64,000 nucleotides of DNA, taken from positions 1-64,000 of the forward strand of contig JACPQC010000034.1 in the NCBI GenBank assembly GCA_016190695.1. The letters run 5' to 3'. The stretch's first letter is position 1. Each line of letters opens with the position of its first letter. Below, piece after piece: positions 1 through 64,000 of this stretch. The stretch comes from Chloroflexota bacterium. GTDB lineage: Bacteria > Chloroflexota > Dehalococcoidia > Dehalococcoidales > RBG-16-60-22. Made by a program: the position numbers and the translations under genes. The notes under the pieces were generated by a model. That model had not been told where the DNA came from, searched no databases, and saw nothing but the letters and a program-made list of their open reading frames with translations.

Positions 1-84
1 GACAATGCCCGCTGGAACTGAATAGTCGATAATACTCCGGCCCGTGGTGTGGAGCACCGGAGCCAGCAAATCATCGGCGTTAGG

Positions 85-399
85 TCAGCAAGGGTTCGCT
101 GTTCCGCCAGCCGCAGATGCGATGTTTATGGGACGGGCTCTGTCAAGGTTGTATTTCTTATAAAGTGCACAGGTCATGCAAATACAGCCTTTCTCCTCGT
201 CTATGCACTTGCTTTTATCAAACGCACAATACATTGCTTCCATGTGCTCCTTCTTACCGATGTCACTCATCATGTCAACCATTAGCCCCGGCATATTCTT
301 CATTTTGCACATGAACGTATAGGTTGGGCATTTCATGCACTGGCACAGTTTCAAATTCTCCTTTGTTTTAGCTACCTTTGTTGTCGCTACCTGGCTCAT
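85..399 (-). CDS. Cys-rich DUF2769-like protein
   Basis: ORF with conserved Cys pattern (CQCMKCPTY...CKMKNMPG...CAFDKSKC...CICMTC); internal Met (MSQVATTK) taken as start because an AGGAGG-like RBS precedes it. Confidence 0.6.
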   Translation of the reverse strand: MSQVATTKVAKTKENLKLCQCMKCPTYTFMCKMKNMPGLMVDMMSDIGKKEHMEAMYCAFDKSKCIDEEKGCICMTCALYKKYNLDRARPINIASAAGGTANPC

Positions 400-486
400 T
401 GTAATCCTCCTTCTTTCATATAATGGACCATATTTTGGAGCTAATAATAGCCCATAGCACATATTTTAGCCTTGCCAGCCGTGTTG

Positions 487-987
487 CTACCTTAAGGGGC
501 TTGTCATGATATAATCATTGTCTCGCTTGCCTCCGTGACAACCATAACACATATCCACTTTGCCGCTGACGTCTATTTTGCCGTCAGGGGCGTACTTCAG
601 CCAGAACCAATCATTATGTTCGGGGTCATAACCCTTGACCTTGTACATCACGGTAATCGCGGCCAAGGTCTTATCCGGCATGTAGTTCTCTTTCACGACG
701 ATACTGCCATTCGGAATGCTGCCCTCTTTGCCATCGATAGCCGAAAACGCATTGTCAGTCACGTAAGTGGTGAGAAGAGCACCGTGAGGCTCGGTGCCGG
801 GATAAAGCGCCTGCTTGCCGGGCCACATCTTCCATTTGTGATAGTCATTCTGCTGTGTAATGTAGTTGTACAAAGAAGTGCCATCGGTTGCCGGTGTTGG
901 CGCGGCTGCCTTACAGCCCACTACTACCAGTGGAAGTACCAGGATAGCCATAAGCATTAAACCCTTGATACGTCCGACCTTTTTCAT
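487..987 (-). CDS. Cytochrome P460-like lipoprotein with one CxxCH heme motif
   Basis: Lipobox VVVGC, C-terminal MCYGCHGGKRDNDYIMT c-heme motif, P460-like core (Y...WPGK...HG...YVTDNA); start set at MKKVGRIKG. Confidence 0.65.
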   Translation of the reverse strand: MKKVGRIKGLMLMAILVLPLVVVGCKAAAPTPATDGTSLYNYITQQNDYHKWKMWPGKQALYPGTEPHGALLTTYVTDNAFSAIDGKEGSIPNGSIVVKENYMPDKTLAAITVMYKVKGYDPEHNDWFWLKYAPDGKIDVSGKVDMCYGCHGGKRDNDYIMTSPLR

Positions 988-1364
988 TTTTCCTCCTTTT
1001 TCTCGTCTTTTCCCGCGCATTTAAGTGAAGTAGACACAAAAATACCCAATATACTTATAATATCTGGGCTTTTTAGGGGTTTGCATATCCGTAACTCTAC
1101 GTAATTTGTTAGCAAAAGGGCACCTAATTGCGAGATTCCAGGAGAATAGGTGTGAAAGATACTTTTTTGCTTCTTCACCACCCGGGTGTCAAATGCCAAA
1201 TCCTCAGCCGCCGGCCGGTCGTTCATTTCTTCGGGCCTGGTGCGAGTAGCTCGCCGCTACCGATGGTATCCCGCACCCCGCATCGGCGGCAGAAGGCTTG
1301 AGCCAGCCCAGCTTAATAAGAAGACGCTTCACCAGATAGATTATGAGACACATCTTGTCCCCTC

Positions 1365-1730
1365 CTAGATAACAATGACCTGGTATCCTTGTCCCACGAA
1401 GCGAGCGATATCCGGGTGCCCGTTTGACTCGCTTAGAAGAGACAGCCCCTGGTCCGCTGCCTTCGCCTTGTCTCCGTAATGACCCACGCAAAAATCACAC
1501 ACGCCAGCAATGGCTCCGGAGTTACGGACTTCTTCGTAAAGCTTATGGGTACGGTTCTCCGGTTTAGACCACTCTTCGATCCAGCCCGACCCTGCGCCGT
1601 CGAAAACAAACTGGACATCAACGTTAGCCGCCTTCAGGTCGCGAGCATAGAGTAAAGCATGAAACGCCGCAGTCCGGTGCAAGTCCTCTACTCCGGACAA
1701 AAGAAATATTGCCACTTTGGTCATTCTCAA
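1365..1730 (-). CDS. DsrE/DsrF-like family protein
   Basis: 121 aa; DsrE-like fold pattern (ALLYARDLKAANVDVQFVFDGAG ... VCDFCVGHYG ... HPDIARFVGQGYQVIVI). Confidence 0.55.
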   Translation of the reverse strand: MRMTKVAIFLLSGVEDLHRTAAFHALLYARDLKAANVDVQFVFDGAGSGWIEEWSKPENRTHKLYEEVRNSGAIAGVCDFCVGHYGDKAKAADQGLSLLSESNGHPDIARFVGQGYQVIVI

Positions 1731-1879
1731 CCTCCGTATTTTTGTTCCACGAGCATTTGTTGAACTATTTTCAGTCTACCTGGCTTCCAATGGGCTTTTC
1801 TGTAATCTGGACTACAAACAACTGAACCAACTGTGACATAATATACATATGAGATATTGGTCCAGGGGAAGGGAATTTC

Positions 1880-2149
1880 GTGGCAGAGGCTCTGAATGTG
1901 TACGTGAGCAGGCATTGCTTTGGTACTGCCGAGGCAACGAGGCTGGCTGGCGAGGTGAGCCAAAAACTGCCGCGCCTGCAGGTGAAGGTAATTATGCTTG
2001 ACGAGATGCCGATGATTAATACTATGAGCGTTCCCCCTACGCCATCTTATTTTCTGGATGACCGCTTGCTTTTCCTGGGGAATCCGCGAATAGAAGAACT
2101 GTTGTCCAAGATATCTTCCGCCCGCCAGGGTAAGGGGAAACAACCATGA
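1880..2149 (+). CDS. Small thioredoxin-like protein
   Basis: 89 aa, GTG start; YVSRHCFGTAEATRLAGEV ... MSVPPTPSYFLDDRLLFLG resembles a thioredoxin fold with cis-Pro; overlaps the downstream Crp/Fnr start. Confidence 0.5.
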   Translation: MAEALNVYVSRHCFGTAEATRLAGEVSQKLPRLQVKVIMLDEMPMINTMSVPPTPSYFLDDRLLFLGNPRIEELLSKISSARQGKGKQP

Positions 2150-2856
2150 ATGAGCGTAACTCGTCACTTCACGGTTCCCCACCGGAGGAAGATATGTCGC
2201 TCAAGTTTCATTTGCTCTCCGGCGTAGACATTTTTCGCGACCTAAGCCGGGAAGAACTACACGGGATTGAGGAAATGGTACACATGGTCACCTGCAAGAA
2301 GGGGCATGTCTTTTATCGTCCAGAAGAGCAGGTCGAAGTTCTGTTCCTCTTGAAAAAGGGTAAGGTGCACATTTACTCGCTTACGCCCGAGGGCAAGCGC
2401 CTGATCGTTGAGATTGTGACGCCGGGAACATTCTTCGGGGACATGCCTTTAATTGCCCAGAGCATGCACCAGGCTTTTGCCGAGGCGGCCGAGGACTCGC
2501 TTATCTGCGTACTGAGCCGGGGAGATTTTGAGAGGCTTCTGTTGCAGAAACCTCAGGTGGCTTTAAGATTGATAAACAGTCTCAGCCAACGGCTTGAGGA
2601 GACGAGAGCCAAGCTGGAAGAAGCCACTTTGCGGAATGCTACAGCCAGGGTAGGCCGCGCTATCCTGCGACTGTCGCAGGGAGCATCAGAGCTATCCGGG
2701 CTTACCCACCAGGAGTTGGCCGATGCCACCGGCCTCTACCGAGAGACGGTCACCAACATACTTGGTCATCTTCAGGAGCAAGGGTTCGTGGAACTGGGGA
2801 CAAAGAAGATAGTCATCCTGGACAGGAATGGGCTACAGGAAGTAGTAGAAACATAG
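2146..2856 (+). CDS. Crp/Fnr family transcriptional regulator
   Basis: cNMP-binding domain plus C-terminal HTH (LTHQELADATGLYRETVTNILGHLQEQGFVEL). Confidence 0.9.
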   Translation: MNERNSSLHGSPPEEDMSLKFHLLSGVDIFRDLSREELHGIEEMVHMVTCKKGHVFYRPEEQVEVLFLLKKGKVHIYSLTPEGKRLIVEIVTPGTFFGDMPLIAQSMHQAFAEAAEDSLICVLSRGDFERLLLQKPQVALRLINSLSQRLEETRAKLEEATLRNATARVGRAILRLSQGASELSGLTHQELADATGLYRETVTNILGHLQEQGFVELGTKKIVILDRNGLQEVVET

Positions 2857-2898
2857 TGTTAGCAGAGACGAAAAGACCTGCGAGGGAGGTACACGCTT

Positions 2899-3528
2899 AT
2901 GGTATTCGATGTGCTTAAATACCGGGCAGCCAACAAAGCATGGCAGGAGAAATATGATGCCCTGGCGCCGAAAGCCGGAGACATTGCCCCTGATTTCGAA
3001 CTCTGTGATGTCAAGGGACAGAACCCAATTCGATTGTCCGCCTTCCAGGGACAAAAACCAGTGGCGCTGGTTTTCGGTAGCTATACGTGACCCCCTTTTG
3101 TGAAGGGGACCGTGAGTCTCCATGACCTCTACCACCAATACCGTGACCGGGTGCAGTTCCTGATGGTCTACATTCGGGAAGCTCATCCCGTGGACGGGTG
3201 GTGGCTCGGTGGTGGCATCACCGGAGTGGTGACAAAAGCAATTGGGTTCACCGCGGCGACCGATGTCTATGACCCGAAAACAACCGAGGAGCGTCAGGCG
3301 GTCGCCGGGCGTTGTCAATCAGAGCTAAAATACGAGATTCCTATCTGCGTCGATACCATTGACAATGTCGTCAATACCGCCTATGCAGCCCACCCCACCC
3401 GTTTGTACCTGATTGGAAAGGATGGCCGTGTGGTCTACGCCGGTAGGTTGGGACCGTTTGGCTTCAAACCGGACGAACTCGGCGAAGCCATCGAAAAGTA
3501 CTTGGCGGCAGGACAGAGCAAGGAGTGA
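2899..3528 (+). CDS. Iodothyronine deiodinase-like thioredoxin-fold selenoprotein (TGA 3088-3090 read as Sec)
   Basis: ORFs 2899-3090 and 3100-3528 are in one frame; merged reading ...VALVFGSYT-U-PPFVKGTVSLHDLYHQYRDRVQFLMVYIREAHPVDGW... matches the deiodinase active-site pattern GS(C/Y)TUPxF and YIxEAHPxDGW. Confidence 0.88.
3088..3121 (+). promoter_or_regulatory. Candidate bacterial SECIS element for the deiodinase-like gene
   Basis: UGA followed by GGGGAC(3105-3110)-CGTGA-GTCTCC(3116-3121): 6-bp stem with one G-U, 5-nt loop with G at position 2, 20 nt between UGA and loop. Confidence 0.55.
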
Positions 3529-3532
3529 GTAA

Positions 3533-4363
3533 TTGGGTAAAAGAGCGTTAGCTATATCGTTGTTGTTGCTGGTGGTATTGGCCATGATCCTGGCATCATG
3601 TGCTACCAGCAGCAAGGTTACAGTCCAGCCTTTGAGCAACGTCCCGCAGGGTGTTGACGGCCCGCACGTGCGGGACATAGGGGCGAACTCGGTAAGAATA
3701 GTCTTCACCAGCGGGGTGCCCGTGGTCTGCAATGTCGCCTACGGAAAAGATGATAGCTACGGGAATCTGGCGGTCATGCCCATGGCCGGCGTAGTTACTC
3801 AACACGAGTTGAATCTCACGGGCCTTGAGCCTGAGACTACATATCACTTCAAGACCACGGTGACTGACCTGTCCGGTAACTTGTACCAGTCTGATGATAG
3901 GACTTTTACGACCGCCAAAGGGGAAGTCACAGCAAAACCGGCGGGGCGTAATGTAGCCGCCGCATCGGAGAGAGCCAGGGTAGTCGGTGTCAGCAGTAAC
4001 TGGGGTGGCGGAGACCTGGACAGCTCTTTTGGGGGCAACAGGGCCATTGACGGTAACCGCGGTACAGAATGGTCATCCAACGGTGATGGGAATAGCGCTT
4101 GGATTGAAATTGAGCTGAGTCAGAGTTTTGACCTGACGGCACTAGGCTTCTGGACTCGCACTATGGGCAGTAGCGCGCAGGTCTCCAGTTTTAGCGTGGT
4201 GACAGACAGCGGTCAACGACTGGGGCCATTTGATGTTCCTGACGCCTCAGCAATACACTATTTCGATGTAAAAGTGAAAGCCAGGCGCCTGAGGTTTGAA
4301 GTAGAGACCAGCTCGGGAGGCAATACGGGCTCTGTCGAAATCGAGGCATATGCGGTGCAGTAA
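3533..4363 (+). CDS. Lipoprotein with fibronectin-III-like and discoidin (F5/8C)-like domains
   Basis: Lipobox LASC; LEPETTYHFKTTVTDLSGN (FnIII-like) and AIDGNRGTEWSSNGDGNSAWIEIELSQSFDLTALGFWTR (F5/8C-like); TTG start. Confidence 0.7.
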   Translation: MGKRALAISLLLLVVLAMILASCATSSKVTVQPLSNVPQGVDGPHVRDIGANSVRIVFTSGVPVVCNVAYGKDDSYGNLAVMPMAGVVTQHELNLTGLEPETTYHFKTTVTDLSGNLYQSDDRTFTTAKGEVTAKPAGRNVAAASERARVVGVSSNWGGGDLDSSFGGNRAIDGNRGTEWSSNGDGNSAWIEIELSQSFDLTALGFWTRTMGSSAQVSSFSVVTDSGQRLGPFDVPDASAIHYFDVKVKARRLRFEVETSSGGNTGSVEIEAYAVQ

Positions 4364-4443
4364 TAGTTGCGGACGGCTTTTACATTCGAGACACGATAGA
4401 TGTCTTTTGTAACGATATAGCTGCGCGAAGGGAGGTTAACAAT

Positions 4444-5664
4444 ATGGTTCGTTTAGAAAAGCTCGATGCGGACGAGAGAAGAGTTCTTGAAAACGCAAAC
4501 TGCCCGACATTTCAGGATCAGCCCTGGGTGAAAGGTCCGCCGCTGAAGGAAAGGCGTGTCGCCATTATCTCCACGGCCGGGTTGCACCAGCGAGATGACC
4601 GTCCTTTTACACGGGAGCCTGGAGACTTCTACCGCATTATCCCTGGGGATATCAAAGCAGACAATCTGATAATGAGCCATGTCTCGGTAAATTTCGATAG
4701 GGCCGGTTTTTACCAGGACTGGAATGTGGTCTTCCCGATTGACTGCTTACGGGAGTTAGCTGGGGAAGGGGCTATCGGCAGCGTTGCCGGCTTTCATTAT
4801 TCCTTCATGGGCGCCGACGACCCCGTGAGGTGGGAACAACCAGCGCGCTATCTTGCTGGGCTTCTGAAGCAAGATAATGTGAATGCAGTGCTGCTGGTGC
4901 CGGTCTGACCTCTCTGCACGCGCGCCGTAGGCGTGCTGGCTCATTTCCTGGAAGAGGAGGGGCTGCCGACCACTCAAATCAGCCTGATTCGTCTTCACAC
5001 TGAGAAGATAAAACCGCCAAGAGCTCTCTGGGTTCCCTTTGAACTCGGCCGCCCGCTTGGCTTGCCAAACAATCCAGCTTTCCAAAAGCGAGTTTTAGTC
5101 GCCGCTTTGAAGCTACTCGAAGCATCTGAAGGTCCCGTACCGGCGGACTTCCCCGAAGACGCTCCGTCTGCCGAGGGTGAACCGGCAATACTTGCTTGCC
5201 CTTATGTTCCACCATCTGAAGGTATGGACAGGGCCAGTGACACAGACCGGCTCTGCCAGGTTTTCAAAGCTGAAATGAAGTCAATGAGGCCATGGTATGA
5301 CCGGGCTGTGAAAGGGCGCGGGCGTACTATGGTGGGCGTGAGCAAACTTACTGTTGAAGCTATCGCGGAGTTTTTATGCTCTTTCGTGGAAGGTGGCACA
5401 CCTCCGAATCCGCGTCAGGATGTATCGCTGTCTTTCGAGCTCAGATACGCAGCTGATGACCTAAAAGCCTACTATTACGAAGCCATCACGGCACAGCCGG
5501 GCGCCGACGGCATGACGACTGAAGCTCTGGACAAATGGTTCTGGGGAGATACGGTCGCTGGCAAGTTGCTGCGAGCAGTGAGAGAGGCATGCCTGAAAAG
5601 TGAAGATGAGGCACTCCGAAATGCCGGGGGCCGCCAGATAGTACCGGCAAGAACGCTACGCTAA
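4444..5664 (+). CDS. Glycine/sarcosine/betaine/D-proline reductase selenoprotein B-family protein (TGA 4906-4908 read as Sec)
   Basis: ORFs 4444-4908 and 4933-5664 are in one frame; merged reading NAVLLVPV-U-PLCTRAVGVLAHFLEEEGLPTTQISLIR gives a UxxC motif at the conserved GrdB/PrdB position; homology-like sequence continues on both sides. Confidence 0.87.
4906..4936 (+). promoter_or_regulatory. Candidate bacterial SECIS element for the GrdB-like gene
   Basis: GCACGC(4916-4921)...GCGTGC(4931-4936) pairing, with alternative inner hairpin GCC-GTA-GGC (4924-4932) whose loop starts with G and lies 18 nt after UGA. Confidence 0.5.
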
Positions 5665-5676
5665 AAACGAATCCGT

Positions 5677-6468
5677 ATGGTTGCTTTTCAACTTGGTCCA
5701 TTTACAATAGCCTATTACGGAATCATGATAACTTCCGGGGTTATTGCCGCAACCGTCGTGTCTTATCTTGAGACCAAGAGAAGGCACTACGACACTCGTC
5801 ATGTTTACAACCTTTTACTTGTTGTCCTGCCCTTGGGAGCCATCGGCGCCCGCCTCTACCACGTGATCGACCAGTGGTCTTTTTACAGCCAGCATCCGGC
5901 CATGATTTTTGGGGGAGCCGGGTTGGGTATCTTTGGCGCTATTGCCGGAGGCGCTAGCGGGCTGATTGTTTACACTAAATGGCAGAAGTTGAGCACTCTC
6001 CAGTGGCTCGATATTGTGGCTCCGGGTGTGATTCTGGCGCAGGCCATCGGCAGGTGGGGAAATTACTTCAACCAGGAGCTTTACGGCTACCCAACCAATC
6101 TTCCCTGGGGCATCTATATCGACCCGGCACACAGACTGTCCGGGTATGAAGGTTACTCCTATTTTCACCCTCTTTTCTTCTACGAGTTTTTGTGGAATTT
6201 GCTCGGTTTCGTTATGTTGCTCTTCACGGGACGGAAATGGCAGAAGCGCTTGCTAAACGGCGACATTTTCCTATTGTACATTATCTGGTACAGCGTGGGG
6301 CGCTTCTATCTTGAAGGACTCAAGCTTGATGTATGGACAGTCGGTGGTATCCCAATGGCACGCTGGATAGCGGGGATAGCGTTCATCGCTTCCACTACTA
6401 TAATGGTCTACCTGCACCGCTGGAAGCTTCGTCTAAGTAGCACAATGCAACCTGAGGACAAAGCCTGA
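5677..6468 (+). CDS. lgt: Prolipoprotein diacylglyceryl transferase
   Basis: Lgt signature GRWGNYFNQELYG and membrane topology. Confidence 0.93.
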   Translation: MVAFQLGPFTIAYYGIMITSGVIAATVVSYLETKRRHYDTRHVYNLLLVVLPLGAIGARLYHVIDQWSFYSQHPAMIFGGAGLGIFGAIAGGASGLIVYTKWQKLSTLQWLDIVAPGVILAQAIGRWGNYFNQELYGYPTNLPWGIYIDPAHRLSGYEGYSYFHPLFFYEFLWNLLGFVMLLFTGRKWQKRLLNGDIFLLYIIWYSVGRFYLEGLKLDVWTVGGIPMARWIAGIAFIASTTIMVYLHRWKLRLSSTMQPEDKA

Positions 6469-6471
6469 ATC

Positions 6472-8919
6472 CTAGCTGTGACCATGGCCGGCTATCGTAT
6501 GTCCTACCCGGATGATGGCATTCTGAATATCCTGCTCTACCGTGCCTCCGTCGCGGAATGTCACCTCCACGAGCTTTTCGGCAAGGTTCACTTTCACGTT
6601 TTGCACACGGCTCAGCTTTCTCAACGCGTTTTCTATCGTTTCCGCGCAGCCTTCGCAATGGATGCTGGGGACTTCAAGGGTGAGCACATGCTCCTCCCGT
6701 GCCTTCTGGAAGTGGGGAAGATGGATAATCCGGCCGCCGAAGGAGTTCAGCAGCACCGTGGTCACACTGGCGGCCATGGCAATCATCGCCCATACCGGGT
6801 GGACCAGCCCCGTGACTGCCGCCGGAACGCCGATGCCATTGAAAGTGAATGCCAGGGAGACATTCTGCACCGTTTTGGTATAGCTGTTCGTACCGATGCG
6901 GTAGGCTTCCATGACGCCCGCCAAGTTTTGCCCGATGAGGATGACATCCGCCGATTCGATGGCGATATCGGTGCCGGTGCCGACGGCAATGCCGACATCC
7001 GCCTGCATCAGGGCCGGGGCGTCGTTGATGCCATCGCCTACCATTGCCACGCGGTAGCCCTGCCTTTGGAGCTTGCGCACCTCTTCAGCCTTATCGCCGG
7101 GGAGCACCTCCGCCAGCACCTTTTCTATACCTACCAGCCCGGCGACTGCCCGGGCCGTCCGCCAGTTATCGCCGGTAATCATGACAGGCTCAAGCCCGGC
7201 CTTTCTCATGCTCTCCACCGCCTCCCGCGTGTCTTCCTTGATGGTATCGCTGATGGCAATGACTCCCGCCGGCCTGCCATCGATGGCCGCCAGGACCACG
7301 GTTTTTCCTTCCTCCTCAAGTCTGGCCCTGTCCTTGTCCAAAGCGGACACGTCAATGCCCTGCTCCGCCAGGAAGCGGCCGGTGCCGACTACTACCCTTT
7401 TGCTATCAACGCTGGCAGAAACGCCTTTGCCGGGATAAGTCTGAAAGTCGGTTGCTTTCCCCGGCACCCCGCCCCTGGCAGTGACATAGTCTACAATTGC
7501 TCGTGCCAGCGCATGCTCGGAGAGTGTTTCGGTGGAGGCAACCAGCCCCAAGAATTCGCTCCGGTCAATCCCATCCATCAGCCCAATGTCGGATACGGAA
7601 GGCTCGCCCTGGGTGATTGTTCCGGTCTTGTCCAGAACTATCCTGCGCACATCTTTGAAGACCTGGAAGGCTTCGCCGGAGCGCATCAGGATACCTTTCT
7701 CAGCGGCGATGCCGCCGCCCCGTATCATCGCTAGCGGTGAAGCCATGCCGAGGGCGCAGGGGTAGCCCATCACCAGGGCAGCCAGCGCGGCGAAGACGGC
7801 TCGATTAAAATCAGGGCTGCCGGTAATTATCCATGCCCCGAGCGTCCAGATGAGGAAGGCGATACCGGCGGCGATGAGCACGCCGGGCACAAAATACTTC
7901 AGCACCCGGTCGACAAGAATGAGGATACCGGGCTTGAGGGCGCGGGCTTCCTGGATGCTCTGGGCTACCTTTTGCAGGAAGCTCTCATCGCCCACTCGGG
8001 TTACCCTTATCACTAGAGCTCCCGTCTGGTTGACCGAGCCGCCGATGACCTCATCGCCCTTCACCTTCTCAACCGGCATCGGCTCGCCGGTCACCAGCCT
8101 CTGGTCGATGCTGCTATAGCCGTCCTCGATGATGCCATCCACCGGGATGGACTCGCCCGGGCGCACACGCACCAGGTCTCCCTGCTTCACCTGACCAGTA
8201 GGGACATCCTCTTCCCGGCCATCGCGGATGACGCGGGCCGTCGCCGGCTGCAGCGCCATGAGCCGCTTTATTGCCTGGGAGCTGCGGGTGCGCGCCAGGA
8301 GCGAGATATAACCTGAGAGCAGGTGGTATGCCGTGACAAAGGTGGCCACACCAAAGAAATCGGGAATGGGAAATTCCTTTACGAAGAATCCGATGAAGCC
8401 GCCGGTAAGTCCGGCGAAGGCGGCGAACTCCAGCAGGACGTGCTGGTTAAGAATACCCCTCTTGAGTGATGACCAGGCCATCCTCTTGATGTGCCAGGCT
8501 GGTCCGAACATGGTCGCCAGCGCCAGTGCCAGCATGGGCCAGCGGAACCAGGGCTGCATAACGCCGAGCCACATCAGAACCATGAAAATCACTACAATGC
8601 CAGCGGCGCCCGCACCCACCAGGAATTTCCTCCTGGCAACGCCAAGCTCGGCCTCTTCTTCCTCGAACGACCTCACCTTCTCCGGGTCACGCCAGGTATA
8701 ACCCATGGCCACCAGGGTATCTTTAATCTGCTGGGGAGTAGCCCGTGCCGGATCATACCAGACCAGCGCCTCTTCGTGGGCGAGGCTGATGCTGGCCTCC
8801 TGCACGCCATCCAGACCCAGAAAAGCCTTCCGCAGTGTCTCAATGCAGAAGGAGCACTGCATGCCTCCGATCTTGACCTGGAGCTTTTTTAGGTTGTCAG
8901 CAGACATAGTTGTGTTCAT
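6472..8919 (-). CDS. P1B-type heavy-metal-translocating ATPase with N- and C-terminal HMA domains
   Basis: DKTGT, TGE, GDGIND motifs; N-terminal GGMQCSFC and C-terminal SIHCEGC HMA motifs; transmembrane motif MGYPCALG. Confidence 0.92.
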
Positions 8920-8943
8920 ATTTCGTACCCTTATCACACGTCC

Positions 8944-9486
8944 TTACCTCTGTCCGCCGGGCCAGGTCAGCACCGGCATGTTTACTACCGCTCCCCGTGG
9001 CTGCACTGACAGTTCTCCCCTGGACACGGTCTCGTTTATCTCGTCTATCGATCGTAGCTCACTGGGAGCTGCCCCTTCTTTCCAGCTAGTGAGCCTGACG
9101 GAGCGCAGGGGGCTGTACCCTTCATCGCCTGGCACCGAGTCGAAAATGTCCGCCTGGAATCCAAATGGACCATCACCCTTGATGCCGTTGGTGAAGACAT
9201 AAACGTTGGTCAGCACGGACTCAGGAACCTGGGCTAGGGCGGGAACGAATAACACCTTTGGCCCCATCATCTTGGTCAGCATATCGGCGACCTGGGCGTC
9301 TGAAGCTTCGGTGTGGATGAAGTAGATTACCTCTCCTTTGTAAAAACCGCGTACAGGTGGGACAAGGTCGTCCGAACTTACCGGCGCCGGTTGCATTTCT
9401 TCAGGCATGGCAGGAGCACAGGCGCTGAAAGTGAACAACAAGGCCACTCCAAACATAATTGAGAGGGCAATTACCTTTACTTTCAT
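8944..9486 (-). CDS. Lipoprotein of unknown function in metal-resistance operon
   Basis: 180 aa; lipobox TFSAC; co-directional with flanking metal-resistance genes. Confidence 0.6.
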   Translation of the reverse strand: MKVKVIALSIMFGVALLFTFSACAPAMPEEMQPAPVSSDDLVPPVRGFYKGEVIYFIHTEASDAQVADMLTKMMGPKVLFVPALAQVPESVLTNVYVFTNGIKGDGPFGFQADIFDSVPGDEGYSPLRSVRLTSWKEGAAPSELRSIDEINETVSRGELSVQPRGAVVNMPVLTWPGGQR

Positions 9487-9561
9487 CTTCCTTCACCTCC
9501 GCTTCACTCCAAGTCACCACCCCTCTACTTCTTAGTTTAGACCTTCCAGTCGAGGTTAAGG

Positions 9562-10080
9562 TCAATGGCTATCATCCCAGTTATTCTTTATGCCAGTCTC
9601 ACGGGCTTTCGCCACTTGAGAAACTGCGCAGCCACTGCCGTAGATAGTCCTCACCCGCAGGTGCAGCGACCATGCCAGCAAGCCCAGAGAGGCGATGCCG
9701 ATGTAAATCTGCAGCGGAGCGAAGAAAGTGAGCGCCCCGGAAGCGCCAAGAAGCAGCAAGACAAGTTTGTTGCACACCGGGCAACCGACTGCCAGAAAGG
9801 AAAGGAGCCCTCCGGATGCGGCTCTGCCGCCAGCGACATTTCTCGCCGGGAGGGTAAACGTTCCGGCAACGAAACCCGCCAGAACTCCGGTCAGCGCCCA
9901 GATGATGTAATCCTGCGTTCGAGTTGGCGTCATGCGCAGGAAAAACGGATTATCGATGATCGCGCTGGTTACGCCGATCACTACCCAAGTGACGGCGGCG
10001 CCGGCGGCGGCGGCGACCATCCAGCCACGCAGGCCAAAAAGCTGGAAAACGGACCCCCATCTCGTCAGCAAGGTTTTCAT
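9562..10080 (-). CDS. Membrane protein with CPxC motif, candidate metal/thiol transporter
   Basis: 172 aa, several TM helices, VGCPVCNKLVLLLLGASGALTF and C-terminal Cys (YGSGCAVSQ); next to merA. Confidence 0.5.
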   Translation of the reverse strand: MKTLLTRWGSVFQLFGLRGWMVAAAAGAAVTWVVIGVTSAIIDNPFFLRMTPTRTQDYIIWALTGVLAGFVAGTFTLPARNVAGGRAASGGLLSFLAVGCPVCNKLVLLLLGASGALTFFAPLQIYIGIASLGLLAWSLHLRVRTIYGSGCAVSQVAKARETGIKNNWDDSH

Positions 10081-10129
10081 TCCTCACTATCCTCCCCAAT
10101 TCAACATCAGCGCAGGCCAAACGCCCCGC

Positions 10130-11527
10130 CTATTCCACGCAACAGCTCATCTTGCTGATATCCCTGGTGAATGACTGCGCCACGCGCTTGATGCCTTCGC
10201 TGAAGGAGGGAAAGACGTGAACCGTGTCGATGATGTCATCGATAGTCAGGCTGTGCTTTACAGCAAGGGTCGCCTCGTGAATCAAGTCCGCCGCGCCCGG
10301 CGCCACGATGTGGACACCGAGTACCTTGAAGTTCCGGGGGTGGATAACCATCTTGAAAGCTCCCCTGGTCTCGTTCACGGCTGAGGCTCTCGGCACCATA
10401 GCCATATCGATGGTGCGGCAAAGGCAGGTATTGAAGCGGCGCATCTCCTCTTCCTCGGTAATGCCCACCGAAGCCACTTGCGGATTGGTGAAAACGGCCG
10501 ACGGCACGTGGTCATAGTTGATGCTGCGCACAGGCACGGTGAAGGCGTTCTCGACAGCCAGCGCCCCTTCTTTGGCGGCAACCGGCTCCAGCGCCATTTT
10601 GCCGATGCAATCGCCCGCGGCAAAGACATCAGGGTTATCGGTTTGATAATACTGGTTGACCTCGATAAAACCATTTTTGTTTGCCTTGATGCCGGCTGCG
10701 CTCAAGTTGAGTTCCGATGTATTCGGCTGGATGCCGGCGGCAAGTAGGACCTCTTCCGTCTCTATTTCTTCCAGTCCGTCTCCCTTCCTGAAAGTCACTA
10801 TTTTCCTGTTTTCTCGCTCGGACACTTTCTCAACACGAACGCCGGTGTGGATGGCAATGCCCTCATCTTCCAGGCATCGCTGCAGCTCGGCAGCAATGTC
10901 GGGTTCGTGCTTGGGCAGAATCTGCGACATGGCTTCGAGCACGGTGACTTGAATACCGAAATGAGCGAACATCTGAGCAAACTCCATGCCCAGTGGTCCA
11001 CCACCGATAACAACCATGGACTTCGGCAGCGTGCGGAGTTTCAGGGCGGTTACATTACTCAGCCACTGCACTCTGTCCAATCCTGGTATGGGCAGCACCT
11101 TCGTGCTTGAGCCAGTGGCGATTAGGACCTTATCAGCTTCATAGATTTTACCACCCACTTCAACCCTGTTCCGGCCGGTAAATCGTGCCATCCCTTCGAC
11201 CAGAGTGACATCTTCCAGGCTTTCCAGGACGTTAACGTAGTTCTGCTGACGGACGCGGGCTATCATCTGGTTCACCTCCCGCATGGCCGTTCCAAAAGCA
11301 ACTTTAGACCGGGTTTGTAGAGCTTTGAACCTCGGCCTTTGAGAGTAAAAGAATTCGTCACCCACGGTAAGCAGATGCTTGCTCGGCATGCAGCCGACAT
11401 TCATACAGGTGCCGCCGATGGGAAGTCCGCCGTTAATCATTAGTGCTGTTTTCCCTAGGTCTGAGGCTTTGGTGGCCGCGGCAAAAGCCGCCGAGCCGCC
11501 ACCGATGATGATAAGGTCGTATTTCAT
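10130..11527 (-). CDS. merA: Mercuric reductase (MerA-like pyridine nucleotide-disulfide oxidoreductase)
   Basis: [13 protein letters not shown] redox motif, FAD/NAD motifs, C-terminal vicinal cysteines MSCCVE. Confidence 0.88.
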
Positions 11528-11546
11528 CTGCCGGGTCCTCCCTGTT

Positions 11547-11870
11547 TCATTCAGTCGGTTCGAGAACCTTATCTCCGTTCTTCTCGATTGCCGCCTTGAT
11601 AGCAGCGATACTGGTTACATCCGGGTCGTAGGTTATAACCACCCTCTGTATTCTCTCCTTATCGAACTTAACGTCAACCACCCCAGTCACCTTCCTGGCA
11701 CTGGCCTCGACCCGAGACCAACAGCCTGTTCAGACTATTGTGGGTATCTCCAGCGTTAAATTGTCCAGACGGCCAGAGTACTGGGAGCTATCGAATTGAG
11801 TGGCGGTGCGTTGGCTACAAGCCAAAAAAGACGTGAGAATAGTGATAGCCAAAACTAGGCGTGCTTTCAC
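11547..11870 (-). CDS. HMA/MerP-like lipoprotein; in-frame TGA (11732-11730) read as Sec, giving a UxxC metal-binding motif
   Basis: GTG start overlapping arsR stop (GTGA). Reading: [20 protein letters not shown]...[70 protein letters not shown]. Lipobox FLAC; the part after TGA is a typical HMA fold. Confidence 0.82.
11695..11732 (-). promoter_or_regulatory. Candidate bacterial SECIS element for the HMA/MerP-like gene
   Basis: RNA sense: UGA-ACAGGCUGUU-GGUCUC-GGGUC-GAGGCC; 6-bp stem (extendable), loop GGGUC starting with G, 16 nt between UGA and loop. Confidence 0.6.
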
Positions 11871-12235
11871 TGTGGCTCTCCCGGTTCGGGTTCCTGGACC
11901 ACGTCCACCCTTGTGCATGCCCATATTCGTTCAGCGTTCCTGGCTATCATCTGCTGGGAGACTTCCAACAATTGCCGCACCTGTCCATCAGCCAGCCGGT
12001 AATAGATATATTTGCCGTCACGTCTCGTATCCACGAAGCCGCACTGTTTTAGACAGGCCAAGTGGTTGGATACCCTGCCTTGGCTTGAGCCGACCACCTC
12101 GACCAGTTCCCCTACATTCTTTTCTCCATCGAGAAGAGCATCCAGGATTTTGAGTCGACTCAGCTCCCCAAGGGCCCGAAAAAATTTACTCCCCAGCGCC
12201 AGCTTCTCGATGTTTTGCTTCGTAACAGTCGCCAC
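11867..12235 (-). CDS. ArsR/SmtB-family metal-sensing repressor (CmtR-like Cys pattern)
   Basis: Winged-helix ArsR pattern (LSRLKILDALLDGEKNVGELVEVVGSSQGRVSNHLACLKQCGFVDTRRDGKYIYYRL) with CLKQC and C-terminal CTR. Confidence 0.88.
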   Translation of the reverse strand: MATVTKQNIEKLALGSKFFRALGELSRLKILDALLDGEKNVGELVEVVGSSQGRVSNHLACLKQCGFVDTRRDGKYIYYRLADGQVRQLLEVSQQMIARNAERIWACTRVDVVQEPEPGEPQ

Positions 12236-12252
12236 GTTTCAGACCTCTCTTG

Positions 12253-12270
12253 TATTCGTTTATAAGAATA
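12253..12270. promoter_or_regulatory. Candidate ArsR-family operator
   Basis: AT-rich inverted repeat TATTC-GTTTATAA-GAATA just upstream of the arsR start. Confidence 0.4.
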
Positions 12271-12553
12271 TAATAGGCCACCACCGGGCGTTTGTCAACG
12301 AGGTGTAGCTCCACGTCAGATCTCAGCTTATTCATGGAAACGGATTTGCATAAAATTTGAAGCTGTTCTCTCCCCGGAGGGGGAGCGATAAACGAGCTAT
12401 TATGCAGGCAATAATCAAGGGTAGAAATGCTGATGTTCCGTGTCTTTAGCAACTTTTATTGCAAACAAAATGAGACTGCCGAAAAAGTCCAAAGACGTGA
12501 TATGAGGCTAAATGCATGATAGAATACAGATAACAATCGCAAAGGAGGTGCTC

Positions 12554-13612
12554 ATGCTCAAGCCAAAATCACCTCAAGAATCGTTCTTCGGCAGTTATCT
12601 GTATGACCGTATCGTCCCAGTCGACCACCTGCTTCGCCAGGTAAACCAGGTGGTCGATTTTTCTTTTGCAGGGCAGATACTTAAGGACAGGTATAATCCC
12701 AGTATCGGGAGGCCGGCGGAAGACCCGGAGTTCATGCTCAGGCTTTACCTGTTGCAGTACATCTACGGCGATTCCGATAGAAATGTGATTGAAAATGCCC
12801 GGCTGAATCTGGCCTACAAGTACTTTCTGGGTCTTGCAGTCGATGCTGAGATTCCGGATTACACCACCATATCTTATTTCCGGGCCCAAAGGTTAGGGGA
12901 AGAGAAATTCCGGGCGGTCTTAGACCAGATCGTCCGGCAATGCATCGATAAGGGACTGGTAAAGGGTAACCGGCAGATAATCGATTCGACGCCCATCAGG
13001 GCGAATATCACCGTAAGCAGCATTACCGGGTTGGTCAGGAAGTGCCGGGAGAATGTGTTGAAGACTATCGCCAAGCAGGATGCGAGGGTAGCGAAAAGGC
13101 TGGGACTGAAAGATCTTGAAAACGCCGAGTCGGTCAAGTTTGCTTCCACCCAAGAAGGGCTGCAGCAAGAAGTCGAAGCTGCTGGTGAATTACTTGATAG
13201 CGTTACCGCAGAGTTCAAAACCAAAAAGATCAGGCCGACCGAGGAACTTCAAAAAGACTTGGGATTACTGGAGAAGGCGGTTGCGGACAGAGAAGAGGGT
13301 GCCAAAGATAAGCTTCTCAGCCCGGTGGACCCTGATGCGAGACATGGGAAGAAGACAAGCACAACCTGGCCGGGTTACAGGGCACATATCATTATTGAGG
13401 AAGAGACAGGTATCATCACCGGAGTAGGAACCACCCCGGCCAATGCTACCGATGGCAGCCAGCTCAAGCCGATGCTCAAGGAGCAGGAAAAAGTCCATTC
13501 TCTTATACCGCAAGAACTCACCGCAGATAGAGCTTATGACTGGGGAGATAACCTGGAATCACTGGCTTTTAATAACACCTTTGCCAATATCGCTCTAACC
13601 AAGCAGGTAAAC
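12554..13612 (+). mobile_element. IS1182-like transposase, 3'-truncated
   Basis: DUF772-type N-terminus (VPVDHLLRQVNQVVDFSF...YNPSIGRPAEDPEFMLRLYLLQYIYGDSDRNVIENARLNLAYKYFLGL) and DDE-like core; homology stops where UbiD sequence begins near 13612. Confidence 0.8.
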
Positions 13613-14693
13613 CCCCGAAGCGCCGGTAAAGGAAGTGATAATTACCGGGAAAGACATAGACCTGGGACTGTTGCCCATCACACATCATGCCGAGCTAAAC
13701 TCCGGCAAATACATATCCATAGGCTGCATGGTCAGCAAACACCCTGACACCGGTATCCCTAACGTGGGGGTGTACCGCCACGAGGTCAAGGGCAAAGACA
13801 AGCTGGGCTGCATGGTAAACCCGGCCAATCACGGAGCCTACATCGCCCGGCGCAGCGCCGAACTGGGCAAGACCATGGAAGTAGCCATCTTTATCGGCCA
13901 TCACCCGGCGGTGGTGCTCGGCGCTATGACCAGGGGCGACATCAACCTCAACGAGCTTGAGATAATGGGCGGCCTGCTCGGAGAGCCCCTGGAGGTGGTC
14001 AGAGGAGAGACAGTAGACCTGCCCGTACCGGCACATGCCGAAGTAGTTATCGAGGGGGTAATCGACCCGCGTAATATGGTCACCGACGGCCCGTTTGCCG
14101 AATACCTCGGCTACTACGGCGAGGGGAACAAGCCCTGCTATCTCATCGATGTGACCGCCATAACCATGCGCCGCGACGCCATCTACCATGACCTCGACCC
14201 GGCCCACCGCGAGCACGTCCTCTCCTGCGTGCTGGGACTGGAGTCCGGCGCTTACGATGCGGTGAAGCGGGTGGTGCCAACCGTGCAGGCGGTGCACATC
14301 TTTCCCAGCGCCAGCAGTTTCGTATTCGCCGGCGTCTGCATTCGGAAACGCGTTCCGGGAGAGGGCGTTCTCGCTGGCATGATGGCCATTGGCGACCCGG
14401 CCATAAAGGGGGCGCTGGTCGTCGATGAGGACATCGATATCTTCAACGAGCAGGAGGCGCTGTGGGCCGCCGGCACCAGGGTGGTGGCAGACCAGGACAT
14501 CCACACCATGCCCCGCATACTGGGAGCGCATCTTGACCCCACCACCTACGATGAGACACGCCTGAAAAGAGGCCCAATGCTGACCAAAGTGGTGATCGAT
14601 GCCACCAAACCTGTCGGCCTGCCCTTCTCAACACGGATCACTCCTCCCAAAGACCTGTGGGAGTCAATGAAGCTGGCTGACTACGTAAAGTAA
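13612..14693 (+). pseudogene. UbiD-family decarboxylase, N-terminally truncated at the IS junction
   Basis: Reading from about 13612: APVKEVIITGKDIDLGLLPITHHAELNSGKYISIG...DGPFAEYLGYYGEGNKPCYLID; the N-terminal part expected for UbiD is missing; longest start-to-stop ORF begins with GTG 13635. Confidence 0.75.
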
Positions 14694-14724
14694 AGAATAG
14701 CACTTCTAACCGGAGGTCAATACC

Positions 14725-17007
14725 ATGCTCAATGAGCTTTCGATAGTGGGGAAGCGTCTGCCCCAGCCGGCGGCGGTGGCCAAGGCAACAGGCACCTGCA
14801 AGTACACCACCGATATTACCCTGCCGGGGATGCTGGTGGGGATGGTGCTGAGAAGTCCCAATCCGCACGCCAGAATATTAAAGATAGATACATCCAGGGC
14901 GGAGAGCTTGCCGGGCATCAAGGCCGTTATCACCCGCCGGGACGTGCCTGACAGTCAATACAACCGGAGCATGGTAGACCTGCTGTCTCCGGGCAAAAGG
15001 CCGCCCGATGACGAATACGTCCTGGCCGACAAGGCGCGGTTCGTTGGTGACGCCGTAGCCGCCGTGGCTGCCGTAGATGAGGCCGCCGCCGAGCGGGCGC
15101 TGGAGCTTATCAAGGTGGAGTATGAGGAACTGCCTGCCGTGTTCGACCCCCTCGAAGCCATGATGCCGGGCGCTCCACGGATACACGACTACGCTGAAAA
15201 CAACGCCGCCCGCCATATCGTCTTCCCCTTCAAGACCGGGGACGTGGAACAGGGCTTTCGAGAAGCGGACCACGTGGTGGAGGCCACCTTCCACACCTCG
15301 AAACAGGCCCATTCCCCGATGGAGAGCGCGGCCTGTATCGCCAGTTTCGATGCTGCGGGCAGGCTTACGGTCTGGTCCACCCACCAGAAGCCATTCCCGG
15401 CCAGGACGAAGCTGGCCGGCATCTTCGATATGCCGGTGAACATGATCAGGTGGCTGACCCCTCCCGCCGGCGGGGGCTTTGGCAACGGGCTTACCTTCAG
15501 GGGAGAGCCTGTCTGCGTTGCCCTGGCGCGCAAGGCGCGACAACCGGTGAAGCTGTCCTACAGCCGCGAGGAGCAGTTCATGGCCACTGACACGCGGCAG
15601 GCTTTCGTGGAAAGAGTGAAGATGGGCGTCAGGAAGGACGGGACGATCACCGCCCTGCAGACGTACCTGGTCAGCAACTCGGGGGCTTATTGCTCCACCA
15701 ACACCAGCACCACCGTGGTCAACATGGTCTTCTTCCTGGGCTTCTATCGCTGCCAGAACGTGTCTGGCGAGGCGGACGTGGTCTATACCAACATGCCTGT
15801 CACCGGCGGCTTCCGGGGCTATGGCAACAGTGAGGCAACCTGGGCGCTGGAGCAGCTAATAGATATGGCCGCCGAGAAGATAGGCATGGACCCGATGGAG
15901 TTCAGGCTGAGGAACGTGAGGAGGGCCGGAGATCCCAGCCCGGTACCGGCTTTGCCCATTGAAAGCTCCTGCCTGGACGAATGCATCCGCGTCGGCGGCG
16001 AGAAGGCTGGGTGGGGCAGGCGCGCGGCAGGCAGCCGGGGCGTTGTGAAGAAACGGGGCCTGGGCATGGCCATCGCCACCCATGTCAGCGGCGGCTATGG
16101 AATGTTGCTGGAGCGCTCACACGCCGCCATAAAGGTGCAGGATGACGGCTCGGCGCTGCTGGTAGTGAATATCAATGACATGGGCCAGGGCATCGAGACA
16201 GTCCTGCTCCAGATCGCCGCCGAAGAGCTGGGGCTGCGCTACCAGGATGTCCGCATCGTCAACGGCGACACCGATGCCGCCGGGTTCGACGTCGGCTGCG
16301 CCAGCAGTCGCTCAACTTATATTATGGGGACAGCGGTAATGAAGGCGGCGGCTGAGGCGAAAAGACAATTGCTGGAGTTGGCTGCCAGGACGCTTGAGGT
16401 CGAGCCAAACCAGTTGGAGGTCCGGGGAAGCCGCGTCTTCTTCAAGGCAAACTCTGACAAGGATATCAGCGTGGCCCGGCTTGTCAGGGAAAATGTCTAC
16501 GGCTTCCAGCACCCCTATCATCCCATCGAGGCCAGGTGCGGCTGGGAGCCGGTGGGAAACCCTCTGCCCTATCAGGCCGCCTTTGCCGAAGTGGAGGTCG
16601 ATTCGGAGAGCGGCCATGTCCGCGTGCTAAGAGTGGTGGTGGCGTATGACATCGGCCGGGCGATAAACCCGATGAACGTGGAGGGGCAATTGGAGGGGTC
16701 AATAGCCCAGGGCATGGGCTACACGCTTATGGAGGACTTCGTAGTGGACCGGGATACCGGAGAGCTGGAGACGGACAACTTCACCAGCTATAAGATCCCG
16801 GGCACCCTGGACATGCCGGATATCGAGACGGTGATCATCGAGCATCCCACTCCGTCAGGCCCCTTCGGCGCCAAGAGCGTGGGCGAGATAGGCTACAATG
16901 CCATCTGCCCGGCCATAAGCAACGCCATCTACAATGCCATTGGCGTGCGCATAACCGACCTGCCGGTAACGCCGGAGAAGATAAGGGCGGCGATGAAGGG
17001 GAAGTGA
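14725..17007 (+). CDS. Xanthine dehydrogenase/CO dehydrogenase-family molybdopterin-binding large subunit
   Basis: 760 aa; typical motifs (GGGFGNGLTFRGEPVCVALARKARQPVKLSYSREEQF; GGFRGYGNSEATWALEQLID; GPFGAKSVGEIG). Confidence 0.9.
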   Translation: MLNELSIVGKRLPQPAAVAKATGTCKYTTDITLPGMLVGMVLRSPNPHARILKIDTSRAESLPGIKAVITRRDVPDSQYNRSMVDLLSPGKRPPDDEYVLADKARFVGDAVAAVAAVDEAAAERALELIKVEYEELPAVFDPLEAMMPGAPRIHDYAENNAARHIVFPFKTGDVEQGFREADHVVEATFHTSKQAHSPMESAACIASFDAAGRLTVWSTHQKPFPARTKLAGIFDMPVNMIRWLTPPAGGGFGNGLTFRGEPVCVALARKARQPVKLSYSREEQFMATDTRQAFVERVKMGVRKDGTITALQTYLVSNSGAYCSTNTSTTVVNMVFFLGFYRCQNVSGEADVVYTNMPVTGGFRGYGNSEATWALEQLIDMAAEKIGMDPMEFRLRNVRRAGDPSPVPALPIESSCLDECIRVGGEKAGWGRRAAGSRGVVKKRGLGMAIATHVSGGYGMLLERSHAAIKVQDDGSALLVVNINDMGQGIETVLLQIAAEELGLRYQDVRIVNGDTDAAGFDVGCASSRSTYIMGTAVMKAAAEAKRQLLELAARTLEVEPNQLEVRGSRVFFKANSDKDISVARLVRENVYGFQHPYHPIEARCGWEPVGNPLPYQAAFAEVEVDSESGHVRVLRVVVAYDIGRAINPMNVEGQLEGSIAQGMGYTLMEDFVVDRDTGELETDNFTSYKIPGTLDMPDIETVIIEHPTPSGPFGAKSVGEIGYNAICPAISNAIYNAIGVRITDLPVTPEKIRAAMKGK

Positions 17008-17112
17008 AGCTGCTGCCCCGCTATGTGAGCATCCCGTATTGCCAGTGCCTGGGAAAGCGATGACTCGCCTTTGGCGGAAAACCACTTCACGCCGACCGAG
17101 GCATCAAGTATT
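17000..17112 (-). pseudogene. VapC-like PIN-domain toxin remnant
   Basis: Minus-strand reading directly after vapB: LILDASVGVKWFSAKGESSLSQALAIRDAHIAGQQ resembles a PIN N-terminus but has no in-frame start and runs out at the end of the molybdopterin subunit gene. Confidence 0.55.
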
Positions 17113-17356
17113 AATGCCTCTCACGCCAACCGAGCACCTCTTTGGTACCATCCCATCCACCGAACTCTTCTCTGAAGCGGTCCATGGTTGCCGCTGCCCG
17201 GTTGCGTTTCTCACGCCTCTGCTCTTCGTGCTTTTCATCCAGGTAATGCCTTACGGCGCGGGCAAGAAAGGCGCTGCGGCTGGCCCGGACTTCCATGGCG
17301 GCCCGGTCCAGTTCCTCCAGTATTTCCTGGGACAAGGAGATATTAATTTTAGGCAT
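17111..17356 (-). CDS. Ribbon-helix-helix antitoxin (VapB/CopG-like)
   Basis: MPKINISLSQEILEELDRAAMEVRASRSAFLARAVRHYLDE. Confidence 0.75.
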   Translation of the reverse strand: MPKINISLSQEILEELDRAAMEVRASRSAFLARAVRHYLDEKHEEQRREKRNRAAATMDRFREEFGGWDGTKEVLGWRERH

Positions 17357-17453
17357 ATCTATTATGCCTCCTCAATTTCTCTCCAGATATTATATTCTCA
17401 GGGAGGTAATACGCAATGACATCAAGGGCGATAATGCCGGGCCAGCACGAATA

Positions 17454-18470
17454 CTATTCGACAAACTTCAGGCTGAGATAATCAGGCGAGCCTTTGGCCT
17501 TTTCATAGATCATCCTGGCTACCGCGATGTCCTCGATGGCGATGCCGGTGGAGTCAAAGACGGTAATCGTCTCTTCGCTTTCCCGGCCCGGTCTCTGGCC
17601 GGAGATGACCTCGGCCAGGGTGGCATGGATATCGTCAATGGTGAAAAGCCCCCCGGCGATAGGCACGTTGATCTCTCCGCTGGTGGTCGCCTGCCTGATA
17701 TCATCAACCACTACCATCGCCTCTTTCAGCACCGGCGGTTCCAGTTCCTCCTTGCCTGCCGCGTCGGCGCCAATGGCGTTTATATGAGTTCCCGGGAGCA
17801 CCCACTCCCTCCTGACCACCGGAGACCGCGCCGGAGTGACCGTGCACAGGATGTCCGAGGCGACCGCCTCCTCCAGTGAAGCCTCTTTGATGGGGTATTG
17901 GGGAAAGTGCTCGATAAGCTTGGTCACCGCCGCCTTTGCCGGGTCAAATACCCTGATGGCTTTGAGGTCGAACAGCTCCGCATGGGCCATTATCTGGGTA
18001 TAGGCCTGACGACCGGCGCCGACAATGCCCAGCGTCTGAGCGCCTGGCCGCGCCAGGTATTTGGAGGCTATAGCCGCAGTAGCCCCGGTGCGGTATGCGG
18101 TCATCTCGGTGGCGTCCATTATGGAAAGGGGATATCCGGTCAATGGATCGTTCAGTATTATCGTGGCCATGACGGTGGGCAGTCCCAGTGACGGGTTCCG
18201 GGGATGCACATTGACCCATTTCACGCCCGCAGCCCCGGGTACGGAGGCGGGCATGGCCCGGAAGTCCCCCCGCTCCAGCGTCAGGTAGGACTTGGCCGGC
18301 ATTTGCACTTCCTCCCGGCTACTCTCCCGGAAAGCCTCTTCGACTGCCCCGATAACCTCTGACATATCGAGCAGGCCTTTGATATTGCTGCCGCTGAGAA
18401 AAAGTGTGGGCATATCTTCTCCCTGTACCAGGTTTCCCCTCAGTTTATTGGCTTGTAGCCTCCACGTCAA
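17454..18470 (-). CDS. Ornithine cyclodeaminase / mu-crystallin family protein
   Basis: GVKWVNVHPRNPSLGLPTVMATIILNDPLTGYPLSIMDATEMTAYRTGATAAIASKYLARPGAQTLGIVGAGRQA. Confidence 0.88.
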   Translation of the reverse strand: MTWRLQANKLRGNLVQGEDMPTLFLSGSNIKGLLDMSEVIGAVEEAFRESSREEVQMPAKSYLTLERGDFRAMPASVPGAAGVKWVNVHPRNPSLGLPTVMATIILNDPLTGYPLSIMDATEMTAYRTGATAAIASKYLARPGAQTLGIVGAGRQAYTQIMAHAELFDLKAIRVFDPAKAAVTKLIEHFPQYPIKEASLEEAVASDILCTVTPARSPVVRREWVLPGTHINAIGADAAGKEELEPPVLKEAMVVVDDIRQATTSGEINVPIAGGLFTIDDIHATLAEVISGQRPGRESEETITVFDSTGIAIEDIAVARMIYEKAKGSPDYLSLKFVE

Positions 18471-18485
18471 TAATCGATTACGGGA

Positions 18486-20318
18486 CTAGCCCAGCTTGAG
18501 CACATCCATGAAGGCCTCTTTGGGCACTTCGACCCGGCCAATGGACTTCATCTTTTTCTTACCCTCTTTCTGCTTTTCCAGCAGCTTGCGCTTCCGGGTG
18601 ATGTCTCCGCCATAGCATTTGGCCAGGACATCCTTCCTCTTGGCCGCTATATCCGCCCTGGCCACCACCCGGCTGCCCACCGCCGCCTGGATGGGCACCT
18701 TGAACAACTGGCGGGGGATGACTTCCTTCAGTTTGTCCACCATCGCCCTGCCCACTTCATGGGCTTTCTCCGGCGGGATGATGCGGCTGAAGGCATCCAC
18801 CACGACATCGTTCACCAGCACGTCCAGCTTGACCAGCCTGGCCTCGCGGTAGCCGGTGAACTCGTGGTCCAGCGAGGCATAGCCCCGGCTGCGGCTCTTC
18901 AACTGGTCGTAGAAAGTGGTCAGCATGGAGCGCAGCGGCATCTCGTACTCCAATCTGACCCGCTGTCCCATTTCGCCGCCGGTGGTGGACTGGCCGAGGT
19001 ACTCGGTATGTCGGTAGCTTCCTTCATATTCCTTGACCAGTTCCATAAGCGGCCCGATGAACTTCGAAGGCGTGATCACTGATATCTTTACCCAGGGCTC
19101 CTCGATGCTGGCTATTTCGCCCGGGGCGGGGAACTCGGAGGGATTTACGATGGTCTTCTGCTCCCCGCCGGTGGTGGTTATGGCAAAGCTGACCCCGGGC
19201 ACGGTGACCACCAGGGACAGGCCGAACTCTCTCTCCAGCCGTTCGCAAACTATGTCCAGGTGGAGCAGTCCCAGGAAGCCGCAGCGAAAGCCATGCCCCA
19301 GGATGGGGCTGGACTCAGGCTCGGACGAAAGTGAGGCGTCGTTGAGGCTGAGCTTATCTATGGCCTCGCGCAACTGGTGGTAGTCATCGGCCTGCGTGGG
19401 ATATATGCCGGCAAACACCATCGGCTTGGCAGGCTGATATCCGGCCAGGGGTTCTCCGGCGCCCTTGTGCGCCCAGGTCACGGTATCGCCGACCCGGCAT
19501 TCCCTGACGTTCTTGAGGCCGGTAGCGATGTAGCCCACGTCTCCGGCGATAAGTTCGGCAACGGGGCACTGGTCCGGAGCGAAATAGCCGACCTCCAGTG
19601 CCTCCATCTCTATCTCCTGCCTCATCAGGCGGAGGCGGTCCCCCCTGACAATATGACCGTCTATCAGCCGGAGATAAGCGACCACACCCTTATAAGAGTC
19701 ATAATGCGAATCGAAAATCAGCGCCCGGAGCGGCCGGCCCGGGTCTCCGGCAGGTGGTGGAATGCGCCGCACGATCTCCTTCAGCAGGTCCGGCACGCCC
19801 TGTCCCGTCTTGGCGCTTAACAGCAGCACATCTTCCCTGTCATATCCCAGCACGTTCTCTATCTCGTCCAGCACCTGGCCGGTCTCGCTGCTGGGCAGGT
19901 CGATCTTGTTGATGACGGGGATTATCTCCAGGTTATGCTCCATGGCGAAGTACACGTTTGCCAGGGTCTGCGCCTGGATGCCCTGGGTGGCGTCGATGAC
20001 CAGCACTGCCCCATCGCAGGCGGCCAGGGTGCGGGACACCTCGTAAGAAAAGTCCACGTGCCCCGGCGTGTCAATCAGGTTCAGCTGGTAGGCCCCGCCG
20101 TCAGCGCCCCGGTAGTCCAGGCGTATGGCCTTGGCCTTTATGGTGATGCCGCGCTCGCGTTCCAGCTCCATGCTGTCGAGCACCTGGTTGCAGATATCCC
20201 CGCTGCGCATTGCGCCGGTCAACTCGATGAGGCGGTCGGCCAGCGTTGACTTGCCGTGGTCGATATGGGCGATGATGCAAAAATTCCTGATGTTTTTCCG
20301 GTCCAAAGGTCTATCCAA
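18486..20318 (-). CDS. lepA: Elongation factor 4
   Basis: NIRNFCIIAHIDHGKSTLADRLIELTG GTPase; full LepA C-terminus; TTG start, since the longer ORF N-terminus overlaps hemW out of frame. Confidence 0.93.
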   Translation of the reverse strand: MDRPLDRKNIRNFCIIAHIDHGKSTLADRLIELTGAMRSGDICNQVLDSMELERERGITIKAKAIRLDYRGADGGAYQLNLIDTPGHVDFSYEVSRTLAACDGAVLVIDATQGIQAQTLANVYFAMEHNLEIIPVINKIDLPSSETGQVLDEIENVLGYDREDVLLLSAKTGQGVPDLLKEIVRRIPPPAGDPGRPLRALIFDSHYDSYKGVVAYLRLIDGHIVRGDRLRLMRQEIEMEALEVGYFAPDQCPVAELIAGDVGYIATGLKNVRECRVGDTVTWAHKGAGEPLAGYQPAKPMVFAGIYPTQADDYHQLREAIDKLSLNDASLSSEPESSPILGHGFRCGFLGLLHLDIVCERLEREFGLSLVVTVPGVSFAITTTGGEQKTIVNPSEFPAPGEIASIEEPWVKISVITPSKFIGPLMELVKEYEGSYRHTEYLGQSTTGGEMGQRVRLEYEMPLRSMLTTFYDQLKSRSRGYASLDHEFTGYREARLVKLDVLVNDVVVDAFSRIIPPEKAHEVGRAMVDKLKEVIPRQLFKVPIQAAVGSRVVARADIAAKRKDVLAKCYGGDITRKRKLLEKQKEGKKKMKSIGRVEVPKEAFMDVLKLG

Positions 20319-20389
20319 TCCCTCATGCCCCCTTGCCAGGGGGCACCATGATGTATGAAAAGCGATTTTCGGAGCAATCTCCGTGAGTA

Positions 20390-21529
20390 TCAGTGTGCGC
20401 CGGCAGGCTCCGGGAGGAAGCGCCAGAATACCTCGTTGCTCAGCAGCCTGCCCCGGCGGGTTAGCCTGATGCGGCCATCTCCGTATTCCAGGAGGCCGGC
20501 CCCCTCCATCTCGGCTATCTGCCGCCGGTAGCGCTGCCCGAAATCTATGCCCGGCATATCCTCCAGACTTATTCCCTCGCACAGCCGCAGGCCGAGGATG
20601 ATCCTCTCGGCAATTTCCAGGTCCGGCCCTATATGCTCGTCCATCTCCAGCGCCGGCTCGTGACCGCCGGAATAAGCGGCCAGGTACGCATCCAGGCTGC
20701 CGGTATTGGCCAGGCGGCGGCCGTCCAGGAAGGAATGAGCGGCCACGCCCACCCCCAGGTAAGGCCGGCACAGCCAGTAGCCCAGGTTATGGCGGCATTC
20801 CCTCCCCGGCCTGGCCCAGTTCGATATCTCGTAGTGACGGTAGCCCTGCTCCGCCAGCATGTCCTCTGCCGCCTGGTACTGGTCTGCGCTCCGGTCAGGG
20901 TCAACGGCGGGCAGTTGTTGCTCCCGGACTGTGCGCCACATCGGCGTGTCCTCTTCCAGGGTGAGGGCGTACAGGGAAAGGTGCTCCGGTCCCATCTCTA
21001 TAGCCCGGCGCAGCGTGTTCCGCCAGGCAGACAGGGTCTGGCCGGGCAGTCCATAAATGAGGTCCAGGTTGATGTTGTCGAACCCGGCATCCCGCGCCAG
21101 GCGCACCGCCTCCCTGGCCCCGGTCGCGGTGTGAATACGTCCCAGCAGGGCCAGTTCATGGTCGTCAAGGCTTTGCACCCCCAGGCTGAGCCGGTTTATC
21201 CCCATCGCTCTCAGGGCGGAGAGATAGGCGCGGTCTACCGTGCCCGGGTTGGCCTCGATGGTAATCTCAGCCTCTCCCGCCACCGCGAACGCCGTCCGCA
21301 CTGTCGTCAGGATTCCGGCTATCTGTCCGGCGGAGAGCAGGCTGGGCGTCCCTCCCCCGAAGTAAATGCTGCTCACCCGCTGGCCGCCAGCGCGGCGCCT
21401 GAGTTCCTCCTCCAGCGCGGCGACATAGGCCGGAACATCTGTTTCACGGCCCTGGAAAGAGACAAAGGAGCAGTACTGGCACCTGCGGCGACAGAAGGGA
21501 ATATGGAGATAAAGGGCTATATCATGCAC
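20390..21529 (-). CDS. hemW: HemW-like radical SAM coproporphyrinogen III oxidase-family protein
   Basis: CxxxCxxC (CRRRCQYCSF), YFGGGTPSLL, HYEISNWARPG. Confidence 0.88.
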   Translation of the reverse strand: MHDIALYLHIPFCRRRCQYCSFVSFQGRETDVPAYVAALEEELRRRAGGQRVSSIYFGGGTPSLLSAGQIAGILTTVRTAFAVAGEAEITIEANPGTVDRAYLSALRAMGINRLSLGVQSLDDHELALLGRIHTATGAREAVRLARDAGFDNINLDLIYGLPGQTLSAWRNTLRRAIEMGPEHLSLYALTLEEDTPMWRTVREQQLPAVDPDRSADQYQAAEDMLAEQGYRHYEISNWARPGRECRHNLGYWLCRPYLGVGVAAHSFLDGRRLANTGSLDAYLAAYSGGHEPALEMDEHIGPDLEIAERIILGLRLCEGISLEDMPGIDFGQRYRRQIAEMEGAGLLEYGDGRIRLTRRGRLLSNEVFWRFLPEPAGAH

Positions 21530-21590
21530 AATTAGTATTATAGCAAATATGAGATGAAGGCGGGCGAAGCTGGCCGGTCCCCGCAGGCAA

Positions 21591-22223
21591 TTACCACCGC
21601 CACCCCACGGCTACCCCGACCACGACCGCCGAGTACAGCACCGTCCGGCCAGCCCAGCAGAGCAAGATGAACTTCCAGAGAGGAAAGCGGAGCACCCCTG
21701 CCGCTATGCCCACCAGGTCAAAGAAGAGGGGCACCATTGACAGGACAAAAATGGTGGCGACTAGCCCCCGCCGGCCCACCCAGTTGACCAGGCGCTGTCC
21801 CATCTGCTGTTTGCCGATGATGGCCCGGCCGCTGTAGCCGGCCATGTAGCCCATGATCTCGCCCATTGCAGCGCCGGCGGCGCCAACCAGCCCCACGATG
21901 ATCGGTCCGGCAATACCGGTGGAGGGATACAGCATCAGTCCTAAGCCGGTCAGAAGGGGCAATACGATGCCAGGCAGGAGGACACTGGCGTTCCCCAGCA
22001 GACTGATAAGGAAAGCGCCCAGGTAACGGTACCGGTGCAGTTCGCGGATAGTCTCTTCGTCCGGCCGGTAAAAGAAAATAAGCAGGGATATGACTATTAT
22101 GACAGCCAGTGTCGCCAGAGGGATAATCTTCCGCCTGAGCCAGTCAACCACACCGGAGATATTACTGCTGTCAATGGTTTTGATCATCTGGCAGGTCACG
22201 CACTTTCCCCGCCCTTGTGCCAT
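21591..22223 (-). CDS. VTT/DedA-family membrane protein
   Basis: GEIMGYMAGYSGRAIIG and multiple TM helices. Confidence 0.7.
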   Translation of the reverse strand: MAQGRGKCVTCQMIKTIDSSNISGVVDWLRRKIIPLATLAVIIVISLLIFFYRPDEETIRELHRYRYLGAFLISLLGNASVLLPGIVLPLLTGLGLMLYPSTGIAGPIIVGLVGAAGAAMGEIMGYMAGYSGRAIIGKQQMGQRLVNWVGRRGLVATIFVLSMVPLFFDLVGIAAGVLRFPLWKFILLCWAGRTVLYSAVVVGVAVGWRW

Positions 22224-22259
22224 TGCCGGTCACAAATGAATCTGGTATACTTGCTATGT

Positions 22260-22335
22260 GCCCCCATCGTCTAGAGGCCTAGGACGCTGGCCTTTCAAGC
22301 CGGTAACAGCGATTCGAATTCGCTTGGGGGCGCCA
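22260..22335 (+). tRNA. tRNA-Glu (anticodon TTC), CCA encoded
   Basis: Acceptor GCCCCCA/TGGGGGC, anticodon arm CTGGC-CTTTCAA-GCCGG, T-arm AGCGA-TTCGAAT-TCGCT, GCCA 3' end. Confidence 0.93.
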
Positions 22336-22343
22336 CCCATTCC

Positions 22344-22817
22344 TCAAAACTTGCCGCTTAACTTCTGAAAGGTCTCCGCCAGCGCCTGGGGCAGCACCTT
22401 GGTATCAGCCACCACCGGCATGAAGTTGCTGTCTCCCTGCCAGCGCGGCACGATGTGGGTATGGTAATGATCGTCAATGCCTGCGCCCGCTATCTTGCCC
22501 ATGTTGGCGCCGATATTGAAACCGCCGGGCGTAAACGATTCCCTGAGGATGGCGATACCCCGGGCTACCAATGCAAAATGTTCCGCCCGCTCCTCATCGG
22601 TCAGCGAGTCCAGGCCGGCGACATGGCGATGGGGGACCACCATCAGGTGGCCGGGGTTATAGGGGAAACTGTTCATGATGACGAAGTTAAGCCTGCCGCG
22701 TTGCAATATGTAGTTCCTGACATCATCATGCTCCGCCGGCTTGTCACAGAGTATGCAGCCTTCCGGCCTCTCCATTTGAATGTACTGTATCCGCCAGGGC
22801 GCCCAGAGCATCTGCAC
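22344..22817 (-). CDS. HIT family hydrolase
   Basis: DDHYHTHIVPRW HIT motif. Confidence 0.9.
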   Translation of the reverse strand: MQMLWAPWRIQYIQMERPEGCILCDKPAEHDDVRNYILQRGRLNFVIMNSFPYNPGHLMVVPHRHVAGLDSLTDEERAEHFALVARGIAILRESFTPGGFNIGANMGKIAGAGIDDHYHTHIVPRWQGDSNFMPVVADTKVLPQALAETFQKLSGKF

Positions 22818-22884
22818 ACCTTCCCCCTTCCTTGTTGTCCACTCCCATTTTAGACGCCCGTCGCCTAAACGTCAATCAGGCTAA

Positions 22885-23050
22885 CCATCGTGTCATCCCG
22901 GAGGCTTCTCCGAAGAACTGACCCCGGCACACTTTATTTTATGTCATCCTGAGGGAGCAACCCGTCCACCCGGGGCTTCTGCCGGCGAGAGCGATCGAAA
23001 GATACCGGGGAAGGGGAATACGCCGACAGGCCGCCCCGGGGGTGACAGAA
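22885..23050. repeat. Intergenic repeat-like element (TGTCATCC...GGTGACA)
   Basis: Two TGTCATCC-type starts (TGTCATCCCGGAGGC..., TGTCATCCTGAGGGAGC...) and an inverted GGGGGTGACA end, as in dispersed bacterial intergenic repeats. Confidence 0.4.
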
Positions 23051-23186
23051 GAAGTCTCATTTTCGAAGTCATCAAGGCAATTATGCCATTTAGCGAGCAA
23101 AGTCATAGCCGGCACGGGAAGAATGTGTTAGAAAAATAAGATAGTGAGAACTTTGTAAGAACCTTGTGAGAGAAAGGAGGTGAAAC

Positions 23187-24989
23187 ATGAAAACCATAAT
23201 TCGTAACGTTCTTCAGGCGAGCCTGGCGGTTGTGTTGCTGGCCCTGCTTGCCTGGTCGCCCGTCTTTGCATCGAGACGTGCTGAGTTTGATATCACCGAT
23301 GACCCCGGCCGCTGGTTTGAAAACGTGGCCGGCCCGGTTGGCGGCAGCGAGTCCCTGGCGGTGGTCACACCCGGCACCGAGATCGATTTTGACCACCGGT
23401 CGGAGACAGCCCACACCGTGACCGCCCTCATCTGGCCGACTGGCGCCAGGAACATGCCCTTCGATACCGGCATAACCAAAGGCAGCCACAGGGTGGTGCT
23501 GCGAACGCCCGGCCTGTACGTGTTCTTCTGCGAAATTCACCCGTTCATGTTTGCCGCAGTCATCGTTGATAACCCAAGGACCGAGGGGCTGGACCTGGGC
23601 GAAACTATCACCCTGATCAATGGGATAACGGTGCCGACATCGAGCGACCTGGCCACCCGCCTGCTGCGGTCTTTCTTTATCGCTACCAACACGGCCAACT
23701 GGCAGGACTACAGCTCCGAAGACGCCTGGCACGTCACCTATCCTGATGTGGATGTGCGCATAACCGGAGGGCTGGTAGTCAACCTGCGCGCAGTGCTGGA
23801 GGCGCGGTACGGCAACGACTTCATCCTTGAACGGCCGGTCAAACCGGAGACTCCGGGATTAGGCGAAGTATGGGTGAACACCCAGTTCGAGCTGACCGCG
23901 GGGAAGGATAAACCAGGCACGGCGACGGCAGTGGACGCGGCTACCTGGGAAGTGACCCGCAAGGTGGCCCTGCCCGACCGAGAGCTTAATAACCCTCACA
24001 ACATGTGGACTGACCGCGACCAGGAGCTCATCTTCGTGACGGAGTGGTTCGACAGCCGGTTGACCGTGTTTGACCGGGAGACCGGGGAGTTTGTGGACAA
24101 GTTCTCTGTAGGCGAGTCCCCGGCGCACGTCATTACCCGGCCGGATACCGACGAACTATTTGTCAGCATTAACGGCGCCGACCGCGATGACTCGGTGATG
24201 CGCCTTGCCCCGCGGGCAGAGGGGGGCAAAGAGAGGATAGACATCGGCGAACAGGCCCCGCATGGTCACTGGATCACCAGCGACGGCAGCAGGCTGATCA
24301 CGCCCAACGCCCTCAATGAGTCATCGAGCGTGGTCGACCTGGACACCGGCAAAATAAGGATAGTCCCGACCGGTTCTCATCCATTGGCCATCGGCGTCAT
24401 GCCCGACGGCAGCAAGTACTACGTTTCCAACTTCCTGGACAGCACGCTGACCGTTGTTGACCTGGATACTTTCGATACCAGCGAGATAAACCTGCTGGCC
24501 AACTACGATCCGATAACCGGGCAGATCAACGGGCCGGTAGGCGGACTGCCCATCCAGACCCCGGTAAGTCCTGACGGCAAGTTCATGGTCACGGCGAACA
24601 CGCTGACCGGCAACATCCTCGTGATCGATACATCTACTGACACCCCGGTCAAGATGCTGCCGGCAGACCCAGGCGCTCACGGTGTAAACTTCGGCGCCAA
24701 GCAGGGCGGCGGATACTACGCCTACGTGACCAACAAGTTCTCCAACCGGCTGATAGTGGTTGACTACGACCCGAATGGGGACGGCAATGCCGCCGACGCC
24801 AGGATCGCTGGCTCGATAGCCCTGGTGACATCCAGCAACACAGAGACCGACGATAACGTCACCGGCAACGCCGGAATGGGCGGACAGGGCGTGCTGGCAA
24901 TCCCGCTCGTTTACCACGGCTGGGTGCAGAACCTGCCCGATTCCTGGGCCGATCAGCTAACCACCGGACAGCGCAACCCGCTTCCGTGA
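23187..24989 (+). CDS. Cupredoxin-like plus YVTN/beta-propeller secreted protein
   Basis: Signal peptide; cupredoxin-like ligands AHTVT...FFCEIHPFMF; repeated propeller motifs (PDGSKYYVSNFLDSTLTVVDLDT). Confidence 0.8.
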   Translation: MKTIIRNVLQASLAVVLLALLAWSPVFASRRAEFDITDDPGRWFENVAGPVGGSESLAVVTPGTEIDFDHRSETAHTVTALIWPTGARNMPFDTGITKGSHRVVLRTPGLYVFFCEIHPFMFAAVIVDNPRTEGLDLGETITLINGITVPTSSDLATRLLRSFFIATNTANWQDYSSEDAWHVTYPDVDVRITGGLVVNLRAVLEARYGNDFILERPVKPETPGLGEVWVNTQFELTAGKDKPGTATAVDAATWEVTRKVALPDRELNNPHNMWTDRDQELIFVTEWFDSRLTVFDRETGEFVDKFSVGESPAHVITRPDTDELFVSINGADRDDSVMRLAPRAEGGKERIDIGEQAPHGHWITSDGSRLITPNALNESSSVVDLDTGKIRIVPTGSHPLAIGVMPDGSKYYVSNFLDSTLTVVDLDTFDTSEINLLANYDPITGQINGPVGGLPIQTPVSPDGKFMVTANTLTGNILVIDTSTDTPVKMLPADPGAHGVNFGAKQGGGYYAYVTNKFSNRLIVVDYDPNGDGNAADARIAGSIALVTSSNTETDDNVTGNAGMGGQGVLAIPLVYHGWVQNLPDSWADQLTTGQRNPLP

Positions 24990-25011
24990 GGACAGACGGG
25001 CCTGAAGCATA

Positions 25012-25043
25012 CAGGGCGGGCTTCGAAGCCCGCCCTGCGTTTT
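25012..25043. terminator. Bidirectional rho-independent terminator
   Basis: Perfect palindrome CAGGGCGGGCTTCGAAGCCCGCCCTG followed by T-run, between convergent genes. Confidence 0.8.
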
Positions 25044-25070
25044 AGCTGAAGCGTGGCCAACCAGTAGCCA

Positions 25071-27383
25071 TCACGCCGCGGGAAGACCGGCCTCTGCCAG
25101 GACGCCCGGCTGGGGCCGCGGCTGGGCGGCCACCCTGCTTTCCAGGGCCGCCTGGGCAGCCACAAGCTTGGCCACCGGGATGCGGAAGGGGCTGCAACTC
25201 AGGTAGTCCACGCCGGTACCATGAAGATAGCGCATTGACTTCGGCTCTCCGGCGTGCTCCCCGCAGACCCCTATCTCGATATCCTTTTTGTAGCGGCGCG
25301 CCCAGAAGATGGCCGTCTCCATAAGCCGCCCGACGCCCTTGATATCCAGCACTTCAAACGGGTTGTCCAGCAGTACACCCCTTTCAAGGTAAGTGGTCAG
25401 GAACTTGTTTTCGGCGTCTTCACGGCTGAAGGAATAGACCGCCTGGGTGAGGTCGTTGGTGCCAAAGGACAGGAAGTCCACTTCCCTGGCGATCCGCCCG
25501 GCCCGCATGCAGGCCCGCACCGTCTCCATCATCACTCCCACCTTCATGTGCGTGCCGTCCGTGCTCTTAAGGATACCCTTGACGGTGAGCGCTTCCTGGG
25601 CGGTGATGACCTGGGGTATCAGGACGGAGATATCGGCGGGGACCTCCACCCTGGCCCGGAGAATGGCCTCTATCTGCATCCGGTAAAGCTCTGGATCGGT
25701 GATGGCCAATCTCACGCCCCGGTGACCCAGCATCGGATTCACCTCTTCCAGCTCGGCTATCCGCTGCCTCACCTGGGTGTCGGCGACCTCCGCCAGGGGG
25801 GGCAGGAACTCGTGCAGGGGCAGGTCCAGCAACCTGATCACTATAGGCATGCCCTGCAGTTCCCGGAACAAGGCGATAAAGTCTCTGGCCTGGAGCTCGC
25901 GGAGGTTATCTATGGCGGCGGCGCGCCTGGCCGGGTTCTCCGCCAGTATGTATTCCCGGATGGAGGACAACCTCTCCGGCCCGCTGAACATGCGTTCGGT
26001 CCGGCACAGGCCGATGCCCTCGGCGCCGAAAAGCCTGGCCTGGTTTATCATTTCAGGCGTGTCGGCATTGGCCCTGACCCCCAGACGCTTGAAGCCGTCA
26101 GCCCAGGAAAGCAATTCCCTTACCTCATCGCTCAGGCTGACCTCTTCCACCGGCAAAAGGCCCACGTACACATTGCCCGTGGTGCCATCGATGGTTATCT
26201 CGTCCGCTTCCCTGACTATCTTGTTGTTCACACTGAACTGTTTGGCGCTGACGTCAACAGAAATAGCCTCAGCACCGGCAACGCAGGGTTTGCCCATCGC
26301 CCGGGTGACTATTGCGGCGTGGGAGGTCATGCCGCCACGCTGGGTCAAGACCCCTGCTGCCGCGGCTATGCCCATGATGTCATCGGGGCTGGTCTCCGGT
26401 CTCACCAGGATGACCGGGATGCCGCGCCTGGACTGGGCCAGCGCCTCCATGGCGTCAAAATACACCTTGCCGCCGGCAGCGCCCGGAGCGGCGTTAAGCC
26501 CGTTGACAATTGGCTGGTGCACCACCGGCTGTTTCAGTTGCTTGTGCAACATCTTCTGGACATCTTCATAGGTAACCCGCATTATGGCCTCTTCGCGGGT
26601 TAGCAGGTTATCAGATACCATGTCCACTGCCATCTTTATGGCGGCGCGGGGGCTTCGCTTGGCGGACCTGGTCTGGAGAATATACAGCTTGCCGCTCTCA
26701 ATGGTGAACTCGATGTCCTGCGCATCCCGGTAGTGCCGCTCAAGCCTGTCGGCAATCCTGGCAAGCTCGGCATATACCTCCGGCATCCTCGATTCAAGCG
26801 AGGACACGGGATCGGGGGTGCGCGCCCCTGATACCAGGTCTTCCCCCTGGGCCTGCAACATGTATTCCCCGAACAGCCCCTTTCCCCCGGTGCTCGGGTT
26901 TCGTGTGAAGACGACTCCGGTGCCTGAGCGCCCGTCCCGGTTGCCGTAGACCATCGCCTGGACAATGGCCGCCGTGCCCAGCATGGGTGAAATACCGTGA
27001 AGCCGCCGGTATTCGACGGCCCGCACGTTGTCCCAGGACTCGAAGATGCGCTGTATCGCCTGCACCATCTGCTCATAGTTTCCAATGTTTAACACGGTAT
27101 CCATCATGCCGGGCATGGAAACAGGGGCTGACGAGCGTACCGAGACCTCCAGGCCCTCTCCCAGCTTCCTGCCTGCTTCCCTCTCCAGGGTGGCCACCGC
27201 TTCCTTTATGGCGTCGTAGGGCAACAACCCGTTCTGCCGCCACTCCTTGTAAGCCTCGATAGACACTACAAAGCCGGGGGGCACTTCCAGTCCCAGCCCG
27301 GTCATCTCCACCAGGTTGGCCCCTTTGTTCCCCAGTTGGTCTTTGTCCTTGAACCCTTCGCGCAGTGAATAAATGAGCTTCAT
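25071..27383 (-). CDS. ppdK: Pyruvate phosphate dikinase
   Basis: GGMTSHAAIVTRAMGKPCVAG phospho-His motif, PEP-binding C-terminal domain; start at MKLIYSLREG. Confidence 0.9.
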   Translation of the reverse strand: MKLIYSLREGFKDKDQLGNKGANLVEMTGLGLEVPPGFVVSIEAYKEWRQNGLLPYDAIKEAVATLEREAGRKLGEGLEVSVRSSAPVSMPGMMDTVLNIGNYEQMVQAIQRIFESWDNVRAVEYRRLHGISPMLGTAAIVQAMVYGNRDGRSGTGVVFTRNPSTGGKGLFGEYMLQAQGEDLVSGARTPDPVSSLESRMPEVYAELARIADRLERHYRDAQDIEFTIESGKLYILQTRSAKRSPRAAIKMAVDMVSDNLLTREEAIMRVTYEDVQKMLHKQLKQPVVHQPIVNGLNAAPGAAGGKVYFDAMEALAQSRRGIPVILVRPETSPDDIMGIAAAAGVLTQRGGMTSHAAIVTRAMGKPCVAGAEAISVDVSAKQFSVNNKIVREADEITIDGTTGNVYVGLLPVEEVSLSDEVRELLSWADGFKRLGVRANADTPEMINQARLFGAEGIGLCRTERMFSGPERLSSIREYILAENPARRAAAIDNLRELQARDFIALFRELQGMPIVIRLLDLPLHEFLPPLAEVADTQVRQRIAELEEVNPMLGHRGVRLAITDPELYRMQIEAILRARVEVPADISVLIPQVITAQEALTVKGILKSTDGTHMKVGVMMETVRACMRAGRIAREVDFLSFGTNDLTQAVYSFSREDAENKFLTTYLERGVLLDNPFEVLDIKGVGRLMETAIFWARRYKKDIEIGVCGEHAGEPKSMRYLHGTGVDYLSCSPFRIPVAKLVAAQAALESRVAAQPRPQPGVLAEAGLPAA

Positions 27384-27708
27384 GGTCACCACCTGCAAAA
27401 GATTTGAACCGGGCACATGTCTCCTGCCCATCTGAGTCAGCGGGAATGTGTTTCTCTAAAATCCTACGGGAACGCCGATAGAAAAGTTATAAAACTGAAC
27501 CCGAAAGCATTACAAAATTGTCACATTTAAGAAGAGCAGCAACCCGTTCCATTTTTTGCGGATGAACATGGGCGGAGAAGAAGGGGGGAAGGGGCAAATT
27601 CGTGGCAAACCGCCCTGCATGGATACGCAGCAAGCCCCGGCCTGGCAAAGATTTTATTCAGGGGGGTGGCGAGGCTGAGGCAAGACTTTCGAACAAGGCG
27701 AAATAATA

Positions 27709-27737
27709 TTGACATCCCCAAAATTATGTTGTATCAT
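27709..27737 (+). promoter_or_regulatory. Sigma70-type promoter
   Basis: TTGACA-N17-TATCAT upstream of ORF 27819. Confidence 0.6.
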
Positions 27738-27818
27738 GATTCATGAAACATATGTCATGTAAAAGAGCGCCAAGATAAAGATAACGCCAGTTGATGGGAC
27801 CTCGGGAAGGGTAACGAA

Positions 27819-28187
27819 ATGCTGGGCATTCGTAGAACCTGCGGCAGTGATGTCAAAAATATTCCCGGGCCAGTCCGCAAGTACATGACCCACAGGTTTC
27901 GCCTGCAACCGGAATACATCGAGATGCTCAGGTTATTCGAATTCGATGGGGCCATCAACGGCCAGCAAGTCAGGCGTTTCCGCATCTTCAGCCCCCGCGT
28001 TGCCCGCGAGCATAACATCATGCTCAAGACCAGCGCTGACCTGGAGCAGAACCCGGCAATGACCCTGTTTGAGGGATACACCGACAGGCAGGGCAACGTC
28101 TATGTCGCTGACCGGCGCCCGCCCGTCAGTCTGGCAACCAGGGCATCCTCACGTGGAATTGAATCTCTACCCGGTGAAAGAAGGTGA
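27819..28187 (+). CDS. Hypothetical protein
   Basis: 122 aa ORF with promoter upstream and terminator downstream. Confidence 0.5.
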   Translation: MLGIRRTCGSDVKNIPGPVRKYMTHRFRLQPEYIEMLRLFEFDGAINGQQVRRFRIFSPRVAREHNIMLKTSADLEQNPAMTLFEGYTDRQGNVYVADRRPPVSLATRASSRGIESLPGERR

Positions 28188-28253
28188 ACGAGACTTAGTG
28201 AGATAGCTAAGCACCAGGCATGTTGCACTAGAATTCAGCCAAATTTTGCCCGG

Positions 28254-28283
28254 CGGGAGAGTTTTCAGGCTCTTCCGTTTTTT
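28254..28283 (+). terminator. Rho-independent terminator
   Basis: CGGGAGAG-TTTTCAGG-CTCTTCCG followed by TTTTTT. Confidence 0.7.
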
Positions 28284-28318
28284 GTTGTCAATTTTTAGCA
28301 AGACCGAGGTAATACCCT

Positions 28319-29707
28319 TTGGACGCCAGCGTACCGCAACAGGTAGACAAAAGCCTGAGATATAGCATCAAGGACGGCTCGGCATATTCTGCCATGCTGG
28401 GCCTGACCCAGGACTACATTATTCCCTTTGCCCTGGCCCTCAAGGCCACTGTCATCCAGGTGGGACTGCTCTCCAGTGTTCCCAACCTGGTCATGGCGGT
28501 CTCTCAACTGGCCGCGCCGCAACTGGCTGAAAGAGCAGGCAGCCGCAAGGGACTCATCCTGCCCGTTGTCTTTCTGCACGCCCTGAGCTGGTTGCCGGTG
28601 GTGCTCATCCCCTACTTCTTCTCCGAGAACCGGCTGTGGTGGCTGCTGGGCTTTCTCACGGTCAATGCCACCCTGGGGGCGCTGGGCAACCCCGCCTGGG
28701 GGAGCATGATGGCTGACCTGGTGCCGGAAGGGATCAGGGGCAGGTACTTCGGACTCAGGGGCAAGATCACCGGCTCGGTCAGCCTGGTCTTCTTCTTTGC
28801 CGGCGGGGCGGTATTGCAGCTTGCCGGTAGCGATATCTTCACCGGCTTTGCCGTGCTTTTCGGCGGCGCCATGGCCTTCCGGCTGCTGTCCTGGTATTTC
28901 CTGTCCCGGATGTACGAGCCTCCGGTGCAGCGCGGGCCACTGCCCCAGCCTTCGCTGCCACAGATAGTAAAAAGCCTGAGGTCATCCAACCAGGGACGGT
29001 TCATGGTCTTCGTTGCCCTGATGAGCTTTACCACCTATATCGCCAGCCCTTTCTTCGCCGTCTACATGCTCCGCGACCTTGGCTTCAATTACCTGACCTA
29101 TGTCGCCATCAATGCCACAGCCGCCGTGGCCAGCCTTTCCTTCCTGAGATACTGGGGCCGGCGGGCTGACCGGGCGGGGAATCTCAAGGTCATCAAGGCA
29201 GTCTCGGCGCTGATACCGGCGCTCCCTTTGCTCTGGCTGGTCAGCAACAATGCCTTATATCTCATCCCCATCCAGGTGGTATCAGGACTGGCCTGGGCCG
29301 GTTTTAACCTGGCCAGCACCAACTTTATCTATGATGCTACCGCACCGGAGAGCAGGACAAGATATATCGCGGTATTCAATGCCCTGAATGGTACCGCCAT
29401 CTGTCTGGGCGCTCTCCTGGGTGGTCTCCTGGCGCCACTGCTTCCCGCCCTGATGGGCTATAAACTGCTGACACTATTCGTCCTCTCCGGCCTGGCGCGC
29501 TCGCTGGTGAGTCTTATCGGATTGCGCCGTATCGCCGAGGTACGCCAGGTAAAGGAGGTGTGCATGAGGGAACTCCTGTTCGGTCAGGCTCACGGGAGGG
29601 TGCGAAGGCAGCATCTGCCCGACCAGCAAAGCCCCGGCGGCGCGCCGTCCGTCCACGAGGGGGCTGGATTCGCAGCCGCAATCTCACCGGCGCCTCCGGG
29701 ACCCTAG
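28319..29707 (+). CDS. MFS transporter
   Basis: 12-TM-like pattern; NPAWGSMMADLVPEGIRGRYFGLRGKITG. Confidence 0.8.
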   Translation: MDASVPQQVDKSLRYSIKDGSAYSAMLGLTQDYIIPFALALKATVIQVGLLSSVPNLVMAVSQLAAPQLAERAGSRKGLILPVVFLHALSWLPVVLIPYFFSENRLWWLLGFLTVNATLGALGNPAWGSMMADLVPEGIRGRYFGLRGKITGSVSLVFFFAGGAVLQLAGSDIFTGFAVLFGGAMAFRLLSWYFLSRMYEPPVQRGPLPQPSLPQIVKSLRSSNQGRFMVFVALMSFTTYIASPFFAVYMLRDLGFNYLTYVAINATAAVASLSFLRYWGRRADRAGNLKVIKAVSALIPALPLLWLVSNNALYLIPIQVVSGLAWAGFNLASTNFIYDATAPESRTRYIAVFNALNGTAICLGALLGGLLAPLLPALMGYKLLTLFVLSGLARSLVSLIGLRRIAEVRQVKEVCMRELLFGQAHGRVRRQHLPDQQSPGGAPSVHEGAGFAAAISPAPPGP

Positions 29708-29765
29708 CCGCTCGCCAAAATAGGGCAGCTTCCAGTTGGCCGCCCAACACCGGGACCTTTCAGGG

Positions 29766-30101
29766 CTACCTGGCGGCCTGTATCTGCTCCACGCGCCGCC
29801 CCCGCCCGGCAATGCAGGTACAGTAAAGTCCCAGGGCAAAGATGGCCAGGTTGAAGACGCCTATGGAGAAAATGCCCAGGGAGAAGACCCCCAGCGAGAA
29901 TATGCCTATGGAAAACACGCCTACAGAGAAGATGCCCGCCGAGAACACCCCGCTGGCAAAGTTCCCGGCGGCAAACCAGCCGGAGGCAAACTGCCCGCCC
30001 GAAGAAGCGAAGTTGTAGCCCAGGGACTGCAATACTATCCCGATCACAAATAGCACTGCCGCCAGACCCCAACCGAGCATTCCCGCCCTTCTCGAACTCA
30101 T
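29766..30101 (-). CDS. Membrane-associated protein with hydrophobic 5-residue repeats
   Basis: NFASGVFSAGIFSVGVFSIGIFSLGVFSLGIFSIGVFNLAIFALG tandem G[VI]FSx repeats. Confidence 0.65.
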   Translation of the reverse strand: MSSRRAGMLGWGLAAVLFVIGIVLQSLGYNFASSGGQFASGWFAAGNFASGVFSAGIFSVGVFSIGIFSLGVFSLGIFSIGVFNLAIFALGLYCTCIAGRGRRVEQIQAAR

Positions 30102-30830
30102 CTTGTGGCCTCCTCAAAACTTGTTGCCCTGCACCATTTTGCAGCAATAAGCGGAAATAAAGATGCGGTTTACCTCGGAATCCGATGTTTATTCTATAAC
30201 GGCGGCCTCTACGGGTGTCAAGACTCAAGCAAATGGGCCAGCCGGTATCCTTGCCAGTAGAAGTGCAGCAAGAGATAGATAATATAGTTAAGCGGGCTGA
30301 TGCACACCTGGCCAAATAGTTTGCGGCCAGCCCCTAAGCATTCATGAGCGCCAAGTCACAGGCGGGTTCTCTTGAAGTTCCCCGCTTAATTCGTTTTAAA
30401 GTTCGCCATTTCTTACCTGAGTGCCCAAACGCCTAACTGAAATCTTCCTGGTCGCTAGTGGGTGCGAATCCAGGAGTCAGACACCGGCCGGGTCAACTTG
30501 CAGTGCCACTTCCGGGATGAGTCAAGCTGGGCCGCAACTAAACGCGCCCTTTTACCGTTGTGTTCGAACAATGCTACCAACAGTGCGTTCGAGAAGCGAC
30601 AAGCAACAACCTTGTGGTCGTCTACGCAGTATCTGGCAATATCTGAAGTCAGGTACCTGGCACACCAGGGCTGCAGTTCATTCTTTCGCCAGTAATGCAG
30701 AACCATTTCCATTGCAAAATACCTTGTTTTCAGCAAGTATGTTATACTTACTTCTGATTAGGACATAGTAGAAAACGCCAGAAAAGACGCTGCCTGGCGA
30801 CCCATTCAGGCAGGGTTTGGATCACATTAC

Positions 30831-33182
30831 ATGGCGCTGAACGATTTGACTTTGCAGAAAAGGGTAGGCCTGCTGGTCCTGGCCGGGCTGGTGGTGGGGC
30901 TGGGGTTGTTTAGCTGGCTGGGGGTACAATCGGTGAATGAGAGCATCCAGCGCACCCTCAGTGAGCGGCTTGTCGTGGCCAGGGCTATGGCCAGTCACCT
31001 GGACGAGACGTTGAACTATGTCCTGTACCAGTTGCAGGATGTTGACCTCGGTGGCAGCCTCACCGATGCGCCCCGGTTCCAGAAGGAGGCCATATCGTTG
31101 CGGCAGGCGCTGGCCAGGGCAGGCATCTTTACCCGCTATATTATTGCCGTTGACAATGAAGGAATAGTCCGCCAGGCTGAGCCGCCCGCACCCGAGCTCG
31201 CCGGTCCCGGTCCAGCCCGTTTCGCCGAGATAGACCGGGCCCTTTCGGTTGGACTGCCTATGATATCCGATCTTGTCTCCATCCCGTCGGATATGCCTGT
31301 TGTGATAGCCAGCGTTCCTGTCTATGACACCGCCGGAGAGACTATGGGCCTCGTAGCCGCCATGATCGACCTCGACCTGTCCAGCAACGATGCCTTCAAC
31401 TCCTCCATTATTATCGGCCAGACCGGATACATGGAGATCGTTGACGGCAACGGCATCGTCCTGGTGCGCACTGTACCTGGTTCCCGCCCGGCTAGCCTGG
31501 AGCAAAGCGACCATCCCGGGCGGTTCGCTGACCTGATAGAGAGGGGACAGGCCACGGTGGGGACGTGCCATCGCTGCCACGAAAGCCAGGAGGCTGAAGT
31601 CGTCCCCAAACACCGGGACATGCTGGCCTTCGCCCCGCTGTCAACGGCATCCTGGGGCGTCGTGCTGCGCCAGGCCGAAGAGGAGGCGCTGGCCCCGGCC
31701 AGGCAGTTGGGACAGCGGTTGCTTCTCCTGGGCAGCATGGTGCTGGTTATTACCTTCCTGCTGCTCTGGCTGGTGCTGCAGGGGACCATACGCCCCATCA
31801 AGATGCTGACCACCGCCGCCAGGAGGGTAGCCTCAGGAGATTTCAGGACGGTCATCCCCATCACCCGCGGCGACGAGATAGGCCAGTTGAGCACCGCCTT
31901 CCGCTCGATGACCCAGCAGCTTGCTCGCTCCAGAGAGGAATTGCTGTCGCGGAACGAAGAGCTTTCAGCCATAAACAGCATAGCCGTCGCGGTAAACCAG
32001 TCTCTGAACCTGGAAGACGTGCTGGTCGGCGCCCTGGAGAAGGTGCTCGAGGTGACCCGGACCACTGCCGGCTGCGTCTTTCTCAAGTCCGCCGGGGATA
32101 AGCTCAAGCCCATGATAGCCATCGGCCCCACCAGAATATTCCAGTGTGAGCAGGCAGGACTACCACTGGCCGGGTGCGCCTGCCACCAGGTTCTCCATCA
32201 CAACGAGACGCTCATGGTGAATGACGCCTCCCAGTGTCCCATGCTGGCCAAAGACTGTGCGGACGAAGAGGAGATTTGCTGTTTCGTTAGCCTGCCCCTC
32301 CGGTCGAAAGACAAGACGCTGGGCGTAATAAATGTGGCTTGCTCGGAAGACCGCATCTTTACCGAGAACGATTTCAAGATACTGGACTCCATCGGCTATT
32401 ATGTCAGCCTGGCCATCGAGAACTCGGTGCTGTACCAGGATGCCAAGCAAGAGGAAGAACTGCGCGGCGAGCTATTGAAAAGCGTTATAAACGCCCAGGA
32501 AGAAGAGCGAAAGCGCATAGCCCGCGAACTTCACGACGAATACGGCCAGACCATGACCGGCCTGATGATGAGCATAGAATCACTTGAGGGCGTCAACCCG
32601 GCCAGCCCCCTGTTCAAGAAGAGACTGGAACACGCCAAATCGCTGGTCACCCGCGCCCTCAAGGACACCCGCCGGCTGACACTGGGGCTGCGTCCTTCCA
32701 CCCTCGATGACCTGGGGCTGATCGCCACCGTGCGCTCCTATTTGCAGAACCAGATAGGCAATGCCGGTATCAAGGCAGAATTTGTCACTCAGGGCATCCG
32801 GGAGAGCGAGCGCCTGGCGCCTGAAATAGAGACGGCGTTGTTCAGGATAATCCAGGAGGCCATCCACAACATAGCGAAGCACGCTGACGCCAGCAATGTC
32901 AGGGTTGAACTTAAAGCCATGCCCGGCAGGATAAGGGCCACGGTCGAGGATGACGGCTGTGGTTTCGACCAGGATACCGTCTTCAGGCACAAGGTAGGCA
33001 CCCATTCACTGGGACTGCTGGGCATCCAGGAAAGGGCAAAACTTCTCGGCGGCACGTTATACATCGAGTCAAAGATTGGCCAGGGCACCCGCTTGACCGT
33101 GGAAGTGCCGGTAGCCGGTACAGCCAAAGACGGTTCTGCAAATGAAGACCAGGTAAAGACAGGAGGCACGAATTATGGATAA
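30831..33182 (+). CDS. NarL-type sensor histidine kinase with extracytoplasmic CxxCH motif, HAMP and Cys-rich GAF domains
   Basis: TM-sensor-TM, CHRCHE motif, HAMP, GAF, HisKA_3 (EEERKRIARELHDEYGQTMTGL), HATPase. Confidence 0.9.
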   Translation: MALNDLTLQKRVGLLVLAGLVVGLGLFSWLGVQSVNESIQRTLSERLVVARAMASHLDETLNYVLYQLQDVDLGGSLTDAPRFQKEAISLRQALARAGIFTRYIIAVDNEGIVRQAEPPAPELAGPGPARFAEIDRALSVGLPMISDLVSIPSDMPVVIASVPVYDTAGETMGLVAAMIDLDLSSNDAFNSSIIIGQTGYMEIVDGNGIVLVRTVPGSRPASLEQSDHPGRFADLIERGQATVGTCHRCHESQEAEVVPKHRDMLAFAPLSTASWGVVLRQAEEEALAPARQLGQRLLLLGSMVLVITFLLLWLVLQGTIRPIKMLTTAARRVASGDFRTVIPITRGDEIGQLSTAFRSMTQQLARSREELLSRNEELSAINSIAVAVNQSLNLEDVLVGALEKVLEVTRTTAGCVFLKSAGDKLKPMIAIGPTRIFQCEQAGLPLAGCACHQVLHHNETLMVNDASQCPMLAKDCADEEEICCFVSLPLRSKDKTLGVINVACSEDRIFTENDFKILDSIGYYVSLAIENSVLYQDAKQEEELRGELLKSVINAQEEERKRIARELHDEYGQTMTGLMMSIESLEGVNPASPLFKKRLEHAKSLVTRALKDTRRLTLGLRPSTLDDLGLIATVRSYLQNQIGNAGIKAEFVTQGIRESERLAPEIETALFRIIQEAIHNIAKHADASNVRVELKAMPGRIRATVEDDGCGFDQDTVFRHKVGTHSLGLLGIQERAKLLGGTLYIESKIGQGTRLTVEVPVAGTAKDGSANEDQVKTGGTNYG

Positions 33183-33834
33183 GATGAGAGTCTTGATAAT
33201 AGATGACCACGCCATAGTGCGGGAAGGCCTGCGCACTATTCTGGAAGGCCAACAGGATATCGAGGTCGTCGGCGAGGCCGCTGACGGCGCTGAAGGCGTA
33301 GCCAGGGCCAAAGAACTTCATCCGGACATTGTGCTCATGGATATAACCATGCCCGGCATGAACGGCCTGGAGGCCACCCGGAAGTTGAAGAAAGAAGAAC
33401 CCGGCGTTAAGATACTGGTGTTAACCATGCACGAGGGCGACGAATACTTTTTCAAGTTCCTTGACGCTGGCGCTTCGGGGTACTTCGTCAAGGGGGGCCA
33501 CTCCAGCGAGTTGATATCCGCTATGAGGGCAGTGTGGAACGGCGATGTCTTTCTGCACCCCACCATGGCCAAGAAGCTCCTGACCGACTACCTGCAGCGG
33601 GTGGGCAGTGGCAGCAGCAAGGAAAGCTATGACGGCCTGACCAGCCGGGAACGGGCCATCCTGAAGCTAATCGCCGAAGGCCGCACCAATCAGGATATCG
33701 CGGAGCAACTGGTCATAAGCCCGGCCACGGTCCAAACACATCGCGCCCACATCATGACCAAGCTGGGCCTGCACAGCCGGACAGAGCTGATAAAGTATGC
33801 CCTGAAACGCGGCTTTATTACTCTGGATACATAA
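33175..33834 (+). CDS. NarL/LuxR-type response regulator
   Basis: Receiver domain plus LuxR HTH (LTSRERAILKLIAEGRTNQDIAEQLVISPATVQTHRAHIMTKL). Confidence 0.93.
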   Translation: MDKMRVLIIDDHAIVREGLRTILEGQQDIEVVGEAADGAEGVARAKELHPDIVLMDITMPGMNGLEATRKLKKEEPGVKILVLTMHEGDEYFFKFLDAGASGYFVKGGHSSELISAMRAVWNGDVFLHPTMAKKLLTDYLQRVGSGSSKESYDGLTSRERAILKLIAEGRTNQDIAEQLVISPATVQTHRAHIMTKLGLHSRTELIKYALKRGFITLDT

Positions 33835-33992
33835 TTAACTGTACTCCTCTATACTTCGCAGCCAGTATTCCGGCGGCCATAAAATACCACCCCCGCAGGG
33901 CGCTAATTCCCCCGGCACAGGGATAGCATCGCTTTGCCTCCTTTGCTAAGCTACTGATATCAGCAAAGTTTTCCCGTAAATGGAGGACAGCG

Positions 33993-34628
33993 ATGAAAAA
34001 TCACAGTACGCGGGTAATGCTGGCTGCCGAACACCCCGAGGTCCGCTACTTCCTCAAGGGAGTCGTCGAAAGCCAGGACAAAGCGGTCATCGTCGGTCAG
34101 GCGGAGAACGCCAACAGGGCCTTGATGCTCGCCAAGAACCTCCGCCCCGATGTTGCCCTCATAGACTGCCACCTGCCCCACATTTTCGGGAACGACATGC
34201 TACCCTTGTCCCGGGTCGGTGGCCTGGATACTGCCCAGGCCATATCGGAAGAAGTCCCCGGCACCAGAATTATCCTGCTTAACAGCCTTGACCATAATGC
34301 ACTGTCGGACATGAGTCTCACCTCAGAGGTGATGGCCCTTTTGTCAGGAAACGGGATGGGCGTAGCGCTTCCGGCATCTCCCTCGGGGCTTGTCTTCGCC
34401 AGTGTCGCAGCCCGGACCAGGGTAAACTTCAGGCAAAGGCTCTCTGAGACAAGCGACAAGGTCATCCTCTTCAGCGGTCTGGGCATCCTCGGCGGTCTGG
34501 GCATGATGTTGACCATAATTCTGGCCGGGGCAGGCATGTTCGTGACCGCCGCCGGGGCGGCTGGAATACTGGCTGGACTGGCCGGCAAACTGGCGGTATC
34601 ACTGTGGTCTGATAAAAATCGAATTTAA
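33993..34628 (+). CDS. Receiver-like protein with C-terminal Gly-rich transmembrane anchor, no DNA-binding domain
   Basis: N-terminus LAAEHPEVRYFLKGVVESQDKAVIVGQAENANRALMLAKNLRPDVALIDCHLP (REC-like); C-terminal GLGILGGLGMMLTIILAGAGMFVTAAGAAGILAGLAG. Confidence 0.65.
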   Translation: MKNHSTRVMLAAEHPEVRYFLKGVVESQDKAVIVGQAENANRALMLAKNLRPDVALIDCHLPHIFGNDMLPLSRVGGLDTAQAISEEVPGTRIILLNSLDHNALSDMSLTSEVMALLSGNGMGVALPASPSGLVFASVAARTRVNFRQRLSETSDKVILFSGLGILGGLGMMLTIILAGAGMFVTAAGAAGILAGLAGKLAVSLWSDKNRI

Positions 34629-34646
34629 CTCAGATGGAGGCTGCGC

Positions 34647-35174
34647 GTGGCCATAAACCAGGAAACCTCTGAACCGGGAAAGCCCATTTCAGACATGAGC
34701 ATCAAGCGGGGGCTGAAAGAATGCCTCGTTTTTTCCGCCTTGTCCGATGCCGAGCTGGAAAGAGTAGCCAGTTCGGTGCTGGAGAAGCGCTACGAGGCGG
34801 GAAGCGTCCTGTTCCACGAGGGAGACAAGGCCGAAGAGCTCCTCGTCCTTCTCGAAGGCAAGGTGGCTGTGCAGATGTCCCTGCCCGGCGCCGAGCCTGG
34901 CCAGAGCCGCCGCATAACGGTGGATGTTGTAGGCGCTAATGAAGCAGTGGGCTGGTCGGCAATCGTCGAACCAAACATCTACACTTTCACCGGCGTGTGC
35001 CTGCAGAGCGTGAAGGCCCTTTCGGTAAGCGGCCCCAAACTCAGATGGTTGCTCAACAACGATGCCAAGATAGGCTATGAAGTCTACCGGGGACTCATCA
35101 AAGTCGTTGCTTCCAGGCTGGACGATACCCGGCGGGTGCTGGTAAGCGAGCGCTCGCTGCTGTCCAGGCACTAG
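34647..35174 (+). CDS. Cyclic nucleotide-binding domain protein
   Basis: cNMP-binding fold (YEAGSVLFHEGDKAEELLVLLEGKVAVQM); no HTH seen. Confidence 0.75.
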   Translation: MAINQETSEPGKPISDMSIKRGLKECLVFSALSDAELERVASSVLEKRYEAGSVLFHEGDKAEELLVLLEGKVAVQMSLPGAEPGQSRRITVDVVGANEAVGWSAIVEPNIYTFTGVCLQSVKALSVSGPKLRWLLNNDAKIGYEVYRGLIKVVASRLDDTRRVLVSERSLLSRH

Positions 35175-35248
35175 CGCTTTCGATTTCGCAGCCCGGGTTG
35201 CAAGAAAAGTTTGACCGGCCAGCGTGCGTGTGGCGGTTTTGGCGCGCT

Positions 35249-35269
35249 TGTCAATCAACTAAGTTGACA
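35249..35269. promoter_or_regulatory. Candidate Crp/Fnr-type operator
   Basis: Inverted repeat TGTCAA-N9-TTGACA upstream of the ferredoxin-NrfD operon. Confidence 0.35.
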
Positions 35270-35344
35270 TAGCGGCCAGTGATTTGACATACTTAATGTA
35301 GATGCCGGGAGCATATATCAAACCAAGAGGCGACAACTCGCCGG

Positions 35345-36364
35345 GTGAAGCTATCAACTCGGCTTCATCTTCCGCGATTTTCCCAATTCGGAAGAGAAAG
35401 TGAGGGCTTAGTGCGGGAAAAAGGCAACAATCTGAGCAGGCGGGACTTCATCATACGGTCAGCCGGTGCAGTAGGGGCATTGACCATACTATCGACTCCC
35501 TTGATATCGGTATTGAACCGGGACAAGGCCCTGGCCGGAGAAGCAAATAGCCAGCATTCAGACGGAACTGCAAAGAAACGCCAGTGGTGCATGGTAATAG
35601 ACTTAAAGCATTGTGATGGCTGTGTCGGCCTTGATACACCGCCGCAATGTACCCAGGCCTGCATCATGGGCCATTACAAGCCCAACGGCATGAAATGGAT
35701 CGAGGTATTCAAGCACCCCTTACCCGGCGGGGGGAGTTTCTTTATGCCCACCCCCTGTTTCCACTGTGAGAACGCCCCCTGCGTCAACGTCTGTCCGGTG
35801 GGAGCCACCTATCACATGGAAGACGGCTCTGTGCTCATCGACCAGCGCCGCTGCATTGGCTGCCGGTTCTGCATGGCCGCTTGCCCCTACCAGCGGCGTT
35901 TCTTCAACTGGGGTACGCCGGTGCAGCCGCCGGAAGCGGCATTTGCCGAATACACCCCGGAAACACAGTTCCCGGCCATAAAAGGCACGGTGATGAAGTG
36001 CAATTTTTGCACCCATGTCATGCGGGCAGGAAAACTGCCCTTCTGCGTCGCCGCCTGCCCCAGGAAGGCGCTCTACATGGGCGACCTGGTTGAAGATGTC
36101 GGCTCTAACGGGGCCGAAGTGGTCAAGCTCTCGCGGTTCCTGGACGAGAACAACGCCTACCGCTACAAAGAGAGCCTGGGCACCCAGCCGCGTGTCTGGT
36201 TCCTGCCGGGTCACGGTGAGTTAGTCGGAAGACGACCCGATGACCCGCGCGAGCTTCAACCTTCATTCTGGCCCTGGGGCAGAGACGAGGGCTTTGACCG
36301 CAGCGTCGGCGTCTGGCCCTGGAAGGAATCAGTGCCCTGGACCTGGGAGGAAAAGCATAAATGA
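35345..36364 (+). CDS. Tat-exported 4Fe-4S ferredoxin-type electron transfer subunit (DsrO/TtrB/HybA-like)
   Basis: Tat motif SRRDFIIRSAG; multiple CxxCxxCxxxC clusters. Confidence 0.9.
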   Translation: MKLSTRLHLPRFSQFGRESEGLVREKGNNLSRRDFIIRSAGAVGALTILSTPLISVLNRDKALAGEANSQHSDGTAKKRQWCMVIDLKHCDGCVGLDTPPQCTQACIMGHYKPNGMKWIEVFKHPLPGGGSFFMPTPCFHCENAPCVNVCPVGATYHMEDGSVLIDQRRCIGCRFCMAACPYQRRFFNWGTPVQPPEAAFAEYTPETQFPAIKGTVMKCNFCTHVMRAGKLPFCVAACPRKALYMGDLVEDVGSNGAEVVKLSRFLDENNAYRYKESLGTQPRVWFLPGHGELVGRRPDDPRELQPSFWPWGRDEGFDRSVGVWPWKESVPWTWEEKHK

Positions 36365-37725
36365 TAACGAGAGCGGAAAACTACGAGCAGCGCCTTGAGC
36401 GCACCGTGCTCACTCCCTTGTCTCGGACCGGCAAGGGGTACTACCTCTTCGTCGGGTTCCTCCTGGTGGTGGTGGCGTGGGGTGTTTACGCTTTCACAGT
36501 GCAGCTCCGCTACGGGCTTTTGGCCACCGGAATGCGTGACCAGGTCATGTGGGGCCTGTACATGGTCAACTTCGTCTTCTTCATCGGCATTTCACATGCC
36601 GGCACCTTGATATCGGCTATACTCAGGGTTACCCAGGCCGGCTGGCGCACCCCGGTAACGCGCATGGCGGAGATTATTACCGTGGTCGCCATCTCGGTGG
36701 GCGCGCTTATGCCCATCATCGATGTGGGGCGCCCGGACCGCATACTCAACCTCATCTGGTTCGGCCGCTTCCAGTCGCCCATCACCTGGGATATCCTGGC
36801 CATCAGCTCCTATCTCACCGGCAGCCTTTTATACCTGTTCCTCCCGCTGATACCGGACTTCGCCCTGATGCGGGACAAGCTGGGGCGGGGGGCATCCTCC
36901 CTCAAGCGGAAGATTTACTCCATCCTGGCAGTCGGCTGGAAAGGCACGCCGGAGCAACATCATCGCCTGGAGCGGGCGATAGGCATCATGGCGGTCACCA
37001 TCATACCGGTGGCCATTTCGGTACATACCGTGGTCTCCTTCATCTTCTCGATGACGCTGCGCCCCGGCTGGGACAGCACCGTGTTCGGCATCTACTTCGT
37101 AATCGGCGCTATCTTCTCAGGCATCGCCACCATCCTGATCGTCATGGCCATCTTCCGCAAGCTGTTTCACCTGGAGGAGTACCTTACCGAAAGACACTTC
37201 CGCAACCTCGGCTACCTGCTCCTGGTATCGCTGCTCATTTACCTGTATCTCACCTTCAGCGAGTACCTGACCGTTGGCTACAAGTTGCCCACCGAAGAAA
37301 AACATCTGCTGGAAATACTTATGCTCGGAGAGAGCGCTCCCTGGTTCTGGTTCTTCGCCATCGGCGGGATGCTTATACCTGCCGCCCTGATCCTGTACCG
37401 CCGCGGGCCGGTAATCCCCAAGCTGGTGATTGCATCAATACTGATCAACATCGGCATGTGGCTCAAGAGGTTTGTCATCGTGGTACCGAGCATCCAGGTG
37501 CCGCTGATGCCCTTTGAGTTCGGCTCCTACTCGCCCACCTGGGTGGAATGGTCGATCACTGCTGCAGCGGTAGCAGGCTTCGTCCTGGTATTTGCCATAT
37601 TCGCCAAGCTGATACCGCTGATATCCATCTGGGAAGTAGCTGAGGACGCCAAAGGGCACGCGCCGGAGGCAGAGATACATCCGGCCAGGGGTTTCGCCTT
37701 TGAAAGCGAGAGGGTGAGCGAATGA
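36361..37725 (+). CDS. NrfD/PsrC-type quinol-interacting membrane subunit
   Basis: Polytopic; GISHAGTLISAILRVTQAGWRTPVTRMAE; overlaps the ferredoxin stop codon. Confidence 0.9.
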   Translation: MITRAENYEQRLERTVLTPLSRTGKGYYLFVGFLLVVVAWGVYAFTVQLRYGLLATGMRDQVMWGLYMVNFVFFIGISHAGTLISAILRVTQAGWRTPVTRMAEIITVVAISVGALMPIIDVGRPDRILNLIWFGRFQSPITWDILAISSYLTGSLLYLFLPLIPDFALMRDKLGRGASSLKRKIYSILAVGWKGTPEQHHRLERAIGIMAVTIIPVAISVHTVVSFIFSMTLRPGWDSTVFGIYFVIGAIFSGIATILIVMAIFRKLFHLEEYLTERHFRNLGYLLLVSLLIYLYLTFSEYLTVGYKLPTEEKHLLEILMLGESAPWFWFFAIGGMLIPAALILYRRGPVIPKLVIASILINIGMWLKRFVIVVPSIQVPLMPFEFGSYSPTWVEWSITAAAVAGFVLVFAIFAKLIPLISIWEVAEDAKGHAPEAEIHPARGFAFESERVSE

Positions 37726-38807
37726 ACAAGGTCAAACTTGCTATCATCTTCGGAGTCATGGCAACCCTGATGCTGTTGCTGGCAACCGCCGTAGTCGCCC
37801 AGGAAGAACCGCCCCCACCTTACGCCGGCATGAAGAACCCCTTCCCATGGGATGATGCAGGCGCGCAGCAGGCGGGCAAGGCGCAATATCAGAAGTCCTG
37901 CGCCGGCTGCCACGGGCCAACCGGGGGCAGCATCAAAACGGCGGACTTCAGCGCCGCAAGTTTCCCTGCTAAACTGGAGGCCAAGCCGGACCTGTATTTC
38001 TGGCTGCTCAGCGAAGGCCGGATGACCAGCGGCATGCCGCCCTTCAAGTCATCTCTCTCTGAAGAGCAGCGCTGGCAGGTCATTTCTTATCTCCATACTC
38101 TGAATTCCAGCAGTGCCGCCGCCCCCCCGCCGCCCCCCAGGCCGGTAGACGCCGCCGAAGGGTCGCTGCTGCTATCTATCCCGGAAACAGTCCAGCCCGG
38201 CCACCAGGTGGCCTTGTCCGCCCTGCTCCGTGACAAGGAAGGCAAGGCCGTTCCCGGCGCCGAGGTAGCATTCTATGTCGAGAAGGACTTCTTCGGCAGC
38301 GGCTTTGCGGAGGTTGGCCGGGCTGTTACCGGTGATTCCGGCCAGGCGACACTGTTTTATACGCCGCGCCAGGCCGGGGAACTGAACGTATTGTCCCGGT
38401 ACAACGGCCTGGAAAGCCCCGGCGCAAAGACGCTGGTCCAGGATGCTGCCGCCCACTATGAGGTTGAGGTCGGGCTTCACCTGCCCGCTCCCGGCAAGGA
38501 AGTAGTCATCGGCCCTGAATCTGCCATCCGTCCCAAAGACGCATCTTCGCCGATGACGGCATTCAGGCTTCCCGGTGGCATAGTCTCCTGGCTGTGGCTC
38601 TTCCTGATAACGGTGGCCATGGTCTGGCTGACCTACTTCCGAGCTGTTTACCAGATGTTCCGTATTCCGGGCAGCGGAAAAGGGGAAGAGGCGAACACCC
38701 GCCTGATACCGATGGTGGCCTTCCTGTTCATTGCTGCGATGGGCACTATGCTGGTGCTGGTGGTCATCGGCACCGGCCCGTTCACACACAGCCACGTGCT
38801 GCCATAA
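37722..38807 (+). CDS. Cytochrome c protein with Ig-like/TM C-terminal region
   Basis: CAGCH heme motif with SGMPPFK Met ligand region, Pro-rich linker, C-terminal TMs. Confidence 0.8.
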   Translation: MNKVKLAIIFGVMATLMLLLATAVVAQEEPPPPYAGMKNPFPWDDAGAQQAGKAQYQKSCAGCHGPTGGSIKTADFSAASFPAKLEAKPDLYFWLLSEGRMTSGMPPFKSSLSEEQRWQVISYLHTLNSSSAAAPPPPPRPVDAAEGSLLLSIPETVQPGHQVALSALLRDKEGKAVPGAEVAFYVEKDFFGSGFAEVGRAVTGDSGQATLFYTPRQAGELNVLSRYNGLESPGAKTLVQDAAAHYEVEVGLHLPAPGKEVVIGPESAIRPKDASSPMTAFRLPGGIVSWLWLFLITVAMVWLTYFRAVYQMFRIPGSGKGEEANTRLIPMVAFLFIAAMGTMLVLVVIGTGPFTHSHVLP

Positions 38808-38888
38808 TACTGGGATGGGGCCGGTCAGGGAGGTTCTGCGGCGAAGCGATTTTGCCCTGAGGCTGCTCCAGATAGTATTATTATCAAT

Positions 38889-41513
38889 GTGAACAAGAAG
38901 TCGGCCGGTATAGACACCGGCTCGCGGGTGGCTGTGGTTGGCGGCGGGCCGGCTGGCAGCTTCTTTGCGCTTTATCTCCTGCATTACGCCCGGCAAAAAG
39001 GGATAACGCCGGAAGTAACCATCTTCCAGAGAAGGTCGTTCGACGCCCTGGGGTCGAAGGGCTGCAAGGGCTGCGCCGGTATCCTCTCCCTTTCCATGCA
39101 AAAGAACCTGGGCGAACTCGGCCTGGTCATACCTGAGCACATCGTCATGGCCAGGGTGAAACAGTATGCCATTCACACCCCCTACACCTCGATAACCATC
39201 AGTAACCCTTCACGCCGTTTCGATATTATCAGCGTGTACCGAGGCGGTGGCCCCCGTCTTTCCAGCTATGACCAGCCCGTCAGCTTCGATGGCTGGCTGC
39301 TCGACCAGGCCCGGCAACAGGGGGCCAGGGTCGAGGAAAAGGCGGTCTCCCGCGTATCGCTCCAGAATGGCGCTTCCATAGAGGCCGGCGGCGAAGTGCT
39401 GCAGTATGACCTGGTGGTGCTGGCCGCAGGAATAAACGACACTCCGGTACTGATTGACAGCCTGGATTACCAGCCCCCGCAGTCCCAGATAATGGCCCAG
39501 GACGAACTGCACATAGACGCCGAGGAGGCCAGGGCCAGGCTGGGCAATGTGGCCCACGCCTTTGTCATCCCGCACTCGAACCTGATCTTTGGCAGCCTGG
39601 TCCCCAAAGGCCCGTTCGTCAATGTGTCCGTCCTCAGCAGCGGGAAACGCCCCACCCCGGTCAAAGAGTTCCTCGAGAACGACCTGGTGCGGACTGTACT
39701 GCCCGGAGAATATACTTCGGCCTGCGGTTGCCGGCCCAGGGCGGCGGTGGGGGCTGCCAGCAACTACTTCGCCGACAGGTTTGTCGCCGTGGGCGACGCC
39801 GCCGTCACCAGGTTGTACAAGGATGGCATCGGCTCGGCCCTGCTCACCGCCCGCCAGGCGGCCAGGACTGCGGTGTTCCATGGCGTTTCCAGGAAGGACT
39901 TTGAGCGCCATTACAAACCCTTCTGCCGGAACTTGTCAGGGGACAACCGGTGGGGACGCTATCTCTTCGCCGCCAATGACCGCGCCAAGAACTCCCGCCT
40001 TTTCCTGCTGGCCCAGCACCGGCTCATTGGCGACGAGCGGCGCCGGGCCTTCGGCTCTCAGCCTTTTACCGCCGCCGCCTGGGGGATGTTCACCGGCAGC
40101 TTCAGCTACCGCAGCATCGCCCGGATGTACCTCAACCCCGTGTCATTGACGAGGTTTGTCAATGCCGTGTTTTGGGAAGGGCTGGGGCTGCTGCTCCACC
40201 GGGGGCCGGCAGTGCGCAAGAGCCTGTACGTTGGCGCTACCAAGGTGCTGATACTGGGCAGCGGCTTCGGCGGCACCTATGTCCTTCGCAAGCTGGTGCC
40301 TTCCCTGAACCGCAATGAGAACGTGGAGACCACCATGGTCAGTGATGAGAACTTTTTCCTGTTCTCGCCGCTCCTGCACGAGGCGGCTATGGGCGGGATC
40401 GAGGCGGCGCATATCGCCTATCCCATCAGGAGACTGCACTACCGGGACAGGTTCAATTTCATCCAGGCCGAAGTGACCAGGATAGACCTGAAGTCCCGCC
40501 GGGTGATGACTACAATGGGCGCCCTGGACTTCGATTACCTGGTCATGGCTTTGGGCAGCGTTACCGATACGACTCAGGTGAAGTCAGCGGGCAGTAACAT
40601 ATTCACCTTGAAGACCCTCCATGACTCCCGGCTGATCAGGAACCATATCATCTCCCTCTTCGAGCGGGCCAGCTTCGAGACCGACCAGGAGAAGCAGAAG
40701 CAACTTCTTACCTTCGTTGTCGCTGGGGCGGGCTATACCGGGGTGCAACTGGTCGCCGAGATGAGGGAGCTTATTTTCGGGGACCTGGTCCGGTTCTACA
40801 AGTCGATAGACCCGGCCAATATCAGGATAGTGCTGGTCGAGGCAAATCGAAAGATTGTCTCTGATCTGCATATCAGCCTCGGCGCGCACGTCATGAACCA
40901 TCTCAAGAGATTGGGCATTGAAGTCAAGCTCAGGTCACGGGTGACCGCGGTGACTCCTGACAGCGTGCAGCTAAGCCGGCGTGAGGTGGTCCCCACCAGG
41001 ACGCTTATCTGGGTGGCCGGGGTGGTGGCCAACCCGCGCATCGCCGAGGTCGAGGCCAGGAAGGACCGCCTGGGCCGGGTGGTGGTCAACGAACAGATGG
41101 AAGTCCCCGGCTTTCCCGGCGTCTACGCCGTCGGCGATTGTGCCTGTTTTATCGATCCCAAATCGGGAGCGCCGGTACCGCCCCGGGCGCATATCGCCGT
41201 GCGCCAGGCGAAAGCGGCCGCCCATAATATCCTGGCCGACATCCGGGGCCGGCCCAAGAAACGGTACCGCTATTCCGAGGCGGCGGAGCTGGTATCGCTC
41301 GGCTCTTCCAGCGCGGTGCTCCGCTTTGGCCGGTTCCAACTCCACGGATTTGTCGCCCATCTACTGTGGCTGATGGCATACTCCTACCTGGTCACCGGCA
41401 CCTACAACCGCATCAGGATAATGATGGACTGGCTGCTGGGGCTGTTTTTTGGCCGGGATACCACTTTCCTCAAACCTGAGGCCCCTATTGACAAAGGCGA
41501 TAATCCGGTATAA
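38889..41513 (+). CDS. Fused flavoprotein: geranylgeranyl-reductase-like FAD domain plus type II NADH dehydrogenase (NDH-2)-like domain
   Basis: Two FAD-binding motifs (VAVVGGGPAGSFFALYL and TKVLILGSGFGGTYVLRKL); the NDH-2 half includes VAGAGYTGVQLVAEM and YAVGDCA. Confidence 0.85.
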   Translation: MNKKSAGIDTGSRVAVVGGGPAGSFFALYLLHYARQKGITPEVTIFQRRSFDALGSKGCKGCAGILSLSMQKNLGELGLVIPEHIVMARVKQYAIHTPYTSITISNPSRRFDIISVYRGGGPRLSSYDQPVSFDGWLLDQARQQGARVEEKAVSRVSLQNGASIEAGGEVLQYDLVVLAAGINDTPVLIDSLDYQPPQSQIMAQDELHIDAEEARARLGNVAHAFVIPHSNLIFGSLVPKGPFVNVSVLSSGKRPTPVKEFLENDLVRTVLPGEYTSACGCRPRAAVGAASNYFADRFVAVGDAAVTRLYKDGIGSALLTARQAARTAVFHGVSRKDFERHYKPFCRNLSGDNRWGRYLFAANDRAKNSRLFLLAQHRLIGDERRRAFGSQPFTAAAWGMFTGSFSYRSIARMYLNPVSLTRFVNAVFWEGLGLLLHRGPAVRKSLYVGATKVLILGSGFGGTYVLRKLVPSLNRNENVETTMVSDENFFLFSPLLHEAAMGGIEAAHIAYPIRRLHYRDRFNFIQAEVTRIDLKSRRVMTTMGALDFDYLVMALGSVTDTTQVKSAGSNIFTLKTLHDSRLIRNHIISLFERASFETDQEKQKQLLTFVVAGAGYTGVQLVAEMRELIFGDLVRFYKSIDPANIRIVLVEANRKIVSDLHISLGAHVMNHLKRLGIEVKLRSRVTAVTPDSVQLSRREVVPTRTLIWVAGVVANPRIAEVEARKDRLGRVVVNEQMEVPGFPGVYAVGDCACFIDPKSGAPVPPRAHIAVRQAKAAAHNILADIRGRPKKRYRYSEAAELVSLGSSSAVLRFGRFQLHGFVAHLLWLMAYSYLVTGTYNRIRIMMDWLLGLFFGRDTTFLKPEAPIDKGDNPV

Positions 41514-41562
41514 CATATGTTTAAGGCTATCGACCATTCGGCGGTAAGCCTCTAGTTGTTTG

Positions 41563-41614
41563 GTGTTGCCCTAAGATAGTCCGCTTGGATCAGGAATGAC
41601 CGAGACGGCAAGAC
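41563..41614 (+). ncRNA. Candidate pan RNA motif (pantothenate operon leader)
   Basis: Stem-loop CCGCTTGG(A)TCA-GGAA-TGACCGAG(A)CGG with two bulged adenosines, one per strand (41589, 41605), in the leader of a panD-panB-panC operon. Confidence 0.65.
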
Positions 41615-41628
41615 GGTGGAGTACGAGC

Positions 41629-41662
41629 GCCCTCACCGGATATGCCGGCGGGGGCTTTTTTT
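41629..41662 (+). terminator. Leader terminator / attenuator directly upstream of the first pantothenate-operon gene
   Basis: GCCCTCACCGG-ATATG-CCGGCGGGGGC hairpin followed by TTTTTTT. Confidence 0.75.
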
Positions 41663-42547
41663 ATGGGTGAAATGTTGAAAGTCGGCATTATAGGAACAGG
41701 CAAGGTGGGCACGGCGCTGGCGCTGCTGCTCAGCCGGAAAGGCTATCCGGTCATAGCTGCTGCCAGCCGGGAAGGCGCATCCGCCCGCCATCTGGCCGGC
41801 CTTATCACCGGCTGCCAGGCTGTTGGCAGCAACCAGGCGGTGGCGGATATGGCCGGGATGGTCTTCATCACCACGCCTGACGGCGTCATCCCCAAAGTGG
41901 CCGCCGAAGTGCGCTGGCGTCCCGGCCAGGCAGTGGTCCACTGCAGCGGGGCCGATTCGACGGCGGTGCTTGAGCCGGCCCGGAAATCGGGGGCGCTCGT
42001 CGGCGGGTTCCATCCCCTTCAGACCTTCGCCAGTACCGGGCAGGCGGTGGCCAACATACCGGGTTCGACCTTCGCCATCGAAGCTGAAGAGCCGCTGGCC
42101 TCCACTCTCAGGGAGATGGCAGCGGCCATGGAAGGCCATTGGATTGCGCTCCGGGCCGGGGACAAGGTGCTCTACCACGCCGCCGCCGTGATCGCCTGCA
42201 ACTACCTGGTCACGCTGGTCAAGCTGGCCACTGACCTCTGGCAGACCTTTTCCGTGCCCCGGGAACAGGCCGTCCAGGCGTTGCTCCCCCTGCTCCGGGG
42301 TACGTTGAACAATATCGAAGCCGTAGGCATACCCCAGTGTCTCACCGGCCCTATCGCCCGCGGCGATGCCGGCACCGTACAGAAGCACCTGGAAGCCCTG
42401 AAAGGCTCCCCGGAAATTGTTCATACCTATAAAGAGCTTGGGCTTCAGACCATACCCATCGCCCTGGCCAAAGGCAAGATAGATGAAAGCCAGGCGCAGG
42501 AACTGAGGACTTTATTAGACCAAATACACCAGGGAGAATTCAGATGA
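41663..42547 (+). CDS. Rossmann/DUF2520-family protein, candidate alternative ketopantoate reductase
   Basis: [30 protein letters not shown]; first gene of pantothenate operon; start corrected to 41663. Confidence 0.75.
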
Positions 42548-42927
42548 GAGTGATGCTGAAAAGCAAAATCCACCGTGCCCGCGTCACCGCCGCCAACATC
42601 CACTACGAGGGCAGCATTACAATCGACCGGCGGCTCATGGAAGAGGCGGATATCCTGCCCTTTGAGCAGGTGCAGGTGGTGAACATCGACAACGGCGCCC
42701 GCTTCACCACCTACGCCATCGAAGGCGGCGAGGGCGAGATATGCTTGAACGGGGCCGCCGCCAGGCTGGCCGTAGTGGGAGATACCATCATCATCCTCAC
42801 CTACACCAACCTCAGCGAAGAAGAGTCCCGCGGCTATTCGCCCCGGATAGTCCATGTCGACGCCAGGAACGTCTCTACAGAGAAGAACACTTCGCCGGAC
42901 CAAGTTGCCGGGCCGGTCGCCTGGTAG
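42544..42927 (+). CDS. panD: Aspartate 1-decarboxylase
   Basis: [25 protein letters not shown] with Gly-Ser self-cleavage site. Confidence 0.93.
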
Positions 42928-42951
42928 CCAAATCTGGAAAAGGAGAGGCCG

Positions 42952-43779
42952 ATGCGCGTTACCGTCAGCCAGATAAAGGCCATGAAGTCCAAAGGCGAGA
43001 AGATAGTCATGCTCACCGCATACGACTACGCCGCCGCCCGGATAGTTGATGACGCCGGCGTGCCGCTTATCCTGGTCGGCGACAGCCTGGGGATGGTTGT
43101 GCTCGGTTACCAGTCCACCATACCGGTGACCATGGAGGAGATGCTGCACCACACTCGCGCCGTGGTCAGGGGGACATCGAAGGCGCTGGTAGTGGGCGAT
43201 ATGCCCTTCATGACCTACCATATCAGCACCGAGGAAGCGCTCAGGAACGCGGCCCGCTTCATCCAGGATGGCGGCGCCCAGGCGGTGAAGCTCGAGGGCG
43301 GGGTCAGCGTGGCCGACAAGGTAAGACGGATAGTGGAGTGCGGCATACCGGTGATGGGCCACATCGGCCTGACGCCCCAGTCCATCCACCAGTTGGGCGG
43401 TTTCAAGGCGCAGGGCAAGACGCCGGAGGCCGCCGCCCGGCTGCTCGCCGATGCCAGGGCGCTGGAGCAGGCCGGCGCATTCGCCATTGTCCTGGAGACC
43501 GTCCCCGCCCCGATGGCCACCCTGATAAGCAGCAAACTGGCCGTGCCCACCATCGGCATCGGGGCCGGCCCTGGCTGCGACGGACAGGTCCAGGTGATCA
43601 ATGACCTCCTGGGCAGCTTCGCCGATTTCGTCCCGAAGCATGCCCGGCGCTATGCCAAGCTCTCGGATATTATGTCAACTGCTATCTCGGAGTACCGCGA
43701 CGATGTTCGCTCAGGAAGGTTCCCCACCGAGGAGCACAGCATCCCGATGGACGAGGCTGTCCTCGCCGACCTGAGCTAA
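42952..43779 (+). CDS. panB: 3-methyl-2-oxobutanoate hydroxymethyltransferase
   Basis: MLTAYDYAAARIVDDAGVPLILVGDSLGMVVLGY. Confidence 0.95.
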   Translation: MRVTVSQIKAMKSKGEKIVMLTAYDYAAARIVDDAGVPLILVGDSLGMVVLGYQSTIPVTMEEMLHHTRAVVRGTSKALVVGDMPFMTYHISTEEALRNAARFIQDGGAQAVKLEGGVSVADKVRRIVECGIPVMGHIGLTPQSIHQLGGFKAQGKTPEAAARLLADARALEQAGAFAIVLETVPAPMATLISSKLAVPTIGIGAGPGCDGQVQVINDLLGSFADFVPKHARRYAKLSDIMSTAISEYRDDVRSGRFPTEEHSIPMDEAVLADLS

Positions 43780-43781
43780 AG

Positions 43782-44612
43782 ATGAAGACAGCCAGAACTG
43801 TAGCCGAAATGAGGGCGTTGCGGGGACAGCTTGCCGGGCCGGTGGGCTTCGTCCCCACCATGGGCTTCCTTCACCAGGGCCACCTGTCGCTTGTGGACCG
43901 CGCCAGGGCGGAAAATGCCTCGGTGGTGGTGAGCATATTCGTCAACCCCACCCAGTTCGGCCCCAGGGAAGACTACCAGACCTATCCCCGTGACCTCCAG
44001 CGAGACATGGCCATGCTGGAAAGCTCTACCGACGTCCTTTTCCTGCCCGATGCCCCGGAAATGTACCCCCCCGGCTTCAACACCTGGGTGGAGGTCGCCG
44101 GCATTACCGACCGGCTGGAAGGGGCTTCGCGCCCCGGCCACTTCCGCGGGGTGGCTACGGTTGTCGCCAAGCTGTTCAATATCGTCCAGCCGCACCGGGC
44201 CTACTTCGGCCAGAAGGACGCCCAGCAACTGGCTGTCATCAAGAAGGTAGTCTCCGACCTGAACATGCCCCTGGAGGTAATCGGCCTGCCCACGCTTCGC
44301 GAGCCGGACGGTCTGGCTATGAGCAGCCGCAATACCTATCTCAACCCGGAGCAACGCCGCGCCGCCACCGTCCTCTACCGTGCCCTGGAGATGGCGCGCC
44401 AGTCCCGCCGCAGCGGCGAGAGAGACGCCTCCAGGCTACGCGCCGGCATGCTGGCCCTGGTCCAGCAAGAACCCCAGGCCAGGGTGGATTACGTCAGCAT
44501 CGCCGACCCGAACACGCTGGAGGAACTGGAAGAGATAGACCGCCCGGCGCTGGCCTCTATGGCGGTATGGATCGGCACGACCAGGCTGATAGACAACACA
44601 GTGCTGGAATAG
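43782..44612 (+). CDS. panC: Pantothenate synthetase
   Basis: VGFVPTMGFLHQGHLSLVDRAR; FGQKDAQQL. Confidence 0.95.
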   Translation: MKTARTVAEMRALRGQLAGPVGFVPTMGFLHQGHLSLVDRARAENASVVVSIFVNPTQFGPREDYQTYPRDLQRDMAMLESSTDVLFLPDAPEMYPPGFNTWVEVAGITDRLEGASRPGHFRGVATVVAKLFNIVQPHRAYFGQKDAQQLAVIKKVVSDLNMPLEVIGLPTLREPDGLAMSSRNTYLNPEQRRAATVLYRALEMARQSRRSGERDASRLRAGMLALVQQEPQARVDYVSIADPNTLEELEEIDRPALASMAVWIGTTRLIDNTVLE

Positions 44613-45872
44613 CTATTTCCTGACCAGCAGGGAGATGCCGACCATGCCCAGAAAAGCCAGCCCGGCCCCGAAGTAGAAGGGCGCCGCCGGGCTTACCGTC
44701 TCCCAGAGCCAGCCCGCTATCACGCTGGCCGGCAGCAAGGTCAGGCCCACCGTGCCATGATACAGGCCGTAAGCCGTCCCCCTTCTTTCCGCCGGAACCA
44801 GGTCGGCGACGAAGGCGCGGGCCACGCCCTCGGTGATGCCGTAGTAGACACCATAGCTGGCAAAGAGCAGCCATACGTGCCAGGCCGCCGACGCCAGGGC
44901 AAAGCCCAGGTAGACCACGGCATACATCAGCCAGCCATAGATGATGACCCGCCGCCTCCCCAGCCGGTCCGAGAGCATCCCCGCCGGTACGGACATCGCG
45001 GCATAGGTTACGTTAAGTACCACCAGCATCAGCACGATGTACAGGGCTGATGCCCCCAGGTCCTGCGCCCGCAGTATGACAAAGAAGTCGCTGGAATTGC
45101 CCAGGCTGAACAGGGCCATCACCACCAGGAACAACTTGAAGCGGGAATCGAAAGCCGCGTGCGGGTCCGCCGGCAGTGCGCCCAGCCCATCTCTCTGCGA
45201 CACCCCCCTGGCCTCCCTGACCAGAGCCATGAGCAGCATCACCGCCACTACGGCGGGGATAATTCCGATGAGGACGATCCACTGATAGGCGCCCAGGCCA
45301 AGCTCCAGCCTGCCGCCCTGGACGAAGTATATTATCGCTGCGGCAGCCAGCAAGCCCGTCACCGCCCCCGCCGAGTCCATCGCCCGGTGGAGGCCGAACC
45401 CCCTCCCTCTCTCATGCGCTGCCAGGCAGTCGGCGAGCAAGGCATCGCGGGGAGATGAGCGGATGCCCTTGCCCACCCGGTCGCTGAACCTGACCGCGGC
45501 CACCAGTCCCCAGGATGAGGCGATATACATGAAGGGCTTGGCCAGGGTGGAGACGCCATAACCCAGGGCCGCCAGCAGCTTTCGCCTCTTCACTTTATCG
45601 CTTATCCGCCCGCTCAGGATGCGGAACACGGCGTCAGTGCTCTCTGAAATGCCTCCCACCAGGCCGATGACAGTGGTGGCCGCCCCAAGCACATTTGACA
45701 GGAACAACGGGACGATGGTGAAGATCATCTCGCTGCTGACGTCGGTAAGAAAGCTGACCAGCCCGAGGAAGAAGACATTGGGATTGAGTCCCAGGAGCTT
45801 TTGGGGGTCTTTGTGTTGAGATGGCAAGCTTTTCATCATCTGGCTGGCCGGACACGACCGCGCGAGAGACAA
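44613..45872 (-). CDS. MFS transporter
   Basis: NPNVFFLGLVSFLTDVSSEMIFTIVPLFL; RKLLAALGYGVSTLAKPFMYIASSW. Confidence 0.85.
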   Translation of the reverse strand: MSLARSCPASQMMKSLPSQHKDPQKLLGLNPNVFFLGLVSFLTDVSSEMIFTIVPLFLSNVLGAATTVIGLVGGISESTDAVFRILSGRISDKVKRRKLLAALGYGVSTLAKPFMYIASSWGLVAAVRFSDRVGKGIRSSPRDALLADCLAAHERGRGFGLHRAMDSAGAVTGLLAAAAIIYFVQGGRLELGLGAYQWIVLIGIIPAVVAVMLLMALVREARGVSQRDGLGALPADPHAAFDSRFKLFLVVMALFSLGNSSDFFVILRAQDLGASALYIVLMLVVLNVTYAAMSVPAGMLSDRLGRRRVIIYGWLMYAVVYLGFALASAAWHVWLLFASYGVYYGITEGVARAFVADLVPAERRGTAYGLYHGTVGLTLLPASVIAGWLWETVSPAAPFYFGAGLAFLGMVGISLLVRK

Positions 45873-46094
45873 GGGTCGTTTTCAGCGCTGTTCTTGCACC
45901 TGGTGCGGGTGGTCAGCACAAAAATCTCAATCAGTATAACAGATAGCTGTCGTGTTGTATATCGCCTTTTGATACCGATGCTATTCATATGAGCAGGTAC
46001 TGTCCCATTTGAGTCGACACGCCTAGTATTATGTAACACATAAATAACTGGAAACGTGGTATAATCATGGTAGAACTTCAAGGAGGGTTTTGCC

Positions 46095-46454
46095 ATGAAG
46101 CCACGATACCGGGTGACATTGACCATGGAAGAACGCCGGGAACTTAAGGCCATGACCAGGACGGTAAAGACGGATGCAAGGCGATTTGTTCGTGCCCGGG
46201 CATTGCTTCTCTGTGACAGGGGAGAATATGGGCCTGCCTGGAACGTGGATGATACAGCCGAGGCGTTGGGAGTCGAGCGCAGCATGACAGAGCGCTTGAA
46301 GAAGCGTTTCGTGGAAGAAGGCCTTTCGGCGGCCCTGGGGCGCCGGCAGAGGGTGAGACCGCCGCGCCTCGACCTGAGTGGCAGCCAGAAGAGTATGTTC
46401 GATGGCTTTCGCATCAGTCACCCACCACAGTCAGAAAAAGGTTCCAGGCAATAA
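46095..46454 (+). mobile_element. IS630-like transposase N-terminal fragment
   Basis: KPRYRVTLTMEERRELKAMTRTVKTDARRFVRARALLLCDRGEYGPAWNVDDTAEALGVERSMTERLKKRFVEEGL; no catalytic domain follows. Confidence 0.7.
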
Positions 46455-46576
46455 ATTGTAGCAATCTGCCCGCGATACTTTCTCAGTACTAAATACACAG
46501 TTGACAAGGGGCATAAAGATGTGCAAGGATGACGGTATCCGTTCAAGGCGGCAAAATACCCTTTAAAGGAGCGCAC

Positions 46577-47707
46577 ATGAAGCCAAAGAGCGATTTTGCA
46601 GTGCCCCGGGTCCTGAGCGTCATAGCGGTCCTCCTGTTACTCCTCCCGGTGGCAATCTCCTGCGCAACGCCGGCGCCAACCCCATCACCAGCCCCGTCAC
46701 CGGCGCCCGCCCCGGCGCCAACACCTCGCCCATCCCCTGCTCCAGCCCCGGCGCTTCAGCCCGTTCCTGCTCCAACACCTGCGCCCAGGGCTGTCAAACC
46801 CATAGAACTAAAAGCTCTTACCTCCCTTCCGGCCAACTCCACCTCAAACACGCCAATGTGGACGCTCCAGAAGAAGATAAAAGAATTGACCAATGGCGAA
46901 CTGACCATCAAGCTGATCGGCGGGGCCGAGGTGATAGCAGCCATCGACCAGCCCACCGCAGTGAAAAAAGGGGTTGTTGATATGACCCAGCTTTTCTCGG
47001 CGGGTTACCGGGGGCTGGTATCCGTAGTAGGTGTATTGCCGCTGTCCAAGATATCACCACGGGAAGAGCGCCAGAACGGTTTCTACGACTTTCTCCTGGA
47101 ACAGCATTTGAAAGCAGGCGTCTATTATCTGGGACGAGCGCCTCTTAACGAAGGCCCGACCATTTTCAATATGTGGGTAAAGAAGAAGATCAACAGGCCC
47201 CAGGACATTGCCGGCATGAAGATAGGCGGAGGCACTCCGGCGAGCGCGGCTTTCATAAAGGAACTGGGCGGGGTACCGATAACGATACCGACCGCCGAGT
47301 CATACACCGCCCTGCAGTCCGGGGTGATTGACGGCTACTGGAACTCCCTCATTACTTTCTTCGGCATGAAGCTATATGAGCTACCCCTTTACATGATCGA
47401 CCATCCCTACTACCGGGACAACATGACCTTTATTATGAACCCTGACACTTTCAACGGTCTGCCCAAACACCTTCAATCTGCCCTTGTTCAGGCGATCACG
47501 GCCGTCGAGGAGGAAGTCCCGGTCATGCTCCGCGCCGAACTGGAAAGAGACCGGAAGATCATGCTGGATGCCGGTGTCGGGCTGATCACGTTTACTCCTG
47601 CAGACGTAAAGTGGTTCATTGATACCGCTTACCAGGCCGAGTGGGCCAATCAACTCAACCAAGACCAAGTATTGACTCAGAAAGCGCGTTCATTGCTGGA
47701 AAAGTAA
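46577..47707 (+). CDS. TRAP-type (DctP-like) solute-binding lipoprotein
   Basis: Lipobox AISC, Pro/Ala linker, DctP-like pattern (NRPQDIAGMKIGGGTPASAAFIKELGGVPITIPTAESYTALQSGVIDGYWN). Confidence 0.85.
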   Translation: MKPKSDFAVPRVLSVIAVLLLLLPVAISCATPAPTPSPAPSPAPAPAPTPRPSPAPAPALQPVPAPTPAPRAVKPIELKALTSLPANSTSNTPMWTLQKKIKELTNGELTIKLIGGAEVIAAIDQPTAVKKGVVDMTQLFSAGYRGLVSVVGVLPLSKISPREERQNGFYDFLLEQHLKAGVYYLGRAPLNEGPTIFNMWVKKKINRPQDIAGMKIGGGTPASAAFIKELGGVPITIPTAESYTALQSGVIDGYWNSLITFFGMKLYELPLYMIDHPYYRDNMTFIMNPDTFNGLPKHLQSALVQAITAVEEEVPVMLRAELERDRKIMLDAGVGLITFTPADVKWFIDTAYQAEWANQLNQDQVLTQKARSLLEK

Positions 47708-47742
47708 ACATCTGCCGGTGCATCCATCGGAAGGAGAAGGAA

Positions 47743-48876
47743 ATGAAACCGAACAGTGGTCTCGCAATGCCCGGAGTCCTGGCCTTGATATCAGTTGTCC
47801 TGCTGCTGTTCCTGGTGGCGGCCTCCTGCGCCAGCCCGGCGCCAACTCCATCCCCTTCCCCAGTTCCGGCGCCCGCCCCGGCGCCCACCCCCCGACCTGC
47901 TCCAGCACCGGTTCCAACGCCATCTCCAACTCCAGTCCCCAAGCCTTCGCCCGCGCCTGCCAAGACGGTGAGACTCAAGCTGGTCACCGGGCACCCAACC
48001 AATGCCAGGATCACCGCTTCCACCATGACCCTGGCCACCCTGGTCAAAGACATGTCTAAAGGAGAGTTGGTCATCGACCTTATCGGTGGACCGGAAGTGA
48101 TCCCCCTCCCCGACCAGGGCATGGCGGTGAAGAAAGGCGTTATCGACATGGCGGACACTTTCTCCGCCGCCTGGGGAGCGCTGGTACCCGTCGCTGGCAC
48201 CCTCGCTCTGTCCCGGATATCGCCGGTGGAGGAGAGAAACAGCGGATTCTACGACTTCATCGCCGAGCAATCGGCAAAGGCCGGTCTGTTCTACCTGGGC
48301 AGGTCGCAGATCGCCGAGAGCGGCTTTGCCAGCATCTGGGTCTCAAAGAAGATCGTCAGGCCCCAGGACCTTGAAGGCCTCAAGATCGCCTCTCCTGCCC
48401 CTCTTCTCAACGCCTTCCTCAAGGAAATAAAGGCAATTCCTACCTTTATACCTTATGCCGAGATGTATATCGCCGTAGATAGCGGTGTAGTCAACGGTTT
48501 CCGGGGAGACCTGCCCAGTGTTACCTCGGTGAGACTCCAGGAACTGCCATCTTTCTGGATAGACCATCCCTTCTTGCAGTACTCTTCCAGCTACATCATG
48601 AACCCTGATACTTTCCGCAGTCTGCCCAGGCACCTGCAAGATGTGCTGGTACAGGCCCAGATCGAAAGGGAAAAGGGACTGGCACAGCGAGTATTCCGCG
48701 AGGTATTCGACAACGAAAGAAAGGCGATGCTGGGCGGCAAGGCGCAGGTGATAACCTTCTCAGCCCAGGATACCAGTTTTTATCTTGACACCCTTTATGC
48801 CGCCTCCTGGGAGGAACAGGTCAAGATAAATCCGGCACTCGCCCCCAGGGCGCAACAATTGCTGACCGGCAAGTAA
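47743..48876 (+). CDS. TRAP-type (DctP-like) solute-binding lipoprotein, paralog of preceding gene
   Basis: Same architecture and motifs as 46577-47707. Confidence 0.85.
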   Translation: MKPNSGLAMPGVLALISVVLLLFLVAASCASPAPTPSPSPVPAPAPAPTPRPAPAPVPTPSPTPVPKPSPAPAKTVRLKLVTGHPTNARITASTMTLATLVKDMSKGELVIDLIGGPEVIPLPDQGMAVKKGVIDMADTFSAAWGALVPVAGTLALSRISPVEERNSGFYDFIAEQSAKAGLFYLGRSQIAESGFASIWVSKKIVRPQDLEGLKIASPAPLLNAFLKEIKAIPTFIPYAEMYIAVDSGVVNGFRGDLPSVTSVRLQELPSFWIDHPFLQYSSSYIMNPDTFRSLPRHLQDVLVQAQIEREKGLAQRVFREVFDNERKAMLGGKAQVITFSAQDTSFYLDTLYAASWEEQVKINPALAPRAQQLLTGK

Positions 48877-49273
48877 ACGGGCTACGTTATATCTGCAAAC
48901 CGTGCAGTTGCGTACTTCGCTTGTCACCGCCGCACGGCAGGGTTACAGATGACCTTGCTTCTTTGCCCGGAGATACTGCCCCGGTCGGCGCTCTGGTTTT
49001 GCGAAATCACCTGGCCGCTCGCAGCACTGCCTGGTCCAGGACATGTTTTCAAACAAGCCTTTCACTTCCAGACCATACGCGGGTAAGATTGCGCCTATTG
49101 ACATCTCAGCAAGCAATATGTATTATGTGAGCAAAATTGCAGCCATCACCTTGAAGTGACTAATTAGGGATATATGTCTGGGCAAAATGATATTTCAGTG
49201 ATGAAGGGAGGGCAGGCGATGCAATAATTGCTACGCTCCCCGCAAATGACCGTAGTTTGAACAGGAGGTTCCG

Positions 49274-49729
49274 ATGAAGATTTTAAAATTGGCTGGGATA
49301 TTGCTGGCGCTAGTTATTATTACAGGCTTGCTCCTCGCCGGCTGCGCGCGTTCCCCGGCTCCGCCCTCGCCATCAGGGCCTGCTTTGCCAACTGCTGCCG
49401 CCGTAGTGATAATGCCGGCAGTCTTTGCCGCCGGAGACCAGTTCCAGGTGGCCGGCTCAGGATTTGCCCCGGGTGAAGCGGTGGAAATAGCTATTTTGAA
49501 TGCTACTCCTGAGAAGAATATCTATTTCGGCGGAGGGTTCCGCGCCAGCGACACCGGCGCGTTCTTTGCCCCGGTGCTTCCCAGGGATGATTATGCCGCT
49601 GTCGTGGACAAAGGAGGCAGCGCCTTAATGTTGCCCAGGCTCAGTCCAGGTGTCTATACCCTCACTGTGAAAGGACTGAACGGCAGCATGGCTACCGCTC
49701 CCCTGGTAATCATTGAAAAGGCAAAGTGA
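49274..49729 (+). CDS. Small lipoprotein
   Basis: Lipobox LLAGC; FQVAGSGFAPGEAVEIAIL Ig-like segment. Confidence 0.6.
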   Translation: MKILKLAGILLALVIITGLLLAGCARSPAPPSPSGPALPTAAAVVIMPAVFAAGDQFQVAGSGFAPGEAVEIAILNATPEKNIYFGGGFRASDTGAFFAPVLPRDDYAAVVDKGGSALMLPRLSPGVYTLTVKGLNGSMATAPLVIIEKAK

Positions 49730-49755
49730 TACCGTGATGTCTGATTGGTGTTCCT

Positions 49756-50829
49756 GTGATTACGGATTTCAGAGGAGGCACAATGAAAAGGTCTGTGAGA
49801 CTATATGCCATACTCGCCCTGGCGGTGCTGCTGCTGAGCCTATCGGTTTTGGCCGCCTGCGGGCAGGCGCCGGCGCCGGTGCCGGGACAAAAGCAGAAGG
49901 TAACGGTTAATATCCTCCCCGGCCGGCCCGGCGATCCCTTGTTCGTGCTGTCTTACGCCCTGGCCGAGTTCATCAACCAGGACTCAACGTGGCTCCGCGC
50001 TAACGTCATCGCCACCGGCGGCCTGGGCAGCAACCTGTCCATGCTCATCGAGGAGACACAGCGGCGAGCCACTGACATAGGCGTCACTTCGGACGACTCC
50101 GAGGTGTACAGCGCCGAGAACGGGCCGGGTTACTGGAAAGGCCTTGATATGCGGGTGCTGGGAATGATGCAGATCGTCCCCACCGGCCTGGTCACCTATG
50201 ACCCCAATATCAAGACACTTAAAGACCTGGCTAACAAGAGGGTCTTCTTCCCCAGGCCTCATGGCTGGTACCAGATATTCCGCGCACCCCTGGAGTACCT
50301 GGGAATCTGGAATACCATAAAAGAGTCAAACGGCGCTTACGGCGCTTCCATGAACGCACTCAGGGACGGCCTGGTCGATGCCGCTTATACCGTGGTCGAC
50401 TACGTTTATCCTAACACCTGGAGCCCCGGCGGTTTTGTGGAAGAACTATCGTCAAGGCGACCGGTATACTACGTCAGCATGGACCCGGAGCTTGTCCATC
50501 GGGCTAACCAGCAGTGGGGGACCGGCGACTGGAGTTTTCTGATAAAGAATGGCAGCCTGAAGCAGCCCTATGACTTTTACTGGATGAAGCTGTTCTCTTA
50601 CTGGTTTGTCGACGCCAACCTGAGCAGCGACATCGTTGAAGAGGTGCTCAGGATAATATATGAGCGACAGGGACAGTTCGACTCATATCATTTCATCGGC
50701 AAAGGGTTGATAGATAACTTCTTCCTGGCCTCTTCCCGGAGCACCGACGCCGAGCGGGAGAAATACTTCCACCCGGCCGTGGTCAAGTTCGCCAAAGAGC
50801 AGAAAATAGAAATGCGCACCATCAAGTAA
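49756..50829 (+). CDS. TAXI-family TRAP solute-binding lipoprotein
   Basis: Lipobox LAAC; GGLGSNLSMLIEETQRRATDIGVTSDDSEVYSAENG; C-terminal TAXI-like region. Confidence 0.75.
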   Translation: MITDFRGGTMKRSVRLYAILALAVLLLSLSVLAACGQAPAPVPGQKQKVTVNILPGRPGDPLFVLSYALAEFINQDSTWLRANVIATGGLGSNLSMLIEETQRRATDIGVTSDDSEVYSAENGPGYWKGLDMRVLGMMQIVPTGLVTYDPNIKTLKDLANKRVFFPRPHGWYQIFRAPLEYLGIWNTIKESNGAYGASMNALRDGLVDAAYTVVDYVYPNTWSPGGFVEELSSRRPVYYVSMDPELVHRANQQWGTGDWSFLIKNGSLKQPYDFYWMKLFSYWFVDANLSSDIVEEVLRIIYERQGQFDSYHFIGKGLIDNFFLASSRSTDAEREKYFHPAVVKFAKEQKIEMRTIK

Positions 50830-50855
50830 AGACAAGGCGCACCAGAACACCCAAT

Positions 50856-50895
50856 GCCACCCCGGAGAAAGACCGCTCACCTGGGGTGGCTTTTC
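50856..50895 (+). terminator. Rho-independent terminator
   Basis: GCCACCCC...GGGGTGGC followed by TTTTC. Confidence 0.75.
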
Positions 50896-51129
50896 TTTGA
50901 GTGCGGCCACCATGCCCGTTGACCGGACTCTCGACCTGGACGCCTGGCCAGTGTCATGTCAGACTAACCCTCCCATATAGTAAGTAGATCATGGGACAGG
51001 GCAGGACAAAACCAATTCCATTATCCGGCTGCCATGCTTTACCCGGCGCAGCAATGAGTGTTACAGTCTTTTTTCCCATTACCCTTATCCTTTTACGCAG
51101 AAATTAAGGTTGCTCTCAGCAAACCCCCC

Positions 51130-51158
51130 TTGACTTTTTGCCGGACGGCTAATATACT
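51130..51158 (+). promoter_or_regulatory. Sigma70-type promoter
   Basis: TTGACT-N17-TATACT upstream of ORF 51302. Confidence 0.6.
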
Positions 51159-51301
51159 AATGGCTTGAGCAGGATTTTTCAGAGGGGCTGCCGGGCTGAT
51201 GCTCCGAAGCTACCTTGCCAAATCCAAAAGGGTCTCCCATCTGGTACTTTCGGGGCGAAGATGGTGGGTGCTTGGGTCGAATTAGGTAAAGGAGGCAATC
51301 T

Positions 51302-51862
51302 GTGACCAGTACCAGAAGCAATATAAAGAAGCCACATCATGGGGTTGAGGAACAGGTTATGGAGGGTTCATCTAACAATTCCGAGGAAAAATTAGCCGAC
51401 TTCGCAGCGCTTGTCCAGAATGACGGGCATGAAGGCGAAGATGACCAGGTCCAGTCGACCGTTACGCCCCTGCACGAGATACTGGGCCGCGCTGAAAAAG
51501 CCTACAGCGCCTATGTTGAGGCGGAACGCCAGGTAGCCAGGGCCTACAAGGAGAACGAAGTACAGGTTACCATGGCGCTCAGGCGGACCGAGTTGCAGGC
51601 GCAAGCAGCCTACACCGAGGCTGTTGATCAGGCACTGAAAGCGCGCAACGAAGCTGTAGCGGAGGCCCTGCGCGCCAGAGAAGAAGCCGCTAAACAGGCC
51701 GAACAGGCGTTTGAACAATCCAAAACTCAGGCCATGCGCGCCTGCGATGAGTCTCTGGCCGAGGCTCTAAGAGTTCGCGACCGCAATCTTGAAAAGGCCT
51801 GGAAGCTCAGGGACGAGAACATCGAACAGGCCTGGAAAATCTACTCCAAGATCACCAGATAG
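51302..51862 (+). CDS. Coiled-coil protein
   Basis: Ala/Glu/Arg-rich helical repeats (EALRAREEAAKQAEQAFEQSKTQAMRACDESLAEALRVRDRNLEKAWKLRDENIEQAWK). Confidence 0.65.
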   Translation: MTSTRSNIKKPHHGVEEQVMEGSSNNSEEKLADFAALVQNDGHEGEDDQVQSTVTPLHEILGRAEKAYSAYVEAERQVARAYKENEVQVTMALRRTELQAQAAYTEAVDQALKARNEAVAEALRAREEAAKQAEQAFEQSKTQAMRACDESLAEALRVRDRNLEKAWKLRDENIEQAWKIYSKITR

Positions 51863-51900
51863 GCTGCCAGCCCGGCCCAGCGAGGAGTAGCACCGCCTCT

Positions 51901-53076
51901 TTACAGCAGAGACGGAATGTCCTTTATCGTAATATCGATGCCGCGCTGGGTGCTGACGATGCCTTCCTGCCGCTTTCGTAGCGCAGCGATAAGGGCAATG
52001 GCCTTGGTAAAGTAGCTCCTTACCTTTTCGACATCGCTCAACTCGGACAGAATTACGCTCACTTCAAGAGAGCTTTTTTCCCGCGGGTAATCTCCGCTTC
52101 TTATCACCGCCTCGGGAGCTACGTTCTTCAGGTGCGTTCCCAGCTCCTTGATGAGGTCCATGTTTATCTCCCTGGGAGGAGCGGAGATGAGGTACATCGC
52201 CCTTTGAGAGTCCACAGGGTTACATTTGAGCGACAGGCCGCTCAATGCTTCGTCCAGGGCATGAGTCCCCTTCTGGGTCTGGTGGGCCTTGTTCCTGAAA
52301 TCACGGCTTCTATCGAAGAGCCTCCCGAAGAACGAGACCGTTGATTTTCCATGTCCAATAGCTGTCCAGCCCGCCAGCGTCTGGATGATATCGCCGGCAT
52401 CGAGCATCTTGGCCCCTATAAACCTGGGGTTCTTCTCTTCGCCGGCACAGAGAATATTGTAAAAAGGCTCAACGATCATGGCGTTTATCCGGGACAAATT
52501 GCTCAGAATGGGGCTGTCTTTTTTGACGTACCTCTGGTTGTCCACCAGGAAAATGGCGTCGGCGACCAGGTAGCTTGACTTGAGGCAGGTGGCGACATTA
52601 TAGACGGTCCTGTCCTCGGTGGATTCTTCATGCTCGAAGGGCAGAACGATCATGTTATAGACCGGCTTATCGACAAAGCGCTCCTTGATGCGCTGCGTCA
52701 TCACGGCTATCGAACCGGAACCGGTGCCGCCGGCGGCCGAGGCAATGAGCAGGAAGGCGTCTACTTCGGCGAAGCGTTTCGTGCTGCGCATCGTCTCGGT
52801 GAGTTTATCGGCGTCCTCTTTGGCCAGTTCAGCGGCAAGCTCATTTATCTTGCCTACACCGTGACCACCGGTGCGGCGTCCGCCAATCAGGATGCGGTGC
52901 TCATAGTCAGGCCTTATGCAGGCCAGGCCGCTGAGGTCAGCGACATCGGTGTTTACCGCGAATGCCCCGATGATGATGTCAAGGTGACGCAGCGCCCTGG
53001 CTTTCCTGTTCAGGCGAGCGAACTCATCGGCTATCCTGCCACCACACTGCCCCAGACCAACAACCATTAACTTCAT
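51901..53076 (-). CDS. Tubulin/FtsZ-like (CetZ-like) GTPase-superfamily protein
   Basis: N-terminal VVGLGQCGGRIADEF and tubulin-signature-like ASAAGGTGSGSIAV. Confidence 0.8.
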   Translation of the reverse strand: MKLMVVGLGQCGGRIADEFARLNRKARALRHLDIIIGAFAVNTDVADLSGLACIRPDYEHRILIGGRRTGGHGVGKINELAAELAKEDADKLTETMRSTKRFAEVDAFLLIASAAGGTGSGSIAVMTQRIKERFVDKPVYNMIVLPFEHEESTEDRTVYNVATCLKSSYLVADAIFLVDNQRYVKKDSPILSNLSRINAMIVEPFYNILCAGEEKNPRFIGAKMLDAGDIIQTLAGWTAIGHGKSTVSFFGRLFDRSRDFRNKAHQTQKGTHALDEALSGLSLKCNPVDSQRAMYLISAPPREINMDLIKELGTHLKNVAPEAVIRSGDYPREKSSLEVSVILSELSDVEKVRSYFTKAIALIAALRKRQEGIVSTQRGIDITIKDIPSLL

Positions 53077-53164
53077 CTCTCACCTACCCCCACCAGCAGC
53101 CGGAATGGTTTATTGTATTCCTTTTCATAAGACCTGTCAATCACTTCTTGTTGCTACACTCGTT

Positions 53165-54175
53165 TCAAACACCTTTTTCAGCAACGTAGGCGGCCAGGTC
53201 AGCCAGGCGGCAGCTATAGCCCCACTCATTGTCGTACCAGGCCAGCACTTTGACCATATTGTCCCCCATGACCATGGTACTGAGCATATCGTATATGGCG
53301 CTGTGGGTATTGCCGATAAAATCGGAGCTGACCAGCGGCTCGGTACAATACTCCAGTATCCGGGCCATCGGCCCCTCGGACGCCGCCTTGAAGGCCTGGT
53401 TAACCTCTTCGACACTGACCTTCTTGGCCAGGTCAGCGACCAGGTCCACCACAGAAACGGTGATGACCGGCGCCCGCAACGCCAGGCCATGCAATTTTCC
53501 CTTTAGCTCCGGCATGACCAGGGCGACAGCATAGGCCGCCCCTGTAGTAGTGGGCAGGAGATTGGCGGCAGCGGCCCGAGCCCGGCGCAGGTCCTTATGA
53601 GCCATGTCCTGGATGCGCTGGTCATTGGTGTAAGCGTGAATGGTGGTCATCAGCCCCCGCTCCACGCCAAACTTATCATGGAGCACCTTGACCACCGGGG
53701 CGATGCAGTTGGTGGTGCAAGAGGCGTTGGAAATGATCTTGTGCTTGCCGGGATCGTACATCTTCTCGTTCACGCCGAGGACTATGGTCACGTCTTCATT
53801 CTTGGCCGGCGCCGATATGATCACCTTTTTGGCGCCGCCTTTGAAGTGGGCCGCCGCCTTGTCGCCGTCGGTGAACAGACCGGTAGACTCGATGACGATA
53901 TCAACGCCGTATTTCTGCCAGGGTATATTTTCGGGATTGCGTTCGGCAATGACCTTGACCTCTTTGCCATCGACAACAATAGCATCCCCTTTGACCTCTA
54001 TCTTGCCCGAAAAAGGCCCGTAGGCAGTATCCCATTTCAGCAGATGGGCGTTAGTCCCGGCGTCCATAAGGTCGTTGACTGCCACCACCTCAAGTTTGCC
54101 CTTGTGGTACTGGCTTATTGTCCTGAAGGTCAGCCTGCCAATGCGCCCGAAGCCATTGATGCCAATCCTGGTCAC
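53165..54175 (-). CDS. gap: Type I glyceraldehyde-3-phosphate dehydrogenase
   Basis: [32 protein letters not shown]. Confidence 0.96.
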
Positions 54176-54192
54176 TGTCTACCTCCTCGAAA

Positions 54193-55233
54193 TTATTTTG
54201 CCGGGCAACCGCGCCAGTCCGGACTGGCCGTTCTGTTCTCAAGTCTCTGGTTCCGGCGGAGCATGTCCACAAAGGCCTCCACCCTGGTCTTGAGGTGGGT
54301 ACCCAGGAAGAAATCAGAGTTGCCCTCTATGGTCAAGATGGGCAGGTCCAGGGCGTCCCTGAAGATGATATCGCCGATGCCCCGGTGACAGAATGCCTGG
54401 ACATAGTGCAGGACGCCGTCAACACGCCTGCGCTTTAGCTCCGCCCTGATATCCCGAAGGCGGTCGTAGATGGAATAGGGATAAGTATAACTGGAGTACT
54501 GCTCCGCGAGGGAATCCCCGGGCTGGGGCATGGCGAACTGGCGCTGTACCTCGTTGAACACCACCCGCGCCCCCTGCCCCTCCAGAAATGAATACAGGTC
54601 TTGAGCATACACCGGGGGGACCCCGATATAGGCCAACCTGAGATGCTCAGGCGGATAAGGCTGGCGGGGACGGCTTTCATTGACCAGGGCCGCCAGGTGC
54701 AGGCGGTACTGCCGGTGGTCCTGGTTGAAATCGGATGTAGTGACCAGCCACAGGTGGTTCTCCATGCCGCTGATCACATCATTTTCCCAGGTGAGATTGT
54801 CCAGTTCCAGGGCGAGCGTGCGGCAGGGCTGAAGCTCGTCCCGTACCTTGCTGGCAGCCTCGATGGTGGTCCCCAGCGTGCCGGCCAGGACTTCCAGTGC
54901 CTGTTGCATCAGCCCGGGAGAGCTACGCTCCGGGTAGGCGAAGGGTATCACCGTTATCCCCTTGTGTTTGAGCACCTCCGCCAGCATGATGGTATTGGAA
55001 CAATCGCCGGTCGTCACGCACAGAACGGTATCGATATCGCGGTCGAAGCAGACCCCGTAGATGCCCTTGATCCAGCTACAGCAGTTCAGAGGAAAACCGG
55101 TCCTCTCGGCGAAGTTGATCAGCCGCTCCGGGTGGGGGTCGGTGATGAAGATATTATTCAGGTCGACCGGCTGATAGCCGGCAGCCATCAATATTTCTAT
55201 GGGGACAGTGGTGGTTATTCCTATCTTGCGCAT
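54193..55233 (-). CDS. 2-hydroxyacyl-CoA dehydratase D-component (HgdB-like) family protein
   Basis: IGITTTVPIEILMAAGYQPVDLNNIF; conserved Cys positions. Confidence 0.75.
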   Translation of the reverse strand: MRKIGITTTVPIEILMAAGYQPVDLNNIFITDPHPERLINFAERTGFPLNCCSWIKGIYGVCFDRDIDTVLCVTTGDCSNTIMLAEVLKHKGITVIPFAYPERSSPGLMQQALEVLAGTLGTTIEAASKVRDELQPCRTLALELDNLTWENDVISGMENHLWLVTTSDFNQDHRQYRLHLAALVNESRPRQPYPPEHLRLAYIGVPPVYAQDLYSFLEGQGARVVFNEVQRQFAMPQPGDSLAEQYSSYTYPYSIYDRLRDIRAELKRRRVDGVLHYVQAFCHRGIGDIIFRDALDLPILTIEGNSDFFLGTHLKTRVEAFVDMLRRNQRLENRTASPDWRGCPAK

Positions 55234-55271
55234 GGAATCTTACTGAACATCACCGGGAAGCTCTTGTCTCA

Positions 55272-57580
<2,309 letters not shown>

Positions 57581-57596
57581 TCAGAACCGGATTTGG

Positions 57597-58091
57597 TCAA
57601 CTTATCAGATCGAGGGCCACGCTGACAGCATCCCGGGCGGTATCGACCACCACTATGGAACTGTCCAGCCTGTCATTACGGTACAGTGACCAGGTCTTCA
57701 GGCCGACAACCGGGACGCCGCTGCGCAGGGCAAAGCCTATTTCGGACAGCGTCCCGAAACCTCCATTGATGGCGATAACGGCCTGGGCGGTCTTGATGAT
57801 TATGATATTGCGCGCCTCGCCGAGACCGGTGACTATTGGTATCTGGATATAAGGATTGGCCTGCTTGCGGCTGGCCCCGGGCAAGACGCCGATGGTAAGC
57901 CCACCCCCGGCGCTGGCCCCTTTACAGGCGGCCTCCATAATGCCGCCCAATCCACCGCAGATCAGCACCGCTCCCTGCCTGGCCAGCTCGCGGCCCACCT
58001 CTTCAGCCAGCCGGGCTTCTTCTGACGTGCAATCGCTGCCGCCGATTACGGCAACATATTTCTGGTCGCCTGCCGGTGGCATACCTGGCAT
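57597..58091 (-). CDS. LOG/TIGR00725-like Rossmann-fold protein
   Basis: ICGGLGGIMEAACKGASAGGGLTIGVLPG; INGGFGTLSEI. Confidence 0.85.
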   Translation of the reverse strand: MPGMPPAGDQKYVAVIGGSDCTSEEARLAEEVGRELARQGAVLICGGLGGIMEAACKGASAGGGLTIGVLPGASRKQANPYIQIPIVTGLGEARNIIIIKTAQAVIAINGGFGTLSEIGFALRSGVPVVGLKTWSLYRNDRLDSSIVVVDTARDAVSVALDLIS

Positions 58092-58244
58092 ATTCGATTA
58101 TAGCACTTGAAATTGCGCACTGGCAAAGGAGCGGTATAATCCTATCGCCGTCGCAGTGCTGCCTCATACTGACGGATAAACGGGATTAGTGAGCGGATTA
58201 CCAAAAGGATACCAGAATCCTGGCCGGTATGAAGCCCGGGGAAA

Positions 58245-60856
<2,612 letters not shown>

Positions 60857-60976
60857 TCACCCGGTGTATCTGAGAATTCAGGATACAAAGATTGGCACCG
60901 AAAGAAGACAGTGATGGCGGCAAGCTGTCGTCAGCCCTGGCAGAAGCGATGACGCGACAAACGACAGGCGTACCAT

Positions 60977-61549
60977 TCATCTGCCCTGGATTCCTTCAAC
61001 ACCTGGCATCACCAGCCGGGTAAAGTACTCTTCCATTTGTTCAGCCGGGCAGGGCATATCCTGGCCGATCCACCATTTCAATGTGCCGATAAAGACGCTA
61101 ACGAAATGATGGGTCACGATCTCCGGCGGGACCGGGCTTTGCCTGTGATGCAGCATGCGCGTTTTCAGGGGTTCGTGTATGTAGCTCGAAAGGAAATCCT
61201 CAAGAAAGGCGGAGGCGCCCGGTTTGCCGAGCATGGCCTTGAACAGAAGCGGGTTTCGCTCCACAAACTGAAACAATTGGAAGCTGAAATAAGGGTGGAT
61301 ATTTCCCTTGTCCTCCGACGACTCCAGGGCCTGTTCCAGCAGAGCATGGAGTCCGTCAAAGCAGCTATGCAAAAGTTCCGTCTTATTCTGAAAATGGACA
61401 TAGAACGTGGAACGCCCTACATCAGCCTTATCCAGGATGTCCTGGACTCTTACCGAGTCAAAGCCTTCTTCCAAAATCAACTCCATCAGGGCATCCTGCA
61501 AGAGTTTGCGCGTCCTTTTGACTTGCCGGTCTAAGGCAATCCTGGTCAT
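60977..61549 (-). CDS. TetR/AcrR family regulator
   Basis: LILEEGFDSVRVQDILDKADVGRSTFYVHFQNKTELL. Confidence 0.9.
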   Translation of the reverse strand: MTRIALDRQVKRTRKLLQDALMELILEEGFDSVRVQDILDKADVGRSTFYVHFQNKTELLHSCFDGLHALLEQALESSEDKGNIHPYFSFQLFQFVERNPLLFKAMLGKPGASAFLEDFLSSYIHEPLKTRMLHHRQSPVPPEIVTHHFVSVFIGTLKWWIGQDMPCPAEQMEEYFTRLVMPGVEGIQGR

Positions 61550-61737
61550 GGCCCTCCAGTTCTAGGACAGATTGGTCTTTTTAGTTCACTAATGTACAAA
61601 ATGCGCCATCCTGATCTTCACACGAATGGTTTTTAATTATATCATGGAAGTGAACCAGGCGATTCAATAAAAAATCTATAGTTCAGAATCATGGACTTGA
61701 TATATGAACTGTTTTCAGGATTGGAAAGGAGCCATTA

Positions 61738-61914
61738 ATGCGTGAACAAGGACCGACCGGCATACCACGCTGGGTAAAGGTGTTTGGGATTATCGCCATC
61801 ATCGTGGTCCTGGTGGTCATTTTGAGGCTCGTCTTCGGCGGGATTCCCGGTGTTCACACCCCGCCCGGCGGGGTCGGCGACCACGTACCGCCTATACAGC
61901 ACGGCGGGCAATAA
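61738..61914 (+). CDS. Small single-TM protein
   Basis: MREQGPTGIPRWVKVFGIIAIIVVLVVILRLVFGGIPGVHTPPGGVGDHVPPIQHGGQ; overlooked by the ORF track because of length; adjacent to next ORF. Confidence 0.6.
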   Translation: MREQGPTGIPRWVKVFGIIAIIVVLVVILRLVFGGIPGVHTPPGGVGDHVPPIQHGGQ

Positions 61915-61916
61915 CC

Positions 61917-62420
61917 ATGACCATGACCCCCAGCCTCCGCAAGTTCGCACTCAGCGTGCATATCGCTGTCTCGGTCGGCTGGATCGGCGCGGTCTTTGCT
62001 TACATAGCTATTGTCGTAGCTACTCCGGCCAGCCAGAATGCCCGGACGGTGCCTGCCGCCTGGATTGCGTTGGAGCCGGTCATGCGGTATGTTCTCATCC
62101 CGCTGGCCTTCGCCTCGCTGCTGACCGGACTCGTCATGGCAATCGGCACCAGGTGGGGCCTTTTCCTTCACTATTGGGTCATCATCTCATTTCTACTGAC
62201 CATCATTGCCACTATCGTTTTACTGACCCAGGTGGAAAGTGTCAGCATTCTCGCCAGTGCAGCGGGCATGACCCCACTCCGCGGGCCTTTGTGGGTCTAC
62301 CTGCTCCACCCAATCGGCGGCCTGCTGGTGTTGCTCGTGGTCCTGGCGCTGAACGTGTACAAGCCGGAATGCCTGACACCATACGGGTGGCGCAAACAGC
62401 ATGGGCGGCGCAGGGAATAG
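61917..62420 (+). CDS. DUF2269-like membrane protein
   Basis: HIAVSVGWIGAVFAYIAI, four TM helices. Confidence 0.65.
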   Translation: MTMTPSLRKFALSVHIAVSVGWIGAVFAYIAIVVATPASQNARTVPAAWIALEPVMRYVLIPLAFASLLTGLVMAIGTRWGLFLHYWVIISFLLTIIATIVLLTQVESVSILASAAGMTPLRGPLWVYLLHPIGGLLVLLVVLALNVYKPECLTPYGWRKQHGRRRE

Positions 62421-62434
62421 CCAGTGTTCTACCG

Positions 62435-62980
62435 TCAAGTAGCCGGCTTTATCGCCAGGGGTATGCCGGCCACCAGCAGATAGACCTGGTCGACGGATGC
62501 CGCCAGCGCCTGGTTGGCCTTTCCCAGCAGGTCCCGGTAAAGACGGCTGGCCCCGTCCGCGGGCACCAGTCCCAGCCCGATCTCGTTGGTGACGATGATA
62601 AAGCTGGCCTCGGACCGGCGCATGCAGTCGATAAGCTCCTCCATCTCTGCCAGCACCGCCTTCTCCATATGGGAAACGTCTGTCAGGCTGGCTCCGCAGC
62701 GCAGGAAGACATTATTCACCAGCAGGGTAATGCAGTCGACGACCACCGTCCTGGCCTGCCCGATGCCGGCGGCCAGCTCCCGGCCAACGTGTTCCGGTAT
62801 CTCAAGGGTCTGCCACGTCTGCGGCCTGGCCCTGCGATGAGCTTCAATTCGCCGGCGCATCTCATCGTCACCGGCGGTGGCCGTGGCCACGAACAGCACC
62901 GGCTCCCCCGACCGGGCGGCCAGTTCCTGGGCGAAATTACTCTTGCCGCTGCGGGCGCCGCCGGTTACCAGTACGTTAAT
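62435..62980 (-). CDS. cobU: Adenosylcobinamide kinase/guanylyltransferase (probable ATT start)
   Basis: Extending the listed ORF upstream in frame gives INVLVTGGARSGKSNFAQELAARSGEPVLFVATATAG; only ATT at 62980-62978 follows an AGGAGG SD. Confidence 0.85.
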   Translation of the reverse strand: MNVLVTGGARSGKSNFAQELAARSGEPVLFVATATAGDDEMRRRIEAHRRARPQTWQTLEIPEHVGRELAAGIGQARTVVVDCITLLVNNVFLRCGASLTDVSHMEKAVLAEMEELIDCMRRSEASFIIVTNEIGLGLVPADGASRLYRDLLGKANQALAASVDQVYLLVAGIPLAIKPAT

Positions 62981-63012
62981 GGGCCTGTCCTCCTGCTAGA
63001 GCCAATACACAA

Positions 63013-63633
63013 TCAACCGGTTTGCAAAGAATCCAGGTGAGAGACGTCGTTGAGCAGGGTCAGCACGCCGCCATTGCGGTGGGTCTCCAGGATGCTCAAA
63101 GAGGCGAACCCGATGCGCATCTGCCTCCAGTGATGAAGCTCCAGGCCAAGCAGGTGACAGAGAAGCAGGCGCACCGTGCCGCTGTGGGCGACAACGAGCA
63201 CCGTTTCCTCGGGGGTGTGCTTCTCCAGCCTGCTGCCGAACCTGACCACCCTGCTGCTGAACTCCTCGATGCTTTCTCCTTCGGGGAAATTCGTCTTAAT
63301 GTCCCAGTTCGCCCAGAGCTTTACCAGGTCGGGGAAGCGCTCGCTTATCTCGTTATAAGTCAGCCCTTCAACAAGGCCGAAGTCGATCTCGTTAAGCTCG
63401 GGGCAGGTGGTCATCTCCAGGTTGTGCGCGGAAGCGATAGCGGCCGCAGTTACCTTTGCACGGACAAGATTGCTGGCGTATACCGCGTCTATCCTGTGCG
63501 AAGCCAGGCGCTCCCCCAGCCGTTCCGCCTGCCTCAACCCGGCGCTGCTCAACTCAACGTCTGTCCGCCCCCAGAACCGCTCCCCGCTGTTGAGCCTGGT
63601 ATCTCCATGTCTCACTAAAAGTAATCTGGTCAC
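63013..63633 (-). CDS. cobC: Histidine phosphatase, probable alpha-ribazole phosphatase
   Basis: LLLVRHGDTRLNSGERFWGRTDVELSSAGLRQAERLGERL; between cobS and cobU. Confidence 0.8.
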   Translation of the reverse strand: MTRLLLVRHGDTRLNSGERFWGRTDVELSSAGLRQAERLGERLASHRIDAVYASNLVRAKVTAAAIASAHNLEMTTCPELNEIDFGLVEGLTYNEISERFPDLVKLWANWDIKTNFPEGESIEEFSSRVVRFGSRLEKHTPEETVLVVAHSGTVRLLLCHLLGLELHHWRQMRIGFASLSILETHRNGGVLTLLNDVSHLDSLQTG

Positions 63634-63643
63634 CCTCTCCCCC

Positions 63644-64000
63644 TCACTGAGCCAGCCCCCGGTGGGCCAGCAGTATGATCACTACCAGGACAGTTATCTC
63701 GGCTATCTCGTTTATCGCCCCGTAGGTATCTCCGGTCAGGCCGGACAGCTTGCGCTTGAGATAGCTGGCCACTGCCACGATGACGACCCATGCGGCGACC
63801 AGGGCAAAAAGGCTGCTCAGCCCCAGCGCCGGCCACAACGCCAGCGCCACCGCGACCGTTATCAACGTGGCGATGACAAAGCCCGGCCAGCCGGCACCCT
63901 CTTTGAAGGCCTTGCCCATGCCCGATGGCCGGGCATACGGGTAGGCGAAAACGGCATAGGTCATGCCCCAGCGGCTGACGGTAGCCATCAGCACCAGGCT
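63644..64000 (-). CDS. cobS: Adenosylcobinamide-GDP ribazoletransferase, truncated by window edge
   Basis: WGMTYAVFAYPYARPSGMGKAF; LTGDTYGAINEIAEITVLVVIIL. Confidence 0.85.
   Translation of the reverse strand, partial: SLVLMATVSRWGMTYAVFAYPYARPSGMGKAFKEGAGWPGFVIATLITVAVALALWPALGLSSLFALVAAWVVIVAVASYLKRKLSGLTGDTYGAINEIAEITVLVVIILLAHRGLAQ

Follow-up and report, generated by a model that had tools for sequence, protein, structure and literature searches.

We identified a gene in a Chloroflexota mercury resistance (mer) locus that appears to encode a selenocysteine (Sec)-containing, lipid-anchored acceptor of Hg(II). The gene lies between arsR and merA in a 64,000-nucleotide stretch of contig JACPQC010000034.1, hereafter the window. 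Its reading frame is interrupted only by a TGA at 11732-11730, and on the comparative evidence given below this UGA very probably encodes Sec. We hold with good confidence that the product is a MerP-like protein with the metal site Sec-Thr-Gly-Cys. The features of the locus are as follows.

5677-6468, plus strand: lgt, prolipoprotein diacylglyceryl transferase (PF01790, 214.6 bits)
6472-8937, minus strand: heavy-metal ATPase of the P1B type, with an HMA domain at each terminus (TIGR01525, 545 bits)
8944-9486, minus strand: DUF7482 protein (PF24298, 94 bits), also present within the mer locus of genome G158
9562-10080, minus strand: membrane protein containing GCPVCNKL, without a match in Pfam or NCBIfam
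10130-11527, minus strand: merA, mercury(II) reductase with a C-terminal SCCVE (TIGR02053, 530.9 bits, cut-off 454.45)
11547-11870, minus strand: Sec-HMA lipoprotein gene (translation, Pfam HMA, AlphaFold HMA fold)
11701-11721, minus strand: candidate bacterial SECIS hairpin, pairing over the four family members with a UTGC site, core GGUCUC-GGGUC-GAGGCC at 11719-11703
11721-11723, minus strand: TGT, codon of the second Cys, which is kept in the UTGC site (translation and alignment)
11730-11732, minus strand: in-frame UGA, predicted Sec codon, at the first-Cys column of the HMA CxxC (TGA in 8 genomes, Cys in 2)
11867-12235, minus strand: ArsR-family regulator (HTH_5, 54.5 bits)

The sequence-only reading of this DNA had described a minus-strand frame with a lipoprotein signal and an HMA domain broken only by the TGA, and both translation and the Pfam search confirmed it. 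The Pfam HMA domain (PF00403) spans the TGA, covering residues 39-98 at 38.9 bits against a cut-off of 24.8, and the metal site reads U47-T-G-C50, with the TGA and the second Cys codon (TGT, 11723-11721) where they had been placed. The gene starts with GTG at 11870-11868 and stops with TGA at 11549-11547. Its start overlaps the arsR stop TGA (11869-11867) as GTGA, an overlap that had also been noted correctly. The signal is of the lipoprotein type with the lipobox SFLAC, and a lipobox-like Cys was found by eye in eight of the nine readable N-termini of the family.

The AlphaFold model of the window protein showed a beta-alpha-beta-beta-alpha HMA domain over residues 31-100 (pLDDT ~89–96), preceded by a disordered N-terminus. 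MerP was the closest solved structure (1osd; target-normalised TM 0.90) and, as TIGR02052, also the top NCBIfam hit of the family members. The metal cannot be read from the fold, as profile matches of the family included not only MerP but also CopZ and the domains of copper ATPases.

Exchange between Sec and Cys at one functional column is a classical mark of selenoproteins. Scanning genome contigs yielded a homologue in a groundwater Chloroflexi assembly (genome G101, locus L021) with 63% identity over the domain, which carries TGA at the same codon and likewise sits between arsR and merA. Eight further members came from profile searches of ~400 genomes in the class and ~400 in the phylum. 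In total, eight genomes including that of the window had TGA at the first-Cys column, the seven others all being Chloroflexota. The metal site was UTGC in the window, G101, G145, and G124, UPSC in G108, UVSC in G563, UPGC in G577, and UPGU, with two TGA codons, in G743. The two Cys members had CSGC (G158) and CSDC (G118). Cys or TGA at this column in homologues had been proposed as the sign of Sec, and the searches returned exactly these, with no residue other than U or C among the members from the ten genomes. A search of the class of G577 gave no new members, one of the order of G145 covered two genomes only, and tblastn against plasmids returned nothing beyond distant HMA proteins. The G743 member (L104:2306-2530, minus strand) may have a double-Sec metal site; its genome is 77% complete and SelB was undetected in it.

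Between the four UTGC members, dN was 0.23–0.38 and dS was 0.7–2.5 over the 55 codons 3' of the TGA. As dN is well below dS downstream of the TGA, translation must continue beyond it.

The host bin comprises 1.34 Mb and is 70% complete. SelA, selB, and tRNA-Sec were not found in this bin: the covariance search for tRNA-Sec matched only Ser, Trp, Tyr, Thr, Arg, and Met tRNAs, and the SelB search gave only matches below the cut-off, which we took as other translation GTPases. In the host selD gene, however, the catalytic position (GAGUACK) is encoded by an in-frame TGA, and fdhA has another at its canonical Sec residue, within CARLUHSPTVAG. SelD and FdhA of the Sec type are textbook selenoproteins, and their presence indicates that the lineage decodes Sec. 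Searches of 19 other genomes from the taxonomic family of the host found SelA above the cut-off in 17. SelB adjoined selA in all five loci taken from relatives and in that of G101; tRNA-Sec was close by in two genomes, G005 and G101. With selA and selB forming one locus in relatives, a single assembly gap could take out the whole set. The sequence-only reading had named a host genome without selB and selC as a refutation of Sec; taken literally this applies to the bin, but the bin is incomplete. Among the eight TGA genomes, SelB was above the cut-off in six; G743, at the completeness given above, is also one without it. For the Cys-form genomes, G158 (93% complete) had no SelB above the cut-off and G118 had one.

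The sequence-only reading had also pointed out a hairpin, GGUCUC-GGGUC-GAGGCC, with its loop 16 nt from the UGA, and this hairpin is present at 11719-11703, its core starting 10 nt 3' of the TGA. Across the four UTGC members, 31 of 32 cells were standard pairs (96.9%) and the GGGUC loop was kept. Compensatory change was seen at two pairs, one going from G-C to A-U and the other varying among C-G, U-A, and U-G, and sliding the partners destroyed the pairing. In a shuffle control the covariation score was reached by 61 of 500 shuffles, a result to be read with the alignment of only four sequences. The same helix was broken in both Cys members, and the loop of the G158 member differs.

The folding energy of the window hairpin alone was not separable from that of shuffles (z = −0.89); the weight of the hairpin comes from the comparison with homologues. 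When codons were reshuffled synonymously, sequences as stable or more stable made up 10%, 5%, 15%, and 1.4% of reshuffles for the four UTGC members, 6% for G577 and 0.7% for G743, whereas the two members with Cys gave 28% and 34%; the value for the window (10%) is only suggestive. No convincing hairpin was seen at the same place in the G108 and G563 members. The host fdhA has a GGUCU-loop hairpin after its own UGA, which makes a GGUC-type loop plausible in this lineage.

Other readings of the UGA fared poorly against these observations. A nonsense mutation leaving a pseudogene, or a miscalled Cys codon, would fit a single assembly whose bin lacks selA, selB, and selC, but seven further assemblies, all independent, have TGA at exactly this column and purifying selection acts 3' of it; we rejected this explanation as extremely improbable and refuted in practice. 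Reading of UGA as an ordinary amino acid through code reassignment, or plain readthrough, found no support in the data and is also highly improbable. TGA ends 14 of the 39 long non-overlapping open reading frames of the window, arsR and the Sec-HMA gene both stop with it, and the host has Sec-type SelD and FdhA. Reassignment was therefore rejected, TGA being a normal stop in the window. The UGA could instead serve mainly as a selenium-dependent switch, giving a short lipopeptide without selenium and the full metal-binding protein with it. The signal and linker precede the UGA, so that a truncated product would indeed be a lipopeptide without the metal site, but the presence of Cys in its place in two genomes suggests that the residue itself matters, rather than regulation, and we consider a switch very unlikely. 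Sec at the metal site, as originally proposed, is supported by the U/C exchange among homologues, the Sec-type SelD and FdhA of the host, and SelB in most of the TGA genomes.

The gene neighbourhood of the family is of the mer type. In the window, MerA lacks an N-terminal HMA domain, and lgt is convergent to the mer cluster. Lgt recurs beside homologous mer loci (L021:6814-7587, L065:4605-5375, and L069:6090-6878), which fits a linked lipoprotein anchor. The gene order was arsR, Sec-HMA, a CopZ-type protein, lgt, and merA in L021; arsR, Sec-HMA, a MerT-like gene, merA, and lgt in G145; merA, a MerT-like gene, lgt, and Sec-HMA in G108; and Sec-HMA, a MerT/MerC-like gene, and merA in G563. In both G124 and G158 it was merA, the HMA lipoprotein, a GCP(V/I)CNKL protein, a second HMA protein, and an ATPase. 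The GCPVCNKL-type membrane protein, which thus accompanies merA and the HMA lipoprotein in these two genomes as in the window, is a possible transporter partner. Overall, most of the ten loci had merA adjoining or near, and several had MerT-like genes.

Several further features were observed in and around these loci. The CopZ-type Fe-S metallochaperone of L021 (6243-6734, plus strand; NF047645, 128.7 bits) has an in-frame TGA giving NCU and is a second probable selenoprotein. The MerT/MerC-like membrane protein beside the G563 Sec-HMA gene (L102, ~350-660, plus strand) has an in-frame TGA (SSICULG) where MerT carries its Cys pair. The P1B-type ATPase of the window (6472-8937, minus strand) has YPCALG in place of the usual CPC/CPx motif. 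A transposase gene (DUF772, DDE; 12512-13747, plus strand) lies directly upstream of arsR, and the mer cluster may be mobile. Elsewhere in the window, an Rfam pan motif was found at 41525-41612 on the plus strand (41.6 bits, gathering score 36.2).

A mercury function of the Sec-HMA lipoprotein is likely. In the proposed mechanism, the UGA at 11732-11730 would be read as Sec with the aid of the hairpin just 3' of it, and the lipoprotein signal would hold the HMA domain on the outside of the cytoplasmic membrane, an anchoring that would be fitting for cells that lack an outer membrane. Hg(II) or a similar soft metal may be captured there by the Se/S pair. Captured Hg(II) would then pass to a membrane transporter and on to cytosolic MerA, which would reduce it to Hg(0).

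Alternatively, Sec may be inserted as proposed, but into a protein whose task is the handling of copper or a different soft metal, or thiol/selenol redox, and not Hg(II) capture. The matches to CopZ and copper-ATPase HMA domains would agree with such a role, as would the ATPase with two HMA domains in the same cluster and a gene resembling a CcdA/DsbD-type membrane protein (by eye) that adjoins the G577 and G743 members. It is, however, at odds with the recurrence of merA and MerT-like genes around the family and with MerP being both the closest solved structure and the best NCBIfam match, and we regard it as unlikely. Returning to the mercury reading, the Chloroflexota loci may represent 'selenium-armed' mer operons, with Sec in the HMA acceptor, in a MerT/MerC-like transporter (ICULG, L102), and in a CopZ-type Fe-S chaperone (NCU, L021), and with a linked lgt anchoring the acceptor. 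We offer this broader picture tentatively and put it at somewhat less than an even chance.

The family shares features with several known systems. Like the periplasmic Hg(II)-binding protein MerP (TIGR02052), the window protein has an HMA fold, a CxxC-type metal site, and a mer-gene neighbourhood. However, it scored 36.1 bits against the TIGR02052 cut-off of 92.55, is a predicted lipoprotein whereas MerP is soluble in the periplasm, and has Sec in place of the first Cys. Unlike in the MerP setting, classical merT is not directly beside the Sec-HMA gene in the window. The guess in the sequence-only reading that Sec-containing metal-binding proteins might already be recorded in surveys was right. 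The Global Ocean Sampling survey of 2008 predicted a Sec-containing 'Mercuric transport protein MerP' from two sequences, with no motif given (PMC2398784); compared by description only, these marine metagenomic sequences differ in origin from the present members, which belong to Chloroflexota mer loci. A second source lists the UxxU metal-binding (seleno)protein NF041115 and a Sec-containing 'putative mercuric transport protein' (PMC13188914). NF041115 likewise comprises small proteins of the HMA type whose metal site contains Sec, but the window protein scored 22.8 bits against the NF041115 cut-off of 95, the NF041115 motif is UxxU, and two predicted Sec residues were present only in the G743 member (UPGU). 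Moreover, the NF041115 model has 74 positions, into which the lipoprotein signal would not fit. The MerT/CopZ fusion-like heavy metal transport selenoprotein NF045683 also combines Sec, an HMA part, and metal transport, but the window protein reached 20.9 bits against 375, and its HMA domain is a separate lipoprotein. A UxxC E1-E2 cation-transporting ATPase is listed among predicted selenoproteins (PMC13188914, PMC2398784); it has the UxxC pattern in common with the window protein, which is a stand-alone lipoprotein and not an ATPase.

Literature searches found nothing specific on Sec in Chloroflexota mer operons, and a search for a MerP lipoprotein or for lgt within such operons was equally negative. 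Predictions of Sec-MerP and of further Sec-HMA proteins already existed, and what is new is a Sec-HMA protein that is predicted to be lipid-anchored, is tied to merA and often to lgt across Chloroflexota, and occurs naturally in U/C and U/U forms.

Standard annotation cuts the Sec-HMA gene at its UGA or overlooks the gene altogether. Attack on selenoproteins is a common explanation for the toxicity of mercury, and selenolates have a higher affinity for Hg(II) than thiolates. The use of Sec as a mercury ligand in a detoxification operon, if true, would turn this liability into a tool. Natural U/C pairs within one fold and one operon context make the effect of replacing sulfur with selenium on Hg capture and hand-over directly testable, and with this family the mer system gains a predicted lipid-anchored MerP.
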